DNA of 64,000 bases from a bacterium. Lineage in GTDB: Bacteria > Vulcanimicrobiota > Vulcanimicrobiia > Vulcanimicrobiales > Vulcanimicrobiaceae. The notes below the pieces were generated by a model. That model searched no databases. It worked only from the letters and a program-made list of their open reading frames with translations, and was not told the origin of the DNA. Where the stretch lies: NCBI GenBank assembly GCA_021832345.1, contig JAKBKY010000003.1, positions 186,001-250,000 on the forward strand. The letters are read 5' to 3'. A program made the position numbers and the translations under genes. Shown here one piece after another: positions 1 to 64,000 of the stretch. How positions within the stretch are numbered: position 1 is the first letter of the stretch; each line of letters starts with the position of its first letter.

Positions 1-1
1 T

Positions 2-472
2 ATCGCGCAGTGCAACGAGGTGCGTCGCGAATGCGAACGCTACGGCATGCCGCTGATCGTCTGGTCGTATCCGCGCGGATCGGCGATCAAAGCCAAGGGC
101 GGGATCGACTCGCTCTATGCCGTCGACTATGCGGCCCGCGTCGCCTGCGAGATCGGTGCGGATATCGTCAAGCTCAACGAACCCAAGTGGGAGGCGGATG
201 CGGCGGCAAAGTTGCCCAAGCCCTACGGCACCCTGGCTTTTACCGACGAAGAGGGCCTACGCAAGATCGTCACATCGGCTGGGCGTACCTTGGTCCTTAT
301 CTCAGGCGGCAGCAAGCTCGGCGACGAGGAGACCTTCCACAAGGCGCAGGTCGCGATGGAGGCCGGATGCGTCGGCCTCATCTTTGGCCGCAATATGTGG
401 CAGCGCTCGTGGGACCAGGCACTAGCGATGTCCGGTCGCATACACGGCCTGATGAAGCAGTACGGCCAGTAG
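2..472 (+). CDS. class I fructose-bisphosphate aldolase, DhnA/FbaB type (5' end outside window)
   Basis: Only the C-terminal part is present; the frame is open to the left edge, so the start lies outside the window. The visible sequence has the (beta/alpha)8-barrel features of the DeoC/FbaB/LacD aldolases: PLIVWSYPRG, then a beta-strand ending in DIVKLNEP (the lysine is in the position used for the Schiff base), then the phosphate-binding strands LISGGSK and GLIFGRNMWQ. The family cleaves or forms fructose 1,6-bisphosphate, or related sugar phosphates, in the cytoplasm. The NFU gene follows after 4 bases. A role in gluconeogenesis or pentose metabolism is inferred from family; substrate is not determinable here. 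Confidence 0.85.
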   Translation: MAQCNEVRRECERYGMPLIVWSYPRGSAIKAKGGIDSLYAVDYAARVACEIGADIVKLNEPKWEADAAAKLPKPYGTLAFTDEEGLRKIVTSAGRTLVLISGGSKLGDEETFHKAQVAMEAGCVGLIFGRNMWQRSWDQALAMSGRIHGLMKQYGQ

Positions 473-476
473 CGAG

Positions 477-710
477 GTGCCGGCCCCGACCATCGAGGAG
501 CGTGTCAATGCAGCCCTCGACAAAGTGCGACCCGCCATCGCCGCCGACGGCGGCGAGGTGTGGCTCATCAAGATCGAAGGCGACGTTGCCTTTGTCCAGA
601 TGCTGGGTGCGTGCGGCGGTTGCCCCGCATCCACGCTGACCTTAAAGGGCGCCATCGAGACCGTCGTAACGGCCGAGGTGCCGGAGGTGCGCGAAGTGGT
701 TCAGATGTGA
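477..710 (+). CDS. NFU-type iron-sulfur cluster scaffold (NifU C-terminal domain)
   Basis: A stand-alone 77-residue NifU C-terminal domain. The hallmark CxxC is present as GACGGCPAST around residues 45-54 and would hold a bridging 4Fe-4S cluster between two monomers for delivery to apo-proteins. The N-terminal helix carries the expected VRPAIAADGGEVWL stretch. The start is a GTG four bases after the stop of the aldolase gene, suggesting co-translation. A 4Fe/3Fe ferredoxin gene lies convergently downstream, a plausible client, though this is only inference. Length is typical for single-domain NFU proteins. Confidence 0.9.
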   Translation: MPAPTIEERVNAALDKVRPAIAADGGEVWLIKIEGDVAFVQMLGACGGCPASTLTLKGAIETVVTAEVPEVREVVQM

Positions 711-711
711 C

Positions 712-753
712 GGCTTAGGCGTTCGCCTTCTTGGCTTAGGCGTTCGCCTTCTT
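712..753. repeat. perfect 21-bp tandem duplication with small hairpins
   Basis: Two exact head-to-tail copies (712-732 and 733-753) of a 21-base unit. Each unit contains AGGCG-TT-CGCCT, a 5-bp inverted repeat, followed by TCTT. It lies in the gap between the convergent NFU and ferredoxin genes, so it may act as a doubled weak terminator. Confidence 0.75.
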
Positions 754-885
754 AAAGGGCACCTCGATAAATCCGGGTGCTTGGTTTTGGCCGTCGGGGA
801 ATGCAGATGCGAGGAGGGTGCGAGGGAGCATATACAGCGTGATCTGTGACTGAGGACCCGACGAAGCAGATGCGTTTCCCTGGGG

Positions 886-1155
886 TCAAAGACGAGTGCC
901 GGGATTTATCGAGGCGCCCTTAAAGTACTCGGCGTTGAGCTCGGTGTAGGAGGCCCATTGAGCCGGCACGTCCGAGTCGGCAAAGATCGCTTCGACCGGG
1001 CAGGCCGAGACGCACGCACCGCAATCGATGCAGACCTCGGGATCGATAAAAAGTTGTTCGTCCTCATCGGAGCCCTTGATACAGTCGACTGGGCAGACAT
1101 CGACGCAGGACTTGTCTTTCGTGCCGATGCACGGTTCGGTGATCACGTAAGCCAT
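886..1155 (-). CDS. 7Fe (3Fe-4S/4Fe-4S) ferredoxin
   Basis: Small acidic electron carrier of 89 residues. Cysteine spacing matches the FdxA/FdxC 7Fe type: C9-x7-C17-x3-CP for the first cluster, then CIDCGACVSACPVEAI for the second. The tail contains DVPAQWASYTELNAEYF, the conserved C-terminal extension seen in actinobacterial and thermophile 7Fe ferredoxins. It would shuttle low-potential electrons in the cytoplasm. The gene is monocistronic, convergent with the NFU gene and divergent from the SIMPL gene. Confidence 0.93.
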   Translation of the reverse strand: MAYVITEPCIGTKDKSCVDVCPVDCIKGSDEDEQLFIDPEVCIDCGACVSACPVEAIFADSDVPAQWASYTELNAEYFKGASINPGTRL

Positions 1156-1286
1156 TGCCTAGCATCTATTGGCAGCGGAAAGGCGTAAGGCCTGCCGGCC
1201 GATATGCACCTCGCCGGGAAGGGGGTCGCAGCCTCTCGGGAGGTATGCCCTGCGACGTTGGCCATACGTTATTCGTTGGAGGAACT

Positions 1287-2021
1287 ATGCAGCATCTTAC
1301 ACGCACCACCCTCATCGCCCTCATCGCCGTCGTGCTTGCCCTCCCGGTACTGGGAGCGACCAACGGGCACCAGCCGCCCCCGCCCATTACGACGATTACG
1401 GTCATGGGCCACGCCACGCTGACGGGCAAGCCCGACCTGGCCGCGGTCTCGGCCGACATCACGACCAACGCAGCCGACGCAGCGACGGCCCAATCGCGCA
1501 ATACGACGATCTATGACGCGGCCGTCGCCGCCGTGACGAAGCTGGCCGTCGCCAAACGCGATATCCGGTACGGCTACTACAACATGAACTACGTTCCCCG
1601 GCCGATCGGCAACGCGACGCCGCAGCCGTGGCAGCGCTACGGCTACACGATCACGCACTCGTTCACCGTCCGGGTCCATGCCGTCGGCAACGTCGGCAGG
1701 ATCATCGACGCGCTGGTGGGCGCCGGCGTCACCAACGTTCAGAATGTCTCCTTCACGCTCGCGCATCCGGGGAACCTGGAGCGCCAGGCGCAAGCCGAGG
1801 CTGTTCGCAATGCCCGCCTCGGTGCCGATTCGCTCGCTAAGGCAGCGGGGTTGCGCATCGTCGGCATCCGTCGTATCGCCATCGGCTACCAACAAGTCTT
1901 TCCGCGGCCGATGATGTACGCCCCGAAGATGCTCGCCGCCGCGACCCCGCCGCCCACGCCGATTACTCCCTCAAACATCACCGTCGAGGGCACGGTCACC
2001 GTGGTCTTCGTTGCGCGTTAG
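1287..2021 (+). CDS. secreted SIMPL-domain protein (DUF541, BP26/OMP28 family)
   Basis: A 244-residue exported protein. The start is the ATG at 1287 because it follows a strong GGAGGA Shine-Dalgarno and opens a typical signal peptide (basic tip, hydrophobic core around residues 8-22, cleavage near VLGA). The mature part has the SIMPL pattern: [16 protein letters not shown] near the start, a central NYVPRP...ITHSFTVRV block, and the [20 protein letters not shown] helix. Members are periplasmic or surface proteins of poorly known function. A Pro-rich stretch near residues 219-229 precedes the last strand. Confidence 0.85.
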
Positions 2022-2084
2022 CCAAACTTCGATGTTGGCGCCATCCGGGAAACTACCGCAGCCCGAATCGAGTACCACGAACGT

Positions 2085-4028
2085 ATGAGATTCCTCTGCG
2101 AGCGATGCGGGAACAGTTCGGTTACCGCATCGCCCTCGCCGCTCTCCGGCCGCATGCTCTGTGGCGGCTGCCTCCAGCGTGAGACGGCGGCGCGCGCCCT
2201 GCCGCTCTTCGGAGCGGCCATCGCGGCGGCCGGGCTGCTGATAGGCGGCGCCATCCTCGCCGAGCGGCTCCAAGGGGAAGGCAACGGCACCTCGTCGCCG
2301 CTGGACGACCTGACCAAGCGCTTTCGCGCCGGGACGCCGACGCTGCAAGCCTTCTCGCGCGATCTCACGACCCTCGCGCGAGAGCACAAGCTGGATCCGG
2401 TCGTCGGCCGCGACGCGGAGATCGAACGGCTGATCTCGATCCTTGCCCGTCGCAGCAAGAACAACCCCGTACTAGTCGGAGAGCCGGGTGTCGGCAAGAC
2501 AGCCATCGTCGAAGGTCTGGCCCAACGCATCGCCGACGGTCACGTGCCCTCGACCCTCCAGGGTAAACGCGTCCTGGCGCTATCCTTGGGACCGCTCGTC
2601 GCCGGAACCAAGTATCGCGGCGAGTTCGAATCAAGAGTCAAGCGCATTCTGGACGAAGTCAAGCGCGCGGCCCGCGACGTCATCCTCTTCATCGACGAAC
2701 TCCACACGCTGGTCGGCGCGGGCGCAGCGGAGGGGTCGCTGGATTTAAGCTCGATGATCAAGCCGGAGCTTGCGCGCGGCGAGTTGCAGTGCATCGGCGC
2801 AACCACCTTCGATGAGTATCGCAAGTACATCGAATCCGATGCCGCCCTCGAGCGCCGATTTGCGCCGATCATGGTCGGCGAGCCGACGATCGAGCAGACG
2901 ATCGAGATCTTACGACGCCTGCGCGACGGCTACGGGAAGCACCATCGTGTGAGGATCTCCGACGAGGCGATCTCCGCCGCAGCCCACCTCTCCGCACGCT
3001 ATATTGCCGATCGCTATCTCCCCGACAAAGCGATCGACCTCATGGACGAAGCCGCTGCCTCGGCAGCCCTGAGCAATCGCGGTGAGCAGCCGCTTCCCAT
3101 CGTCACCGCAGAGAACGTGGCCGCCGTCGTGACGAAGTGGACGGGGATTCCGCAAGGTGCGCTGACCGGCGAGCAGTCCAACGATCTCCTCCAACTCGAA
3201 TCAAGGCTATGCGAACGCGTCGTTGGACAGGAAGAGGCCGTTCGGCTCGTCTCTGACGCGATCCGCCGAGCACGTGCCGGCCTGCACGATCCGCGCAAAC
3301 CACTGGGCACCTTCCTGTTTCATGGTCCAAGCGGGATCGGAAAGACGGAGCTTGCCAAGACCCTTGCGCAGACGCTCTTCGGCAGCGAGGCCGCACTCGT
3401 GCGCGTCGATCTCTCCGAGTTTACCGAGGCGCACACCGTCTCGCGCCTCCTCGGCGCCCCACCGGGATACGCAGGTCACGACGAGCCGGGACAACTCACG
3501 GAGCCCGTGCGCCGACGCCCCTACTGCGTCGTGCTCTTCGATGAGTTGGAGAAGGCACACCCCGATGTTGCTGCCATTCTGCTACAGATTCTTGACGACG
3601 GTCGCGTCACCGACGCGAAGGGACGCGTCATCAACTTCCGCCACGCGCTCGTGATTCTGACAACGAATCTCGACGAGGAGACGATGTCGCTGTTGCTGCG
3701 CCCGGAGCTGGTCAATCGCATCGACGAGGTCATCGCCTTCCGTGCGCTTGGATTGCCGCAGATCGAGCAGATCGTCGCCATCCACGTAGAGGCACTGGCG
3801 GGACGACTGGGCGCGCGTGACGTGCAGCTGCTTCTCGACGAGCCGGCCCGGCGTTTCTTAGCGACGAGCGCCGCATCCGCCGGCAACGGCGCTCGCGAAG
3901 TGGGGCGCATCGTCTCGCGTCATGTCTCCACGCCACTCTCCAGCGCGCTGCTGCGAGGCGAGCTCGCGAGCGGGTCGACGGCCCGCGTCACTCTCGAAGG
4001 CGACCGGCTCGTCGTTAGGGCCGCGTAG
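2085..4028 (+). CDS. Clp/Hsp100-type double AAA+ ATPase with N-terminal zinc ribbon and transmembrane anchor
   Basis: 647 residues with an atypical front end: a CxxC...CxxC zinc ribbon (C5, C8, C26, C29), then one hydrophobic helix (about 39-59), then two AAA+ modules. Module 1 has Walker A GEPGVGKT (132-139) and Walker B VILFIDE; module 2 has [22 protein letters not shown] and the NRIDEVI arginine-finger region. The ClpC/ClpB N-domain is absent. The coiled-coil M-domain is absent, because the DEAAASAAL helix runs almost directly into VVTKWTGIP. The insert carrying the ClpP-docking IGF/LGF loop, normally after TSN, is collapsed to [22 protein letters not shown]. It is therefore probably a membrane-tethered unfoldase or remodeller that does not pair with ClpP. 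Its 3' end overlaps the convergent ribF by 109 bases. Confidence 0.88.
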
Positions 4029-4933
4029 TCCGGATAGGCAACGGCGTTCAAGTCGTCGTTCATCTGGGCCACAAGCGCTTCCTCGTTGGGAAAGGTGCGT
4101 TGCGCACGGACGAATCGCAGTTCGCGCAATGCGATTTCACGCCCGTAGATCGTCTGGCGAAAGTCGCGCAACCAAGCCTCAATGGTTCTGCCGGCAGCTC
4201 CAAACGTGGGATTCGTTCCGATGGAGACGAGCGCCGCGTAGTCGCGCCCGTCGTATCGAGCAACCGCGGCATAGACGCCGTCGCGCGGCAAGAGTTTCTC
4301 CGGGAGCTTCAGGTTTGCCGTTGGGAAGCCGAGGTTGTGGCCCCGCCCACGACCGAGTTCGACGACCCCGCGCACCTCATAGGATTCACCGAGCAACGCA
4401 TCGGCACGGCCAAGCTCCCCGGCTGCGATCAACGCCCGAATCCGCGTACTGGATATCCGTTCGCCTTCGGCCTGCAGATTCTCGACTCCAAGAACCAGCG
4501 CGCCGTGCGGCGCCAAGAGTTTGGCCAGCATCTGCACGTCACCGGCCCGCTTATGCCCAAAGCGAAACGTCGCGCCGACCACGACGGCGCGAACCCCGAG
4601 CTGATTGATGAGGACGCGCTCAACGAACTCGGCCGGCTCAAGCAATGCGACACTGGCGTCGAACTGCAACAAGAAACACTCATCGAGCCCCGCGTGAGCC
4701 AAGCGAACGATACGCTCCTGCATAGTGCAGATGAGCGGCGGCTCCGTTCCAGGCCGTAGAAACGAGGCGGGATGATTGGCAAAGGTCAGGACGCCGGCAC
4801 GCCATCCCGGTTTACGGAGGCGCAACACATCCCGCATAAGCGCCCGGTGCCCCAGATGAAGACCGTCGAAGAAGCCGATTGCGAGCACCAGCGGCCGCAT
4901 ACCGGCCCGGTCAACGCCATAGCAGAGCTTCAT
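3920..4933 (-). CDS. ribF: bifunctional riboflavin kinase / FAD synthetase
   Basis: 337 residues. Makes FMN from riboflavin and then FAD from FMN. The N-terminal nucleotidyltransferase has IGFFDGLHLGH (HxGH at 26-29) and ISSTRIR; the C-terminal flavokinase has GHNLGFPTANL (about 199-209) and DGVYAA. The ATG overlaps the truB stop as ATGA, which fixes the start and makes it the last gene of the rimP-nusA-infB-rbfA-nrnA-truB-ribF operon. truB-ribF adjacency is common in bacteria. The C-terminus runs about 30 residues past the usual end and overlaps the convergent AAA+ gene. Confidence 0.95.
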   Translation of the reverse strand: MKLCYGVDRAGMRPLVLAIGFFDGLHLGHRALMRDVLRLRKPGWRAGVLTFANHPASFLRPGTEPPLICTMQERIVRLAHAGLDECFLLQFDASVALLEPAEFVERVLINQLGVRAVVVGATFRFGHKRAGDVQMLAKLLAPHGALVLGVENLQAEGERISSTRIRALIAAGELGRADALLGESYEVRGVVELGRGRGHNLGFPTANLKLPEKLLPRDGVYAAVARYDGRDYAALVSIGTNPTFGAAGRTIEAWLRDFRQTIYGREIALRELRFVRAQRTFPNEEALVAQMNDDLNAVAYPDYAALTTSRSPSRVTRAVDPLASSPRSSALESGVET

Positions 4934-5802
4934 ACGAAGACCTTCCGTGGCGCGAGCAACGCTCCATGTGTCTCCCCAACGCCGACGAGCATACGCGCTT
5001 CGTCGCGCACGAACACGTAACCGGCCGCAGCGCCGCCGGGCAGAGGCACCACGCGGCCCGCCCGGAAGTCCGCAGAATGGCACAGGTTGAGCACGATCGT
5101 CGGGAACGGGATGATGTGCTCGGGGGCGATAACCGCAGCGGCAGGGTCGTCAGCGATCTCCTCCAGCATACGAGCTTCGCAGAGAACGAAGGGACCCGAT
5201 GCTTCACGAACGAGGGCACCCATATGCGCAGGCAGGTCGATCGCCTCTCCCAACTGCTCGCAGAGCGTCCGCACGTAGGTGCCTTCGCTGCAGGCGATGC
5301 GAAGTCTCGCCAGACTCGGTTCGATGCGGCGCACGTGTAAGGCATAGACGGTGATGGTCCGTGGCTTACGTTCGACGGTTCGTCCTTCGCGCGCCAGTTC
5401 GTAGAGCCGCCGCCCTTCGTGGTGCACCGCACTATACATCGGCGGCCGCTGTTCAATCTTCCCTACGAACCGCCCCACTTGGCCTTCGAGCCGCTCGAAC
5501 CAGTCACCGGGCAACATCGCCTTCTGCAATGTCTCACCCAGCGCATCGCCCGTCGTCGTGGAACGACCGGGAACAAACGTGCAGGCATAGGCCTTACGCC
5601 GTTCTTCCAGGAGAGGTATCAACCGCGTCGCTTTGCCCAGAGCGATGGGCAGGACGCCTGCGGCCTGCGGGTCCAGCGTGCCTAAGTGACCGACCGGCAA
5701 CCGTTGCTCGCGCGCATGCAGGGAATAGATCCGCCGCATACGAGCGACGATCTGGGCCGAGGTCGGCCCGGCCGGCTTAAAGACGTTAACGAAGCCGAGC
5801 AT
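4930..5802 (-). CDS. truB: tRNA pseudouridine-55 synthase
   Basis: 290 residues. Isomerises U55 in the T-loop of tRNAs. The catalytic motif reads GHLGTLDPQAAGVLP with the nucleophile at D44; the usual HTG is HLG here. Other family landmarks are GKATRLIP, the KIEQRPPMYSAVHHEGRRLYELAREG block and CSEGTYVRTLCEQLG. The C-terminal part after residue 240 is PUA-like. It begins 15 bases after the nrnA stop and overlaps ribF by 4 bases. Start ATG gives the canonical GFVNVFKPAGPTS N-terminus. Confidence 0.96.
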   Translation of the reverse strand: MLGFVNVFKPAGPTSAQIVARMRRIYSLHAREQRLPVGHLGTLDPQAAGVLPIALGKATRLIPLLEERRKAYACTFVPGRSTTTGDALGETLQKAMLPGDWFERLEGQVGRFVGKIEQRPPMYSAVHHEGRRLYELAREGRTVERKPRTITVYALHVRRIEPSLARLRIACSEGTYVRTLCEQLGEAIDLPAHMGALVREASGPFVLCEARMLEEIADDPAAAVIAPEHIIPFPTIVLNLCHSADFRAGRVVPLPGGAAAGYVFVRDEARMLVGVGETHGALLAPRKVFV

Positions 5803-5817
5803 GAACGGGGGCTGGAA

Positions 5818-6798
5818 TCAAAGCCCTTCGGCGACGAGCGCCGCGTCGACAGCAGAGATCGCCTCATCCAGCGTGCCGCGGTGCGTCAATCCCGACGCAC
5901 GGAAGTGGCCGCCACCGCCCAATCTTGCGGCCGCAGCCTGGACGCTGACACGGCCGCTCGATCGAAGGCTGACGCGAACTTCTCCGTCAAACGCTTTAAA
6001 GAGAGCCGCAACCTCTACCCCTTCGATCGAGCGGAGGACGTTGACCGTGTCCTCGGTATCTTCACCATCGGCACCGCACTCGGCCAGCATTGCATCGTCG
6101 ACGTACGCATAGGCGTAGCGAGCATCGTGCGCCAAGCGCATCGTGTCGATGATTCGCCCGAGAAGCTTGACCGTCGCAAGACGTTTGTTTGCGAAAATCT
6201 CTTCAGTGATGCGTTCTTTATCGGCGCCCCGACGCATCAGATCGGCCGAGATTTCTAGAACGGAGGGCGTCGTGTTGGAGTGCATGAAGCCGCCGGTATC
6301 GGTCATAATGGTCGTCAAGATGCACGTGGCGATCTGCTCGTCGATCTCAACCCCGAGACCGCGCAGAAGATGCATGACGACCGTTCCGGTGGAACACTCG
6401 TTATCTAAGACGTAGTTATAGGCACCGAAGTGTTCGTTGCCTAGGTGGTGATCGATGTTCAGAGTATTCTCGCGCGCGGGCGTCGGCAGAGACTCACCGG
6501 CTCGCGAAGCGCTACTCATATCGCAGAACACCCAGAGGGTATCCGAAGGCAGATCTACAGGCAGCCTGCGTGCGGCCAGGTGCGCATCGGGAAGAAAGCG
6601 CAGGTTGCGCGGCACTGGATCTTCCTGGAAGTAGGCAACGCGTTTGCCCAATCGCTTGAGCGCGATGCCAAGCGCAAGGCCGGCACCAAGCGTGTCTCCG
6701 TCAGGCTTTACATGGCTCACCATGACAAATGCGCAGCGGCGTTGCAGCTCGGCCAGGACTTCCTCGGTCGAAGAGCCTGAGGAGCGTTCTTCGATCAC
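5818..6798 (-). CDS. nrnA: DHH/DHHA1 phosphoesterase (NrnA-like nanoRNase / pAp phosphatase)
   Basis: 326 residues. The DHH domain shows the metal ligands SHVKPDGDTLGAG (H29, D33, D35), FCDMSSASR and IDHHLGNEHFG; the DHHA1 domain ends with ARLGGGGHFRASG. The family degrades 2-5 nt RNAs and often dephosphorylates 3'-phosphoadenosine 5'-phosphate. The start overlaps the rbfA stop as ATGA, and the rbfA-nrnA-truB order is a widely conserved neighbourhood. Paralogues acting on c-di-AMP (GdpP-type) carry extra PAS/GGDEF domains absent here. Confidence 0.92.
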   Translation of the reverse strand: MIEERSSGSSTEEVLAELQRRCAFVMVSHVKPDGDTLGAGLALGIALKRLGKRVAYFQEDPVPRNLRFLPDAHLAARRLPVDLPSDTLWVFCDMSSASRAGESLPTPARENTLNIDHHLGNEHFGAYNYVLDNECSTGTVVMHLLRGLGVEIDEQIATCILTTIMTDTGGFMHSNTTPSVLEISADLMRRGADKERITEEIFANKRLATVKLLGRIIDTMRLAHDARYAYAYVDDAMLAECGADGEDTEDTVNVLRSIEGVEVAALFKAFDGEVRVSLRSSGRVSVQAAAARLGGGGHFRASGLTHRGTLDEAISAVDAALVAEGL

Positions 6799-7175
6799 GG
6801 CGCCCCGTCGAGGGCATCTGCCGAGTCTATCGCAGGGGCAGCGCTTTCACGCAGCTTCTTCGCAAGTGAGATCGCGCGTTCGGTAGAGCGGTCTTCCATA
6901 AACACCAACTCCGGCGTGTGGCGTAGGTCGATCCGATGCCCTAACTCGCCGCGCAAGAAACCCTTGGCTCGATCGAGCGCTTCCAGCGATTGAGCTGCCA
7001 CATGGCGATCGCCGATAATGGAGACGTAGACCTTGCAATGGTGCAGGTCGTCGGCAACCTCGACGCGCGTCACCGTCACGAACCCGAGGCGCGGATCCTT
7101 CAACTCCTGCGTCAAGAGGGTTCCGAGGATGCGCTGGATCTCATGGTCGATCCGAGCCATGCGCTGAGCCTTCAC
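6795..7175 (-). CDS. rbfA: 30S ribosome-binding factor A
   Basis: 126 residues with the KH-like fold of RbfA: RMARIDHEIQRILGTLL, ELKDPRLGFVTVTRVEVADDLHHCKVYVS and the RIDLRHTPELVFMEDRSTE strand. It binds the 30S subunit during 16S rRNA 5'-end processing. It overlaps both the infB stop and the nrnA start by 4 bases. The C-terminal Ala/Asp tail is short and poorly conserved, as usual. Confidence 0.96.
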   Translation of the reverse strand: MKAQRMARIDHEIQRILGTLLTQELKDPRLGFVTVTRVEVADDLHHCKVYVSIIGDRHVAAQSLEALDRAKGFLRGELGHRIDLRHTPELVFMEDRSTERAISLAKKLRESAAPAIDSADALDGAP

Positions 7176-9910
7176 ACGCCCACTAACTCCGCCGCAACGT
7201 GTTCCTTCATGTAGGCCTCAATCACGTCGCCATCCTTGATATCCTGGAACTTCGCGACCTGCAGACCACACTCGTAGCCTTCAGCGACGTCCTTGACATC
7301 TTCCTTGAAGCGCCGCAAGCTCTCGAGTTCGCCGTCGAAGACGACGACCGAATCCCGCAAGACGCGCACCTTCGAATTACGCACGATCTTACCGCTGGTG
7401 ACGTAACAACCCACGATCGTGCCGACCTTGCTCGCCTTGAAGATTTGGCGAACCTCGGCGCGACCGAGCGTTACCTCACGCACGACCGGCGCGAGCATGC
7501 CGCGCATTGCCTTCTTGAGGTCGTCTTCAACTTCGTAGATCACCTGATAGAATCGCAGATCGACCCCTTCGTTTTCGGCCAAGCGTTTGACCGTTTCATC
7601 GGGGCGGATATTAAAACCGATGAGAACTGCGCTTGAGGCGCTTGCCAGGTTGACGTCGTTGGGAGAGATGGCCCCGACTCCGCCGTGAATGACGCGAATG
7701 TCCACGTCGTCGTTTGAGAGCGACTCCATCCTGGTGCGAAGGGCCTCTACCGATCCCTGACCATCCGCCTTGATGATGAGGTTGAGCGTCTTCTTACCGA
7801 CCGTCGGCATCGACATGAACGTTTCAAGCGAAACCTTCTGTGAGCCGGTGGCCGCGATGCGCACGTCACGACGCCGCGACTTGCGTTTATCGGCCGTTTC
7901 ACGAGCGACGCGCTCGTCGCTGACAACCATCAGGGTATCGCCGGCTGAGGGCACGTCTTGTAAACCCATCACTTCGACCGGTATCGAGGGCCCGGCTTTC
8001 TTGACTTGCTTGCCCTTGTCGTCGATCAGCGCACGCACTTTGCCGAACGTTCCACCGACGACGACGATATCGCCTACCCGCAGCGTACCGTTCTGCACCA
8101 ACACCGTGGCCACGGCACCGCGCCCGCGGTCGAGCGACGATTCAATCACGACACCGGCTGCGCGACGGTTTTTGTTCGCGCGAAGGTTTTGGATATCGGC
8201 TTCCAGGAGGACGGTCTCAAGGAGTTTCGCGATGCCGTCGCCGGTCTTTGCGGAGACGGGCACCATCTCAATGGTGCCGCCCCAGTCGACGGGTTGCAAC
8301 CCTTGCTCGATCAGTTGTTGCTTCACGCGATCGGGCTGTGCATCCGGCTTATCCATCTTGTTCATGGCTACGACGATCGGCATTTTGGCGGCTTTCGCAT
8401 GACTGATCGCTTCGCGCGTCTGCGGCATGACGCCGTCATCGGCCGCTACCACCAAGATCGCAACGTCGGCAACCTTCGCGCCTCGTGCTCGCATCGCGGT
8501 AAAGGCTTCGTGACCAGGCGTATCAATGAAGGTGATCTTGCGGTCGTTCTGCTCGACCGTGTAGGCACCGATCTTCTGCGTAATGCCGCCGGCTTCGCCA
8601 CCGGCGACGTTAGCGCTGCGAATCCGATCGAGTAAGGACGTCTTCCCATGATCGACGTGCCCAAGGACGGTCACGACCGGCGGGCGAGGCGCCAGCATCT
8701 CGGGCTTATCCTCTTCCTGCTCCACGGTGACTTCTTCGCCGGCTTCTTTGACGACCGCGTTGAAACCAAACTTCTTTGCGACGGCGATGGCCACGTCGCT
8801 TGGAATATTTTGATTGATCGTCGCCATGGTGCCCATCTTGATGAGTTCCGTGATGATGTCTTTGGCCGGCACGATCATGGACGTGGCCAACTCTTGCACG
8901 GTCAAGAGATCGGGAATCTCGATCGTCTCGAGGGCACGCGTTGCCGCAAGCGCCGATGGATCGCCCTTCTTCTTGCGTTGCCGATCCTTTTCGAGAAGAA
9001 GCTCCTTCTCGCGATCCTTCTTGGAACCGGATTTATCGTCGTGCATGCGTCCGCGATCACCCGGACGCCCCCCACCGCTGGACGGTGTGGGGGCGGTCGG
9101 TGATGCCGGAGCCGCGCCTGCGGGGCGAGCTGCGCCCGGACCAAGAGGACGGAACGGGCCGTTACCGACCGGACGGCGCACGATGGGGGCGGCCTGGCCG
9201 GACGGCGCAAGGGGGCCACGCCCACCCTGTCCCGGGAGCGCTTGACCCGGGCGCGGTGCCACGCCGGGGCGACCCGGCATCCCAACCTGCGGTCCGGGCG
9301 AAGCGGATGTCCCCGGCGGCGGCGGTACGAGCCGCCGGGTCGGAACGATCGAGGATTGGCCGGCTGGGACTGGACGCAAGCGAGGAATCGGCGATTCCGG
9401 AGCCGCCGGCGGTGGCGCCGCCACGACGGGCGGATGGCTCGCAGGCACCGCCGGCTCGGCCACTGTAGGCACGACGGGGGGCGGTGCAGACTCGGTTGCG
9501 GGGAGTTCAGGCGGCGACGCGACGACGCTCTGAGGTGCAGCGGGCGCTGCCGGCACTGCGCGCGAGGTCGAAGGGACCTTGCGCAAGCGCGGAATAGGTT
9601 CTTGCACCGGGACCGGGCGTGGCTCGGGCGCAACCTGCGGCACTGCGACGACCGGGACCGACGGTGCCGCCGCTTTGGTTTTTGCCGGAGCCGCCTTGGC
9701 GGCGCCCGGCTTGAGCAGCACACTACGGACGAGATCGGCAATCGACTCGGGCACCACGCTTAAATGGTTTTTTGCTTCAAAGACTCCATCGAGCCGCTCG
9801 TTAAAGAGCGCGATGAGTTCTTTTGAGGTGAGTCCCACCTCTTTCGCCAGTTCAAAAATCCGAACCTTACCCGTAGCCAACGTCAACCTTTCTTCCAGAC
9901 TCCCGAGCAT
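7172..9910 (-). CDS. infB: translation initiation factor IF-2
   Basis: 912 residues. IF2_N domain at the front (KVRIFELAKEVGLTSKELIALF), then about 230 residues of Pro/Ala-rich linker, then a basic helical stretch (KKDREKELLLEKDRQRKKKG). The GTPase domain has GHVDHGKTSLLD (about 416-427), DTPGHEAFTAMRARG, NKMDKPD and VSAKTGDG, followed by domains II-IV ending in C-terminal KFQDIKDGDVIEAY. It positions fMet-tRNA on the 30S subunit. The annotated ATG is 10 codons before a TTG at 9880 that has an AAGG element 7-8 bases upstream and gives the usual (M)ATGKVRIFEL start, so the TTG may be the true one. Confidence 0.96.
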   Translation of the reverse strand: MLGSLEERLTLATGKVRIFELAKEVGLTSKELIALFNERLDGVFEAKNHLSVVPESIADLVRSVLLKPGAAKAAPAKTKAAAPSVPVVAVPQVAPEPRPVPVQEPIPRLRKVPSTSRAVPAAPAAPQSVVASPPELPATESAPPPVVPTVAEPAVPASHPPVVAAPPPAAPESPIPRLRPVPAGQSSIVPTRRLVPPPPGTSASPGPQVGMPGRPGVAPRPGQALPGQGGRGPLAPSGQAAPIVRRPVGNGPFRPLGPGAARPAGAAPASPTAPTPSSGGGRPGDRGRMHDDKSGSKKDREKELLLEKDRQRKKKGDPSALAATRALETIEIPDLLTVQELATSMIVPAKDIITELIKMGTMATINQNIPSDVAIAVAKKFGFNAVVKEAGEEVTVEQEEDKPEMLAPRPPVVTVLGHVDHGKTSLLDRIRSANVAGGEAGGITQKIGAYTVEQNDRKITFIDTPGHEAFTAMRARGAKVADVAILVVAADDGVMPQTREAISHAKAAKMPIVVAMNKMDKPDAQPDRVKQQLIEQGLQPVDWGGTIEMVPVSAKTGDGIAKLLETVLLEADIQNLRANKNRRAAGVVIESSLDRGRGAVATVLVQNGTLRVGDIVVVGGTFGKVRALIDDKGKQVKKAGPSIPVEVMGLQDVPSAGDTLMVVSDERVARETADKRKSRRRDVRIAATGSQKVSLETFMSMPTVGKKTLNLIIKADGQGSVEALRTRMESLSNDDVDIRVIHGGVGAISPNDVNLASASSAVLIGFNIRPDETVKRLAENEGVDLRFYQVIYEVEDDLKKAMRGMLAPVVREVTLGRAEVRQIFKASKVGTIVGCYVTSGKIVRNSKVRVLRDSVVVFDGELESLRRFKEDVKDVAEGYECGLQVAKFQDIKDGDVIEAYMKEHVAAELVGV

Positions 9911-10003
9911 GCCCAGGGAGTCGATCCGCGCTATGTCATGGTCGTGCTCCGCCGCCGGAGTCGCACTTATGCATCGTCGTTCGTACGCATCGTGGGAACC
10001 TCG

Positions 10004-10243
10004 TTATAACCCTTCTTCGACGTTCGCGGCTGCAAGCCCCGGATACCGCTTGTTCTTTGCCGTCAATCGTAAACAGGCACCGGAGCAGACATAGACGCCA
10101 CGGCCGGCTCCTCGATGACCCCCGGGCGAATCGCGCCTCCACCCGGCCGGCAACCGTACGAAGCGAAGGAGCTCCGCCTGAGGACGGCGACACCGGCAGC
10201 CGACGCACTGCCGAACGGGGTCAGCCGCCGTCTTCGCCCCCAA
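10004..10243 (-). CDS. ylxR: YlxR family RNA-binding protein (RnpM)
   Basis: 79 residues between nusA and infB, the classic location. Signature: VRQCVGCRCRRPQAELLRFVR, then GRGVYVCSGACLRLTAKN. In Bacillus subtilis this protein (renamed RnpM) modulates RNase P; nucleoid-related roles have also been proposed. It overlaps the nusA 3' end by 23 bases. The 93 bases between it and infB hold no convincing gene; a YlxQ (L7Ae-like) gene often found here is absent. Confidence 0.92.
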   Translation of the reverse strand: MGAKTAADPVRQCVGCRCRRPQAELLRFVRLPAGWRRDSPGGHRGAGRGVYVCSGACLRLTAKNKRYPGLAAANVEEGL

Positions 10244-11438
10244 GGCGTTCCCGGCGAAACTCTTCGAGCCGCCGGATCAGTTCGGCGTCGACCGCAACCT
10301 CCGGCTCCTCACCGGGCGCCTCAACCGGCTCTGCCTGCGGCATCGCTGCGGCCGCGGCCCGTTCGGCCCGCTCGGCCAGATAGCGCTCGCGCGCCTGTTC
10401 GGCCTCGCTTTCCCCAGCGATGTCCAGCCTCCAGCCTGAGAGCCGCGCTGCTAGACGAACGTTCTGGCCTTCGCGCCCGATGGCAAGCGAGAGCTGGTAG
10501 TCCGGCACGATGACCAGCGCCGTGCCGTCGTCTTCGAAGAGTTCCACGCTCACGACCTTCGCCGGCGCGAGTGCGTTCATAATGAACGTCGCGATGTCGT
10601 CGTCATAGCGAATGATATCGATCTTTTCGCCGCGCAGGTTATCCGAAACGTTGGCGATGCGACTGGATTTAGGCCCAAGACAAGCGCCGATCGGATCGAC
10701 TTCAGCTCGCAGCGTCCCGACCGCCACCTTGGAGCGACTCCCCGGTTCGCGCGCGATCGCCATGATTTCGACGATCCCATCGGCGATCTCCGGAACCTCT
10801 TGCTCGAGCAGGCGCTGGACCAAACCCTCTGCCGCCCGCGAAAGCACGACCTGTGGCCCTTTGGGCGACTTGCGAACGTCCAACACGTAGGCCCGAACGA
10901 AATCGTTGATGCGATACATCTCGCCCGGCACTTGTTCGGAGTAGGGCAAGATCGCCTCATCTTTGCCTTCGAGCATGAGGAACATGTTGCGTTGCTCGTA
11001 GCGCTGGACGGTCCCGACGACGACATCATTCAAGCGACGAACGTATTTGTTGTAGACGGTATCGCGCTCGGCCTCGCGGATCCGCTGCACGATGACTTGT
11101 TTGGCCGTCTGCGCGGCGATACGCCCAAAGTCTTTGGGCGTCACTTCCTCATCGTAAAAATCGCCGGCCTGGTACGGTTCTCCGGCCTGTTGAACCGAGA
11201 TCTCAAGCTTCGGATCGGTTACTTCATCCACCACGATGCGACGATGGTAGACGGTATACTCGCCGGTCCGCCGATCGACGGTCGCGAGGGCATTCGCTTC
11301 GCTGCCGAAGTGGCGCTTGTAGGCAGTCAGCAACGCAGCTTCCAGCGCCTCAATCAGCATCTCGAACGGAATATTGCGTTCCTTGGAGATCGCCTGGAGG
11401 ACATCGATCAGTCGTTCTTCGGCCATTTGTTCAGGCAT
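10221..11438 (-). CDS. nusA: transcription termination/antitermination factor NusA
   Basis: 405 residues. N-terminal RNA-polymerase-binding domain (LIDVLQAISKERNIPFEMLIEALEAAL), S1 domain starting near VVGTVQRYEQRNMFLMLEG, KH1 with IGACLGPKSSRI and KH2 with SLAIGREGQNVRLAARLSGW. The E. coli-type C-terminal acidic repeats are absent; the tail is Ala/Glu-rich instead. I chose the ATG at 11438, which overlaps the rimP stop by 8 bases; an alternative ATG lies at 11426. It acts on paused and terminating RNA polymerase and on rRNA antitermination. Confidence 0.96.
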   Translation of the reverse strand: MPEQMAEERLIDVLQAISKERNIPFEMLIEALEAALLTAYKRHFGSEANALATVDRRTGEYTVYHRRIVVDEVTDPKLEISVQQAGEPYQAGDFYDEEVTPKDFGRIAAQTAKQVIVQRIREAERDTVYNKYVRRLNDVVVGTVQRYEQRNMFLMLEGKDEAILPYSEQVPGEMYRINDFVRAYVLDVRKSPKGPQVVLSRAAEGLVQRLLEQEVPEIADGIVEIMAIAREPGSRSKVAVGTLRAEVDPIGACLGPKSSRIANVSDNLRGEKIDIIRYDDDIATFIMNALAPAKVVSVELFEDDGTALVIVPDYQLSLAIGREGQNVRLAARLSGWRLDIAGESEAEQARERYLAERAERAAAAAMPQAEPVEAPGEEPEVAVDAELIRRLEEFRRERLGGEDGG

Positions 11439-11955
11439 GTTCTCTACGCTCTCGTTTATCGCGCACCAAATCGGCACGCGGGTCGTACTCTACGTTGGCA
11501 TGTTTGATCGTCGCGATCGGCAGCAGTAACTCTCCGCCGGCTACGGCCAGCACCACGTTGGTACCGCGAACGCCGACCAGGGTCCCCCTATGGGTCTTCG
11601 CTCCCTCGATGGCCAGGGTCGTGACGACCCGCGCGGCCTTACCGGCAAAGCGCTGGTAATCCTCGGGGCGAACGAGCGAACGCTCAAGACCGGCCGATTC
11701 CACCTCGAGGCTGTAGGACTGGTCCAACTCGGCGAGTTGGCCGTTGACGTGCGCCGCGATGCGCTCGCAGAGAGCGACGTCCACGCCTCCGATCCGATCG
11801 ATCGTCACCACGAGCCTGGCCCCGCCGCGGCGCACCTGCGCGCTGTGGCCGACCAGCTCGACCTGCGCAAAGGCTGGGTCATGCGCAAGCTGATCGAGAA
11901 CTCGCTCGAACGCGTGCAGCACGGCATCGCCTTCCTTCGGCCGGGATGTCTTCAC
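11431..11955 (-). CDS. rimP: ribosome maturation factor RimP
   Basis: 174 residues, needed for 30S assembly. Family landmarks: the VELVGHSAQVRRGGARLVVTIDR segment, then VDVALCERIAAHVNGQLAELD and YSLEVESAGLERSLVRPEDYQRFAGKAARVVT, followed by an Sm-like C-terminal barrel ending in ATIKHANVEYD. First gene of the large translation operon; promoter candidate at 12018-12046. Length is typical. Confidence 0.94.
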   Translation of the reverse strand: MKTSRPKEGDAVLHAFERVLDQLAHDPAFAQVELVGHSAQVRRGGARLVVTIDRIGGVDVALCERIAAHVNGQLAELDQSYSLEVESAGLERSLVRPEDYQRFAGKAARVVTTLAIEGAKTHRGTLVGVRGTNVVLAVAGGELLLPIATIKHANVEYDPRADLVRDKRERREHA

Positions 11956-12017
11956 GGTCCCCCTATAACAACGAAGCGCGGGACCAGCCCACGCTCGATA
12001 CGATTCATCCTGCAGCG

Positions 12018-12046
12018 AGGATACACCAACAAGCGAGTCCGCGCAA
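12018..12046 (-). promoter_or_regulatory. sigma70-type promoter of the rimP-nusA-infB operon
   Basis: Reading the minus strand: -35 TTGCGC (12046-12041), 17-bp spacer, -10 TATCCT (12023-12018). Start of transcription would fall about 55 bases before the rimP ATG. Direct repeats of TGTTGCGCG overlap the -35 region and could be an operator. Confidence 0.5.
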
Positions 12047-12082
12047 CATTTCGCGCAACAAAGGATGCGCTCACCTACAAGC

Positions 12083-12115
12083 GAGGGGCCGCCCCCTATG
12101 TGGAGACGGCCCCTC
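12083..12115 (-). terminator. strong GC-rich hairpin between the small basic gene and rimP
   Basis: GAGGGGCCG (12083-12091) pairs perfectly with CGGCCCCTC (12107-12115), 9 bp with a 15-base loop. It lies just after the stop of the small basic gene at 12123 and upstream of the rimP promoter. No U-tract follows on the minus strand, so it may be a Rho-assisted or transcript-protecting structure rather than a classic terminator. Confidence 0.5.
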
Positions 12116-12122
12116 TGCCTGG

Positions 12123-12326
12123 TTATTCTATGCTTATAACGTTTGCGACACGTCGCGCGGCCGGTTTACGTCCGGCAACCGTCGGCGCCGTCTGACGGCG
12201 CTTACTATTTGCGCGATCCGTCGCGGGCTTGCCAGCCCGGTGGAGTTTGCGGGTCCAACCGCCCTCCTTCTCTCGTCCGAGACGCTTACGTATCGTCTTG
12301 TCTTGTCTCGCGAACTCCGGAGACAC
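12123..12326 (-). CDS. small highly basic protein, unknown function
   Basis: A 67-residue frame starting with GTG, very rich in Arg/Lys (KTIRKRLGREKEGGW, then SKRRQTAPTVAGRKPAARR). Support for reality: a TAGAAT -10-like box lies 4 bases before the GTG, a strong hairpin follows the stop, and it fills an otherwise empty gap between rimP and the TonB-like gene. Composition suggests nucleic-acid or ribosome binding; no family is recognised. It could also be non-coding. Confidence 0.4.
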   Translation of the reverse strand: MSPEFARQDKTIRKRLGREKEGGWTRKLHRAGKPATDRANSKRRQTAPTVAGRKPAARRVANVISIE

Positions 12327-12375
12327 TTCTATTCTACCACCGAACGATGGAGATGCAACGGCCGGACGAGCGATT

Positions 12376-13563
12376 TCATGGATGGTGGTAGGGCACGAGT
12401 GCACGGGCGCTGCACGGGAAGCTCGCGTGCGCCTCGACCACCGCGTGCGGCAGGCGGCGCCCCCCTTGGGGGCTTGAAAAAATCAGGCTGCCGGGGCGCG
12501 GCACGCCGCCCGAGGATGACGGTGGCCCCGGCGCGCCGCCACGCGGCGGCGGACCGTAGACGTGGCGCATGGCCCAGCCGTGGCAGATCGTCAGCCCGCC
12601 GACCCTGCGAATGCCGGTGACCCACATGGTAGCGGTGCCCTCTTCGGTCGTCGGCGCTTCGGTAAAGATGTAGCGCGTACGCGCGAGGACCTCCGGCGGC
12701 GGCGTCGGGTTGAGGACGCCCCTTACCGCCTTATAGCCCGGCGTCAAGCGCAACTGCGTCGGATGCACCGCGTTGTGCGGCAAGAGCGAACGGAGCTTCG
12801 CATTGAGACCGGCGAACGGATTCTGCGACGCCGTGGAGGCTCGTGGGCGCGGTGTGGGAGATGGCGCAACGTTGACGGCGCGCGGTGCGGCGTGCGTCTG
12901 CCTCTGCGCCGACGGGGCGCGCCCCGGTGTTGCCCGCCCATGCGGTGCGACCGACGCCGCCGGGCGCGGTGCGGCTGCTGCCGCCGGCGCCGCCGTGGGC
13001 AGGCTCCGGACGGGCGCCGGCGTGAGCATAGGCATCGCCTTCGGCGCGGCAAGCGCCGGCCTGGGCGCGGGCGTTGGGCTGCTCATGAGCGGCGGCAGGG
13101 GAGAGATGGCGGGACTCGGCAGGCTCACGGGTGCTGCCGCGATCGCCGGTGCCGGGAGCGGCTTGATGACCGCCTGAGTCGGTCGCGGCTGCGGTTGTAC
13201 GCTGGCGGTCGGGATCGGGCGCGGATTGGGCGGCGCCGTGGGAGCAAAGCGCGCCAGGACGTGATGCGCGGGAGGCCGGCGCTGGAGCACGCGCGGCGGT
13301 ACCGGCGCATGGTGCACCGGCACCGGCTTCACGCGGTGCGCAACGACCGTCGCTGCGGTAGGAATCGGCCCCGGGAACGGGATGCTCGAGCGCGCCAGGG
13401 TGACGACCGTCGTCGGCGCAAGCCGTTCGGGAGCCCCCTCCTGCGCCGAGTTGAGCACAACCGAGAACAGCAAGAGCGCGGCCAGCGCATGGAGCGCAAG
13501 CGAGAGCGCGTAGCTTGCAGTCAAGCGCTCGCGATAGTGCCGGTCCTTCGGATCACGCGCCAT
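12376..13563 (-). CDS. TonB-like, proline/alanine-rich membrane-anchored envelope protein
   Basis: 395 residues. A short cytoplasmic N-terminus is followed by one transmembrane helix (about 18-40, ASYALSLALHALAALLLFSVV), then roughly 230 residues of low-complexity Pro/Ala/Arg sequence, then a small folded region (about 255-335). This is the architecture of TonB/TolA-type periplasm-spanning proteins, and SLALHALAALLLF resembles TonB N-termini. The standard TonB C-terminal domain is not obvious; instead there is a GTATMWVTGIRRVGGLTICHG segment. The last 60 residues are Pro/Gly-rich. Divergent from pyk. Function inferred from architecture only. Confidence 0.65.
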   Translation of the reverse strand: MARDPKDRHYRERLTASYALSLALHALAALLLFSVVLNSAQEGAPERLAPTTVVTLARSSIPFPGPIPTAATVVAHRVKPVPVHHAPVPPRVLQRRPPAHHVLARFAPTAPPNPRPIPTASVQPQPRPTQAVIKPLPAPAIAAAPVSLPSPAISPLPPLMSSPTPAPRPALAAPKAMPMLTPAPVRSLPTAAPAAAAAPRPAASVAPHGRATPGRAPSAQRQTHAAPRAVNVAPSPTPRPRASTASQNPFAGLNAKLRSLLPHNAVHPTQLRLTPGYKAVRGVLNPTPPPEVLARTRYIFTEAPTTEEGTATMWVTGIRRVGGLTICHGWAMRHVYGPPPRGGAPGPPSSSGGVPRPGSLIFSSPQGGRRLPHAVVEAHASFPCSARALVPYHHP

Positions 13564-13567
13564 CGCC

Positions 13568-13573
13568 TATACT
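13568..13573 (+). promoter_or_regulatory. -10 element TATACT upstream of pyk
   Basis: A near-consensus TATACT 57 bases before the pyk ATG, in the gap between the divergent TonB-like gene and pyk. No good -35 match is seen at the expected spacing. Confidence 0.35.
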
Positions 13574-13630
13574 GTGCGCGGCGGGGCGCGCAGGAGCCTG
13601 CCGGCATTCTCGCGCAAGGCCCTGGCCTCG

Positions 13631-15064
13631 ATGGAGACGATCCTACAGAAGCGCACCAAAATCGTCGCGACGGTTGGCCCCGCGTCGCGAGACCCCGCGA
13701 TCTTACGCTCCCTCTTCGTGCATGGCGCGAACGTCGTGCGTTTGAACTTTTCGCACGGGATGCTTGAAGAACACGCGCAAACGATCCGCGACGTCCGGCA
13801 GATCGGCAAAGAGCTCGGTCTCCATCTGGCGGTGCTCCAGGATCTTCCCGGTCCCAAGGTCCGCACCGGCGGCTTCATTCCGGGTCTTTCGTCCATACGC
13901 TTGGAGCGTGGGCAGCGCTTGGCGCTGACGACCGACGACGTGTTGGGCGATATCGACCGCGTCTCGGTCTCCTACAAAGACTTGCCCAAAGACGTTGAAG
14001 TCGACAAGCGCCTCTATCTGCAAGACGGCGAGATCGCCTTACGCATCGTCGAAAAGAATGAGCATGAGATCGTCACACGCGTTGAATTCGGCAACGATCT
14101 TCGGGCGCAGCAAGGCATCAACTACCCGGACGGATCGCTCAACATCGCCTCGCCGACCGAGCGCGATTTCGAGTTCCTTGAGTTCGGGCTCAAGCACGAC
14201 GTCGATTACGTCGCCGTTTCGTTTGTGCGATCGGCTCACGACGTAGCGCGCGTGAAAGCCTTTATCGCCGAGCGCGGCAAACGCACGCCGGTCCTAGCTA
14301 AGATCGAAAAACACGAAGCGCTCGAAGACATCGAGAGTATCATCGCGGTCGCCGACGGCATTATGGTCGCGCGCGGAGATCTCGGCATCGAGATACCACT
14401 CGAACGCGTTCCACTGATCCAGAAGGACTTGATTGCGCGCTGCAACCGTGCCAGCAAACCCGTCGTCACAGCAACCCAAATGCTCGAATCCATGATCGGA
14501 TCCGCGCGCCCGACGCGCGCCGAAACCACCGACGTGGCCAACGCCATTCTCGATGGGACCGACGCCGTGATGCTCTCAGGCGAAACCGCCCGTGGCGCAT
14601 ACCCCACCGAAGCCGTTCGTACGATGGCCGAGATCGCGCGTGAGATCGAACGCGCCTATCCCCATGCGGCGCTGCGCGATCGGCGCCTTGAAAACGTCGA
14701 ACCGAATGTGGCGACATCTATCGCTGAAGCCGCAACCCGCGCCAGCGACGAACTCAACCTAGAGTTCATCGTGACCGGGACAACGACCGGCAACACAGCG
14801 CACCACCTCGCCGCATTTCGTCCACGCGCCAACATCATTGCGCTCACGCCTGTTCCCGAAGTTGCCCGGCGACTCGCACTGCTTTGGGGCGTCGAAGCGC
14901 TCTTGATCGAGGGTTACGCTTCCATCGACGTGCTGCTCTATATCACCGAACAGCGCATGCTTCAAGCCGGGTTCGTCCACAGCGGAGACCGGGTGGCATT
15001 CACCACCGGAATGCCGGTCGGTTCGGGCGGCACGAATCTCTTAAAAATTCACCAGATTCCGTAG
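13631..15064 (+). CDS. pyk: pyruvate kinase
   Basis: 477 residues; converts phosphoenolpyruvate and ADP to pyruvate and ATP, the last step of glycolysis. Motifs: KRTKIVATVGPAS and VRLNFSHG at the N-terminus, DLPGPKVRTG, the active-site loop IMVARGDLGIEIP and the signature VTATQMLESMI followed by PTRAETTDVANAILDGTDAVMLSGETARG. The C-terminal allosteric domain is present (FIVTGTTTGNTAHHLAAFRP), with the GSGGTNLLKIHQI end typical of the family. The ATG at 13631 fits the conserved N-terminus; an in-frame GTG 57 bases upstream is unlikely. Convergent with recN. Confidence 0.97.
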   Translation: METILQKRTKIVATVGPASRDPAILRSLFVHGANVVRLNFSHGMLEEHAQTIRDVRQIGKELGLHLAVLQDLPGPKVRTGGFIPGLSSIRLERGQRLALTTDDVLGDIDRVSVSYKDLPKDVEVDKRLYLQDGEIALRIVEKNEHEIVTRVEFGNDLRAQQGINYPDGSLNIASPTERDFEFLEFGLKHDVDYVAVSFVRSAHDVARVKAFIAERGKRTPVLAKIEKHEALEDIESIIAVADGIMVARGDLGIEIPLERVPLIQKDLIARCNRASKPVVTATQMLESMIGSARPTRAETTDVANAILDGTDAVMLSGETARGAYPTEAVRTMAEIAREIERAYPHAALRDRRLENVEPNVATSIAEAATRASDELNLEFIVTGTTTGNTAHHLAAFRPRANIIALTPVPEVARRLALLWGVEALLIEGYASIDVLLYITEQRMLQAGFVHSGDRVAFTTGMPVGSGGTNLLKIHQIP

Positions 15065-15083
15065 CAAGCGTCGCCCGCGCGGG

Positions 15084-16754
15084 CTACGCGTGCGCGCGCT
15101 GCAAGAGCCGTCGTGCGTGTTTGAGGGCGATATCATGTGTTTCGCCGGAGAGCATGCGCGCAAGCTCCGCCTCTCGTTCGCTCTGGTTTCGCAGGGCGCG
15201 CACGCAGATCTGAACCTCTTGCGCCTCTTCAACCTTTTCAAGAACGAGCTGCGTATCCCCATAGGCCGCAATCTGCGCCACGTGCGTGACGCACACGACC
15301 TGAGCGCTGCGCGCCAAGCGCTTTAAGCGCACGCCCACTGCGCTCGCGGTCACGCCACCGACGCCGGCATCGATTTCATCGAACACCAAGGTCGTAGGCT
15401 CCCGAGCCGCGGCGAGCGTCACGACCAACGCCAGGAGAATCCGCGAAAGCTCTCCACCGGATGCCACGCGCGTCAGCGGATGCAACGGCTGGCCGACGTT
15501 TGCGGCAAACAGAAACTGCGCGCGCTGCGCGCCCGAGGCGCCGATCTCGCTCAGTGCCTCAAGCTGCACCTCGAAGCGCGCTCCGCCGAGCGCCAACCCG
15601 GCGAGTTCGCGACGCACCTCCCCGGCCAGTCGCAGAGCCGCCTGCTGCCGGTGCTCGCCCAGCGTCTTGGCCGCTTCTTCGAGTTGCCCTCGTGCCAGAT
15701 CGCACTCCGCCTGGAGGCTCGCCAAGCGCCGATCGCGTTCTTGGAACGCATCCAAAACGCTTTGGGCTTGCTGCGCGCAGGCGATGACCGCCTCCAACGA
15801 GCCGCCGTACCGCCGTTTGAGCGTAGCAAGGTCGTCGAGGCGCGCGCCGACGGCTTCGAGCTCCTGCGGATCGGCATCGATCCCGTCCAGCTCGCGCGCC
15901 AGATCGCCGGCAAGCTCCGTGACATCGCTCTGCAAACCGCGCGCGCGCTCGGCGTACGAGGCCAGCGTTTGGTTGATGGAGGCGATGCCTCCCAGCGCCG
16001 TCGCGGCAACGCCAAGCGCGTTGCTCGCGCCCGCGTCGTCGACCACCAGCACGTCGTGAGCGATGCGCAAGGCGGTACCGATGCGCTCGGCCGATTGGAG
16101 ATAGCGCCGCCGTTCATCCAACCGCACCTCTTCGCCGAGCTCTGGGGCGATTGTACTGATCTGCTCGTAGGCGATCGATGCCTCGTCGTACCGGCGATGC
16201 GCTTCGGTTTGCTCCTCGGCAAAGCCGCGGCGCGCATCCTGAGCAGCGCGCCAAGCTGCATGCGCGCGTTCCACCGCAGCGCGTGCTTGGAGCGTCGACG
16301 GCCCCCCGTAGCGATCGAGAAGCTCGAGGTGGTACGCCGGAGCGAGCAGCCGTTGTGCCTCATGCTGGCCCACGATATCCACCAAACCCGCGCAGAGTCG
16401 GCGCGCATAGGCCGCCGCGGCAGGCATCCCGTTAATGCGCAGGCTGGACTTCCCGCGCTCCGTGATCTCGCGCGTGAGGGTTGCCTCTTCTCCCGGATCG
16501 AGGGGGAATCCATCTTCATTGAGTTGAGCCCGTAGCGAGTCGTCCGGATCGAAACTCAAAGCGACCGTCGCTGCCGCGCAACCGCGTCGCACCATCTCGG
16601 CATCCGCCTTTGCGCCCAGCACGAAGGCCAGCGCGCCCAGCAGCATCGTCTTCCCGGACCCCGTCTCACCGCTAAAGATCGTTGATCCTTCGGAAAATTC
16701 GAGTTCGGCACGAGCGATCAAACCGTAGTCGACGATCGACAGCCGGCGAAGCAT
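15084..16754 (-). CDS. recN: DNA repair protein RecN (SMC-like ATPase)
   Basis: 556 residues with the SMC-like plan: N-terminal MLRRLSIVDYGLIARAELEF and Walker A GETGSGKT (29-36), a long coiled-coil middle, and the C-terminal signature (RVASGGELSRILLAL) with Walker B TLVFDEIDAGVGG. RecN acts early at double-strand breaks. The ATG lies 15 bases after the nadK stop; tlyA-nadK-recN is a widely conserved operon. I saw no LexA-like box immediately upstream, although recN is SOS-controlled in many bacteria. Confidence 0.97.
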   Translation of the reverse strand: MLRRLSIVDYGLIARAELEFSEGSTIFSGETGSGKTMLLGALAFVLGAKADAEMVRRGCAAATVALSFDPDDSLRAQLNEDGFPLDPGEEATLTREITERGKSSLRINGMPAAAAYARRLCAGLVDIVGQHEAQRLLAPAYHLELLDRYGGPSTLQARAAVERAHAAWRAAQDARRGFAEEQTEAHRRYDEASIAYEQISTIAPELGEEVRLDERRRYLQSAERIGTALRIAHDVLVVDDAGASNALGVAATALGGIASINQTLASYAERARGLQSDVTELAGDLARELDGIDADPQELEAVGARLDDLATLKRRYGGSLEAVIACAQQAQSVLDAFQERDRRLASLQAECDLARGQLEEAAKTLGEHRQQAALRLAGEVRRELAGLALGGARFEVQLEALSEIGASGAQRAQFLFAANVGQPLHPLTRVASGGELSRILLALVVTLAAAREPTTLVFDEIDAGVGGVTASAVGVRLKRLARSAQVVCVTHVAQIAAYGDTQLVLEKVEEAQEVQICVRALRNQSEREAELARMLSGETHDIALKHARRLLQRAHA

Positions 16755-16768
16755 CGACGAGGCGCCCG

Positions 16769-17644
16769 TTACCGGAGTTTCTCTTTGATGGAGACGCCCC
16801 AGCGCAGTTTTTCTTCCAAACGTTGGAAGAAGCCCAGCGGCTGCGTTCGCGCGAAACGCACGACCGCCGGGTAGCGCCGGGCCGTCACGACGGCACCGGG
16901 TTGAAGTTCGACCATCACGTCTCCGTCGCACTCGAGATGAGCATGGGCACTCTGCGCATCGCAGGAGATCTCGATCGTGGAGCTCGTCGGCACGATGAGC
17001 GGCCGCGAAAACAGCGTATGCGGCAGGAGCGGAACCACGCCGAAAGCGTCGACGCTCGGCGCGATGATCGATCCCCCGGCGGAGAGAAAGTAGGCGGTCG
17101 AGCCGGTCGGGGTGCTGACGCAGATGCCGTCGGCCGGAATGTGAGTCGGATCTTCGCGGTCGAACCGCAAACCGAACGAGACAATGCGCGAGACGCCGCC
17201 CTTACGCACCACCACATCATTCAGGGCGAAGTAACGACGGCCGGCATACTCCGCTTCGAGAGCGGCCCGCTCCTCGATTTGCAGGCCCGCGGCAAGAAAG
17301 TCCGATAGGCGCGCCAGACGCGGATCGTCTTCATCGAACTCGGTGAGAAAGCCCAGTCGCCCCGTATTGATGCCCAGCACCGGGATACCGCGCTTGACGG
17401 CCAGGCGGGCGGCACGCAAGAGGGTGCCGTCTCCTCCGATGGTCACGAGCAACGCCGCGTCTTCAAAGGCGCTCGGCGCGATGACCGACTCCAAAACTGC
17501 GGCCTGCTCGGGCGCCGGCGCCACGCCGTAGCCCCGCGCTTGCAGGGCAGCGGCCACTCGATTGGCGATGGTGCGTGCATGGTCGCGCGCGATATCGACG
17601 TAGATGGCGACGACGCCGCGAGACATCTGCAAGATGTCGCTCAC
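16769..17644 (-). CDS. nadK: NAD kinase
   Basis: 291 residues from the GTG at 17644, which overlaps the tlyA stop as GTGA and has an AGGA element 6-7 bases upstream; an ATG at 17623 is the alternative. Motifs: VTIGGDGTLLRAARLA (GGDGT at 70-74), GINTGRLGFLTE, ALNDVVVRKG and STPTGSTAYFLSAGGSII. It phosphorylates NAD to NADP in the cytoplasm. Confidence 0.96.
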   Translation of the reverse strand: MSDILQMSRGVVAIYVDIARDHARTIANRVAAALQARGYGVAPAPEQAAVLESVIAPSAFEDAALLVTIGGDGTLLRAARLAVKRGIPVLGINTGRLGFLTEFDEDDPRLARLSDFLAAGLQIEERAALEAEYAGRRYFALNDVVVRKGGVSRIVSFGLRFDREDPTHIPADGICVSTPTGSTAYFLSAGGSIIAPSVDAFGVVPLLPHTLFSRPLIVPTSSTIEISCDAQSAHAHLECDGDVMVELQPGAVVTARRYPAVVRFARTQPLGFFQRLEEKLRWGVSIKEKLR

Positions 17645-18441
17645 GGGTGTTCCTGCGCTTCGGGAACAAGCTCGGCGATTCGCGCATCCTCGAAGGCACT
17701 CCCCGAGCGGCACAGCAGTAAGAAAAACTCTCGATTCCCGGCCGGCCCAAGCAGCGGTGATGCAGCCAAGCCAACCGCGCGCAGACCGAGAGCCGGCATC
17801 GCATCGCGCAGATCCATGAGAACCCGGCGATGAAGGGATGGATCGCGCACCACGCCACCGCGCCCCAGTCGCGCCCGGCCAACTTCGAACTGCGGCTTCA
17901 CGAGGGCGACGATACATCCATCGCAACGCAGATACGTCACGGCGCGCTCCAGCACCGTCCGCAGCGAGATAAACGACGCGTCGACGACGATCAGATCGAA
18001 GCCCTGCGGGAAGGCGTCATCGGGCAAGAGCCGCACGTTCGTCCGCTCGATGACCTGGACGCGCGGGTCGTTGCGCAAGCGCCAGTCCAACTGACCGTAT
18101 CCAACATCGAGAGCCGTCACTTCGGCTGCTCCGCGAGCGAGCAAACAATCGGTGAAGCCGCCCGTTGAGGCCCCGATATCCAACGCTGCGACGCCGCGCA
18201 CGTCGAGTGCGAATGCTGCAAGGGCTGCTTCAAGTTTCTCCCCACCGCGGCTAACGAACCTGCGAGGGCGCTCGACCTCGACACGGGTGCCTGGGCGTAC
18301 CGATTGACCCGCTTTGTGGGCTGGGTTGCCGTCGAGGCGCACACGCCCCTCCATGATGAGGCTGCGCGCTTGGGAGCGCGTCACGCTCAGCTCTTGCGCG
18401 ACGATGCTATCCAAGCGGCGGGAGACGTCAGCGCACATCAT
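17641..18441 (-). CDS. tlyA: TlyA family rRNA 2'-O-methyltransferase / hemolysin-like protein
   Basis: 266 residues. An S4 RNA-binding domain (about 6-60, RRLDSIVAQELSVTRSQARSLIMEGRVRLDG) is fused to an FtsJ-like methyltransferase domain with the SAM motif ALDIGASTGGFTDCLL (86-101), VTALDVGYGQLDWRL and IVALVKPQFEVGR. TlyA homologues 2'-O-methylate rRNA (in mycobacteria 16S C1409 and 23S C1920). It heads tlyA-nadK-recN and is separated from xseB by a 158-base gap with a dispersed hairpin repeat. Confidence 0.95.
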   Translation of the reverse strand: MMCADVSRRLDSIVAQELSVTRSQARSLIMEGRVRLDGNPAHKAGQSVRPGTRVEVERPRRFVSRGGEKLEAALAAFALDVRGVAALDIGASTGGFTDCLLARGAAEVTALDVGYGQLDWRLRNDPRVQVIERTNVRLLPDDAFPQGFDLIVVDASFISLRTVLERAVTYLRCDGCIVALVKPQFEVGRARLGRGGVVRDPSLHRRVLMDLRDAMPALGLRAVGLAASPLLGPAGNREFFLLLCRSGSAFEDARIAELVPEAQEHP

Positions 18442-18477
18442 CGTCGAAGACGGCGGAGCGAATCATTTTTGGTCGAG

Positions 18478-18535
18478 TTCGAGGAGCAAGGAACGCTGAA
18501 TGACAGCGTCATTTGAGCGACGAGCGACGAAGAAA
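18478..18535. repeat. dispersed 58-bp hairpin repeat, copy A
   Basis: Matches 26369-26426 at about 51 of 58 positions by eye. The core is the inverted repeat AATGAC-(3 nt)-GTCATT (18499-18513), kept in both copies while the loop base varies. It lies between xseB and tlyA. Confidence 0.65.
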
Positions 18536-18599
18536 TCGGCGAAAAGGATCGCAGCCGTAGGCCATTTGTTGAACGCATGGGCGATACTCCGACAGCCTC

Positions 18600-18848
18600 C
18601 TAAAACGGGATCTGATCCTCGGGATCACTCCCGGCCGCTTGGGGAGCCGATACCGGAGACCCCATGGCCTGCGTGAGCTGTGTCTGCGCACCCTTCAGAA
18701 GCGTGTCGCACTCATCGGCCAGGCCCTTGCCCTCGCGAAACAAGGCTACGGCGGCATCAAGTTCGACGTTGCCCGCCTCGAGTTGCTTGACGATCTGCTC
18801 GATGCGCGCCAGCTTCTGTTCGAAGGTCTGCGGCTTGTCGTTACTCAT
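18600..18848 (-). CDS. xseB: exodeoxyribonuclease VII small subunit
   Basis: 82 residues. Signature: TFEQKLARIEQIVKQLEAGNVELDAAVALFREGKGLADEC, two helices typical of XseB. The ATG overlaps the xseA stop by 8 bases. Several small subunits coat the long helical arm of XseA to form the exonuclease that degrades single-stranded DNA. The C-terminal 20 residues are a disordered Pro/Ala/Asp tail. Confidence 0.93.
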   Translation of the reverse strand: MSNDKPQTFEQKLARIEQIVKQLEAGNVELDAAVALFREGKGLADECDTLLKGAQTQLTQAMGSPVSAPQAAGSDPEDQIPF

Positions 18849-20190
18849 CGTCCTCCACCGTTTCGACGCGTGCACCCAGACTTCCGTGGCGCAGCGTTGC
18901 AACGATCCGCTCACCCACGGCGACGGCCTTCGCATCCTGCAACGCCCGACCGCCGAGTGTGACGATGGCGTAGCCACGCTGCAGCGGTGAGAGCGGATCG
19001 ACTCCCCCAAGGCGGGCTCGCGCTCCCTCTACTGCGCGTTCGTGACGGACGGACAAGGCGTGTGCCGCGCGCTCCAAGCGCTCCACCTGCATCTCCCTGG
19101 CCCGCTCCCAGCGCAGGATCGCCGTCCCCGACCATCTGTCGAGCCGGCTGACGACGCCGGCAAAGTGGGCGGTGCGATCGGCGAGTCGACGACCGGGACT
19201 GACCTGATCGAGCCGCCTCCAGGCATCGCTTGCGCGTCGCTGCGCACGGAGCAGCACGCGCCCCGAGGCCTCGCGAAGGCCCGAGGCGGCAGCATCGGAG
19301 CGCTGGGTGGTGGCGGCCAACACGGCACCGATGGCGCGATTCAATCGCTCCGCCGCCCGCAGCGCCGCCTGGGTCACCCGCTCCCAGGAGGAGGTGAAGT
19401 ACTCGGCTGCGGCCGTCGGCGTCGGCAAGCTGAAGTCTGCGACGTCGTCGGCCAGGTGATGATCGGCATCGTGTCCGATGCCCGTGATGACCGGGTGTGC
19501 GGCGCGCACGATCGCTCGTACGACCGCTTCGGTGTTGAACGGGAAGAGATCCTCATACGAACCGCCGCCACGTACCAGGAGGATGGCGTCAACCGGGAGC
19601 GCCGAGGCCCGGTCGAGTGCCGCGGCGATCTCGGCTTCGGCATTGATCCCCTGGACGCGCGTCTCGACGAAATCGATCGCGATCTGAGGCGCCCGTTCGC
19701 CGAGGCGCTTGAGAGCGTCGTCATACCCCTTGCCGCGCGCCGAAACGATCGCCAGACGCCGAGGAAGCGTTGGAACGGGGCGCTTGCGTTCGCCTGCAAA
19801 GAGTCCCTCAAATTTCAAGCGCTTGCGCAGCGCTTCGACCTGCGCGGCTAAGGCACCGATGCCCGATGCCTCGATCGCGGTCACGCGCAGTTGATACGTG
19901 CTGCGTCGTATCTGAACGTCGATCGTGCCTGTTGCCACGATCGCATCGCCGTCGGCCACCGGACCAAAGCACACGGCATTGCTCTGGAAAGCGAAGCACG
20001 AGAGCGCAGCCCCGCTATCCTTGAGCGTAAAGTAGAGATTGCCGTTCGATTGAACGCGCCACTCGGAGACTTCGCCGCGGATGCGTAGTCCCTTGAAAAC
20101 GCGAACGCGCCGAAAGACCCCTGCCAGGCGTTCGGAGAACTCGCTGACGGTGAACTCGGGCAGTCCCGGCTGCGCACCCTGCAGCTTCAT
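18841..20190 (-). CDS. xseA: exodeoxyribonuclease VII large subunit
   Basis: 449 residues from an ATG that overlaps the PBP gene stop as ATGA. N-terminal OB-fold (FTVSEFSERLAGVFRRVRVFKGLRIRGEVSEW, then GNLYFTLKD), catalytic block with RLAIVSARGKGYDD, ILLVRGGGSYEDLFPFN and VVRAIVRAAHPVITGIGHDADHHLADDVADFSLPTPTAAAE, then a long helical region. Degrades ssDNA to short oligonucleotides. Most Exo VII proteins read T[SG]xxGAA.xD near the first motif, here SARGKGYDD, a modest variation. Confidence 0.96.
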   Translation of the reverse strand: MKLQGAQPGLPEFTVSEFSERLAGVFRRVRVFKGLRIRGEVSEWRVQSNGNLYFTLKDSGAALSCFAFQSNAVCFGPVADGDAIVATGTIDVQIRRSTYQLRVTAIEASGIGALAAQVEALRKRLKFEGLFAGERKRPVPTLPRRLAIVSARGKGYDDALKRLGERAPQIAIDFVETRVQGINAEAEIAAALDRASALPVDAILLVRGGGSYEDLFPFNTEAVVRAIVRAAHPVITGIGHDADHHLADDVADFSLPTPTAAAEYFTSSWERVTQAALRAAERLNRAIGAVLAATTQRSDAAASGLREASGRVLLRAQRRASDAWRRLDQVSPGRRLADRTAHFAGVVSRLDRWSGTAILRWERAREMQVERLERAAHALSVRHERAVEGARARLGGVDPLSPLQRGYAIVTLGGRALQDAKAVAVGERIVATLRHGSLGARVETVEDDE

Positions 20191-22310
20191 GACGCTCCCG
20201 GGGAAGGCGCCGGGGATGCGCTCGGCATAGGTGAGGGCGAGTCCAAGTATTCGTAGTTGGTGCCGTCGCCGACGGAGTTCGGCGGCTGCGTGGCGTTGGG
20301 CGGTAGCGGTGTGGGGCCCGACGGCTGAGCGACCGGCGACGCCGAGGGACTCGGCTTGACGACTTTCGGGCAGGGCGCGGGCTGCGTCCCAATCACATAG
20401 TACGCGTAGCCGCCTCGGCAGGTAGGAGCGCGAACGACGTGGCGTTTGGGCACGACAAATGGATGCTTGGGAACGTGAGCGAGCGCCGCTCGCATGAAGC
20501 GAGCCCAAATGGTTGCCGGAACGCCACCGCCGTATCCTTCGACCATCCTTGAGTAGTCGTCGTTGCCCATCCAGACGGCCGTCACGAGATCCGGCGTATA
20601 CCCGACGAACCATCCGTCCCGAAAAGCGGAGGTCGTGCCGGTCTTGCCGGCCGCCGGCCGCCCGATATCGGCATTGGGATATCCGGTGCCGTATTTGATG
20701 ACGTTTTCGAGCATCGACGTCATGACGAAGGCCGTTCCCTTACTCACCACCCGCGTTTTCTGCGGGTGACGATTGTCCAGCACAACCGTTCCCAGCGCAT
20801 CGCGCACCAGGCGAATGGAGACCGGATCGATGTGGACGCCGCGATCTGCGAGCGTTTGATATCCACTGGCCTGATCGACGACGCTGACGCCTGAGGTCCC
20901 TAAGGCCAGCGACAGATTGGGCGAGAGATGGGCTCGTACACCCATTCTATGCGCATAATCGATGACGTTCTCGATGCCGACCCGGGCCGCAAGTTTTACG
21001 GCTACGACGTTGCGCGATAATGCCAGGGCGCGACGCAAGGTGATCGGGCCCATGAACCGGTGGTCGTCGTCCATCGGCGACCATGTCTTGCCGTTTCCCA
21101 TCGGATAGGTAACCGGAGAATCATCCATGATGGTGGTCGGCGTCAAGCCGGAGTCGATGGCAGCCGTGTAGAGATACGCCTTGAACGACGACCCGGGTTG
21201 GCGTAGCGCTTGCCAGGCCCGGTTAAACTGATTCGAAAGCGAGAAGCGCGTCCCGCCGACCATCGCCACGATCTGCCCGGTGGACGGCTGGATGGCCACC
21301 AACGCCGCTTGGTGCCCGCCGACGCCAAGTGCAAGCGAGCGACGAACGCCCCAATCGACCGCTTCTTGCGCGAGGCGCTCGAGTCTCGGATCGACCGTCG
21401 TGTAGACCTTTAAACCGCCCTCGCGCACGACACGACTGCCGAAGAGATGGTTCAGTTGCGCAAGGACGTACGTGGTAAACCACGGCTCGTGATACCCAAG
21501 CACTCCCGGAGAACGCGGAGCGATCAGCCCCAACGGAGCAGTATACGCCAGGTGCGCCTGCCGGCGGGTGATATACCCGGAGGCCACCATGCGTCGCAGA
21601 ACGTGGTGTTGACGCTCTCGCGCGAGCTTGAGATTTGCAAACGGCGAGTAGTCCGACGGCGCGGCGACGGCGCCGGCCAGCATGGCCGCCTGACCGTCGG
21701 TGAGGGTGCGAACGCTTCTTCCGAAATACGTATGCGCCGCCGCATCGACTCCGTAGGCACCTGCGCCGAGGTAGATCATGTTGAGGTAGTAGTCGAGTAT
21801 TTGATTCTTTGTATAGTGCTGGTTGATCTCGATAGCGAGGAGCGCTTCTTCGATCTTCCGCGAGAGCGATATTTGATCGGTCAGAAAGAGCCCGCGGGCG
21901 AGCTGCTGAGTAATCGTCGAGGCGCCTTGAAACTGCCGATGTCCGATATCGGCGAGTGCGGCACGAGCGATGGCGAAGATGTCGATGCCGGGATTCGTAT
22001 AGAACGTGCGATCTTCATTGGCGATGAAAGCATCGCGAACGATCGGCGGGATCTCCGCGATCGGCACCCAGATGCGATTATGCGTATACACGTCGGCCAG
22101 CAGTGCCCCATTGCGCGCATAGATGCTGGTCGCGCGCTCCGGCTGATAGTCACTCATAAGATCGACGTTGGGAAGATTACGAGCGTACACGACCACGATA
22201 CCGGCCACCAGCGCGGCGCTAAAGAGCACGAAAAACAGCAACGCTAAGAGCACGTAGCGCAGCGCGCGACGCGTACCGGCCGCTCGCGATGCGCGTTTAG
22301 GCGCCGGCAT
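20187..22310 (-). CDS. class A penicillin-binding protein (PBP1A-type)
   Basis: 707 residues. Short cytoplasmic N-terminus, one membrane helix (about 20-44), glycosyltransferase domain (EDRTFYTNPGID, QGASTITQQLARG, RKIEEALLAIEINQHYTKNQILDYYLNMIYLGAGAYG), then transpeptidase domain with SxxK (GSSFK near residue 373), SRN and KTGTT (about residue 552). The C-terminal 75 residues are Pro/Ser-rich and probably periplasmic. It polymerises and cross-links peptidoglycan. A TTG 12 bases upstream is an alternative start with a better GGGAG spacing. Overlaps nusB upstream and xseA downstream. Confidence 0.95.
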   Translation of the reverse strand: MPAPKRASRAAGTRRALRYVLLALLFFVLFSAALVAGIVVVYARNLPNVDLMSDYQPERATSIYARNGALLADVYTHNRIWVPIAEIPPIVRDAFIANEDRTFYTNPGIDIFAIARAALADIGHRQFQGASTITQQLARGLFLTDQISLSRKIEEALLAIEINQHYTKNQILDYYLNMIYLGAGAYGVDAAAHTYFGRSVRTLTDGQAAMLAGAVAAPSDYSPFANLKLARERQHHVLRRMVASGYITRRQAHLAYTAPLGLIAPRSPGVLGYHEPWFTTYVLAQLNHLFGSRVVREGGLKVYTTVDPRLERLAQEAVDWGVRRSLALGVGGHQAALVAIQPSTGQIVAMVGGTRFSLSNQFNRAWQALRQPGSSFKAYLYTAAIDSGLTPTTIMDDSPVTYPMGNGKTWSPMDDDHRFMGPITLRRALALSRNVVAVKLAARVGIENVIDYAHRMGVRAHLSPNLSLALGTSGVSVVDQASGYQTLADRGVHIDPVSIRLVRDALGTVVLDNRHPQKTRVVSKGTAFVMTSMLENVIKYGTGYPNADIGRPAAGKTGTTSAFRDGWFVGYTPDLVTAVWMGNDDYSRMVEGYGGGVPATIWARFMRAALAHVPKHPFVVPKRHVVRAPTCRGGYAYYVIGTQPAPCPKVVKPSPSASPVAQPSGPTPLPPNATQPPNSVGDGTNYEYLDSPSPMPSASPAPSPGAS

Positions 22311-22704
22311 GCTCCCGAGCAACGGCTCCCAGGACGCCGTTGACGAAGCGACCCGAGTCTTCGGTTGAGAACTCCTTGGCGAGGTCGACTGCTTCGTTGA
22401 TCACGACGGCGGACGGCGTTTGCGGGTGGTGGTAGAGCTCGAAGGTCCCCAATCGAAGCAACAGGCGGTCGATCGTCGGCAGCCGCTCCAGGCTCCAGCC
22501 TTGCAGGAGCGGAGAAAAATGCTCGTCGAGCTCGTCGGCGTGCTCCAGGACGCCGAAGACCAGACTTCGCACGAAGAGACGATGGACCTGATCCGCCCGC
22601 TTGCCGACGATGTCGTCGAGCATGGCCGCCGGATCGCCCTTGCCGATGGCGATCCCATAGAGAACCTGCAACGCTTGCTCGCGCGCTTTACGCCGAGAAT
22701 GCAT
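22297..22704 (-). CDS. nusB: transcription antitermination factor NusB
   Basis: 135 residues, all-helical NusB fold: RRKAREQALQVLYG at the start, VRSLVFGVLEHADELDEHF, and the end signature PSAVVINEAVDLAKEFSTEDSGRFVNGVLGAVAR. With NusE it binds boxA RNA in rRNA antitermination. Start ATG 22704 overlaps the accC 3' end by 17 bases; a GTG two codons earlier is possible. Confidence 0.95.
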   Translation of the reverse strand: MHSRRKAREQALQVLYGIAIGKGDPAAMLDDIVGKRADQVHRLFVRSLVFGVLEHADELDEHFSPLLQGWSLERLPTIDRLLLRLGTFELYHHPQTPSAVVINEAVDLAKEFSTEDSGRFVNGVLGAVAREHAGA

Positions 22705-24061
22705 TCGCACCGCTCCCCAGGCTCGCCGTCATGACGCTTGGCAAAAACCCGATATCGTAATGACCTTGCCGAAACTCCGCGCTTGCCAGCAGCTCTCGGC
22801 ACTGATCGACGGTGGTCGCCACGCCTTCGATGACGGTCTCTCGTAGGGCTCGTTCCATCCGCGCGATTGCGATCTCGCGCGTTGCACCGAACGCAACGAT
22901 CTTCGCGAGCATCGAATCGTAGTACGGCGGGATCGAGCCCCCCGCGTAGATGTGCGTATCGACGCGTATCCCGGGACCACCGGGCAAGGCCACGTTGGTT
23001 AAACGCCCTGCCTGCGGAGCGAAGTTATTCTTTGCATCCTCGGCATTGATACGGCATTCGATCGCGTGACCACGTGCTGTAAGATCGCCCTGTCCATAGC
23101 CGAGCGATTCGCCGGCGGCTACACGAATTTGCTCCTTCACCAAGTCGATGTTGTAGACCATCTCCGTTACCGGATGTTCCACTTGGATGCGCGTGTTCAT
23201 CTCCATGAAGTAGATGTCATCGTTGCTGACAAGAAACTCGAGCGTCCCGGCATTCGTATAACCGACTGCCTGGCAGGCTCGCACCGCCATCTTGTGGAGT
23301 GCCTCCCGAGCGGCTGCCGTAAGGTTGGGCGCAGGCGCCTCCTCGATGAGCTTCTGATGCGATGGTTTCTGCACGGAGCAGTCGCGTTCGCCTACATGCA
23401 CGACGTTGCCGTGGGTGTCGCCGAGCACTTGCACTTCGATATGGCGCGGGCGCAGGATCAGTTTCTCCAGATAGACGCGCCCGTCTTTGAAGCCGGCTTC
23501 AGCCTCCGCCTGTGCGGAGGCGAACGCTCGCTCGAGATCTGCACGAGCGTGGACCTCACGCATTCCTTTTCCGCCGCCGCCGGCGGTCGCCTTCAGCAAA
23601 ACCGGGTAGCCCATCGCATCCGCTGCAGCCTGCGCCTCTTCGACCGATGTCAGGATATCGGTCCCGGGTGTGGTGGCAACCCCGGCCTCGCTCATGACGC
23701 GCTTGGCGGTCGCCTTGTCACCCATCGCAGCGATGACTTCGGGCCTAGGCCCGATGAAGGCGATTCCGTGATCGGCACAGATCTCGGCAAAGCGCGCATT
23801 CTCGGCCAGGAACCCGTATCCGGGATGAATCGCATCGCAGTGCGTCACCAGAGCCGTCGATATGATGTTGGGGATGTTCAGGTAACTGCGTTGCGCGGGG
23901 CCCGGCCCGACGCAGAAGGCTTCATCGGCGCCGCGCACGTGGAGCGACTCGCGATCGGCCTGCGAGAAGATCGCGACCGTACGCACGCCGAGCTCTTGGC
24001 AGGCACGATTGATGCGTAAGGCGATCTCGCCGCGGTTGGCAATCAAAACTTTCCGGAAGAT
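22688..24061 (-). CDS. accC: acetyl-CoA carboxylase biotin carboxylase subunit (probable non-canonical AUC start)
   Basis: 457 residues. ATP-grasp biotin carboxylase: FRKVLIANRGEIALRI at the N-terminus, HPGYGFLAENARFAE, the ATP loop KATAGGGGKGMR, HIEVQVLGD, ERDCSVQKPSHQKLIEEAPAP, FMEMNTRIQVEHPVTE and ECRINAED. It carboxylates biotin on AccB in fatty-acid synthesis. The conserved N-terminus begins exactly at an ATC codon (24061-24059) with GAGG 8-9 bases upstream; there is no ATG, GTG or TTG at that point. The nearest normal start in frame is a TTG at 24085, adding 8 residues. Follows the accB-like gene. Confidence 0.95.
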   Translation of the reverse strand: MFRKVLIANRGEIALRINRACQELGVRTVAIFSQADRESLHVRGADEAFCVGPGPAQRSYLNIPNIISTALVTHCDAIHPGYGFLAENARFAEICADHGIAFIGPRPEVIAAMGDKATAKRVMSEAGVATTPGTDILTSVEEAQAAADAMGYPVLLKATAGGGGKGMREVHARADLERAFASAQAEAEAGFKDGRVYLEKLILRPRHIEVQVLGDTHGNVVHVGERDCSVQKPSHQKLIEEAPAPNLTAAAREALHKMAVRACQAVGYTNAGTLEFLVSNDDIYFMEMNTRIQVEHPVTEMVYNIDLVKEQIRVAAGESLGYGQGDLTARGHAIECRINAEDAKNNFAPQAGRLTNVALPGGPGIRVDTHIYAGGSIPPYYDSMLAKIVAFGATREIAIARMERALRETVIEGVATTVDQCRELLASAEFRQGHYDIGFLPSVMTASLGSGANAFSA

Positions 24062-24065
24062 GGTC

Positions 24066-24476
24066 TTATCCTCGATCGATCTCAAAGAGTGCAGCGCCGT
24101 AATCCACAGGCGCACCGTCACGCGCCACGATCCGAACGAGAAGGCCTTCTCCCAGGCTGCGCACCGGGTTGCGAATGCCCAGTGCTTCAACGTAGGCTAA
24201 CTCTCGATCGGCCGTCAGCCTCTCGCCTTCCACCGGGGTCGGGCGGCTAAGGCGAAAGATGCCCACCAAATCTGCGGCGATCGTCTCGCGATGGGCGCCG
24301 GCCGGCGCACCGCCCGGCAGGGCGGCCCCTTCACTGCGGGGGCGACGCCGCAGTTCGATCTCCTCGCCCTCACGCTGGATGCACAGCCCGACCAGATCCG
24401 TCTGAGCGAACGCGGAGGCAAGAAGACGGACGCGGTCGACGAGCGGCCCGCCCTCCCCAACGTGGAGATTCGGCAT
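24066..24476 (-). CDS. AccB-like biotinyl domain protein lacking the biotinylation lysine
   Basis: 136 residues directly upstream of accC, the normal place for accB. It shares the AccB plan: an N-terminal helix-hairpin (VDRVRLLASAFAQTDLVGLCIQREGEEIELRRR), a Pro/Ala linker, and a biotinyl/lipoyl barrel (ADLVGIFRLSRPTPVEGERL ... LLVRIVARDGAPVDYGAALFEID). Where active BCCPs have the E-A-M-K-M hairpin, this protein reads YVEALGIRNP: E97 and A98 are kept but the lysine is G100. It therefore cannot be biotinylated at the normal site. It may be a structural or regulatory partner of AccC, as BADC proteins are in plants, with a true AccB elsewhere. Divergent from the HD-GYP gene. Confidence 0.8.
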   Translation of the reverse strand: MPNLHVGEGGPLVDRVRLLASAFAQTDLVGLCIQREGEEIELRRRPRSEGAALPGGAPAGAHRETIAADLVGIFRLSRPTPVEGERLTADRELAYVEALGIRNPVRSLGEGLLVRIVARDGAPVDYGAALFEIDRG

Positions 24477-24501
24477 GGTTCCCCGCGTTTCGCCCCATGG
24501 G

Positions 24502-24531
24502 TTGCCAAGCACTCCCGGAGTAGCCGATACT
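24502..24531 (+). promoter_or_regulatory. promoter of the GAF/HD-GYP gene, leaderless arrangement
   Basis: -35 TTGCCA (24502-24507), 18-bp spacer, -10 GATACT (24526-24531). Only 6 bases separate the -10 from the GTG at 24538, so the transcript would begin at or next to the start codon. Confidence 0.5.
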
Positions 24532-24537
24532 GGGCTC

Positions 24538-26316
24538 GTGCAAGGAGTCTTCCTGCAGGCTCGCGGCGTCGAGATGGGGCCGCTCGCCCAGCTTGTGACT
24601 GACGGTGGGTTGCAGATTCGCGAGGTCGACTTCGCGTGCCGCACAGCCGCGAACGCCCTGAACGACCAGCAGCTTGGTGCGATCGCCGTCCTCCCCGCCG
24701 GCGACCCCGCCTGCGACCGGCTCGCCGAAGACCCTCGGATCGTCGCTATTCTGCATCCGCCGGTCGGGCGGGGAGCGCTGCTTGCCGCGCTGCGAGCGCT
24801 GGCTGCCCGTGAAGCCGCCCGGGAGAACGAGCGCCTGGCGCATGAAACGAGCGACCTCCTCTCCATCGCGCAGGCCCTTGCCTCCGAACACGATCTGATT
24901 GCCCTGCAACAACTCATCGTCCGCACCGCCCGTCAGCTCACCTGTGCCGATGCCGGGAGCCTCTATGTCGTGGAGGCGACCGAGTCTGGAGAGCAGCTCC
25001 GTTTTGCGGTCGCCCAGACGGGCCCGCACGACGCCGGCACCTACCTTGGGGCCCTTCTCCCGCTCAACAATAGGTCGATCGCCGGACATGTCACGCAGAG
25101 CGGCACCACGGTGCGCCTGGCTGACGCGTATGCACTCGATGCCGGCGTTCCGTATCGTTTCAACCGCGACTTCGACGAAGCCAACAGCTATCGCACCAAG
25201 TCGGTCCTGTGCGTCCCGATGCACACGCCGACCGGACAAACCGTGGGCGCGATTCAACTCATCAATCGCAAGCCGCGGTTTGAGCTGACCCTCACATCGC
25301 CCGAGCACGCGCAAGAGGTCGTCGAGCCCTTCGGCGACCACGACGAGCAGCTCCTCTGCGCGCTTGCCGCACAAGCGGCGGTCGCCATGGAGAACGCCCG
25401 GCTCGTCGATTCCATCCAACAACTCTTCGAACGCTTCGTGCACGCATCGGTGAAAGCCATCGAGGTACGCGACCGTGCGACGCAGGGGCACTCCGAGCGC
25501 GTTGCGAGCCTCACCATCGCTCAAGCATGCACTCTGAACGGCATCGAGAGCGGCCCGCTGAAGGACGTACACTTCACTCCGGACCACTTACGCGAACTGC
25601 GGTACGCGTCCTTGCTTCACGATTTCGGGAAGGTGGCCGTCCCGGAGTACATCTTCGCCAAAGCAAAGAAGCTGCCCGACGGCCGCGCAGCCACCATTCG
25701 GCTGCGCTTTCTCCTAGCGATGGAACAGTGCGCCGACCCAGCGGAGCGCGCGCAGCTACGATCACTCCTGGGTAGGATCGAGGCTGCCAATGAACCTGCG
25801 GTGCTCAGCGCCGCCGCCGATGACGCCGTGCAGAGCGCCCGAACACGCACCTTTGATGACGACGGCGTCACCCGGCCCTTACTCGACGCCCCCGAGGCCG
25901 AGTTTCTTGCGATCCCACGCGGATCGCTTTCAAACGACGAACGCACGCGCATGCAGGATCACGTCACACAGTCATTCGTGTTTCTTCGGGAGATTCCATG
26001 GCATACGACGCCCTGGCCAAACGTTGCGGATCTCGCCTACGGCCACCACGAGCATCTCGATGGGACCGGGTATCCACGCGGCCTCCACGGGACACAGATA
26101 CCGCCACAGGTTCGCATGATGACGATCTCAGATATCTTCGATGCCCTGACGGCGGGAGATCGCCCGTATAAAGCCGCCATCTCCCTCGAACGAGCGCTCG
26201 ACATTCTCTCCAAGGAGTTTGCGCAACGCGGCAAGATCGATCCCCTTCTGCTCGACATCTTCATTTCACGCCGGGTCTACCTGGCGACATTGCAAGGCGG
26301 CGCCTTCGACCTCTAG
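24538..26316 (+). CDS. GAF-HD-GYP signalling protein (predicted c-di-GMP phosphodiesterase)
   Basis: 592 residues. A short receiver-like N-terminal region (about 1-85, QIREVDFACRTAANALNDQQ), a linker helix, a GAF sensor domain (about 105-295), then an HD-GYP domain. The HD motif is YASLLHDFGKV, the GYP motif YGHHEHLDGTGYPRGLHG, followed by MMTISDIFDALTAGDRPYK. The HD and GYP halves are separated by an unusual insertion of about 130 residues. It probably hydrolyses c-di-GMP in response to a ligand or partner bound by GAF. I chose the GTG at 24538 because of the promoter 6 bases upstream; an ATG at 24475 shares its CATG with the start of the opposite gene and looks fortuitous. Confidence 0.85.
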   Translation: MQGVFLQARGVEMGPLAQLVTDGGLQIREVDFACRTAANALNDQQLGAIAVLPAGDPACDRLAEDPRIVAILHPPVGRGALLAALRALAAREAARENERLAHETSDLLSIAQALASEHDLIALQQLIVRTARQLTCADAGSLYVVEATESGEQLRFAVAQTGPHDAGTYLGALLPLNNRSIAGHVTQSGTTVRLADAYALDAGVPYRFNRDFDEANSYRTKSVLCVPMHTPTGQTVGAIQLINRKPRFELTLTSPEHAQEVVEPFGDHDEQLLCALAAQAAVAMENARLVDSIQQLFERFVHASVKAIEVRDRATQGHSERVASLTIAQACTLNGIESGPLKDVHFTPDHLRELRYASLLHDFGKVAVPEYIFAKAKKLPDGRAATIRLRFLLAMEQCADPAERAQLRSLLGRIEAANEPAVLSAAADDAVQSARTRTFDDDGVTRPLLDAPEAEFLAIPRGSLSNDERTRMQDHVTQSFVFLREIPWHTTPWPNVADLAYGHHEHLDGTGYPRGLHGTQIPPQVRMMTISDIFDALTAGDRPYKAAISLERALDILSKEFAQRGKIDPLLLDIFISRRVYLATLQGGAFDL

Positions 26317-26368
26317 CAGGTCGCGGGAAAAGGCTGGTGCGGCTATGGCGCCGTGGTTTTGAGGCGGT

Positions 26369-26426
26369 TTCGAGGAGCGAGGAGCGCAGAATGACCGCGT
26401 CATTTCAGCAACGAGCGACGACGAAA
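26369..26426. repeat. dispersed 58-bp hairpin repeat, copy B (covers the folK 3' end)
   Basis: Second copy of the repeat at 18478-18535. Inverted repeat AATGAC (26390-26395) and GTCATT (26399-26404). The right half encodes the last residues and stop of folK, so the repeat may have been captured as the gene's tail. Confidence 0.65.
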
Positions 26427-26888
26427 GCAACCTGCTAAAACCACCTGCTCGAGATCGGCGCGTGCAAGCGCATCGCGCGCGGGAATAAAGCTCGGTTCGA
26501 TCTCGGCTAACGGCACCAAGACGAACGCTCGCTCCCACATCCTGGGATGCGGAAGAGAGAGTGCGGGTTCGTCGATCTGCAGATCGTCATAGAGGAGCAG
26601 GTCCAGATCGATGCAGCGCGGGCCCCAGCGTTGCGCCGGTCGCCGCCCCAGCGTCTCTTCGAGCGCGAGAAGCGCATCGAGCAACGCGTGCGGCGGGCAA
26701 GCGGTCTGCAGCAGCACCACGGCGTTGAGAAACTCGGGCTGATCGAGAACGCCCCAGGGAGGACTGCGATAGAACGCCGAGCGCGCGCTCACCGCGCCAA
26801 GGGTACAGAGTGCCGCCGTCGCGCGCTCGAGGTGGGCCTGCCGGTCGCCGAGGTTGGAGCCCAGCGCAATGAAGGCTCGATGGTTCAT
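26400..26888 (-). CDS. folK: 2-amino-4-hydroxy-6-hydroxymethyldihydropteridine pyrophosphokinase
   Basis: 162 residues. Motifs: AFIALGSNLGDRQAHL at the start, FYRSPPWGVLDQPEFLNAVVLL, ALEETLGRRPAQRWGPRCIDLDLLLYDD and LSLPHPRMWERAFVLVPLAEI. It transfers pyrophosphate to the pterin alcohol before FolP. The ATG overlaps the folB stop as ATGA. Its last eight codons (FRRRSLLK) lie inside the dispersed repeat copy B and are probably not part of the ancestral protein. Confidence 0.96.
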   Translation of the reverse strand: MNHRAFIALGSNLGDRQAHLERATAALCTLGAVSARSAFYRSPPWGVLDQPEFLNAVVLLQTACPPHALLDALLALEETLGRRPAQRWGPRCIDLDLLLYDDLQIDEPALSLPHPRMWERAFVLVPLAEIEPSFIPARDALARADLEQVVLAGCFRRRSLLK

Positions 26889-27256
26889 GACGAGACGCGA
26901 CGATAGTGTGGGTTCTTGCGCCGCAGGACGACGCTCGGCGTCGCCCCCGCCAGAATACCCGGCTTGCCCACGGCGATTCGCGCGCATCGGACGCGTGCAT
27001 CGGCACAGACGATCTCGAGCAGCGCGCCGGCCAAGGCCTCTAACAACGCAAAGGAGGTCGTTTCAACGCAACTGCGCAGGGCACCGGACAAGGCCGCATA
27101 GTCGATGCTCCGATCGAGGTCGTCGCTGCGCTGCGCTGCGCGAAGATCGAGCGTCATCGTGACGTCGATGTCGAAGGGCTGCGTCCGTTCGCGCTCTCCC
27201 GGATCGACGCCGTGCCGCCCGTAGGCGCGCAGCCCTCGCAGCGTTATTCTATCCAT
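26885..27256 (-). CDS. folB: dihydroneopterin aldolase
   Basis: 123 residues. Signature: ITLRGLRAYGRHGVDPGERERTQPFDIDVTMTLDLRAAQRSDDLDRSIDY, then ALAGALLEIVCADARVRCARIAVGKPGIL. It cleaves dihydroneopterin to 6-hydroxymethyl-dihydropterin and glycolaldehyde. It overlaps folP by 13 bases and folK by 4. The ATG at 27256 gives the standard N-terminus. Confidence 0.95.
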   Translation of the reverse strand: MDRITLRGLRAYGRHGVDPGERERTQPFDIDVTMTLDLRAAQRSDDLDRSIDYAALSGALRSCVETTSFALLEALAGALLEIVCADARVRCARIAVGKPGILAGATPSVVLRRKNPHYRRVSS

Positions 27257-28095
27257 CCTGCCGGCCTCCAACCACGCATCACGGCATCGGCCACACCGGC
27301 AACGTCGCGCGTCGCCGCAACGTCATGCACCCGTACGATGTCGATCCCGGCTGCTATCGCGAGCGCCGTCGTCGCATCGGTCCCGTGGGTTCGTTCCTGC
27401 GGCTTACGCCCCGTTAAGCGCCCTATCGTGGACTTCCGCGAGGCTCCTAGTAACGTCGCAACCCCCAGAGAGCGCAGTCGCGCGAGCCCTGCCAGCACCG
27501 TGAGGTTCTGTTCGGCGGTCTTGCCGAAGCCGATGCCCGGGTCCACGATGACGTCTTCCGTGGGAATGCCGCGTTGCACCGCTCGCTGCGCCGCTTCCGA
27601 CAGAAACGCAAGCACCTCATCGACGACATCCCCTGCATAGGCCGTATCCGGCCGATTGTGCATAATGATGACCGGCATTCGACATTCGACGGCTATCTTG
27701 AGAAGAGCGTCGGGCATGCCCCAGACGCAGTTGACCATATCGGCGCCCGCGTCGTGAGCGGCCCGTGCCACGGCCGGCTTGTACGTGTCGACCGAGAGGA
27801 TCGCATCGGGGAGCGCCGCCCGAACGGCGGCGATGGCCGGCACCACCCGTTCGCTCTCCGTGTTTTCGTCCACCGCGTGATGCCCTGGGCGCGTTGATTC
27901 ACCACCGATGTCCAGAATGTCGCTACCGGCAGCCCATTGTGCCCGCGCGTAGGCCACGAGCTCCGTTACATCGACGCGGCCGTCGCCCGAGAACGAATCG
28001 GGCGTCGCATTCACGATGCCCATGATGTACGTGCGCTCACCCCACACCAAGCGCCGCCCACGGATGCAGAGCGCTCCGCGTTCAGACGTGCGCAA
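27244..28095 (-). CDS. folP: dihydropteroate synthase
   Basis: 283 residues. Motifs: YIMGIVNATPDSFSGDGR, DILDIGGESTRPG, AILSVDTYKPAVARAA, MPVIIMHNRP, VIVDPGIGFGKTAEQN, LLGASRKSTIGRLTG and IVRVHDVAATRD. It joins the pterin pyrophosphate to p-aminobenzoate and is the sulfonamide target. I chose the TTG at 28095 because GGAGG lies 6 bases upstream; it overlaps folC by 14 bases. Confidence 0.95.
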   Translation of the reverse strand: MRTSERGALCIRGRRLVWGERTYIMGIVNATPDSFSGDGRVDVTELVAYARAQWAAGSDILDIGGESTRPGHHAVDENTESERVVPAIAAVRAALPDAILSVDTYKPAVARAAHDAGADMVNCVWGMPDALLKIAVECRMPVIIMHNRPDTAYAGDVVDEVLAFLSEAAQRAVQRGIPTEDVIVDPGIGFGKTAEQNLTVLAGLARLRSLGVATLLGASRKSTIGRLTGRKPQERTHGTDATTALAIAAGIDIVRVHDVAATRDVAGVADAVMRGWRPAGWIE

Positions 28096-29389
28096 CGCTC
28101 GCCTCCCCGCGAAGTTCGGCGACCAAGAACGTCGAACCGGTGACCACCACGATCTCGCCCGGCACGCAGGCGTCCAGCGCCGCTGCAAGAGCGCGCGACG
28201 CTTGCGGGACGACCTGCGCCGTGAGTCCGAGCCCGCGCGCGATCTCACCGATGTGATGCGGATCTTGCGCCGTACGCCCTTGCGCCGAGAAGGCGGTCAG
28301 CAGAAAGGAGCCCGGAGCCTCGCCGAGCGCGCGCAAGATGCCGGCGGCATCCTTGCCCTGCCCGACCGCAACGACATAACGTACCGGCGCTGCCGGGAAA
28401 CGCTCGGCCAGCGCCGCCACGAGCGCCCGCGCCTTCTCACGATTGTGGGCGATGTCGAAGACGACCGGGACCCGGCCGGCGACCACCTCCATGCGCCCTT
28501 GGATACGCGCGGCGGCGAATCCGGAGACGACCGACTGCGTGCCCGGGCGTAAGGGCGCCGGGAGACGTTCCAGAGCCGCCAACGCGGTGGCGGCGTTGCG
28601 GCGTTGAAATCCACCCAACAGCGTCATCGTCAGATCGTAACGTGCCGAAGACGTAACGACCGTGAAGGACTCGACGTCTCGTCTGTTCTGAACGCCTTCA
28701 ATGCGCGTTACCAGATCGACATCCACGAAGGGCGCTCCGGCATGAGCGCAGGCCGCGACCACGACGTGGCGCGCCGACGGTTCGTCGACGCCGCTGACCA
28801 GCGGGACTCCAGACTTGGCGATGCCGGCTTTGTTGGCAGCGATCTCTTCCAAGGTATCCCCCAGCACATCCATATGATCGAACCCGACGTTGGTGATGAC
28901 GCAGACCTGCGGATGAAGAACGTTGGTGCCGTCCAGCGTGCCGCCGAGCCCCGCTTCGATAACGGCAACCTCCACCTGCTCGGCAGCGAAGTACAGAAAC
29001 GCCAACGCCAGCAAGGTTTCGTAGTATGAAGGCCGATCGAACGCGCCCGTTGTTCGTTCGATTGCGGGCATCATCTCGGCCAGTAGTTGCGCGAAGCGCA
29101 CCTCCGGGATACATATACCGCCGATTCGCGCGCGCTCGGTCACCGAGTATAAGTGCGGTTTTGAGTGCAAGCCCGTCTTGCGGCCTGCGGCCTGCAATGC
29201 CGCGGCAATCAAGGTTGCCGTCGAACCTTTGCCGCTCGTCCCTGCAACGTGGATCGTCGGATACGCGTCTTGCGGATCACCTAGTTCGCGCAGCAACGCG
29301 CGCATGCGATCGAGCCGGTGCGGCGCCGAGCGCGAGAACCCTTCACCGGCGGTGGACAGAAGGTAGGCTTGCGCCTGCGCGAAGGTCAT
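28082..29389 (-). CDS. folC: bifunctional dihydrofolate synthase / folylpolyglutamate synthase
   Basis: 435 residues, Mur-ligase fold. ATP loop HVAGTSGKGSTATLIAAAL, then LHSKPHLYSVTERARI, IEAGLGGTLDGTNV, ITNVGFDHMDVLGDTLEEIAANKAGI and C-terminal FDIAHNREKARALVAALAERF. It adds glutamate to dihydropteroate and extends folates. Its start overlaps the mogA stop by 4 bases, tying folate and molybdopterin genes into one operon. Confidence 0.95.
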   Translation of the reverse strand: MTFAQAQAYLLSTAGEGFSRSAPHRLDRMRALLRELGDPQDAYPTIHVAGTSGKGSTATLIAAALQAAGRKTGLHSKPHLYSVTERARIGGICIPEVRFAQLLAEMMPAIERTTGAFDRPSYYETLLALAFLYFAAEQVEVAVIEAGLGGTLDGTNVLHPQVCVITNVGFDHMDVLGDTLEEIAANKAGIAKSGVPLVSGVDEPSARHVVVAACAHAGAPFVDVDLVTRIEGVQNRRDVESFTVVTSSARYDLTMTLLGGFQRRNAATALAALERLPAPLRPGTQSVVSGFAAARIQGRMEVVAGRVPVVFDIAHNREKARALVAALAERFPAAPVRYVVAVGQGKDAAGILRALGEAPGSFLLTAFSAQGRTAQDPHHIGEIARGLGLTAQVVPQASRALAAALDACVPGEIVVVTGSTFLVAELRGEASVAHV

Positions 29390-29868
29390 CCGTCCAAGAC
29401 GCGGTCGGCTAACAACTCCAACGCGTGCGGGAGGACCGCGAGCACCGTATCAAGAGACTCTGCAACGGCTTTAGGGCTGCCGGGAAGGTTGACGATCAGC
29501 GTTCGATGCCGAACGCCGGCGACCGCGCGTGAGAGCATCGCCGTGGGAACGATCCGTTGCGACGCCGAGCGAATCGCCTGCGGAATACCCGGGACTTCGT
29601 AATCGAGGATTGCCGCCGTCGCTTGCGGCGTTCGATCGCGCGGCGAAAGCCCCGTTCCTCCGCTGGTGAGGATGAGGTCGACGATCCCACGGTCGCAGAG
29701 GTCGATCAACTCAGCCTGCAGTGCCGCCGGATCGTCTGGAAGAATGCGCGTGTGCGCGATCTCGTAGCCGGCTCCCAACCGTTCTTTCATCACCGCGATG
29801 CACCCGTCGGGTCGTATGCTTGCGGCCGCACGATCCGAGAGGACGATCAGCGCGACGCGATGACTCAT
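29386..29868 (-). CDS. molybdopterin adenylyltransferase (MogA/MoaB family)
   Basis: 160 residues of the MoCF-binding fold. Motifs: VALIVLSDRAAASIRPD, LILTSGGTGLSPRDRTPQAT (the GGTG loop) and LIVNLPGSPKAVAESLD. The family adenylates molybdopterin before metal insertion by MoeA, which is encoded at 55.7-57.0 kb. Overlaps moaC and folC by 4 bases each. MogA and MoaB cannot be separated from sequence alone. Confidence 0.9.
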   Translation of the reverse strand: MSHRVALIVLSDRAAASIRPDGCIAVMKERLGAGYEIAHTRILPDDPAALQAELIDLCDRGIVDLILTSGGTGLSPRDRTPQATAAILDYEVPGIPQAIRSASQRIVPTAMLSRAVAGVRHRTLIVNLPGSPKAVAESLDTVLAVLPHALELLADRVLDG

Positions 29869-30338
29869 TGCGCCAACGTCCAGACGCCGCTCTTGCCGCC
29901 GCGCTTCTCCAGCAATCGAATCGATTCGATCTCGATGCCTTTATGCACCGATTTCGTCATATCGTAGATCGTGAGCGCAGCCACCGAGACGGCGACCATC
30001 GCCTCCATCTCGACGCCGGTCTGCGCCGAAGTACGGGCCGTCGCCTCAATGATCAAGATATCTCCGTCCCACGTAAAGGTGACCTCCGCGTGTGTCAGCG
30101 GCAGCGGATGCGCCAACGGAATCAACTCGGCGGTGCGTTTGGCCGCCAGCACCCCGGCGATCTGCGCAACCGCCAAGGCGTCCCCCTTGGCGAGGGTCGC
30201 CTGCCGTAAAGCTGCAGCAGCCTCCGGGCCAAGACGAACCCGAGCCCGAGCGCGGGCGCTGCGTGCGCTCGACGGCTTCTCGGAGACATCGACCATGGAA
30301 ATGCCGCCGTCGGCGGCGATATGCGAGGATTTCGACAC
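29865..30338 (-). CDS. moaC: cyclic pyranopterin monophosphate synthase
   Basis: 157 residues. Signature: SHIAADGGISMVDVSEKPSSARSARA, GVLAAKRTAELIPLAHPLPLTHAEV, GVEMEAMVAVSVAALTIYDMTKSVHKGIEIESIRLLEKRGGKSG. It completes the rearrangement of GTP-derived cyclo-dihydro-GTP to cPMP with MoaA, which is not in the window. First gene of moaC-mogA-folC-folP-folB-folK. Divergent from the degenerate HD-GYP gene, with only 26 bases between them. Confidence 0.95.
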   Translation of the reverse strand: MSKSSHIAADGGISMVDVSEKPSSARSARARARVRLGPEAAAALRQATLAKGDALAVAQIAGVLAAKRTAELIPLAHPLPLTHAEVTFTWDGDILIIEATARTSAQTGVEMEAMVAVSVAALTIYDMTKSVHKGIEIESIRLLEKRGGKSGVWTLAQ

Positions 30339-30364
30339 AATACAAGCAGAACGGCTAACCGCGA

Positions 30365-31549
30365 ATGACGCTATTCCAGGATGTCGGCACCGATCCTCGG
30401 GACCAAGCCGCTCGTCTGAGCGACTTGCTCGTCGCTTATGGGGCTATTGGGTCGCTGGCCTGTGGGGAGAGGGCCGACCTCGGCCGGCGCGTCGCCACCA
30501 TTGCGGCCTCCTTCGCAGCCTTCCTGGAGTTCGACGATGCGCTCCGGGCGGCGGTCTACTATGCGGCGGTGCTGCGCTCGGCCGGCGGATTGGATAATCC
30601 CGCCCTGCGCAAGGGCGCCGACCTCTCCGAGCGATACGCGCGACTTCTGCGAGGGGATATCCCTGCCGAAGGCGCGCGCGCCTGCGCGCGCATCGCGGCG
30701 CTACCTCCGCTCTGCGCCGATCTCGTTCGCTGGCAAGCCGAAGCCTGGGATGGGACGGGGAACCCTGATCGTCTTCGATGGGACGGCATTCCCATCGGGG
30801 CCCAAGTCGTGCATGCCGCCGCCGTATACGCCATGGCGAGCGACCCCGACGACGGTATCGCGCAGATCGCAGCGCGGTCGGGGCGAGTCCTAGCGCCCGA
30901 ACTGGTCCGCAGCTTCACCATGTGGTTCCACACGACCGGCGGCGAGCCGCTCGTGGAAGAGCCGCCGATAGAGAGGCTCGATTCGTCCGCCACCTCTGCG
31001 CAGAGCCTGCTGGATTTCATTGCAGCACATCTCGACGAGCACGACGGCGTACCCGGCCGCTGCGTGCGCATCGCAGCCATCGCCGACAAGCTCGCCGTGC
31101 GCATGAAGCTAGCGGAGAGCGACCGCGTGGCGCTGGGCGTCGCGGCGCGGCTCTACGCCGCCGGCGGCGTGGCCGAGCAAGTTCCGGAGAACGAGCGCTT
31201 CGACCCGCTGGTGCGCCTGGCGATCGGCCCACGGGCGGAGAACGCGCGTCGCGCCGCTGCGCTCTTAGCCGATATTCCGAGCCTGCGCTCCGCTGCCGGC
31301 GTCGTAGGCGCCCGCGCCGAGTGGTACGACGGGACCGGCAAACCAGCCGGCGCGGCGCACCAGGCGATCCCGCTTTCGGCGCGCATCCTTGCCGTCGCGA
31401 TCGCCTGCGAAGAGCTGGGCTACCATCTTGCGCTCCAGCTCCGCGAACGCCGGACGACGCCGCTGCGCCGTCTAGCGGATGCCGCCGGAACGCAGTTCGA
31501 CCCGGAGGTGGTTCGCGTGGCAACGGCCTGCCTCGAGAACGGCTCATGA
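30365..31549 (+). CDS. tandem degenerate HD-GYP protein (predicted non-catalytic)
   Basis: 394 residues built of two repeats, each ending in a relic of the GYP loop: AEAWDGTGNPDRLRWDGIPIGAQVVHAA (about 125-152) and AEWYDGTGKPAGAAHQAIPLSARILAVA (about 317-344). The HD metal site is lost in both: where LLHDIGK is expected the sequence reads YYAAVLRSAGG and AARLYAAGG, and the HH of HHExxDG is gone. It is probably a binding or scaffold protein rather than a phosphodiesterase. It is coupled by an ATGA overlap to the methylase-like gene, implying they work together. Confidence 0.7.
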   Translation: MTLFQDVGTDPRDQAARLSDLLVAYGAIGSLACGERADLGRRVATIAASFAAFLEFDDALRAAVYYAAVLRSAGGLDNPALRKGADLSERYARLLRGDIPAEGARACARIAALPPLCADLVRWQAEAWDGTGNPDRLRWDGIPIGAQVVHAAAVYAMASDPDDGIAQIAARSGRVLAPELVRSFTMWFHTTGGEPLVEEPPIERLDSSATSAQSLLDFIAAHLDEHDGVPGRCVRIAAIADKLAVRMKLAESDRVALGVAARLYAAGGVAEQVPENERFDPLVRLAIGPRAENARRAAALLADIPSLRSAAGVVGARAEWYDGTGKPAGAAHQAIPLSARILAVAIACEELGYHLALQLRERRTTPLRRLADAAGTQFDPEVVRVATACLENGS

Positions 31550-32460
31550 TCGAACTTGCGCAACGAACGCGCCGCATCTCGCCCTCGCGACTGCTCGAGA
31601 TCCTCGCGGCGCACGATGCCACGAGCGTCGTCGATCCGTTTATGGGCGTCCCCACGCACTTGAACTACCTCAAGCATCACGGCATCACGGTGCACGGCGG
31701 CGATCTGTTGGAATGGTTCGTCCGCGCCGGGGACGGTCTCGTCGTCAACGATCTCACCGTTCTGCGCGACGCGGAGATTGCGGAGATCGTCGAGATGCTT
31801 CCGGGACGCATCTATCCCATCGAACTCTTTAAGGCATGGGAAGGCGTGTTCTTTACCGAGGAGCAGTGCGTTTATCTTGGGGTCTGGCACGATAACGTGC
31901 GCAACCTACGCAGCGACGGTCAGACGGGGCTTGCCGTCTATGCCCTCTGGAACGTCTTCTGCTATTGGCTGGAAAAGGCACGCTTCCCCGACGACATGCC
32001 CGATGTGGCACCAAGCGAACTTGCGTGGTCCTATATGCAGCAAACGGAACGTTGGGTTGCGCCGAACAATAAACGCAATACGGTCCGCCATGCCGACGTC
32101 CTCACCACCATCGGCGAGTTGCGCGCCGATGCCCTCTTTCTCGCCCCGCCGGCTCGTAACGCATTCCACAACGCGGATACGCGGATCTGGATGTGGGAGG
32201 CGTGGTGGCAGGCTAATCCCTACTTCACCATCGAGTACGCGTATCGGAACTCGCTCTTCGGCGCACGCAGCTCGGAGCCGCACACCTATGCGCACGCACT
32301 CGTGAGCGTTGTTTCAGCCGCCGACGCCTACCCTCTGCTGATCGTGCAGACGACCGAGCAGCGCATCGGCGAAATCGAACCGATCCTGCGCAACGCGCGC
32401 CCGAATCTAGAGATTATCGCACCTTACCCAAACGAAATATACCTGGTCGCAAAGCGCTAG
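31546..32460 (+). CDS. D12-class DNA adenine methylase-like protein with degraded catalytic motif
   Basis: 304 residues. The order of features follows the D12/COG3392 adenine methylases: a SAM-motif-like SVVDPFMGVPTHLNYLKHHGITVHGGD (27-53), a VVNDL strand, FFTEEQCVYLGVWHDNVRNL, a helical LAVYALWNVFCYWLEKARF segment, then ADALFLAPPARNAFH near residue 200 where active enzymes have DPPY. The Asp and Tyr of DPPY are replaced (APPA), so methyl transfer is doubtful. Overlaps the preceding HD-GYP-like gene as ATGA and the convergent small membrane gene by 4 bases. The family assignment is by eye and moderately certain. Confidence 0.55.
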   Translation: MIELAQRTRRISPSRLLEILAAHDATSVVDPFMGVPTHLNYLKHHGITVHGGDLLEWFVRAGDGLVVNDLTVLRDAEIAEIVEMLPGRIYPIELFKAWEGVFFTEEQCVYLGVWHDNVRNLRSDGQTGLAVYALWNVFCYWLEKARFPDDMPDVAPSELAWSYMQQTERWVAPNNKRNTVRHADVLTTIGELRADALFLAPPARNAFHNADTRIWMWEAWWQANPYFTIEYAYRNSLFGARSSEPHTYAHALVSVVSAADAYPLLIVQTTEQRIGEIEPILRNARPNLEIIAPYPNEIYLVAKR

Positions 32461-32642
32461 TTCCGAGCATTGACCTGGAAACGATACCAAATCAGCGAGA
32501 GTACCGCTAATCCCCAGAACAGGATAAGATGCTTTATGTGATGGCCGTGTCCGGCCGACGTAAAGACTTGAATCACACCGAGAGCGTAGAGCAGTCCGAG
32601 CACGAAGAAAACCACGACCAAGATCAACGCGAGTGCTTTCAT
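32457..32642 (-). CDS. small two-helix membrane protein
   Basis: 61 residues: helix 1 about 2-23 (LALILVVVFFVLGLLYALGVI), a short loop with the His cluster GHGHHIKH, helix 2 about 38-52 (LILFWGLAVLSLIWYRF). The ATG overlaps the uppP stop as ATGA, so it is co-translated with UppP. The function is unknown; context suggests an accessory to undecaprenyl-phosphate recycling, but this is only proximity. Confidence 0.7.
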   Translation of the reverse strand: MKALALILVVVFFVLGLLYALGVIQVFTSAGHGHHIKHLILFWGLAVLSLIWYRFQVNARN

Positions 32643-33499
32643 CGAATATACCCCATGCGAGCAAGTGTAAAGCAGAATGCGCCAAAGAGCAGGCAATACC
32701 AGCCGAATGGCCGCAGATCATTCGTACGAAAATAGCGAGTGAGAAACGCCACCGATGCGTAGGCCGCAATGCCTGCCACGACGCCGCCGGTCAGTGCCTC
32801 CGAAAGCGCCACATGCGCACCGGCCGCGAAGAGATCGGGCACCTTGAGCAACGCCGCCGCCAAGATGACGGGGGTTGCGAGCATGAACGAATAGCGTGCG
32901 GCGTCCTCATGGTCTAAATCACTGAGCAATCCCGCCACCATCGCCGCGCCCGAACGAGAGATGCCGGGCAGCAGCGCAAACGATTCTCCAAATCCCACCC
33001 ACACCGCTTGCGCCCAGCTCAAGCGTTCGATCGGTTTGTCGACTCGACCAAGTGCCCTGCGTTGGCGACGGCGCAGATACTCTCCCAAGAACATCATCAG
33101 ACCGTTGAGCATAAGAAAGAGCGCCACCGGCTCAACGGAGCCAAAGAGCGCCTGGACGCGTTTCTGCAAGAACAGGCCGAGCAAGCCCACGGGAATTGTG
33201 GCGACAATCAATAACCAGCCGAGTCGCTCGTCCTTATCATTGGAAAGCTTCCCGCTCATGATGCTGCGCAGGACCCCCCGGACGATGCGCCACCACGCCT
33301 CGCGATAGAAGACGATCAGCGCGAGCGCCGTTCCCAGATGTAAGGTGACAACGAAGGGGAGAAAGGTCGGCCCCGCACGGCGAATGTTCGTCCAGTGAAG
33401 CAGGGCCGGCACCAGTATGGTATGGCCAAGACTGCTGATGGGAAAGAGTTCGCTCACTCCCTGAAGGAGTGCCAAAATAAGCGCTTGAGCAAAGGTCAC
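32639..33499 (-). CDS. uppP: undecaprenyl-diphosphatase (BacA/UppP)
   Basis: 286 residues, polytopic membrane protein with about eight helices. Catalytic motifs: LLQGVSELFPISSLGH (QGxxExxPISSxxH) and LLPGISRSGAAMVAGLL. It removes the pyrophosphate from C55-PP so the lipid carrier can be reused in wall synthesis. E-L-F in place of the usual E-F-L is a small variation. A second, unrelated phosphatase (BcrC-like) is encoded at the right end of the window. Confidence 0.95.
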   Translation of the reverse strand: MTFAQALILALLQGVSELFPISSLGHTILVPALLHWTNIRRAGPTFLPFVVTLHLGTALALIVFYREAWWRIVRGVLRSIMSGKLSNDKDERLGWLLIVATIPVGLLGLFLQKRVQALFGSVEPVALFLMLNGLMMFLGEYLRRRQRRALGRVDKPIERLSWAQAVWVGFGESFALLPGISRSGAAMVAGLLSDLDHEDAARYSFMLATPVILAAALLKVPDLFAAGAHVALSEALTGGVVAGIAAYASVAFLTRYFRTNDLRPFGWYCLLFGAFCFTLARMGYIR

Positions 33500-33582
33500 G
33501 GGCGGACGATTACGCCTCCGCCCGGCATGCGGCCTCCTCTCTCAGGGAGGATTGGCGCAGCGAACAACCTAAGCGGCGGATA

Positions 33583-33969
33583 GTGGAAAAGCCCACGCCG
33601 GATCTCGGCGGCGAACAACTGGCACGGCGCTTCGAACGCGTCGGAGATAGCCTGCTGGTCGCCTACAGCATCGGCGATGACTTCGCACCCGAGTTTACGG
33701 AAACGTACGACATCGCCCTCGGCGGAATGGCGATGCTGACCAACGCCGAACTTCCGGCGAGCGAGCCGATCTCGGTGCAGATCGAGTTACGTGGAGACGC
33801 GCACCCGACGCTGCGTTTGCGCGGAGTCGTGCGTTGGTCTCGCTTCGATCCGATGCTGCAGCACTATCGCACGGGGGTCGCCTTTCTCGACGTCGACGAC
33901 GAGCTGCGCGTCCACCTGCAGCGCTATATCGACACCTTGCACCTGCTGCGTGATATGGGCGTTCTCTAG
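33583..33969 (+). CDS. PilZ-domain protein (probable c-di-GMP receptor)
   Basis: 128 residues. PilZ features: an N-terminal RRFER (RxxxR-like) around residue 16, then YDIALGGMAMLTN in the position of the D/NxSxxG motif, then the VVRWSRFDP...TGVAFLDVDDE strands. The serine of DxSxxG is alanine here, which is tolerated in some PilZ proteins. GTG start. Convergent with the tonB gene. With the HD-GYP proteins in the window it suggests active c-di-GMP signalling, although no GGDEF domain is present here. Confidence 0.85.
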   Translation: MEKPTPDLGGEQLARRFERVGDSLLVAYSIGDDFAPEFTETYDIALGGMAMLTNAELPASEPISVQIELRGDAHPTLRLRGVVRWSRFDPMLQHYRTGVAFLDVDDELRVHLQRYIDTLHLLRDMGVL

Positions 33970-33983
33970 CCGTCTCCATTCCT

Positions 33984-34595
33984 CTACCAAGCGATAAACT
34001 GCACGCGGAACGTGTAACTACCGGCCACGGGACGGCACTTGCGGGTGGCGGGAGCGTACTCGGCCCGGCGGGCCATCTCCGCCGCGAGGCTATCCAACCC
34101 TGGATTGCCGGTGCCGACGACGATCTGGGTACCGACAACGCGGCCGTGAGCGTCGAGTTGCACCTTGACGACAGCCGTGCCGCTATCGGCCTGGGCACGC
34201 AGTGCCGGTGAAATCGCCGGCGGCTCGGGCGTGGCCACGATGAACGCCGGCACCGGTCCGCAGCGCGGCGCGCGACTCAGAGGGTGCGGCGGCGGCGGTG
34301 GCGGGGTCTGCGTCGGCACCGCCGTCGCGGCGGCACGGGGCGGCCTGGCTTTCGCTTGAGTCCCATGCAGGGCCGGGCGCCGCAGCGGGGCAGCGGGCCG
34401 CGGCCGCGCCGTCGGTGCCGGCGTTGGGGTGGGGTGCGTGATCCGCAGAGTCCGAGGCTCCTGAATCTGCACGATCTGCACCGCGCGCCGGGCGAGCGTG
34501 AAGGGCCAACGCACGACCCCGGCCACAATCAGATGCAGCAGCACCGAAACCAGGATGGCAGCGACGAGCAGGGCACGCCTACGGCGAAGGGTCAT
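33984..34595 (-). CDS. energy transducer TonB (second TonB of cluster)
   Basis: 203 residues: membrane helix about 10-30 (LVAAILVSVLLHLIVAGVV), a Pro/Arg/Ala-rich spacer about 40-110, then a TonB C-terminal domain: SGTAVVKVQLDAHGRVVGTQIVVGTGNPGLDSLAAEMARRAEYAPATRKCRPVAGSYTFRVQF. The domain couples the proton motive force to outer-membrane receptors. Last gene of the exbB-exbD-exbD-tonB-tonB series. The two cysteines (one in the spacer, one in KCRP) could form a disulfide, as in the other TonB. Confidence 0.88.
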   Translation of the reverse strand: MTLRRRRALLVAAILVSVLLHLIVAGVVRWPFTLARRAVQIVQIQEPRTLRITHPTPTPAPTARPRPAAPLRRPALHGTQAKARPPRAAATAVPTQTPPPPPPHPLSRAPRCGPVPAFIVATPEPPAISPALRAQADSGTAVVKVQLDAHGRVVGTQIVVGTGNPGLDSLAAEMARRAEYAPATRKCRPVAGSYTFRVQFIAW

Positions 34596-34675
34596 GCGAG
34601 ATGGTCGAGCTTATCAATGCGAACGGGCGCTCCCTGCCGGAAGCGCCCGCCGCTGTATCCCGCCGACGGGGGAAC

Positions 34676-35401
34676 CTACGTGAACTGGGCCTGGAACAGG
34701 TAGGTCCCACCGGTCGGCTTGCAGTTCTTGATCGCCGGAGCGTAGGACGACGCCTGTGCTGCGCGCAGCGCCGCCTGGTCGAAGGCCATGTACCCCGATG
34801 ACTTTGCAATAGAGGCCTTCACCACGGCTCCGGTCTTGCTGAGCGTAATCTCAACCTCGACGACCACCGGTCCCAACCCCTGTCCCAACTCAGACGAGGG
34901 ATAACTCGCCGCGACCGTTTGCGTGGGGTAGGCGTCCCGGAAGGGCACCGCGCACGCCGGAGCCGCGGTCGGCGCAGGGGTCGGCGCAGGCGAAGCGGTT
35001 CCAACCCCGGCGGGTACACCGTTCTCGCTGCCGGACTTGGGCGGGACATAGGTGGTCGTCGACGGGCCCGATCCACTATTGCTCGTCTTGGGCACGTTGA
35101 TCTTGAGCTTGGGTGGCGCCTGGGGTTGCTTGATCGGCTTTGGCGGCGGTGTCGCCGGCGCCGGCGTCGGCGTCGGCGGCGGGGTCGGCGTCGGCGGCGG
35201 AGGCGTCGGCAGCTTGATGGGCGGCTTCCTCTTCTGAACCGTCACTGTCCTGACGGTGTGCGACTCATGGTGCTGGGTGATATCCGGCAAGAACGGCGCA
35301 ATGGCCGCATGCAAGACCAGCGAGAAGACGAACGCCCAGCCCAGGAAGTTGCGAACCCTTTCACCAGTCGTGATGAAGGGAGAGTTCTTGCGGTTGGCCA
35401 T
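34676..35401 (-). CDS. energy transducer TonB (first TonB of cluster)
   Basis: 241 residues: short N-terminus, membrane helix about 18-38 (FLGWAFVFSLVLHAAIAPFL), a PTP/PPP-rich rigid spacer about 60-95, a Ser/Gly/Thr-rich segment, and a TonB C-terminal domain (VVVEVEITLSKTGAVVKASIAKSSGYMAFDQAALRAAQASSYAPAIKNCKPTGGTYLFQAQF). It begins 3 bases after the exbD stop. Cysteines at ACAVPF and NCKP match the pair in the neighbouring TonB, suggesting a shared disulfide. Confidence 0.92.
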   Translation of the reverse strand: MANRKNSPFITTGERVRNFLGWAFVFSLVLHAAIAPFLPDITQHHESHTVRTVTVQKRKPPIKLPTPPPPTPTPPPTPTPAPATPPPKPIKQPQAPPKLKINVPKTSNSGSGPSTTTYVPPKSGSENGVPAGVGTASPAPTPAPTAAPACAVPFRDAYPTQTVAASYPSSELGQGLGPVVVEVEITLSKTGAVVKASIAKSSGYMAFDQAALRAAQASSYAPAIKNCKPTGGTYLFQAQFT

Positions 35402-35404
35402 GAA

Positions 35405-35824
35405 CTACTGAGTGGCTCCCGTCCCTTGGATGTGGTTGGCAAGACCGAACTTGGTCAACCCGGCGCTCTTTGCAGCATTCATCACTTGCAAAATCGTGCC
35501 ATAGTCGGCCTTGGGATCGGCCTTGATGATGACGCTCTTGAAGTTGTGCCCGGTCGCGCTTGCCAGAGCCGCAAAGGCGCTCGCGGCCTGTTGAATCGTC
35601 ACGGTGTTGGAACCGATCTGGATATTGTCCTTTGCGTCGACCAACACGACGATCTGCGATGGGATGACCCGATGCTTGTTGTAGGCATTGGGAAGCGTCG
35701 GCTCCTTCGTCACCGAAGCGAGAATGATGAAGATGATCAGCAAGACCAACAGCACGTCGGTGAACGGCGTGATGTTGATGGTCGACATCACCTCTTCTTC
35801 AGCTTGACCTGTCGAAACGGCCAC
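35405..35824 (-). CDS. exbD: ExbD/TolR-type biopolymer transport protein (copy 2)
   Basis: 139 residues: a single membrane helix from NITPFTDVLLVLLIIF with the proton-relay aspartate D23, then a periplasmic domain. It forms the ion-conducting stator with ExbB. It lies 27 bases after the other exbD; the helix regions are nearly identical while the periplasmic parts differ, as seen when two ExbDs form mixed complexes or serve different TonBs. Confidence 0.94.
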   Translation of the reverse strand: MAVSTGQAEEEVMSTINITPFTDVLLVLLIIFIILASVTKEPTLPNAYNKHRVIPSQIVVLVDAKDNIQIGSNTVTIQQAASAFAALASATGHNFKSVIIKADPKADYGTILQVMNAAKSAGLTKFGLANHIQGTGATQ

Positions 35825-35851
35825 GTACGGTACCTTTCTCTACGACGGCGT

Positions 35852-36262
35852 TTAGGAGCTGACGAATCCGACGTTGGTCAGATGGGCGATCTTGGCCGCA
35901 TCCAGGATGCGGATGATCACTCCATACGGCGCCTTGGCGTCGGCGATAATCGAGACGGGTTTGCCCGGTTTCTTGCGCGCGGTCGCAGCCATCACCGCAT
36001 AGATCCCTTTGGTGTTGGTCTTCGTACCGTCCACAAAGATGACGCCCTTATCGTTGACGTCGACCTGAATGTTAGTCTTGTTGTTGTTCTGTTGCGCGCT
36101 GTTATTGCTGTGGTTAGCCAACTGTTTCTCGAAACCCGGCGGCGCCTCGATGGCCGCCAGGATCATGAAGATGATCAGCAGGACCAACAGCACGTCGGTG
36201 AACGGCGTGATGTTGATCTCCGCCATCACCTCTTCGTCTTGTTTGGCTGAGAGGAGCGACAC
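35852..36262 (-). CDS. exbD: ExbD/TolR-type biopolymer transport protein (copy 1)
   Basis: 136 residues with the same plan as its neighbour: EEVMAEINITPFTDVLLVLLIIF (proton-relay D23), a Gln/Asn-rich linker (NHSNNSAQQNNNKTN) and a periplasmic domain ending in IRILDAAKIAHLTNVGFVSS. Starts 15 bases after the exbB stop. Confidence 0.94.
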   Translation of the reverse strand: MSLLSAKQDEEVMAEINITPFTDVLLVLLIIFMILAAIEAPPGFEKQLANHSNNSAQQNNNKTNIQVDVNDKGVIFVDGTKTNTKGIYAVMAATARKKPGKPVSIIADAKAPYGVIIRILDAAKIAHLTNVGFVSS

Positions 36263-36277
36263 GGGAACCCTCTCGGT

Positions 36278-36946
36278 TTACTTCGACGCCGCGGTCGGTT
36301 TATAGAGGTCGGTCGGAATCGGAGCGCCGGTGTTGTGGAAGTGCAACATCTCGGCGAGCTGATTGGCCGCAACGATCATCTCTTGGTTGAACGTCTTGAT
36401 GCGCGTCTTGAAGAGGTTGAAGAAGATGACGGCGATGATCGCAACGACCAGACCGCTGAAGGTCGTGATCAGTGCCTCGGAGACGCCTGCCGCCACGACC
36501 GCCGGGGTCGAGTTGCCTTTGAGCGCGATATCCTGGAAGGCGCGGATGATCCCGAGCACCGTACCGGCCAACCCCACGAACGGCGCGATGACGGCGATCG
36601 TTCCGATGATCCCGAGGTTGCGCTCCAGCGCGTTGAGGTGTTCCATCAACGCAATCGAGAGGGCGTCGGTGATGTCGGCACGGTTCTTCTCACCACGTGC
36701 CAAACCAAACTCCAGGATGCGCGGCAGCATACCCTTCTGCTGATGGCAGAGCTTGACGGCACCGGGCAAGTCGTCGGCCGCGATCTTCTGGCCGAGCTGG
36801 CGTAACAACGCCTTGGTATCGCCGTGTTGCGACTGGAAGAAGAGCAGCCGTTCGATGACGACGGCCACCACGGTAATCGACAGGACGAGCAAGATCCACA
36901 TATCAAAGCCGCCCTGGTGCATGATACTTAAGAAACCTTGAAACAC
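36278..36946 (-). CDS. exbB: ExbB/TolQ/MotA-family proton channel protein
   Basis: 222 residues with three membrane helices: about 12-34 (MWILLVLSITVVAVVIERLLF), about 107-130 (IGTIAVIAPFVGLAGTVLGII) and about 152-175 (LITTFSGLVVAIIAVIFF). APFVGLAGTVLGIIRAF is the family signature. With ExbD it converts proton flow into TonB movement. I took the GTG at 36946; an ATG at 36922 is also possible. Confidence 0.93.
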   Translation of the reverse strand: MFQGFLSIMHQGGFDMWILLVLSITVVAVVIERLLFFQSQHGDTKALLRQLGQKIAADDLPGAVKLCHQQKGMLPRILEFGLARGEKNRADITDALSIALMEHLNALERNLGIIGTIAVIAPFVGLAGTVLGIIRAFQDIALKGNSTPAVVAAGVSEALITTFSGLVVAIIAVIFFNLFKTRIKTFNQEMIVAANQLAEMLHFHNTGAPIPTDLYKPTAASK

Positions 36947-37026
36947 GAGTGTTTCGACCCCTCCCCTTGCGGGCAATGTAAAGTGCGCTTGGAGGCCGGA
37001 CGTTTGGCCCACCCTCCCCGAAAGTC

Positions 37027-38355
37027 CTACTTGATGTTGCTCTTAATGAACGTGGCGATCTGGAGGACCAACGCCTCGTTACCTGCAGCCTTGGCGAGCT
37101 CCTGCGCCTTCTTCAAATAGCGCAGCGACTTCGCCTTCGTCCCCGCATCGTGGTTCCCCGCCCACACGCCCGCCAGCGCGATGCCGGCCGCAAAGTTTGC
37201 CTCTGCATCGTTGGGCGCTGCGGCCACGGCTTTCTCACCGTAGCTCTGGATCTTGTTGTAATCGGGGTGCTTGCCGCCGGCCAGCGCAAAGACCGCCAAG
37301 GTATCGGCCGTCGCGGTGGTCTGCGGGTCGCCCAAGGCCGCCGCTTGCTCGTAGTTCTTAACCGCCTCTTGACGTTTGCCGGCCTTGACTGCCGCCAACC
37401 CCGCCTGGATGTCGCTTGCCCCTAAGATACGCGCCGGCAGTGGGCTGGTCGGGTCAAGCACGCGGATCTCCGTGGAGATCTTCTGCGCATTGACGGGATC
37501 GTGTGCCGCAATATACGCCTGCAGCAACGCCGCATCGAGATTCACCTTCGACTGCAGATTCGTTTTGGGCGCAGCAAAGGCCAGCGCTCGCGCCTGCTTG
37601 AGGTTGGCAATCGCAGCGACAACCTGCTGGTTGGCCAATTGCGCCATGCCCAGAGCATAGAACGCATTGGCATCTTTCTTCATCGCCAGCCCCCTCGCAG
37701 CGTAACTCAGGGCAAGGGTCGGGTTCGTCCCCTTCACGGCCACTGCGGCGTTGGAGAACGCACGCGCGGCGACGGCTGAGTACATCTTCTCGATCGTCGG
37801 CACTTTGGCAAATGCCGCCGCCGCGCCGGCGTAATCATTCAAGAAGTAATCCGCCGTTGCCAGTTGTTGCAACACTACGGCATTGCCCGGCGTGATGAGT
37901 AACTGCGCATCGGCCTGGCTCTTTACCTGTGCGTACTTGCCGGAGCGAATTAAGGCCGCGATCTGAGCCTCGGGGGTACTCTGTGCCGACGCTACGGCGG
38001 CGCTGCCTCCCATAAATTTGAGGGTGAAGTCGTAGAACGCCTCCACCGGCCGATTCCCACGGTGTGCCGGGCGATAGCTCGAGCGATTGGCGATATCGAT
38101 GGCCGCCGCGTTGTCGCCCGGATTGGACGACCTGAGAATCTTGACCACCTGATGCAAGCCGTTGGTATGCACGAGGACCTTCAGAACCACGATGCCGGGG
38201 CCGGCGATCGCCTTTCGCGGCTTCGCCTGAACGATGAGTTTCGGCGGCACGTATTGGTTCGCGTAGGGCGACGCAGCGAAGGCACCGGCAGGCGCAAGTG
38301 CGGCCAGGAGCGCGGCCGTCGTGCCGAGAGCGGTGATTCGAAGCGATAGGTTCAT
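37027..38355 (-). CDS. exported TonB-C-like/TPR protein, first gene of the TonB cluster
   Basis: 442 residues from an ATG with AGAGG 6 bases upstream. Signal peptide (about 1-28, ALLAALAPAGAFAA), a TonB-C-like domain (about 35-120: PPKLIVQAKPRKAIAGPGIVVLKVLVHTNGLHQVVKIL ... SSYRPAHRGNRPVEAFYDFTLKF), then TPR-like helical repeats to the end. It is likely periplasmic and linked to the ExbBD-TonB system by position and by the shared fold. Fusing a TonB-C-like domain to TPRs without a membrane anchor is unusual. Confidence 0.75.
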   Translation of the reverse strand: MNLSLRITALGTTAALLAALAPAGAFAASPYANQYVPPKLIVQAKPRKAIAGPGIVVLKVLVHTNGLHQVVKILRSSNPGDNAAAIDIANRSSYRPAHRGNRPVEAFYDFTLKFMGGSAAVASAQSTPEAQIAALIRSGKYAQVKSQADAQLLITPGNAVVLQQLATADYFLNDYAGAAAAFAKVPTIEKMYSAVAARAFSNAAVAVKGTNPTLALSYAARGLAMKKDANAFYALGMAQLANQQVVAAIANLKQARALAFAAPKTNLQSKVNLDAALLQAYIAAHDPVNAQKISTEIRVLDPTSPLPARILGASDIQAGLAAVKAGKRQEAVKNYEQAAALGDPQTTATADTLAVFALAGGKHPDYNKIQSYGEKAVAAAPNDAEANFAAGIALAGVWAGNHDAGTKAKSLRYLKKAQELAKAAGNEALVLQIATFIKSNIK

Positions 38356-38398
38356 CGGGTACCTCTTACTGGTGTGCGAGTTCATGACGATCGTGGCC

Positions 38399-39319
38399 CT
38401 AGAGCAGCCGCGTACCGTTCGTCTGATAAGGAACGAATCCTAGAGCCGTTTCGATGCGTTCCGGCAGGGAAACGAGTTTGGGCATCCGGCGGCCGACGGC
38501 TGCCGCAACCGGCGCCAGAGCCGCCGTGAGCTCGGCGAACTCCCCCGGTCGTAACGACTGGGGACCATCCGAGGCCGCCGAAGCCGGATCGGGGTGCACT
38601 TCGATGAGGAGGCCATCCGCCCCGGCTGCCACCGCGGCGAGCGCCATCGCAGGGACCAGAGCCGCAGCCCCCGTGCCGTGCGAGGGATCGACGATGATCG
38701 GGAGGTGGCTGCGCTCGCGCAGGAGCGGCACGACACTCAAGTCGAGCAGATTACGCGTCGCCGGATCGAACGAACGAACGCCTCGCTCGCAGAGCACCAC
38801 TTGGGGATTGCCGGCGACCAGCAGGTACTCGGCTGCGGCCAGCCACTCGTCGACCGTCGCGCAGAGGCCACGCTTGAGCAGCACCGGTTTGCCGGCCTCG
38901 CCGACGGCACGCAGCAACGGGAAGTTCTGCATATTTCGCGCACCGATCTGTAAGAGATCCGCATGCGCTGCGACGAGTTCTACGTCCCGAGGATCGAGCA
39001 CTTCGGTCACGACGGCAAGGCCATACCGATCGGCCGCCGAGCGCAAGAGCCGTAGCCCCTCGGCGCCCAGCCCTTGGAAGGCATAGGGTGAGGTTCTCGG
39101 CTTGAAGGCGCCGCCGCGTAAGACGCCGGCGCCGGCCAGCGCGACACGAGCGGCGACTTCATCGATCTGCTCGGCCGACTCGACCGCGCACGGCCCGGCA
39201 CAGATCGCCAGCGTCTCGCCGCCGAAGGTGGCTCCATTGGGCAAGCCGACGAGGGTTCTATCGGCGCCGAGACCGCGGCGTACCAGTTCATAGGCGGGAG
39301 TAGAGCGAGATGAGGACAC
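38399..39319 (-). CDS. aroF: 3-deoxy-7-phosphoheptulonate (DAHP) synthase, AroAbeta/DAHPS-KDO8PS type
   Basis: 306 residues. First step of the shikimate pathway: PEP plus erythrose 4-phosphate. Motifs: CAGPCAVESAEQIDEVA, LRGGAFKPRTSPYAFQGLG, VVTEVLDPRDVELVAAHADLLQIGARNMQNFPLLRAVG, PVLLKRGLCATVDEWLAAAEYLL, LPIIVDPSHGTGAAALVPAMALAAVAAGADGLLIEVHPDP. The N-terminal ferredoxin-like regulatory domain of the Thermotoga type is reduced to about 30 residues. Confidence 0.95.
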   Translation of the reverse strand: MSSSRSTPAYELVRRGLGADRTLVGLPNGATFGGETLAICAGPCAVESAEQIDEVAARVALAGAGVLRGGAFKPRTSPYAFQGLGAEGLRLLRSAADRYGLAVVTEVLDPRDVELVAAHADLLQIGARNMQNFPLLRAVGEAGKPVLLKRGLCATVDEWLAAAEYLLVAGNPQVVLCERGVRSFDPATRNLLDLSVVPLLRERSHLPIIVDPSHGTGAAALVPAMALAAVAAGADGLLIEVHPDPASAASDGPQSLRPGEFAELTAALAPVAAAVGRRMPKLVSLPERIETALGFVPYQTNGTRLL

Positions 39320-39326
39320 GACCGGC

Positions 39327-40055
39327 CTATCCTAACACGCTCTCGTCGACGGCGCTGCGCAGGGCGCGGACTTCGCGCTCCGAGAGCGGTCGCGTGTGCC
39401 CGATCGGCAGATCGCCCAGTGCTACCGGGCCGAAGCGCAAGCGCACGAGCGAGGCCACCGGATGGCCGAGTGTCTCAAACATCTTGCGAATCTGCCGGTT
39501 GCGCCCCTCGTGGATCGTCAGATCGACCAGGGTCGAATCGCGACGAGCTGCGACGACCCGAACCCGCGCTGCGGCGGCGCGAAACTCCGGTGTCTTTACC
39601 CCTGCATGCAGCGCCTGAATCTCTTCCTCCGCCAGGCGCCCGCGTAGGGCCGCGCGGTAGGTCTTCTCGACGCCGAAGCGCGGGTGCAGCAGACGATGGC
39701 CCAGATCGCCGTCATCGGTAAATAAGAGCAGCCCCGAGGTATCGTAATCGAGCCGGCCTACAGGCACGACTCGGGGAAGATCGCGCGGGAGCAGATCGGC
39801 GACGGTTCGGCGCCCCCGCGGATCGTGCATCGTGGTCATCACCCCAACCGGCTTGTTCAGCACAAGGTACGTCCGGTCCGAGGATACCTCGACGCTGCGG
39901 CCATCCATCTCGACCCGATCGCCGTCCTCAAGGCACGTTCCAAGTTCGCGAATAACGCGCCCGTTGACGCGCACACGGCCCGCCACGATGAACTCTTCGG
40001 CTGCACGCCGCGATGCCACCCCGGCGTGCGCCAAATACTTCTGCAAACGCATCAT
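39327..40055 (-). CDS. rluB: 23S rRNA pseudouridine synthase, RluB/RsuA family
   Basis: 242 residues. N-terminal S4 domain (MRLQKYLAHAGVASRRAAEEFIVAGRVRVNG), then the pseudouridine synthase domain with YLVLNKPVGVMTT, VGRLDYDTSGLLLFTDDGDL (catalytic D) and IHEGRNRQIRKMFETLGHPV. It modifies the peptidyl-transferase region of 23S rRNA (RluB) or 16S rRNA (RsuA); RluB is favoured by overall pattern. Lies between rho and aroF on the same strand. Confidence 0.93.
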   Translation of the reverse strand: MMRLQKYLAHAGVASRRAAEEFIVAGRVRVNGRVIRELGTCLEDGDRVEMDGRSVEVSSDRTYLVLNKPVGVMTTMHDPRGRRTVADLLPRDLPRVVPVGRLDYDTSGLLLFTDDGDLGHRLLHPRFGVEKTYRAALRGRLAEEEIQALHAGVKTPEFRAAAARVRVVAARRDSTLVDLTIHEGRNRQIRKMFETLGHPVASLVRLRFGPVALGDLPIGHTRPLSEREVRALRSAVDESVLG

Positions 40056-40088
40056 GCGCGAGCAAACCTCGTCGCGGCGCGCCTCGCC

Positions 40089-41381
40089 TCAGTGCTTGCC
40101 GTTATCTTCGTAGCCGCGCGACATCGAGAGCGCCTCCTTGGTCACCGACTGCAGAAACTCATCGTTCGTACGCGTCTGTGCCATCTTATCGAGAATGATC
40201 TCGGTGATGTCGCCGGTGTTGAGCACCGATGTCGCGCGCCGCAACATCCAGATCTTGCGCATCTCATCGGGAGAGAGCAGCAGTTCCTCGTGACGGGTTC
40301 CGGAGCGTTTGATGTCCACGGCCGGAAAGACGCGTGACTCTGCTAATTTGCGCGTGAGATTGAGCTCCATGTTGCCGGTACCCTTGAACTCTTCAAAGAT
40401 GACGTCGTCCATCTTCGAACCGGTCTCGATGAGCGCCGTCGCAATGATGGTGAGCGACCCACCCTCTTCGATCTTTCGAGCAGCGCCGAAGAAGCGCTTC
40501 GGCTTGTGCAAAGATGCGGTGTCGAGACCACCGGAGAGCGTCCTGCCGGTACCCGGCAAGACCTGGTTGTAGGCTCGCGCGAGACGGGTGATCGAGTCGA
40601 GCAGAATCACGACGTCTTTGCCGAGCTCCACCAAGCGCTTGGCGCGCTCCATCGCAAGTTCAGCGACCGCCGTGTGGTTCTCCGGATGCTCATCGAAGGT
40701 CGAGGCCACGACCTCACCATCGATGGTGCGCTGCATATCGGTCACTTCTTCGGGTCGCTCGTCGACCAGCAACGCGATGATATGCGCGTCGGGATGATTG
40801 ATCGAAATCGCGTTCGCGATATTCTTTAAGAGCGTCGTTTTGCCGGCCTTCGGCGGTGAAACGATCAGGGCGCGCTGACCCATTCCGATGGGGCAGAACA
40901 GGTCGATGACGCGGGTCGAGAGTTGCGTCGAGCGCACCTCAAGCTTAAAGCGCTCGTTGGGATAGATCGGCGTACCCTTCTCGAAAGGACGCCGTCCGCG
41001 AATCGCCTCCGGATCGAAGTCGTTCACCTTGTCGACGCGTACGAGGCTAAAATACTTTTCGCTCTCTTTGGGACGGCGAGCTTGCCCTGCGACAAAGTCT
41101 CCGCGCCGCAGTTCAAAGCGACGGATCTGCGATTGGCTCACGTAGATATCGTCGGGGCCGACGATATAACCGGAGCGCCGCAGAAATCCGTAGCCTTCCG
41201 GCAGCATATCGAGAACGCCGCTGGCCGGCTCCAAACCGGAACGTTGCGCCTGGACTTCCAGGATCGCCGCGACCAGCTCGTCCTTCTTCAGCTTAACGGG
41301 CGTGGGAATATCAAACTCTTTGGAGAGTTCGGTGAGCTCGACCTTGGTCTTCTCGCCGAGTTGCGCCGCGGTGAGCATCAC
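40089..41381 (-). CDS. rho: transcription termination factor Rho
   Basis: At least 430 residues from the ATG at 41381. N-terminal helix bundle ([19 protein letters not shown]), OB-fold RNA-binding domain ([39 protein letters not shown]), ATPase with Walker [12 protein letters not shown]-loop region [45 protein letters not shown]. The frame stays open upstream and encodes an Arg-rich block (GRRRRTRRHRQHFNGQ at about 41420-41480) of the kind many high-GC Rho proteins carry. Translation may therefore start earlier, either at a GTG at 41654 just after the promoter or at a non-ATG codon. Hexameric RNA helicase that ends transcription. Confidence 0.95.
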
Positions 41382-41669
41382 GGGGACGGGTGCTTCCTGC
41401 GGGAATGGTTCCTGATGGAACGGCGCCTGACCGTTAAAGTGCTGACGATGGCGACGGGTACGACGGCGTCGACCGCCGACGATCTGTGGTCGGCCGTTGT
41501 CTTGGGGGGGATGTTCGACTTGCAGCGGAGTCTCTCTCTCGTAGCATCGCGGAGCCCACAGTCGCGCAATACGTCGGCGAGGCTGCCGTTCGGCGCGAAT
41601 GAAGCATGACGCGGGGGGTGCTATGCGCAACGCCGCAGCGATCGCAGAAGATCGCACGACGACACTCGG

Positions 41670-41698
41670 ACTATAGCACAGGGCGGCAGCCCAATCAA
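41670..41698 (-). promoter_or_regulatory. promoter of rho
   Basis: Minus strand: -35 TTGATT (41698-41693), 17-bp spacer, -10 TATAGT (41675-41670). It overlaps the end of mpg, so rho has its own promoter. The distance to the rho ATG at 41381 would make a leader of about 280 bases, common for autoregulated rho genes. Confidence 0.5.
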
Positions 41699-42306
41699 GG
41701 CCGCGCCGAGCCCCGCGTCTCGGCATTGGGCAGACTGACGAACGGGTTGCCCGCCTCCCAGAAGCGCCATCGCCGTGCCACCGCCACGCTAATCCCCACC
41801 CGGCGACCTGCCCGCAAGCGACCGATGGGCCCAACCGGAGCCGCCAGCCACAGACCTTCATCGCCGGTTAAATCCAGGCCGTCGCAGCGACGATCGATAC
41901 CAAGCGCCGCACAGAGCCGTCCGGGACCACGGCAAAGCTCGCGATCTCGCCGGCCGCCGCGACGCGATCGCATCACGTTGAGTCCCGAGAGCGGCTCCAA
42001 CGCACGTACCAGAACGGCGGCGCCCACCCCCTCGACATCGCTCACCACGTTGGCGCAGTACGAGCTTCCATAGATGAAGTAGATGTACGCGCGATGCGGC
42101 GGACCAAAGAGTGCCGCATTGCGCGGCGTTCTTCCACGAAAGGCATGGGAGGCCGGATCCCCCGGCGGATAGGCTTCGGTTTCAACGATGCGCCCCACCA
42201 GCGTTACGCCGTCGAGGCGCCGGACAAGCAAGTGCCCGATCAACGACCGCGCAAGCGCCACGGTCTCGAGCGGGAGTTCCTCGGGCCCTACGCGCCGCGG
42301 ATTCAC
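41695..42306 (-). CDS. mpg: 3-methyladenine DNA glycosylase (AAG/MPG family)
   Basis: 203 residues. Landmarks: LARSLIGHLLVRRLDG, GRIVETEAYPPGDPASHAFRGRTPRNAALFGPPHRAYIYFIYG, then ANVVSDVEGVGAAVLVRALEP and LCRGPGRLCAALGID. The glutamate in VETEAY is the catalytic residue and the tyrosines of YIYFIYG line the base pocket. It removes alkylated purines. It starts 12 bases after the RNase H-like gene, whose promoter carries a LexA operator, so it is likely DNA-damage induced. Confidence 0.94.
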   Translation of the reverse strand: MNPRRVGPEELPLETVALARSLIGHLLVRRLDGVTLVGRIVETEAYPPGDPASHAFRGRTPRNAALFGPPHRAYIYFIYGSSYCANVVSDVEGVGAAVLVRALEPLSGLNVMRSRRGGRRDRELCRGPGRLCAALGIDRRCDGLDLTGDEGLWLAAPVGPIGRLRAGRRVGISVAVARRWRFWEAGNPFVSLPNAETRGSARP

Positions 42307-42318
42307 AGCCGCGGCGCG

Positions 42319-42735
42319 TCAGGCGGCGACGTGCAACGCCACCTCCGCTCGTGCGCGGGCGGCGAGTTCACGATCTCCGGCGACGGCCACCGAATGTTCG
42401 GCAAATTGATTCAACTCACAGCGTAAGCGGACGTACGGAAGCAAGAGCGCCGCCGGAAGTTCTCGTCGTTCTCCGATGTCTGCGACGATCTGCGCATCCG
42501 GAACGAAGATCGCGACCCGTCGAACGCCGCGCGCGCGCAACACGTGACAGACCGCGCTCAGCGCCGCATAGCTCACCTCTCGTTCGAGCAACGCGGGATG
42601 CCTGCATACCTCGAACCCGACGCGGAGAAGGCCGCCGCTCTTGCCGCTGCCGAGGCGGATATAGGCCAGCCCCCAGCCGCGTTCGTCGGCGGCGTACTCG
42701 ACCTGGGCCTCGGTCATCGATACTCTGTTTCGCAT
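42319..42735 (-). CDS. RNase H-fold-like protein without obvious catalytic residues, SOS-controlled
   Basis: 138 residues from an ATG with GGAGG 5-6 bases upstream. The pattern recalls short RNase HI (RVT_3) domains: an N-terminal strand pair (QVEYAADERGWGLAYIRLG ... GGLLRVGFEV), helix VSYAALSAVCHVLRARG, strand RRVAIFVPDAQIVADIGERREL in place of the VxIxxDSxLVVxQ segment, and a last helix DRELAARARAEVAL in place of NxxADxLAxxA. The catalytic Asp residues are not conserved. It is the first gene downstream of the LexA-box promoter and is followed closely by mpg, which points to a DNA-repair role. The fold assignment is inference. Confidence 0.6.
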   Translation of the reverse strand: MRNRVSMTEAQVEYAADERGWGLAYIRLGSGKSGGLLRVGFEVCRHPALLEREVSYAALSAVCHVLRARGVRRVAIFVPDAQIVADIGERRELPAALLLPYVRLRCELNQFAEHSVAVAGDRELAARARAEVALHVAA

Positions 42736-42753
42736 GAACGCCTCCCCTTACCC

Positions 42754-42783
42754 AGCATACAGCGAACATACGTTCGGTGTCAA
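42754..42783 (-). promoter_or_regulatory. SOS promoter: LexA operator within a consensus sigma70 promoter
   Basis: Minus strand: -35 TTGACA (42783-42778), 18-bp spacer, -10 TATGCT (42759-42754). The spacer contains the palindrome CGAACGTATGTTCG (42763-42776), which fits the Gram-positive-type LexA/DinR consensus CGAACRNRYGTTYG on either strand. Repressor bound there would block RNA polymerase. It drives the RNase H-like gene and probably mpg. Confidence 0.8.
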
Positions 42784-43931
42784 ACGCCGAGCGACGTGCT
42801 CCGGGAGGAGAGCAGACTAGCGTAGATCTCGAGCGTCCGCTCGACCTGCGCCTGAACGGAGTACCCCGACGCGACGCCTTTGGCTCGCCGCGCCGCAGTC
42901 TCATCGGGCTGCACGGGCACCTCTCGAAATGCGCGAGCCCAGGCCACCGGAGAGTCGGGGATCAACTGCCCACAGCCTGCAAGGACGTCGCGATGGGTCT
43001 GCACGTCGGCAGCCAAGACCAACGCCCCGGCAGCCAAGGCTTCGACCAAGACTAAGCCCTGCGTCTCGGTGATGCTTGGAAAGACGAAGGCATCGGCGCT
43101 GGCATAGAGGTCGGGCAAGGCGCTGCGGTCGATGGATCCGAGGAAGAGGACGCGCTCCTTGACCCCCAATCGTTCCACGGCGACCTGCAACGCTTCGCGC
43201 TCGGGCCCTTCGCCCGCGATCACGAGGCGTAAGCTTGGGTCTGCAGCGCGCGCCAGAGCCTCAAGCGCGCACTCGGCGTTCTTCTCCCGTGCCAAGCGCG
43301 ACACGAAGAGCAGCAGACGCCCGCCTTGGGGAACGCCAAGCCGTCGACGCAGCGCCTGCTCTCGCCGGCCGCTCCCAAACCGCGCAAGGTCGATCCCCGT
43401 CGGCACGACCTCGGTCCGCCGGCGTACGCCCAAATCACGCAGTCGCTCGCGCATGGCCGGCGTGGGGACGATCACCGCATCGCTTAAATTTGCAAACCGC
43501 CGCGTAAGCTGGCTGGCGGCGTAGCGGGTGGCGTTGGGCTCAAACGGCACGTAGTGGGCGTAGGCTTCGAGTTGCGTGTGATACGTGTAGACGACCGGCA
43601 CATTGTAGCGCTTCCCGCAGCGCAGTCCGAGCCAACCCGTGAAGAACGGCGAATGCACGTGGAGGATGTTCCGGTCGGCCGCCGCGTCGAGGATCCCACG
43701 GCGTCCCACCAGCGGCAGAATCAAGCGATACGGCGCACGGGCCGGCACCGGCAACGACGGAATCCGGACCACGTGCTCTTCAGGTTGCGCCCCACGCATC
43801 TTCGGCGCGAAGCAGATGACATCATGGCCTTGCGCGCGCAATCCGTCGCAGAGCGCGTCGATCGAAACGACCACGCCGTTGACCGCAGGCCGATAGACCT
43901 CCGTAAAGATTCCAATCCGCAACCGCTCCAC
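42780..43931 (-). CDS. GT4-family glycosyltransferase
   Basis: 383 residues, two Rossmann halves (GT-B). N-terminal RIGIFTEVYRPAVNGVVVSI, middle VVYTYHTQLEAYAHYVP, VIVPTPAMRERL, VVPTGIDLARF, C-terminal LLLFVSRLAREKN, VIAGEGPE and the E-x7-E motif SITETQGLVLVEALAAG. It resembles glycosyltransferases acting on diacylglycerol or phosphatidylinositol (MgdA, PimB-like), so a membrane glycolipid product is likely. GTG start. Divergent from the 3D-domain gene. Confidence 0.88.
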   Translation of the reverse strand: MERLRIGIFTEVYRPAVNGVVVSIDALCDGLRAQGHDVICFAPKMRGAQPEEHVVRIPSLPVPARAPYRLILPLVGRRGILDAAADRNILHVHSPFFTGWLGLRCGKRYNVPVVYTYHTQLEAYAHYVPFEPNATRYAASQLTRRFANLSDAVIVPTPAMRERLRDLGVRRRTEVVPTGIDLARFGSGRREQALRRRLGVPQGGRLLLFVSRLAREKNAECALEALARAADPSLRLVIAGEGPEREALQVAVERLGVKERVLFLGSIDRSALPDLYASADAFVFPSITETQGLVLVEALAAGALVLAADVQTHRDVLAGCGQLIPDSPVAWARAFREVPVQPDETAARRAKGVASGYSVQAQVERTLEIYASLLSSRSTSLGV

Positions 43932-44264
43932 GCGAGTTCGTTTTTCGATGATCCCCTGAGGCTGCCTGCGGTCTCACGAGCACAGGCCGAAAAGAGGTTC
44001 ATCCTGCCTCGTTTCGACTTTTGGCATATATCGTCTGCCCAAGGGATATGCTATAGTGCCCGGGTTACCGATGGTCGCTGGCATATGCGACTTTTCTCGG
44101 GCCGCACCGCCGCGGCTGACTGGGGCCCACATGGAGCCCCGCGACATCTCCACCTGGGATGCGTCAACCGGTACACCGTTGCGAGGATCGCCCAATCGTC
44201 CCGTGCCCTCATTCATGTATGGACGAGAGACTAGGGTGGAGCGCAAAACAGAAAGGACCAAGGC
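43932..44264. promoter_or_regulatory. 333-bp divergent control region and 3D-gene leader
   Basis: No gene seen. A -10 TATAGT lies at 44052-44057, so the 3D-protein transcript would carry a leader of about 200 bases. The leader contains a stem TGGGGC/GCCCC (about 44121-44140) and ends in an AAAGGA Shine-Dalgarno before a TTG start. GGCATAT and CGACTTTT each occur twice (near 44016-44030 and 44082-44097), possible operator half-sites. Confidence 0.4.
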
Positions 44265-45311
44265 TTGATACGACGTGGCCCGCTATGCCCCCGCCAAATC
44301 CTCGGCCTGAGCCTGCTCGTGGCGATGCTGGTGGCCGGATGCCTGCTCGCCCGCCCCTCGTTCGCCTACGCCGCCGGTGCCGAACTCCACCCACATATCC
44401 CGCACGTCGTCACGTTCAAGTCAAACGGCACGATCACCCAACACGTGACATCAGCGTCGACCGTCGGCGCCTTTCTCGCCCAGCGCGGCATCGCCGTCTC
44501 CCGCTACGATTACGTCCGTCCCGCGCCGAGCGTTGCGCTGAGAGATCACATTACAATCACCTATCGCATGGCTGTTCCGGTTACGTTCTTCGATGGGAAC
44601 CGCACGCTGAAGTTACATAGCACTGCGCCCAATGTTGCGGCTTTTCTTCATGCAGAACACGTTTCGCTCGGAAAGTTCGATAAAGTTTTTCCATCGCCGA
44701 ACACGCCGCTCGTCACCGATGCACGTATCCGCGTGATTCACATCGCGAAGTGGACGCGCCGAGAGACGCGCCCGATCGCCGCTCGCACGATTCGCAAGAT
44801 CGTCTTTACGCTGCCGGCGGGAACGAAGAAGCTCATATCTTCCGGACGCCCAGGCATCCGCGAACGCACGATGCGATTTACGCAACGCGACGGTGGAGAC
44901 ATCCACGCAAAACTCGTCGTAACGCGAATTCTGCGAACACCGAAGCCGCGTATCGTCGAAGAGGGCGTCGATGAAGTTGCAGCCTTTATGGACGCCGGAC
45001 ACGGCGCCGTGCAAAGCACCGCTTACGTCACCTCGCGCCCAATGCACATGGTCGCAACAGCCTACACCGCGAACTGCACCGGTTGCAGCGGCATCACGGC
45101 GCTGGGCTATCACGCCGGGCACGGCATCGTCGCCGTTGACCCCCGTGTGATTCCGCTCGGCACCAGGCTCTATATTCCCGGCTACGGCGTTGCCATCGCC
45201 GGCGATACCGGTGGCGCGATCATCGGCAACCGCATCGATCTTGGTTTCAACTCACTGCAGGCGGCCATCGACTTCGGCCGGCGCACCGTCACGGTGTACC
45301 GGCTCAAATAG
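44265..45311 (+). CDS. exported wall protein with DUF348 repeats, G5-like region and 3D domain (YabE/Rpf-like)
   Basis: 348 residues, TTG start with AAAGGA 7 bases upstream. Signal peptide or anchor about 13-36, two DUF348 repeats (VVTFKSNGTITQHVTSASTVGAFLAQRGI; VTFFDGNRTLKLHSTAPNVAAFLHAEHVSL), a G5-like stretch (about 165-225, ending TRILRTPKPRIVEEG), and a C-terminal 3D domain with VATAYTANCTGC, GIVAVDPRVIPLGTRLYIPGYG and AGDTGGAIIGNRIDLGF (the three Asp residues). 3D domains act as lytic transglycosylases on peptidoglycan. It is followed immediately by rsmA, an arrangement shared with Firmicutes yabE-rnmV-ksgA. Confidence 0.9.
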   Translation: MIRRGPLCPRQILGLSLLVAMLVAGCLLARPSFAYAAGAELHPHIPHVVTFKSNGTITQHVTSASTVGAFLAQRGIAVSRYDYVRPAPSVALRDHITITYRMAVPVTFFDGNRTLKLHSTAPNVAAFLHAEHVSLGKFDKVFPSPNTPLVTDARIRVIHIAKWTRRETRPIAARTIRKIVFTLPAGTKKLISSGRPGIRERTMRFTQRDGGDIHAKLVVTRILRTPKPRIVEEGVDEVAAFMDAGHGAVQSTAYVTSRPMHMVATAYTANCTGCSGITALGYHAGHGIVAVDPRVIPLGTRLYIPGYGVAIAGDTGGAIIGNRIDLGFNSLQAAIDFGRRTVTVYRLK

Positions 45312-46144
45312 ACACAGCTAAGTCGCTCCTCGCGCACTTCGGGCTACGCCCGAAGAAGCGCCTCGGGCAGAACTTCCTGATCGATGCAGGCCTCGCGGGA
45401 AGAATCGCGCAGCTCGCCCTAGACGACGGAGACGCTCATCTGCGCGTGCTGGAGATCGGTGCGGGCACCGGTACGCTGACGCAGGCCCTCCTGGAAGCTA
45501 GGGCCGACGTCACGGCGCTGGAGCTTGATCCGGATCTCATTCCACTGCTCGCCGCGCGACCGGAACTCGCCGCCGCGAGAATCTTCCAGGCAGACGCCCT
45601 CACCTACGATTATGCCTCTTATGCGGCGACCGGGCCATGGCGCGTCGCCGCAAATCTCCCTTACAATGTTGCAACGCCGTTGATGCTCGCGCTCGTCGCT
45701 ATGCCCAACGGACCGGAGCGACTGATTCTGATGATCCAGAAAGATGTCGCAGACCGCCTGCTGGCGGCTCCCGGCACGGCTGCCTACGGCAGTCTCACCG
45801 TCGCCATCCGCAATACGATGGTGACGACTCGCGCGTTTACAATCGGCCCGACGCACTTCCATCCACGCCCCAAGATCGATTCGAGCGTCGTCGTGCTCAC
45901 GCGGCGAACGCAGCCGCTCGTGGCAATCGCCGACCCAGCGCGCTTCGAGCAGGTCGTACGCGGCGCGTTCGCGTACCGGCGCAAGACCCTCGCAAATAGC
46001 CTCTGCCTTGCACTCGGGCTCGATCGTGCGGTCATCCGGCACGCACTCGACGCCTGCGCACTGGAGCCTGAGATCCGTGGAGAACGACTCGACCTCGCCG
46101 ACTTCGCCCGTGTGGCCGACGCGCTGGCCGCCGAACGCCTTTAA
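45308..46144 (+). CDS. rsmA: 16S rRNA dimethyladenosine transferase RsmA/KsgA (no canonical start codon)
   Basis: About 278 residues. Dimethylates A1518/A1519 of 16S rRNA. N-terminal GLRPKKRLGQNFLID is intact, followed by VLEIGAGTGTLTQALL (SAM), ALELDPDLIPLL, the catalytic NLPYNVATPLM and MIQKDVADRLLAAPGTAAYGSLTV. The frame has no ATG, GTG or TTG between its conserved N-terminus and well inside the preceding gene; the likely start is the ATA at 45308, whose last two bases begin the TAG stop of the 3D gene (ATAG). A GTG at 45446 would remove the conserved RNA-binding tip and half the SAM domain, so it is not the start. Confidence 0.93.
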   Translation: MDTAKSLLAHFGLRPKKRLGQNFLIDAGLAGRIAQLALDDGDAHLRVLEIGAGTGTLTQALLEARADVTALELDPDLIPLLAARPELAAARIFQADALTYDYASYAATGPWRVAANLPYNVATPLMLALVAMPNGPERLILMIQKDVADRLLAAPGTAAYGSLTVAIRNTMVTTRAFTIGPTHFHPRPKIDSSVVVLTRRTQPLVAIADPARFEQVVRGAFAYRRKTLANSLCLALGLDRAVIRHALDACALEPEIRGERLDLADFARVADALAAERL

Positions 46145-46163
46145 GCCCGGCATTACCTTTGAG

Positions 46164-46847
46164 TTGATCGGAGCCGTCGTCGCGACCGGTCTCCTCGTCT
46201 TCTTGCTCGGCATTTTCGCCTTCCGCCTTCTCCACCACAACCTCCCGACCAGTGTCTCCGCCAAACCGTCGCTCGATACGGCGCTGTTCATCCAGCTCGT
46301 CATGGAACTTCTGATCGTCATCCTGCTCTTGATCTACCTGCCCAGGGCATCAGGATTCTCGCTGCGAGAGCTGGGCGTCACCTGGCCCGGAGCAAACGCC
46401 ATCGCATACGGCATCCTCGGCGCGATGATGATGATCTTCGTCGTCGATGCAAGCGGCGCCATCATCGATTCCTTGACACACGCCACCCACCCGCAGGACG
46501 TGCTCAAAGCCTTTGAGGCGGCGAGAAGGCCCGTCACCATCATCTTCTTTGCCGTCTTCGCGATTATCATCGCGCCGATCGCCGAAGAGTTGGTCTTTCG
46601 CGTCTTTCTGTTTAATCTGGGGCTGCGCTATGCGGGATTTTGGATCGGGGCCGCGAGCAGCAGTATCATCTTTGGGATTGCGCACGGCGGCATTTTTGTC
46701 GCTCTGCCGCTGGCGCTTGGGGGAATCGTACTCTGCGGCGTCTACTACTCTTCGCGCAACTCGATCTCGTCGATGATCTCCCACGCGCTCTTTAACGCCG
46801 TCACCGTCTTCGGAGTCCTGGCCTCAACCCACGGCACACACGCCTAA
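46164..46847 (+). CDS. CPBP-family intramembrane metalloprotease
   Basis: About 227 residues with six to seven membrane helices. Abi/CPBP motifs: PIAEELVFRVFLFNLGL (EExxxR), FGIAHGGIF and SMISHALFNAVTVF (second and third metal ligands). Family members cleave membrane or prenylated peptides; some protect against bacteriocins. The start is uncertain: TTG at 46164 precedes the first helix, while a GTG at 46110 would overlap rsmA. Convergent with the glycosyltransferase, 4-base overlap. Confidence 0.85.
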   Translation: MIGAVVATGLLVFLLGIFAFRLLHHNLPTSVSAKPSLDTALFIQLVMELLIVILLLIYLPRASGFSLRELGVTWPGANAIAYGILGAMMMIFVVDASGAIIDSLTHATHPQDVLKAFEAARRPVTIIFFAVFAIIIAPIAEELVFRVFLFNLGLRYAGFWIGAASSSIIFGIAHGGIFVALPLALGGIVLCGVYYSSRNSISSMISHALFNAVTVFGVLASTHGTHA

Positions 46848-47932
46848 GCGGACCGGTGCTCGGCCACCGTGCGCTCGACAATAGCGCGGAACGCCTGGAC
46901 GAACTGCTGCGGTGAGAAACGCTCAGCGTGAGCGCGCAGTTGCATCGGGTCGTACTGCGAAGGGTTGAAGTCGCGCAAGCGACAGGCGAGCGACTGCGGC
47001 GTCGGCTCGTCGAAGAACTCCCCGGTTCTCCCCTCGACGATGGTCTCCAACGCGCCGCCCGCACGCAGGGCGATCGTCGGTCGCCCAGCGGCGGCAGCCT
47101 CGAGCGGCAGGAGCCCGTAATCCTCTTCGGCTGGAAGAATCGCCGCCCGCGCATCGCCGAGCAGGCCCGCGGCCGTTGCGTCATCGACATACCCGAGCAT
47201 CGTCGTTGACGTGCCGCAGGCCAGCGCCTTCAGACGGGCTTCGTCGGGTCCGGTTCCCGCGACGTAGAGACGCACTCCGGCCGACTGCGCGGCTGCAATC
47301 GCGCGTTCGATATGTTTGTACGGCAGCAGTCGCGAGGCGATAAAGAAGTAGTCGCCGCGACCGCGACCGACCTCAAAGCGCGCCAGATCCACGGGGCTTT
47401 GAAGGACCTCGGCGCGGCGTCCATAGTACTGGGCGATGCGCTGCGCGACGTTGTGGGAGTTGGCCACCAGGTGCGTCGGCCGTTGGGCTGCGCGTCGATC
47501 CCACGCCGCCAACCGTTCCACCATCGGGCGCGCGATGCGCCCTACGCCCAGGCCACCCACGTACTCGTCATACGCAAAGACGAAACGACTCACCGTGTGA
47601 ATGTAGGAAACATGAACCGTGCGAGGCGAGAAGCGAACGCCTTTCGCCCACGCGGAAGACGAACTCACGATGACGTCATACCCTGAGAGATCGAAGCGCT
47701 CGAAGGCATGAGGATAGAGCGGTGCCAGATAGCGAAAGTGGCGCTTCCCCCCGGGAATACGGTCCAGGTAGGACGTTCGCACACGAGCAGGGTCGAAGAG
47801 ATCGCCGAGCAGCGCGCGATCGAAGAGCGCGGTGTAGATCGGCGCGTCAGGCCACTCGCGGCTTAAAAACGAAAAGAAGCGTTCGGCGCCGCCGCGTTGG
47901 TTGAGGTAATCGTGTACGAGTGCGAGTTTCAG
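46844..47932 (-). CDS. GT4-family glycosyltransferase (probable CUG start)
   Basis: About 362 residues, GT-B fold: KLALVHDYLNQRGGAERFF at the N-terminus, VIVSSSSAWAKGV, HVSYIHTVSRFVFAYDEY, LVANSHNVAQRIAQYYGR, VLQSPVDLARF, FFIASRLLPYKHIERAI, VAGTGPDEARL and EEDYGLLPLEAAAAGRPTIAL. Likely transfers mannose or a similar sugar in polysaccharide or lipid synthesis. The conserved N-terminus begins at a CTG (47932-47930) that overlaps the stop of the upstream M16 gene as CTGA; the nearest normal start, GTG at 47977, adds 15 residues with no homology-like features. Confidence 0.88.
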   Translation of the reverse strand: MKLALVHDYLNQRGGAERFFSFLSREWPDAPIYTALFDRALLGDLFDPARVRTSYLDRIPGGKRHFRYLAPLYPHAFERFDLSGYDVIVSSSSAWAKGVRFSPRTVHVSYIHTVSRFVFAYDEYVGGLGVGRIARPMVERLAAWDRRAAQRPTHLVANSHNVAQRIAQYYGRRAEVLQSPVDLARFEVGRGRGDYFFIASRLLPYKHIERAIAAAQSAGVRLYVAGTGPDEARLKALACGTSTTMLGYVDDATAAGLLGDARAAILPAEEDYGLLPLEAAAAGRPTIALRAGGALETIVEGRTGEFFDEPTPQSLACRLRDFNPSQYDPMQLRAHAERFSPQQFVQAFRAIVERTVAEHRSA

Positions 47933-49260
47933 TGTGACGCAACTGCGCTCGGGCGCGGGAGAACAAACGCAAGCCACGGTGTGGTTAGGTAGCGCTTGGC
48001 CACGCGCTGCACGTCGGCTGGCGTGGTCGCATTCACTTGAGCGATTACCGAACCGATATAGTCGGCAGGCAAACCGCGTTCCACGAAGATGCCGGCAAGC
48101 CACGCACGGCGACGCAGCGAGGTTGCACCGATCGCATACGAACCCGCCGCGATGCGCTTGAACCCGCCAATCGACCCCGTGAACTTGGAGTTCGCCACAA
48201 CGTGTACGACCGAAAGCGCGGTTGAAAAAACCTGCTGCGGAGCACCAAGCGCGCCGTCAACGTAGAGCACGAGACTGGCTGGCCGGCGATCGAACCGATA
48301 GAACGCGCCGACCGTGGATCCTGCGATATCTCGAGAGACCAGCGGCGGCAATCCGGCAATTTGGCTAACCGTTCGCTGAAGAAACGATGCCAACACCAGC
48401 ATCGCGCCGAAATCCTTGCTCCCCAAAGGCGGAGCCTGATAGCGCGCAATGAGCCACGGCGCCTGGATGCTGCGGTGGGTGACGAACTGGCGCGAGTGCG
48501 CCATGAGCGCTGTACGCGCAACGGCAACGCGGCTTGGCGTTCCTCCCGGCAGCGTCCGCGCAAGCCCGGTCAACGTGCCTGACGGCAGTGCGGCAAGCTT
48601 ACCGACCGCGCTAATCGTCGAACCGCCGCTACGATAGTTACGTGTATAGAACGCCTGCACGGCGGTCGGGCCGATGAACGCCAACGTTGCCGGCGTACCG
48701 TCGGCGGGCCAGCCGCCATTGGACCCGGCGTAGATCGAGCGATCGAGCATCTCGAGCCCAACCCGCAGCGGGATTCGCTGCGCTTGGGCGATCTGCTGAT
48801 CGAGTATGGCCCGTGCCGAGGCGATCGTCGCAGTATTGAAGAGCGGATGGGCGAGCGCCGACTCAAAGAGCGCCAGAATCTGCGACTGCCGGTCTGCCAA
48901 GCCTTGCACGTAAAAGCGCACCGTCCGAGGCTCGACGACGTAGGAGACCGATCCGCCCCGTGCGCGCACCGCGCGGTCGAGCGGCACGCCGTTGACGGGC
49001 GTCCGTAGGATGGCGGCAGCGGCGAGCGCGGCCACGCCGTTCTGCCTGGCAGGCTGTCGATCGAGCCCCGCACGCAGAAAGAGCATGACCCCGACGAGCC
49101 CCTCGGCCGGATCGGCCTGTTCTACGATGCGCACCCCAGCCACGGTGCGTACGAGCGGAACGCCCGGTGCGGGCGTAACCGGCAACGCCAGGGCGGGGGT
49201 GATCGGCGCCGCCAGCCACGCAGCCAGCGCGATCGAACTCAAATATCCGATGCGTTTCAC
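47929..49260 (-). CDS. exported M16-family peptidase-like protein without zinc motif (copy 2)
   Basis: 443 residues with a signal peptide (about 1-26). The insulinase fold is recognisable: MLFLRAGLDRQPARQNGVAALAAAAILRT at the first half, then the middle ARAILDQQIAQAQ and the second half AFYTRNYRSGGSTISAVGKL. The catalytic HxxEH should sit in the segment GVAALAAAAI and is absent. It is therefore likely the non-catalytic partner of a two-subunit M16 system, but its neighbour also lacks the motif. Overlaps the preceding M16 gene as ATGA. Confidence 0.85.
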   Translation of the reverse strand: MKRIGYLSSIALAAWLAAPITPALALPVTPAPGVPLVRTVAGVRIVEQADPAEGLVGVMLFLRAGLDRQPARQNGVAALAAAAILRTPVNGVPLDRAVRARGGSVSYVVEPRTVRFYVQGLADRQSQILALFESALAHPLFNTATIASARAILDQQIAQAQRIPLRVGLEMLDRSIYAGSNGGWPADGTPATLAFIGPTAVQAFYTRNYRSGGSTISAVGKLAALPSGTLTGLARTLPGGTPSRVAVARTALMAHSRQFVTHRSIQAPWLIARYQAPPLGSKDFGAMLVLASFLQRTVSQIAGLPPLVSRDIAGSTVGAFYRFDRRPASLVLYVDGALGAPQQVFSTALSVVHVVANSKFTGSIGGFKRIAAGSYAIGATSLRRRAWLAGIFVERGLPADYIGSVIAQVNATTPADVQRVAKRYLTTPWLAFVLPRPSAVASH

Positions 49261-50561
49261 GACGCAGTCCCCTTCTTCGGTGAAATGATGCGCACGGTGA
49301 CCGGCTTGCTCAGGTAGCGACGCACCACGCCGGCCACGAACGCCGGGTCCAGGTGCGCAGCGGTGCGCAGGTAGGTCCGGCTTGCATCGCCCGGTGCGTA
49401 CGACGGATTGCCTTCGACCGCATACCAGCCGAGGTTATCGGCAAGGTCGCGCAGGGTTTGGGTGTCGCTCTGCACGTGGTACACGAAGGCCGTCTTGGCC
49501 GCCTCGAAGGCCGCCTCCGGCAGCGGTTTACGCAGCGCCGCGAGCGCCGATGAGATCCGCCGGCGAGCAAGATTGGACGCGGGCCCCGATAACGTGACGA
49601 GCATCACACCGGGATGATGGAGCGTAATAAACTGTCCCTCAAGCGAAACGTCGTCATTGGTCAAGGAACGCTGCACCGTGCCTGTTCCATCGCGAAAGAG
49701 ATAGTCGGCGATGAAATCCATCGCTGTAGCTGCGCGTTGGTGACGAATGGACGGGCCAACCCACGCAAGACCGATGCCGGTGCCGGTGCCGTCGACATCT
49801 CCCGAGCGCGGCGAGCGCGCGAGCGGCGAATCGATCGGCACATCGGCTCGGCCCGGTCTCCCGTCCGTCACGGCCGAGAGCACCGCCGGCGAGACGTTGC
49901 CCGTCAGGACGAGCAAGCCGTTGCCGGAACGAAACGCACGCCGCGCATAGGTTTGCACCGGCGTCAACGCCAGTGTTGCAAACGACGTCACGCTGCCGGG
50001 TAAGGCTGGATAATGTGCGGGTCCGTGCGCGAAGATCCGCGCAAACAGGGCGTCGTGTAAGAGACGCGCCGAAGAGAAGTGAGATTCTACGACGAGTACG
50101 GCCGCATCGCGCTTGGCCATCTCAAGCGCGCTCTCGTCGATCCTTGGCGCAAAGTACGCCGCCGTCATCGCCGCTACGACGCGGCGAGCGGCGCCGGAGG
50201 GTACGACGGCGCCCACTCCGATGATGTCCGGGTAGACGTTCACCGAAAGGCGCCCTCCGACGGAGCGCACCAAATTGACGAGTGAGATCCCACTCACGAG
50301 TTTGGCCGCAGCCGCCGAGACCGCCGCAAGCTGACCCAGGCCCGGCGTCCGATTGCGATACCCCGAAGCGGGCGCTCGAAACCAGAGCTCGATTGCCGCC
50401 GCCCGCAGGGTCGGGTCCGCTCGTATGACGTACGACCCGCCGTGCGGGAGCGAGCCGCGCAGTTGGGCAGGCGCCGTCGGCGCCGCGTACGCCTGGGGCA
50501 TACCGAACCACGGCGTCGCGACCAGCGCAAGCGCCGTCAGGGAAATGAACGCTCGCTTCAT
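49257..50561 (-). CDS. exported M16-family peptidase-like protein without zinc motif (copy 1)
   Basis: 434 residues with a signal peptide (about 1-27). M16 features: [83 protein letters not shown] and [19 protein letters not shown]. The inverted zinc motif HxxEH is replaced by GLGQLAA. Sits between ftsH and the second M16 gene with 4-base overlaps on both sides, so all three are probably co-translated. A periplasmic peptide-binding or chaperone role is possible. Confidence 0.85.
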
Positions 50562-52480
50562 GCGGGTTCCGGAGAGATCGTCGGCGGGATGCGCGTCGGC
50601 TCCATACGCGAGGGCTGATCGCCGGCCGCCGGCGTCGGCGCAGGGCTCGTAGAAGCCACGGCTGGGCCGCCGTCGTCGTCGTGAGAGTATGGGCGCCCTT
50701 CGAGGATGGCTCGCACCTCATCGGAGTCGACCGTCTCGTACTCCAGCAACGACTTGACCATCCGTTCCACCTTGTCCCAGTTCTCCTCTAAGATGCTGCG
50801 GCCGTGCTGATAGCACGATTCGATAATCTTGCGCACTTCAGTATCGATCTTACTGGCAACTTCTTCCGAGTAGTTACGATCTTCACCGAGTTCCCGCCCA
50901 AGGAAGACCTGATGCGCGCCTCGCCCAAATTGGATCGGCCCGAGATCCGACATGCCGTATTGGGTGACCATCCTGCGCGCAAGCTCGGTGGCTTTCTCGA
51001 AGTCATTCGATGCGCCGGTCGTCACGTCGCCGAACTTAATCTCCTCCGAAAGCCGCCCCCCGAGCGCCATGGTAATCTCCGCCAGGAGCTGATCCCGCGT
51101 CATCTGGTGCCGGTCATCTTCCGGCAAGGACCACGTGATGCCGAGGGCCATGCCGCGCGGAATGATCGTCACCTTATGCACCGGATCGGCCTTGTCGACC
51201 AATCCGCCGATGATCGCGTGCCCGGATTCGTGGTAGGCGGTATTCTCTTTCTCTTTCGCCGACATCACCGTGGACTTGCGCTCCGGACCCACCATCACTC
51301 GATCGATCGCTTCATCGCAATCGTTCATTTCGATCGTATCTTTATTACGGCGCGCTGCGAGAAGCGCCGCTTCGTTGAGCAGATTCTCCAAATCCGCTCC
51401 GGAGAAACCAGGCGTGCGCTTGGCCAGCGTCTCGAGGGAGACTTCTTTGGAGAGCGGCTTGTTGCGCGCATGCACTTCGAGGATCTTCTGCCGGCCACGA
51501 TAATCGGCGCGATCGACCACAATCTGCCGATCGAAACGCCCGGGGCGCAGGAGTGCAGGATCGAGCACATCGGGGCGATTCGTCGCAGCGATCAAGATGA
51601 CACCGGTGTTCTGTTCGAAGCCGTCCATCTCGACGAGTAGCTGATTGAGGGTCTGTTCGCGCTCGTCGTGGCCACCGCCAAGCCCCGCTCCACGCTGGCG
51701 ACCGACCGCATCGATCTCGTCGATGAAAACGATGCACGGCGCGGATTTCTTGGCCTGCTCGAAGAGGTCGCGCACGCGCGAGGCACCGACACCGACGAAC
51801 ATCTCGACGAAGTCGGAGCCGGAGATCGAGAAGAATGGGACGCCGGCCTCACCGGCCACCGCCCGCGCGAGCAGCGTCTTGCCGGAGCCCGGCGGCCCGA
51901 GCAGTAGCACACCGCGAGGAATGCGAGCGCCCAGCGCCTGATACTTCTTCGGATACTTGAGAAAGTCGACGACTTCACCCAACTCTTCCTTGGCTTCCTC
52001 AACTCCGGCAACATCGGCGAAAGTCACCTTCGGACGATTCTCCGAGAGCGTCTTCGCGCGCGAACGACCGAAAGAGAGCGCTTGGCTGCCGCCGCTCTGC
52101 GCTTGCCGCAAGATGAAGTAGAGGATACCGATGATCAGCAGAAACGGGATCGCCGTCGACAGACTCGCCAGCAGACCGCTGCTGGTGGGCTGATCGAAGC
52201 TGACCTTCCCATTCTTGACGTGTTTCTGCACGTCATTGACGAAGCGCTGGTCCGTGTTGGGCACGGAAACGACGTAGCTCTTGCCGTTGGAAAGCTTACC
52301 CGATGCTTGCAGCCCGACGCCATGGTAGCTCCTGATCTGCCCGGCCTCGAGCTTCGTGTAGAACGTCCCGTAATCAAGCCGCGTCACGGCGTTGACCGGC
52401 GTCACGAAGCGTTGTACGATCAGGAAGACCGCGACCATCGCGACGACGATCAGAAGAATCGACCGAAGATGTTTACTCAC
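50558..52480 (-). CDS. ftsH: ATP-dependent zinc metalloprotease FtsH
   Basis: 640 residues. Two N-terminal membrane helices (about 8-26 and 105-125) around a small periplasmic domain, then AAA+ ([46 protein letters not shown], Walker [39 protein letters not shown]) and an M41 protease domain with HESGH near residue 416 and the third ligand in [13 protein letters not shown]. The C-terminal 35 residues are a Pro/Ser-rich tail. Degrades misassembled membrane proteins and regulators. hpt precedes it and the M16 genes follow. Confidence 0.97.
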
Positions 52481-52493
52481 AGCGGTAACGTGC

Positions 52494-53078
52494 CTAACCT
52501 TTGCGTTCCAAAAAGACTCCAGGGCATAATCGCGCCAGATACGGGAGGTTACGGAAGCGTTCTTGGTAGTCCAGACCGTACCCTACGATGAAATCATCGG
52601 GTGCGACCATTCCTACATACTCCAGCGGGACATCGGCGAACCGGCGATACGGCTTATCGAGCAGGACGCAGGTCCGTAGGCTTGCCGGGCCACGGTCAAG
52701 GAGCCGTCCTCGAAGGTACTGCAGGGTCAGCCCATTATCGACCACATCTTCGACCAACAGGACCTGCCGCCCGGTGACCGCAGTCGAGGTATCCTTGAGC
52801 AAACGCACCTCACCGCTGGAGCGATGGGCGTTGCCGTAACTTGACACAGTGAGATACGCCACGATGACCTCGCTCGGGCCATCGACGCGCCGCGCCAGCG
52901 CGCGGGACAGGTCGGCAGCAAAATAGAGCGCTCCCTTTAACACGGCTACTAGCAGCAGGGGTTGCCCGCGATAGTCGGCAGCGATCCGCTCCGCCAGGCG
53001 CTCCACCGCCTCGGCAATCTGGTCGGCATCGAAGATCACCGACTCGACGGCCTCGGTGTAGCTATGCTCCAGTGTCAC
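52494..53078 (-). CDS. hpt: hypoxanthine phosphoribosyltransferase
   Basis: 194 residues. PRPP-binding motif [20 protein letters not shown]-terminal [21 protein letters not shown], the [19 protein letters not shown] loop and C-terminal [23 protein letters not shown]. It salvages hypoxanthine and guanine to IMP and GMP. tilS-hpt-ftsH is a conserved order in many bacteria. Confidence 0.96.
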
Positions 53079-53085
53079 TGGTCTC

Positions 53086-53964
53086 CTAACGTTCCCGTTT
53101 TCCGCGAGGTTCGATCAGCAGTTCCACGCCCTTGCGGACTCGGAATCGGCCTCGCTGCCCAGCCTCGACCCCTCGGACGGCCGCTTCAACGTGGGCAAAG
53201 TCCACATCACGCAGGCCCACTCTCTCACGCAGCATCGCTCGAATCTGCTCGCGAAGCACCGCGCGCGCGCTGCCGGCATGCTCGTCACGCACCACCTCGG
53301 CCGCCCGCGCGACCGCCTCATCCAGGCCGGGAAAGAGCGGGCGGAGTTGCGCTAGGGCGGCCCGGACAGCGTTGCGCCGCAGGTGCAACCGGCTATTGGT
53401 GGGATCGAGGGCATAGGGAAGAACCTGGGCACGGCAGATCGCGCGCAGATCGGCCGGCGGTACGCGCAGCAGGGGGCGAATCAGTTCGCAGCCTGCCGCG
53501 AGCGGCCGGCGGGGGGCCATTCCGGCGAGCCCATCCGCCCCCGTCCCGCGAAAGAGCGCCAAGAGCACCGTCTCAGCTTGATCGCGCGCATGGTGTCCGG
53601 TCGCCACGGCAGGAGCGCCGCGAGCTTGCGCCACGCGTACCAGAGCCGCATAGCGCGCCTCCCGCAAGCCGGCCTCATCACCCGCAGCCGGCTCAAGGGC
53701 CTCCACCGTGACGGGCAGATCGAGCGCCGCGCCTACCCGTAATGCCACGCACTCATCTTGCCACGCATCGGCACGCAGGCCATGATTGACATGCACCAAG
53801 CAGAGGTCGAGATCGAACTCGCCGGCCAGCGCCGAGAGCAGGGCTGCCAGCGCCACGGAATCCGGACCCCCGCTGCACGCCACGACGATACGCTCGCCGC
53901 GGTGGAGCACCCCACTGTGTCGCACCGCATCGAGAACGGCCCTTTGCGGCGCAGCCCCGCGCAT
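53086..53964 (-). CDS. tilS: tRNA(Ile)-lysidine synthase
   Basis: 292 residues. N-type ATP pyrophosphatase: VVACSGGPDSVALAALL (SGGxDS PP-loop), LCLVHVNHGLR, ATGHHARDQAETVLLALFRGTGADGLAGM and IRPLLRVPPADLRAI. It converts the wobble C of tRNA-Ile(CAU) to lysidine. Short compared with the E. coli enzyme: the C-terminal substrate-recognition domains are reduced to about 50 residues. It begins 8 bases after smpB. Confidence 0.93.
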   Translation of the reverse strand: MRGAAPQRAVLDAVRHSGVLHRGERIVVACSGGPDSVALAALLSALAGEFDLDLCLVHVNHGLRADAWQDECVALRVGAALDLPVTVEALEPAAGDEAGLREARYAALVRVAQARGAPAVATGHHARDQAETVLLALFRGTGADGLAGMAPRRPLAAGCELIRPLLRVPPADLRAICRAQVLPYALDPTNSRLHLRRNAVRAALAQLRPLFPGLDEAVARAAEVVRDEHAGSARAVLREQIRAMLRERVGLRDVDFAHVEAAVRGVEAGQRGRFRVRKGVELLIEPRGKRER

Positions 53965-53972
53965 ACGACCGG

Positions 53973-54476
53973 CTAGCGCCGCGCGTGACGCGCGGTTTCG
54001 CGCTCGGCGTCCCGTTTCGCGTCGCGCTCCGCAACCGAGGCGCGTTTGTCCCAGAGTTTCTTGCCGCGCGCGAGGCCCAACTGCACCTTGGCACGACCCC
54101 GCGTGAAGTAGAGGCGTAACGGCACGAGCGTTAAGCCTTTCTCCGCCACCTTGCCGACGAGGTGCGCGATTTGATCCTTGTGCAACAGGAGCTTGCGCGC
54201 TCGCCGAGGATCGACATTGGAGAAACTTCCCTGCTTGTATGGCGGAACGTGCATCCCCACCAGCCACACTTCGCCGTTGCGAACGCGCGCATACGCCTCC
54301 TGCAGCGAGACGCCGCCGTCGCGCAGGGATTTCACCTCGGTACCGGTCAGCACTAAGCCCGCCTCAAGCGATTCCAGAATTTCGTACTCATGACGCGCGC
54401 GCCGGTTATCGATGCTCGGCGTACGCCCAAGCGACTCTTCGGAGGCCTTGGCCCGCTGTTGCTTCATCTTTGCCAT
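53973..54476 (-). CDS. smpB: SsrA-binding protein SmpB
   Basis: 167 residues. Signature: NRRARHEYEILESLEAGLVLTGTEVKSLRDGGVSLQEAYARVRNGEVWLVGMHVPPY, then RARKLLLHKDQIAHLVGKVAEKGLTLVPLRLYF and the basic C-terminal tail. Delivers tmRNA to stalled ribosomes. I did not find ssrA itself in the window. Confidence 0.96.
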   Translation of the reverse strand: MAKMKQQRAKASEESLGRTPSIDNRRARHEYEILESLEAGLVLTGTEVKSLRDGGVSLQEAYARVRNGEVWLVGMHVPPYKQGSFSNVDPRRARKLLLHKDQIAHLVGKVAEKGLTLVPLRLYFTRGRAKVQLGLARGKKLWDKRASVAERDAKRDAERETARHARR

Positions 54477-54483
54477 CGAACGC

Positions 54484-54933
54484 CTACACCCGGTTCGACG
54501 CTGGATTGCGACGATCGCGCACCGCTTCGATCGAACCCATTGAGACGAAGCTGCCCTCCGCCTGCGCTAGGAGCGCTCCACTGGCATCCCGCACGGAGGC
54601 CTCCAAGCCCAGGACGTTGCGGCGCCTCCAGGCGACGCGACCGAAGATCTCCAGCGATGCACCGATCGGCACCGGCTTACGAAATCGAACGTTCATGCTC
54701 GCCGTCACGCCGCGATACCCGGCCGCACCGGCCGCATGCGCCATCGCTTCGTCGAGCAGAGCCATGGCGACTCCGCCATGCGCGACCCCACTCCAGCCTT
54801 GGAACTGCGGCGCAAGTTCCAACGTCGCGTGAACGCCGTCGCCGCTGGGCGCCGCCTCGAAAGCGAGGTGCAGGCCGATCGGATTCTCCGGCCCGCAAGC
54901 AAAGCAGCGCCCGTCATCGATGGGAAGCCTCAC
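54484..54933 (-). CDS. PaaI-type hotdog thioesterase
   Basis: 149 residues from a GTG that overlaps the phosphoesterase stop (GTGA) and has GGAG 8 bases upstream. Hotdog features: CFACGPENPIGLHLAFE, WSGVAHGGVAMALLDEAMAHAA (catalytic HGG and acidic residue), ASMNVRFRKPVPIGASLEIFG. Probably hydrolyses an acyl-CoA. The CFACGxxNPxGL start is typical of a subfamily of uncharacterised thioesterases. Confidence 0.87.
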   Translation of the reverse strand: MRLPIDDGRCFACGPENPIGLHLAFEAAPSGDGVHATLELAPQFQGWSGVAHGGVAMALLDEAMAHAAGAAGYRGVTASMNVRFRKPVPIGASLEIFGRVAWRRRNVLGLEASVRDASGALLAQAEGSFVSMGSIEAVRDRRNPASNRV

Positions 54934-55655
54934 CGGCCCATCTCCAGGCGCACCGACAGCGCCTCCGGCAAGTGACACTCATGCATCTTCTCTTGGACCG
55001 CAAAGATCGGATACTCGTAGCGAATCCACTCCACCGCTTCGGTCTGCGGATTGAATCGCACGAAGCACGGATGCGGATTGAGATCCCGGGGCTGGCCGAC
55101 ACTGCCGACGTCAATGATGTAGCGCATGCCGGGCTCCAGATGCAGCGTCCCACCGTATTGCATGTGGCGATGCCCGATCGCACCGTCCGGCGCGAGCGAG
55201 TACCACTCCGCAATGTGCGTATGCCCGATGAAGATGACACGAGCATCGGTATTCTGGAAGGCACGCGCCGCCGACGCCTTGTCGAGGATGTATTCGAAGT
55301 ACTTGACCGGAGCTCCATGCACGAACAAGTACTCCGGCAGGCGCAACTCGTAGGAGAGACTATTGAGCCAGGTGCGCAGGTCCTCCTCGATGACGGTCTG
55401 CGTCCACTCGATGGCAACTCGGGCCGCATCGTTAAAGTATTCCACACCGAAGTTCTCGACCGCGGCGATATCGTGATTGCCGAGCACCACATGCACGGCA
55501 CGCTCGCGGATGAGCCGCAGGCACTCGTTGGGATTGGGGCCATAGCCGACCGTATCACCGAGGCAGACGATGTGCTCCTCGGGGCGAACCAGCGCAAGCG
55601 CGTGTTGCAGCGACTCCAAGTTGCCGTGGATATCGGAGAGAAAGGCGTAACTCAC
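54930..55655 (-). CDS. calcineurin-like metallophosphoesterase
   Basis: 241 residues. All five metal-site blocks are present: FLSDIHGNLESLQ, VCLGDTVGYGPNPNECL, VLGNHDIAA, FVHGAP and FIGHTHIAEWY, followed by IDVGSVGQPRD. Matches the YfcE-like/bacterial diadenosine-tetraphosphatase-like group; substrate unknown. GTG start overlaps the stop of a tiny upstream frame (GTGA). Confidence 0.9.
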   Translation of the reverse strand: MSYAFLSDIHGNLESLQHALALVRPEEHIVCLGDTVGYGPNPNECLRLIRERAVHVVLGNHDIAAVENFGVEYFNDAARVAIEWTQTVIEEDLRTWLNSLSYELRLPEYLFVHGAPVKYFEYILDKASAARAFQNTDARVIFIGHTHIAEWYSLAPDGAIGHRHMQYGGTLHLEPGMRYIIDVGSVGQPRDLNPHPCFVRFNPQTEAVEWIRYEYPIFAVQEKMHECHLPEALSVRLEMGR

Positions 55656-55741
55656 GCGGGCACCTCGATGCCCAGGCGTACGAGGTCACTGCGCCCGTGC
55701 TCGCGCATCAGACGCTCCGGGAGCGGCGTGGGACGAATCAC
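55652..55741 (-). CDS. 29-residue frame between moeA and the phosphoesterase gene (microprotein or moeA readthrough tail)
   Basis: GTG start 6 bases after the moeA stop, ending in a TGA that overlaps the phosphoesterase GTG. The peptide (MIRPTPLPERLMREHGRS...VRLGIEVPA) looks protein-like and fills the whole gap. It is in the same frame as moeA, so it could equally be an extension of MoeA across a TAG codon, or the relic of a longer MoeA. Confidence 0.35.
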   Translation of the reverse strand: MIRPTPLPERLMREHGRSDLVRLGIEVPA

Positions 55742-55747
55742 GGGCGG

Positions 55748-57004
55748 CTAGAACCTTCCTCCGGAAGAGAAGCGCACGACCCGGACGCTCTGTCCGGCAG
55801 GGATCGTCTCCAGCTCCTCGTCCATCACCACATACCCACCGGCACGTGCCGGCAGAGCAACCTCCGAGGAGTGCAGTTCCAGAGGATGCGCCGTGAGGCC
55901 GCCTGCCTCATCTTCGATGCGTACGGGAGAGTAGCAGGTCCAGCCGGGGCGGCTGCGCAGCTCGGCTGCCAGACGCGTCTGAAGCATACTAGGGCGAAAG
56001 GGCGCCCCAACGATCGCGGCGAGGATCGGCGCGGCCACGGCTTCAAGAACGATCAGCGCGGCGACAGGATTGCCCGGCAGACCGATCAGCGGCCGGCCCT
56101 CGACCGCCGCCAAGAGTGTGGGCTTGCCCGGCTTGATGCGCAGGCCGTGTACCAGAACCCCGGGCTCACCCAAGCGCGCGGCGATCTCCGGCGTCAGATC
56201 GCGTTGCCCCACCGACGAACCGCCGCTCACGATGACCCCCTGGCACCCCTCAAGGGCGTCGCGCAGCGCCAGCTCCAAGGCCTTCGGGTCGTCGCGGACG
56301 GTCGGCAGATGGACGGGTTCGGCGCCCATCGCTCGCAGCGAGGCGGCGACGACATACCGGTTCGAGTCGCGGATCTGCCCGAGCTGCGGCTCTTCGCTCG
56401 GCTCGACGAGTTCGTCGCCGCTGCTGATCACGCCGATCAGGGGCCGCACGAAGACCGGAACGTCCACCACTCCCAGCGTCGCCAAGACGCCGATCTCGGG
56501 CGCGCCGATCCACCGTCCGGCCTCCAGGATCAGCTCGCCCTTGCGCAGATCCCCGCCCGGCGGACTGACACAGCCCCCAACCGGAACCCGCGCAGCCACC
56601 ACGACGCACTCTCCGTCGAGGCGTACATCCTCGAGCGGCGCCACCGCATCGGTCCCCGCGGGCAAGAGGCCGCCGGTCGGAATACGCACCGCCTCGCCCG
56701 CAGCCACGCCTCCCGCGAAGAGTCCGCCCATCAGCACCTCACCGACCACCCGCAGGCTTCCGGGCGTACTGCCGGCGGCAAAGGCGAAGCCGTCCATCGT
56801 CGAGCGCGCCGCCGCCGGATACGACGCATCGGCGCGGATGTCACCGGCGAGCACCCGCCCCGATGCGTCGTCGAGGGCCACCGCTTCGGTCTGCGGGCGG
56901 GCGAGCTCCGCGCGCGCAAAATACGCGACCATCGCCTGCGCCGGCGCCAGGAGACGTTCGGGCAGAAAGCCTCGATTGGGTAGGAGTGCGTTCGTAGGCT
57001 GCAT
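55748..57004 (-). CDS. moeA: molybdopterin molybdenumtransferase
   Basis: 418 residues. Inserts molybdate into adenylated molybdopterin. Motifs: AAARSTMDGFAFAA, VRIPTGGLLPAGTDAVAPLEDV, PLIGVISSGDELVEP, GQIRDSNRYVVAASL, VIVSGGSSVGQRDL, VHGLRIKPGKPTLLA and LIGLPGNPVAALIV. Partner of the mogA/moaC genes at 29-30 kb. Divergent from serS with 16 bases between the start codons. The frame reopens in phase after its TAG stop. Confidence 0.95.
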   Translation of the reverse strand: MQPTNALLPNRGFLPERLLAPAQAMVAYFARAELARPQTEAVALDDASGRVLAGDIRADASYPAAARSTMDGFAFAAGSTPGSLRVVGEVLMGGLFAGGVAAGEAVRIPTGGLLPAGTDAVAPLEDVRLDGECVVVAARVPVGGCVSPPGGDLRKGELILEAGRWIGAPEIGVLATLGVVDVPVFVRPLIGVISSGDELVEPSEEPQLGQIRDSNRYVVAASLRAMGAEPVHLPTVRDDPKALELALRDALEGCQGVIVSGGSSVGQRDLTPEIAARLGEPGVLVHGLRIKPGKPTLLAAVEGRPLIGLPGNPVAALIVLEAVAAPILAAIVGAPFRPSMLQTRLAAELRSRPGWTCYSPVRIEDEAGGLTAHPLELHSSEVALPARAGGYVVMDEELETIPAGQSVRVVRFSSGGRF

Positions 57005-57020
57005 AATCGCGCGCTCTTCT

Positions 57021-58313
57021 ATGTTAGATATCGCCACCGTTCGTCGCGAACCCGATCGCGTACGGCGCTCGAGTGATCGTCGCGGGATCGACCCCGCGTT
57101 CGTTGACGAGATTCTGCGCCTCGACGCCGAGTACCGCTCGGCCCTGGCAGCGCTCGAACGCGCACAGGCCGAGAAGAACCGGCTCTCCTCGGAGATCGGC
57201 CGCGCGGAAGACCGCAGCGCAGCGGCAGCAGAGCTGCGCCCGCGCCTCGACGCGCTGGCAAAGACCATCGCAGGAGCACAGGCAACCGTGGCAACCCTCT
57301 CGCCGGATGAAGCCGGTTCGCCCTTGCGCGCGCTCTTGGAAGAATCGCCCAACCTTCTCGATGCCTCGGTTCCCGACGGCCACGATGAAAGCGCGAACCA
57401 ACTCGTCCGCAGTTGGGGCACACCGCGCGAGTTCACGTTTACGCCGCGGCCACACTGGGAGATCGGCGAAGCGCTCGGCATTCTCGACTTCGAACGGGCA
57501 AGCAGACTCTCGGGCAGCCGCTTTTCGGTGCTGCGGGGAGCGGGAGCACGCCTTTCGCGGGCACTCGCGCAGTACTTCTTGGACCGCGCGGTGCAACGCG
57601 GCTACGTTGAAGTGGCGCCGCCGTATCTGGTCAGCCGCCACACCATGTGGTCGACGGGACAGTTGACCAAGTTCTCGGACGCCATGTTCCGCGACGCCGA
57701 TGCCGGCCTCTTCATGATCCCCACCGCCGAGGTGCCGCTCACCGCACTGCACGCCGGGGAGATTCTCGACGCGTCGAGCTTCCCGCGCAAGTATGCCGCC
57801 TACTCAGCCTGCTTTCGCAAGGAAGCCGGCGCCGCGGGCAAAGACACGCGCGGGCTGATGCGCCAACACCAGTTCGAGAAGGTCGAACTCGTGTGGCTCG
57901 CCTTGCCGGAGTCATCGTTTGAGGCGCTCGAAGCGCTCATCAACGATGCTGCGGCGTTGCTGGAAGAGCTTGGGCTCGCCTACCGCGTGATCGCGCTCTG
58001 CGCCGGCGACACCGGCTTCAACGCCGCCAAGACCTACGACCTCGAAGTCTGGGTGCCCAGCGCCGGGACCTACCGCGAGATCTCATCGTGTTCCAACTGC
58101 ACGGATTTCCAGGCCCGCCGCGCGGAGATTCGCTTGCGGCGCGAACCCACGAGTAAGCCCGAGCTCGTGCATACGCTCAATGGTTCGGGCTTAGCCGTCG
58201 GGCGTACGCTGCTGGCGATCTTAGAGCATGGGCAACAGGCCGACGGCAGCGTCGTCATTCCCGAAGCGTTGCATCCGTATACCGGGTTCTCTCGGATCTC
58301 GCCGCCCGGCTAA
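57021..58313 (+). CDS. serS: seryl-tRNA synthetase
   Basis: 430 residues, class II synthetase. N-terminal coiled-coil arm (about 30-105), motif 1 region, FMIPTAEVPLTALHAGEIL, motif 2 YSACFRKEAGAAGKDTRGLMRQHQFEKVELV, and motif 3 TLNGSGLAVGRTLLAILEHGQ. The frame is open far upstream, but MLDIATVRREPDRVRR at 57021 is the canonical N-terminus, and the upstream part is antisense to moeA. Confidence 0.97.
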   Translation: MLDIATVRREPDRVRRSSDRRGIDPAFVDEILRLDAEYRSALAALERAQAEKNRLSSEIGRAEDRSAAAAELRPRLDALAKTIAGAQATVATLSPDEAGSPLRALLEESPNLLDASVPDGHDESANQLVRSWGTPREFTFTPRPHWEIGEALGILDFERASRLSGSRFSVLRGAGARLSRALAQYFLDRAVQRGYVEVAPPYLVSRHTMWSTGQLTKFSDAMFRDADAGLFMIPTAEVPLTALHAGEILDASSFPRKYAAYSACFRKEAGAAGKDTRGLMRQHQFEKVELVWLALPESSFEALEALINDAAALLEELGLAYRVIALCAGDTGFNAAKTYDLEVWVPSAGTYREISSCSNCTDFQARRAEIRLRREPTSKPELVHTLNGSGLAVGRTLLAILEHGQQADGSVVIPEALHPYTGFSRISPPG

Positions 58314-58669
58314 TCGCAGGAATCAACGGCCAGATATGCGGCCAACGCTTCTAGCGCGAGCGAACGCTGCGGTGGGGTGAGGGTTGCGGCAAAGCGTGCT
58401 TCGAGGTCGACGCGCGTACGACGTTGGTCCAGCGCCTCGCAACGCACCATCAGCCGTTCGCTGTTGACCAGCCCGAAGGCGACCTCAAGTTCGCCGCGTC
58501 CCGGATCTTCGCTGCGCACCAGGGCGCCCAGCACCACCTCGGCACCCGTGCGGGCGCGCTCGTAGGCAACCTCACGCGGCAGGGCTAGGAGCAGGCTGCG
58601 ATGTGGCCGCAGGCCGGCCGGGGCCGCCGGAGCGCCCAAGCCAAGCCAAGTAAGTACGCCGCGCAGCAT
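58310..58669 (-). CDS. hypothetical protein, possibly SRPBCC-like
   Basis: 119 residues. No family recognised with confidence. The alternation LLLALPREVAYERARTGAEVVLGALV ... GELEVAFGLVNSERLMVRCEALDQRRTRVDLEARF suggests an alpha/beta protein resembling small helix-grip (SRPBCC) domains, in which the first strand is followed by a helix. Overlaps serS convergently by 4 bases. ATG start. Confidence 0.6.
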   Translation of the reverse strand: MLRGVLTWLGLGAPAAPAGLRPHRSLLLALPREVAYERARTGAEVVLGALVRSEDPGRGELEVAFGLVNSERLMVRCEALDQRRTRVDLEARFAATLTPPQRSLALEALAAYLAVDSCD

Positions 58670-58771
58670 GGTGATCCGATTCTCGACTTCGCGTCAAGCT
58701 TCCTCAAGGAAACGGGGGACGAAAAAGGAGACGGGAGAGGAGAGCAACCAAACGGCCGAGCGATAAACGGG

Positions 58772-58777
58772 TAGAAT
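58772..58777 (+). promoter_or_regulatory. -10 element TAGAAT of a leaderless transcript
   Basis: GGTAGAAT ending 6 bases before the ATG at 58784, the spacing of leaderless mRNAs. The same GGTAGAAT box precedes the genes starting at 61630 and 12326. Confidence 0.5.
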
Positions 58778-58783
58778 CGCAGT

Positions 58784-59131
58784 ATGTTGAAGCACTTGGT
58801 CGCTCGAAGCGCAATCATCGCCTTTCTTCTCGCCCTGGTCGCCGCACCGGTCACGGCCCTCGCGGCGCCCGTTTTCTACGGCATCACCGTCCATGTCTCG
58901 ACCAATAATATCAAGGTGCAGAATCCCAGGACGAAGCAGACGCTCAGCTTCGTGATCGTGCCGAAGTTCGATCGCATCTTTTCGCCCGACGGCAAGACCA
59001 CCTATCAGATGAAGAACATCAAACCTGGGCGCTATGTGGAGATCATCTACGACCAGAAGGCCCTTGGAATCCGTCACGCCGATAAGATCTTTCTGCTCAA
59101 CGGCGCCAACCAACGGCTCTCACGACAGTAA
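58784..59131 (+). CDS. small exported protein, unknown function
   Basis: 115 residues with a clear signal peptide (about 1-27, AIIAFLLALVAAPVTALA). The mature part is a short beta-rich domain (VFYGITVHVSTNNIKVQNPRTKQTLSFVIVP ... IKPGRYVEIIYDQKALGIRHADKIFLLN), similar in feel to small OB-like periplasmic domains. No Shine-Dalgarno; TAGAAT box 6 bases upstream suggests leaderless expression. A strong terminator follows. Confidence 0.75.
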   Translation: MLKHLVARSAIIAFLLALVAAPVTALAAPVFYGITVHVSTNNIKVQNPRTKQTLSFVIVPKFDRIFSPDGKTTYQMKNIKPGRYVEIIYDQKALGIRHADKIFLLNGANQRLSRQ

Positions 59132-59173
59132 GACTTCAGCCGGCCGGAGCGCGGTTCTTTCGCATGAGTTGAT

Positions 59174-59203
59174 ATAGGGCACCTCGATCTCCAGGTGCCC
59201 TAT
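59174..59203 (+). terminator. strong intrinsic hairpin
   Basis: ATAGGGCACCT (59174-59184) pairs perfectly with AGGTGCCCTAT (59193-59203), 11 bp with an 8-base loop. No long U-tract directly follows; TTTT occurs about 12 bases later. Separates the small exported-protein gene from the radical SAM gene. Confidence 0.7.
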
Positions 59204-59290
59204 CATCAAACTGGTTTTAGGCGGAGTCCATCGAACGTCGCCGTCCATGCTATATCTCGTGCAGTCGAAAACCGCTCCTTCGGTGCCGGC

Positions 59291-60655
59291 ATGAAACCAG
59301 AGAGAATCCTCGCTGCGCACAAGCCGTCACGCTTCAACGCAATGCGCAGCGTCGAGCAGACGTTGATGCTGGGCAATAGCTTCACCGGTGCCGTCGTGGC
59401 GTTCGATAGCGACGAGGTATCGCTCGTGAAGCCTCTGCTGCGTGGCATCGCCGGCGGAGATGCGGCACCTCCACTCGCCCTCGATCTCATCGAGCTAGGC
59501 TTCCTGGTTCCGGCCGGCCGCGATGAACTCGCCGCCGTGGAAGCGTTGCGGGTTGCTCTCAACGACCCACGTACGCTCGATCTCATCGTCATGCCGACGG
59601 AGGACTGCAACTTCCGCTGCGTTTATTGCTACGAGACATTTGCGAAAAAGGCCATGCAGCCGGAGGCCCGAGAACGGCTCAAGGCCTTCTTGCGTAAGAC
59701 CATCCCGAATCTCAACAGTCTGCGGCTTGCATGGTTCGGCGGAGAGCCGCTCCTCGCGTTTCCCGTCATGGTCGAGATCGCAGAGTATGCGCGTTCGCTC
59801 TGCGATGCTTACGGCGTGCACTTCGAATCGAGCATTACAACCAACGCCTATCTCCTCGACGACCGGAAGATCGACTTCTTGCAGGCGACGCAGTGCCGAA
59901 ACTACCAGATCACGCTCGACGGCACGCAGGAGACCCATGACCGGACGCGCCCGCTGCGAGAGGGCGGCAAGACATTCGAGGTCATTTGGTCGAATCTGCT
60001 GCGCTTGCAGGCAGCGGAGTACGCGCACAACGTCCTGGTGCGCGTAAACGTCCACCAAGACAACTACGACGCCGCGCGCGAGCTTGTCGCCCTCTTCACC
60101 GAAGCATTCGGCCGAGATCAGCGATTCACGATCGATTTCCACACTCTTTGGGATGGCGGGTCGGCGTGGGGGAACCTTCGTCAGCTTGCCGATCGCGAAG
60201 CCGCGCTGCATACGCTGTGCACGACCGCCCTGGGTGCGAACACCCGCGACTGCATCGGATTCAACGCCTTCGGCCCGGGTGCGCGGTATTGCTATTCGGG
60301 TCGCGCGAACTCGGTTGTCGTCGGCTCCGACGCTGCGCTGTACAAATGTACGCTCGCCTTCGAGGATGCCCGCAACCAGATCGGCACACTGACGGACTCC
60401 GGAGAAGCGCTGGTCGACGACGAAAAACTCGCGCGCTGGACGTCAGGATCGGACTATCGCTCCGATGCGGCATGCCGGGATTGCTTCTACGTCCCCAGTT
60501 GCATGGGCGCTTTTTGCCCGTTCACACGAATCGTAGAAGGTCGGCGACCGTGCCCGCCGGAAAAGGTGAATCCGGCGGCGACGCTGGACACCGCGCACGC
60601 GGTGCGCAGCGCGGTTCTGCGAGCCATGAAAGCCGAACGAGACGAAGGGAGATGA
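59291..60655 (+). CDS. radical SAM/SPASM peptide-modifying enzyme (RiPP maturase type)
   Basis: 454 residues. N-terminal recognition-like region (KPSRFNAMRSVEQTLMLGNSFTGAVVAFDSDE ...), typical of peptide maturases whose first domain mimics a leader-binding element. The radical SAM core has CNFRCVYCYE (CxxxCxxC), WFGGEPLL, SSITTNAYLLDD and YQITLDGTQETHDRTRP. The C-terminal SPASM part has CYSGRANSVVVGSDAALYKCTLAFED and CRDCFYVPSCMGAFCPF, enough cysteines for two auxiliary Fe-S clusters. Such enzymes install thioether, C-C or other crosslinks in ribosomal peptides, or act like anaerobic sulfatase maturases. No sulfatase is nearby; a tiny ORF lies 4 bases downstream. Confidence 0.9.
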   Translation: MKPERILAAHKPSRFNAMRSVEQTLMLGNSFTGAVVAFDSDEVSLVKPLLRGIAGGDAAPPLALDLIELGFLVPAGRDELAAVEALRVALNDPRTLDLIVMPTEDCNFRCVYCYETFAKKAMQPEARERLKAFLRKTIPNLNSLRLAWFGGEPLLAFPVMVEIAEYARSLCDAYGVHFESSITTNAYLLDDRKIDFLQATQCRNYQITLDGTQETHDRTRPLREGGKTFEVIWSNLLRLQAAEYAHNVLVRVNVHQDNYDAARELVALFTEAFGRDQRFTIDFHTLWDGGSAWGNLRQLADREAALHTLCTTALGANTRDCIGFNAFGPGARYCYSGRANSVVVGSDAALYKCTLAFEDARNQIGTLTDSGEALVDDEKLARWTSGSDYRSDAACRDCFYVPSCMGAFCPFTRIVEGRRPCPPEKVNPAATLDTAHAVRSAVLRAMKAERDEGR

Positions 60656-60659
60656 CGGA

Positions 60660-60761
60660 GTGATCATCGTCAAACCGGCGGTGCTCTCGACCAGCGAGAT
60701 ACCTACGACGACACCGCCCGTGCCCATAAAGCGGTCACCGGCAGGCCGGCGCATCCCCTAA
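60660..60761 (+). CDS. candidate 33-residue peptide after the radical SAM gene (possible substrate or frameshifted remnant)
   Basis: GTG start 4 bases after the maturase stop with GGGAG about 9 bases upstream. The peptide begins MIIVKPAVLSTSEIP and continues Thr/Pro/Arg-rich (TTTPPVPIKR). It has no cysteine. From about 60697 a different frame looks more protein-like (DTYDDTARAHKAVTGRPAHP...), so it may be a small gene broken by a frameshift. Reality uncertain. Confidence 0.3.
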   Translation: MIIVKPAVLSTSEIPTTTPPVPIKRSPAGRRIP

Positions 60762-60803
60762 AACGTCAGGCAGAAGCTCGGCTCGACTGGTCGAAGCGGA
60801 CGC

Positions 60804-61445
60804 TCATTGATACGTTTTCGTCGCCCCTGCCTTCAATGGGCTGGTTTCGATCATCCTTGCGAAGATTTCAAAAAGTCTTGGATCGCTGAAGGCCCCAGCC
60901 TCGACTTTCATAATCGCCATGGTATCTTCGTGAGAAGTTGCCAAGCGATATGCTCGAGGTTCAGTTAGAGCATCGTAGCAATCAGCGATGAGTAGAATTC
61001 TTGCCCATAGGGGTATCTCATCGCCTCTCAACCCATCCGGATAACCGGATCCATCGTAATGCTCGTGGTGATGCCGCACCGCCTTGACGATGTCGCCGGC
61101 CGGTCTTGCCCTTCCCCAACACACGCTTGATTGCGCTGCGACAATGCGCTCTCCACGTAGGCTATGGGTTTTTATGATTTCCCATTCTCCGGCATCTAAT
61201 CTATGGGGTTTCAGCAGGATATCGTCTGGAATGCCGATCTTCCCAACGTCATGGACGAAGCCGGCTTCTCGCAGCGGGACGAGTTCGTTTTCCGGTAACT
61301 GCATAGCATGGCCCAAGGCTTCCGCCAGGTAACCGACGTTAAGGTCATGTTGTGCTGTGTACTCATCCCTCTCTTGGGTGGCGACATGGATCGCTCGATC
61401 AATGTAATTCATGGAATCCCCCATCGAGGTGAACATCGCGATCAA
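60804..61445 (-). CDS. compact HD-GYP domain protein (predicted c-di-GMP phosphodiesterase)
   Basis: 213 residues, almost only the catalytic domain. HD motif GFVHDVGKIGIPDDILLKP (H65, D66, K69), first His in TAQHDLNVG, GYP motif VRHHHEHYDGSGYPDGLRGDEIPLWARILLIADCYDALT. All expected metal ligands are present, in contrast to the gene at 30365. Base composition is visibly lower in GC (about half) and codon use is more A/T-ending than in neighbours, suggesting recent acquisition. No sensor domain. Convergent with the radical SAM gene. Confidence 0.9.
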   Translation of the reverse strand: MIAMFTSMGDSMNYIDRAIHVATQERDEYTAQHDLNVGYLAEALGHAMQLPENELVPLREAGFVHDVGKIGIPDDILLKPHRLDAGEWEIIKTHSLRGERIVAAQSSVCWGRARPAGDIVKAVRHHHEHYDGSGYPDGLRGDEIPLWARILLIADCYDALTEPRAYRLATSHEDTMAIMKVEAGAFSDPRLFEIFARMIETSPLKAGATKTYQ

Positions 61446-61615
61446 CGAGGTTGGATGCGCCTCGTGAGCGCCCTTTCCTCATCATGCGAACGTGTGTTCT
61501 GGCACAGGTAATCCGGAGCGAACGGCATGGCGCTTGCGTTCGGTCTCGCCTTACTCAACCGCCGTTCTCACCTCTTCCTCATCCTCGCGGCGTAACCGCC
61601 CGGCAGCTTACGTGG

Positions 61616-61621
61616 TAGAAT
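61616..61621 (+). promoter_or_regulatory. -10 element TAGAAT
   Basis: GGTAGAAT ending 8 bases before the ATG at 61630; near-leaderless arrangement as at 58772. No clear -35. Confidence 0.45.
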
Positions 61622-61629
61622 AAAGTACC

Positions 61630-62025
61630 ATGATTGCACGTATAGGACGCTCCCTCCCGGCCGCGATGCTTGGCCTGCTCGCGCTTCTTCTTCCGGCGGC
61701 CGGCAGTGCCGGCACGACGACCACGACGCACACGTACAACACGTCGCTCGCTCCGCAAAGTAGCCTCGTATACCCGGTTACGGGATCGCTCCGGCTGACG
61801 CTCGGTGCGAACGGAACGGTCAACGGCTACTACTCCCCCGGCGGCGTTCGCTCGTTCATCCGCGTGATCGGCGGTCGGACCGGCAACAACATCTGGTTCA
61901 ACATCGCCACGCAGAAGCCGATCCACGTCATCGCCAAGCTTGTCGGAAAGAGCATCATCGGGCAAGCGTTCATCGGCAAAGCGCGCACACCGTACGCGTT
62001 TGACGCCAAGCCGACCAACGGCTAA
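61630..62025 (+). CDS. small exported protein, unknown function
   Basis: 131 residues with a signal peptide (about 1-27, AAMLGLLALLLPAAGSAG). The mature part begins Thr-rich and contains a predicted beta-rich domain (SLVYPVTGSLRLTLGANGTVNGYYSPGG ... NNIWFNIATQKPIHVIAKLVGKSIIGQAFIG). No family recognised. TAGAAT box 8 bases upstream of the ATG. Confidence 0.7.
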   Translation: MIARIGRSLPAAMLGLLALLLPAAGSAGTTTTTHTYNTSLAPQSSLVYPVTGSLRLTLGANGTVNGYYSPGGVRSFIRVIGGRTGNNIWFNIATQKPIHVIAKLVGKSIIGQAFIGKARTPYAFDAKPTNG

Positions 62026-62084
62026 GCCGTAGAGCGCCCCAGGCGCAGGACCGCCAACCGGTCGCAGGCAACTCGGACCCGGCG

Positions 62085-62846
62085 ATGAGCCTTTCTGCGG
62101 ATGCCCTCTTGCTGGTTCTGGTCGTCGGCGCGGTCGGCATCTTGCACACCGCCGTCCCCGACCATTGGGCACCGATCACGCTGCTCGCCCGCCAACGCGG
62201 CTGGAGCCGCGGCCAGGCGATGCGCGTGGCGATGGGCGCCGGTGTAGGGCACACGGTTTCGACGCTCGCGCTCGCGACGATCTTCTGGATCGCGGGAACC
62301 TTCGTCGCTCAGCGCTTCGGCCATACGCTGAACCTGCTCTCAAGCCTCGCGCTGGTGACCTTCGGGGGCTGGATAGCGTACGGAGCGTGGCGGGAGCTAC
62401 GCGAACATGCAACCGGCGAAGCGGGGCACCTCCACCAGGGTCACCTCCACGCACATCGCCATAGCGACGGAACCGTCCATCACCACTGGCACGAACACCA
62501 CGCGCTGGATTGGCACGAGATCGGCGTTACCGGCGGCGCCGTTGCGCTCCACGAACACGCGCACGCGGCGTCATCGCGCACGGCGCTGCTCTTGATTCTC
62601 GGCTCTTCCCCGATGCTCGAAGGCGTCCCGGCATTCTTCGCGGCCGCAAAGTACGGCGCCGGGCAACTCGCCCTGATGGCCGCCGTCTTTGCGGCGAGCA
62701 CGATCCTGACGTACGCCGTCCTTGTGGCGGTCTCGCTCGCCGGTCTCCAACGCGTGAATCTCGGTGCGTTCGAGCGCTACGGCGAGCTGCTCAGCGGTTT
62801 GGTGGTCGTCCTGGTCGGCATCGTCTTCGCGTTCGTTCCAATCTAG
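62085..62846 (+). CDS. NicO/RcnA-like membrane transporter with His-rich loop (predicted nickel/cobalt efflux)
   Basis: 253 residues, about six membrane helices. The first helices carry HTAVPDHWAPITLLARQRGW and GAGVGHTVSTLALA, matching the H(x4)DH and GH motifs of the NiCoT/RcnA/NicO superfamily. A cytoplasmic or periplasmic loop (about 112-160) is very His-rich (HLHQGHLHAHRHSDGTVHHHWHEHH), as in RcnA and HoxN relatives. Divalent metal export, or possibly urease accessory UreH-like transport, is inferred from family. Confidence 0.8.
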   Translation: MSLSADALLLVLVVGAVGILHTAVPDHWAPITLLARQRGWSRGQAMRVAMGAGVGHTVSTLALATIFWIAGTFVAQRFGHTLNLLSSLALVTFGGWIAYGAWRELREHATGEAGHLHQGHLHAHRHSDGTVHHHWHEHHALDWHEIGVTGGAVALHEHAHAASSRTALLLILGSSPMLEGVPAFFAAAKYGAGQLALMAAVFAASTILTYAVLVAVSLAGLQRVNLGAFERYGELLSGLVVVLVGIVFAFVPI

Positions 62847-62865
62847 CCGACGGCTAGGAGGTCGC

Positions 62866-63516
62866 CTAGGGGACGAGCGGATTCAGGTCCGCGAAGGCGC
62901 CCTTTGGGTTGGGAACCAGCCAGAAACCAAGGTCCCAGCAAGTCGGATGGAAGTAGGCCCAGATCAGCGCGGCGCCGGTCGGTAAGACCTTATCTGCCGT
63001 AAGTTCGGCCGGAGTGATCTTCCCCAAGCGCAGGTTTGGATACGCCCGGATTCCGCGCAAGTGTACGGTGCCGTTCGGCAGCCGATAAGCGATGTGCGCA
63101 TGTTGGTGCACCACGGTCCAGCGCGCCGCGCCGATCGGAAAGCGTGACACGGGAGGCTTCGGGTAACGCGACTGGGGATACTCATAGTCGAGCCCCACCA
63201 AGCGGCCTTGGCGCGAGTACCACAAGAAGTTCGGGTGCAGCGGGGTGATGCCGGAGAAGCGGTGGTCGAAGTAGATCGCCGTCCCGCCCATGATGCCGGT
63301 CATCTTGAAGTACCCTGCGGCCCGAGCCGAGGCCACCGTCGGATACTTGGCGAGCAAGACGTGCGCGACGCGGGTAATGTAGGCCTTTTCAGTCGCACTG
63401 GGTGGAGCGGCTGCCGCCGATGGCATCGACATCCCGGACATCGAGGCGGCCTGAACCGGTGCGCCCGCCAGCATCGAGCCGAGAAAGAGAGCGGTGAGTA
63501 GAACGGATACTTTCAT
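62866..63516 (-). CDS. exported protein, unknown function
   Basis: 216 residues from the ATG at 63516, which opens a signal peptide (VSVLLTALFLGSMLAGAPVQA). After a Met/Ser-rich MSGMSMPSAAAAPP segment the mature domain contains GIMGGTAIYFDHRFSGITPLHPNFLWYS, TVVHQHAHIAYRLPNGTVHLRG and WAYFHPTCWDLGFWLVPNPKGAFADLNPLV. The His/Met content and the neighbouring metal transporter suggest metal-related periplasmic function, but no characterised family is recognised. Confidence 0.7.
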   Translation of the reverse strand: MKVSVLLTALFLGSMLAGAPVQAASMSGMSMPSAAAAPPSATEKAYITRVAHVLLAKYPTVASARAAGYFKMTGIMGGTAIYFDHRFSGITPLHPNFLWYSRQGRLVGLDYEYPQSRYPKPPVSRFPIGAARWTVVHQHAHIAYRLPNGTVHLRGIRAYPNLRLGKITPAELTADKVLPTGAALIWAYFHPTCWDLGFWLVPNPKGAFADLNPLVP

Positions 63517-63618
63517 GATTGGCGCCTTCGCTCCACGAACGCGCCATCCATGCGGGGCCTGGGCTGCCGCTTGCATGCCAGGGGGATTCGACAGGCCGGC
63601 CGTATCGCAGGCCCGGGC

Positions 63619-64000
63619 ATGGACATTCTCATCCGACTCATCGCAGAATGGGGGCTTCTCGTTCCTGCAGCGTGCGTCACGATCGTAACGCTGCTTCGCC
63701 GGCGCTGGTTCACCGATATCGCCGACGGCGCATCCGGTGGCCTAGCGACGATCGTCCTCGTGAAGATCAGCGGCGCGCTCTATGATGAACCACGCCCCTT
63801 CGTGGTCGAGCACATTCGGCCGCTCATCCCCCACGTAGCCGATAACGCGTTCCCATCGGACCACCTGGCCGCAACGGGATTAGCGTTCGCATACTTGTGG
63901 CCTCGCTCCAAGCCGCTGGCTGTACTGGTCTTCGTGATGGCGCTCCTGATCGGCAGCGCCAGAGTGCTGGCACATCTTCATTGGCCGCTCGATGTGACGG
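63619..64000 (+). CDS. PAP2-superfamily undecaprenyl-diphosphatase, BcrC-like (3' end outside window)
   Basis: First 127 residues only. PAP2 signatures: VKISGALYDEPRPFVVEHI (motif 1 region ending in RPF), then NAFPSDHLAATGLAFAYL (PSDH, the BcrC variant of PSGH), then GSARVLAHLHWPLDV (motif 3 with H and D). Interleaved membrane helices. The EPRPF and FPSDH wording favours undecaprenyl-pyrophosphate phosphatase over phosphatidate phosphatase, giving a second enzyme besides UppP. ATG start at 63619. Confidence 0.88.
   Translation, partial: MDILIRLIAEWGLLVPAACVTIVTLLRRRWFTDIADGASGGLATIVLVKISGALYDEPRPFVVEHIRPLIPHVADNAFPSDHLAATGLAFAYLWPRSKPLAVLVFVMALLIGSARVLAHLHWPLDVT

Follow-up and report, generated by a model that had tools for sequence, protein, structure and literature searches.

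The gene in the accB position beside accC encodes an AccB-like protein that cannot carry biotin or lipoate on a lysine and that is conserved, under selection and linked to the only stand-alone accC of its genome. It is close to certain that its product is a conserved, biotin-less protein of the AccB family. We also consider it likely that this is an ancient non-catalytic AccB duplicate kept in the accC operon, which binds AccC and determines how acetyl-CoA carboxylase is assembled or how active it is, in a function like that of the plant BADC proteins; both the binding and the regulation are inferred. The gene and its key site lie as follows in the window, that is, the whole stretch of 64,000 nucleotides that was analysed:

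24066 to 24476, minus strand: accB-like gene with an ATG start, 136 amino acids plus stop, encoding a lysine-free AccB paralogue
24162 to 24188, minus strand: hairpin EALGIRNPV (residues 97–105), which in alignments replaces the biotinylation motif EAMK[LM]xNE[IV]
24177 to 24179, minus strand: codon of Gly100, the site of the biotinyl lysine in true AccB

The initial annotation had described a protein with the layout of AccB, encoded with accC, in which the biotin-accepting lysine is a glycine, and each part of this description is borne out. The best match of the family profile was E. coli AccB from the crystal complex of AccB and AccC (4HR7_B, E 5.9e-17); the match spans profile positions 14–140, so that homology to AccB extends over the N-terminal part as well as the biotinyl domain. 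Comparison of the same profile with the genome's own true AccB gave 98.3% in hhalign. The AlphaFold model (pLDDT 86 overall, 93–98 by block in the barrel) predicts an N-terminal helix and two strands in addition to a barrel sandwich, and the nearest solved structures found by Foldseek include Arabidopsis BCCP1 (9a87, rmsd 1.4) and E. coli AccB (1bdo, 4hr7). A better fit to some other lipoyl-like family, which would have overturned the assignment, was sought and not found: GcvH, E2 and HlyD were rejected, the best sequence matches being biotin carboxyl carrier proteins and the best fold matches biotinyl domains.

Alignments to E. coli AccB and to the genome's true AccB place EALGIRNPV on EAMKMENEI and EAMKLFNEI, respectively, with glycine at residue 100 in the position of the lysine. 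There is no lysine anywhere in the 136 residues, so attachment of biotin or lipoate through a lysine is impossible. The thumb is deleted as well, the span that would hold it measuring 6 residues versus 11 in canonical AccB. The protein falls below the curated cut-offs for AccB (21.3 bits against 115.2 for TIGR00531; 18.9 against 22.1 for PF00364); the true AccB of the same genome also stays under the TIGR00531 cut-off (107.7 bits) but passes that of PF00364.

The genes that follow on the same strand, and a sequence element between the first two, are:

22688 to 24061, minus strand: accC, biotin carboxylase subunit of acetyl-CoA carboxylase, directly downstream of the accB-like gene (TIGR00514, 647.7 bits)
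22297 to 22710, minus strand: nusB (TIGR01951, 134.7 bits), downstream of accC in the same gene run
24068 to 24073, minus strand: GAGGAT, a Shine-Dalgarno-like element read from the sequence, within the last codons of the accB-like gene and about 8 nt before the ATC of accC

The identity of accC is further supported by PRK08591 (665.8 bits), both NCBIfam matches being above cut-off. The gene order is accB-like, accC, nusB, a PBP1A-type gene and xseA; accBC-nusB-xseA is a classical neighbourhood. Nearly all of the relatives examined have an AccB-like homologue immediately upstream of their accC, the two genes being neighbours wherever the contig extends far enough. On the other side, a divergent open reading frame (24475–26316, plus strand) overlaps the start of the accB-like gene by 2 nt; it matches a c-di-GMP phosphodiesterase response-regulator model weakly, GAF and HD-GYP domains are suspected by eye, and its real start is probably further downstream.

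A search for a second, intact accB, which the initial annotation had proposed as a check, found one in the genome (2.34 Mb in 11 contigs, 98% complete). It encodes a protein of 143 amino acids (L004) with EAMKL and a thumb, on a different contig from the accB-like gene, and is flanked by hisS and a phosphosugar-isomerase-like gene, the names of these neighbours being read from sequence. The genome has just one stand-alone biotin carboxylase, encoded by the accC beside the accB-like gene; the two remaining biotin carboxylase domains reside within fused BC-BCCP subunits. There are three full-length carboxyltransferases and two weaker Carboxyl_trans matches at C1:158–160 kb; the latter resemble accD and accA, accD being a putative assignment from gene length and a zinc-finger-like CPSC motif noted by eye. 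A single gene of the biotin/lipoyl ligase type was found. It should be noted that in these genomes an automatic "accB" label beside accC would point to the wrong gene as the functional carrier.

To describe the distribution of the protein, a profile scan of named genomes was used, in which all 52 matches came from Ca. Eremiobacterota/Vulcanimicrobiota or from MAGs labelled merely "bacterium". Within the Vulcanimicrobiota (Ca. Eremiobacterota), 143 of 149 genomes gave profile matches, a count that takes in weaker matches to true AccB. The residue at the biotin site was tallied over distinct sequences of accC-linked proteins, each locus being read individually. It is glycine in all 69 homologues from the family and order of the window. 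One relative, G008, has the hairpin ETLGIRNPV at L029. Among 14 class-mates (f3) the residue at the site is lysine in eight and arginine in six; the other classes of the phylum show nine G, six N, two R, two S and one K, and 34 proteins of a second phylum (handle G410) show 12 G, 12 K, four R, four D, one N and one S. Lysine was present in 48 of 48 accC-linked AccBs from other families, a control picked by high profile score and not drawn at random. An intact lysine in relatives, which would have pointed to a sequence error, is thus absent from the window's family and order.

The thumb is deleted in most accC-linked homologues: the span is 6 residues long in 69/69 of the family and order and in 14/14 of f3, and the 11-residue span is retained in 13 of 20 members from other classes. 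AccBs unlinked to accC carry the lysine in all but seven copies, namely three with G from the family of the window and two with T, one with R and one with N from the second phylum. No accC was seen beside these seven within the sequence stretch examined; their short thumb span suggests that they belong to the accC-linked type. Eight genomes of the phylum (G060–G063, G141–G144) were without a stand-alone AccB, having fused proteins or no matches, and these eight were also without the accC-linked paralogue. The lysine-free state is not universal, and the linked homologues that keep the lysine (8/14 in f3, 12/34 in the second phylum, and that of G055) may be biotinylated; it is possible that the f3 proteins represent an intermediate state between carrier and non-carrier.

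Two further features were seen at individual loci. The f3 loci L038–L054 read EALK or EALR at the biotin site, and many have a C-terminal tail ending in PPR[LI]. In the second phylum, L245, L250, L255 and L264 have a small open reading frame between the AccB-like gene and accC, with a prepilin-like N-terminus (GLIEVLV...) in L250 and L264 and perhaps L245.

The accB-like gene is under purifying selection (dN/dS 0.06–0.33 between pairs of close relatives), and the hairpin is the most conserved nine-column stretch of the family (rank 1 of 128), which indicates that the lysine-free hairpin is probably itself functional. A decaying pseudogene or a sequence error, to which the lost lysine, the lost thumb and the scores under the AccB cut-offs might have pointed, is ruled out by this selection and conservation and by the glycine in 69 of 69 distinct sequences, which together with the absence of any lysine cannot reasonably be put down to chance or sequencing error. 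Phylogenetic analysis (94 rows, 131 columns, leaving out the biotin-site and thumb columns) placed the AccBs of other phyla in one cluster (SH-aLRT 90) together with the unlinked AccBs of the Vulcanimicrobiota and part of those from the second phylum; the accC-linked proteins of both phyla fell outside it. The presence or absence of the lysine changed at least 10 times on the tree. The simplest reading, which is not proved, is an old duplication of accB predating the diversification of the phylum; the tree is poorly resolved and can neither date the duplication nor tell which copy is ancestral.

An unusual start codon was found for accC. Its conserved start position is ATC (24059–24061, minus strand), 4 nt past the stop of the accB-like gene, and an alternative TTG (24083–24085) lies 8 codons upstream within the accB-like gene. 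The GAGGAT element is inferred to be the putative ribosome binding site of accC, its position being a fitting one. Among 65 loci of the family and order of the window, 28 have ATT (18) or ATC (10) at this position (e.g., L098, L100, L103, L117, L120, and L121), and about 18 of these 28 have no ATG, GTG or TTG between the start codon and the upstream in-frame stop. Neither codon occurs at the accC start in any of 57 loci of f3, the other classes and the second phylum combined; in other phyla 49 of 52 begin with ATG, GTG or TTG, and the remaining three have an ATG two codons upstream. Judged from these sequences alone, AUU/AUC initiation is apparently used for the housekeeping enzyme AccC in this family and order. 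Such starts are weak and sensitive to IF3, from which a slower synthesis of AccC than of the AccB-like protein would be expected, and the arrangement suggests that translation of accC is coupled to, and weaker than, that of the accB-like gene.

These observations can be combined into a mechanism for the role that we favor, for which AccC binding and an effect on carboxylase activity are both inferred, without direct evidence for either. The duplicate would have lost the biotinyl lysine and the thumb while keeping the N-terminal part and the barrel fold, a working, biotinylatable AccB being supplied by the gene elsewhere in the genome. Through the shared AccB fold it may bind AccC and stand in for some of the AccB copies of the AccC-AccB subcomplex; the contact with AccC, and perhaps one with the thumb of true AccB as well, would be made by its conserved lysine-free hairpin. 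The loss of its own thumb would fit a partner that touches the thumb of true AccB instead of bringing one, although this is speculative. Since the weak AUC/AUU start lies only 4 nt downstream, the operon would be expected to yield the AccB-like subunit in excess over AccC. Its presence might aid assembly and stability of the subcomplex as a "glue", or it might lower carboxylation through the carrier positions that it occupies.

The strict linkage and tight spacing to accC and the conserved hairpin would equally be expected of a chaperone or stabilizer acting on AccC only, keeping it soluble or dimeric and capping its active site, outside the working carboxylase. This is untested, and we regard it as unlikely, as it leaves the retention of the whole AccB layout unexplained. 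Somewhat less probable still is a function in another pathway or complex, e.g., with a fused-type or different acyl-CoA carboxylase, the place beside accC being merely inherited: old operons can retain genes by inertia, and the genome does encode two fused BC-BCCP subunits and three full-length carboxyltransferases, but the linkage to accC is kept in many families and extends to a second phylum, and the genomes without a stand-alone AccB also lack the AccB-like protein, which we count in favor of a role with AccB and AccC. A carrier with its cofactor on another residue, an idea that the lysine at this site in some homologues might encourage, is scarcely credible given the complete absence of lysine from the window protein and from 16 of 68 other linked homologues of the family and order.

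A role as a non-catalytic partner of AccB and AccC can be compared with known systems. E. coli AccB (4HR7) has in common with the AccB-like protein the N-terminal part, the linker, the barrel-sandwich domain and the place next to accC; it differs in that the AccB-like protein has neither biotinyl lysine nor thumb, carries the hairpin EALGIRNPV, and leaves true AccB to a separate gene. The small non-catalytic "epsilon"-type subunits serve acyl-CoA carboxylases and not the AccABCD enzyme. Those of some bacterial acyl-CoA carboxylases are reported to aid assembly and to activate catalysis (cited in PMC11926652), and the likeness, for which no sequence comparison was made, consists in a non-catalytic subunit with a reported role in assembly.

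The closest parallel in anatomy is the plant BADC, a non-catalytic, lysine-less BCCP homologue of the plastid heteromeric enzyme, which binds BC and BCCP, contacts the thumb of BCCP, and is debated as either an inhibitor or an assembly factor (PMC11926652). Biotin-less subunits of this type have been called unique to the plant enzyme (PMC11926652), and our literature search, which did not cover most subscription journals, yielded no report of a lysine-less BCCP or a BADC from bacteria. Like BADC, the AccB-like protein is a BCCP homologue without the biotinylation motif and coexists with a biotinylatable one (here L004, EAMKL). Unlike BADC, it is bacterial, shares an operon with the biotin carboxylase gene and has lost its thumb, and its link to AccC is purely genetic, without binding or activity data. 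By analogy it may thus be called BADC-like in its anatomy, and its role is probably BADC-like too, kinship with plant BADC not being established. Whether it is a bacterial counterpart of BADC in at least two phyla, an old AccB paralogue dedicated to AccC that lost its lysine repeatedly and controls fatty-acid synthesis at its first committed step, the AUU/AUC start behind it throttling AccC output, we judge to be evenly balanced. The control of acetyl-CoA carboxylase is a central question in lipid metabolism, and a small bacterial system with an accC operon and natural G, K, R, N, S and D variants would make the role of such a subunit directly testable. If the counterpart is real, the loss of the lysine to G, D, N, R, S and T across lineages would mean that a non-catalytic subunit of this kind is no invention of plants.
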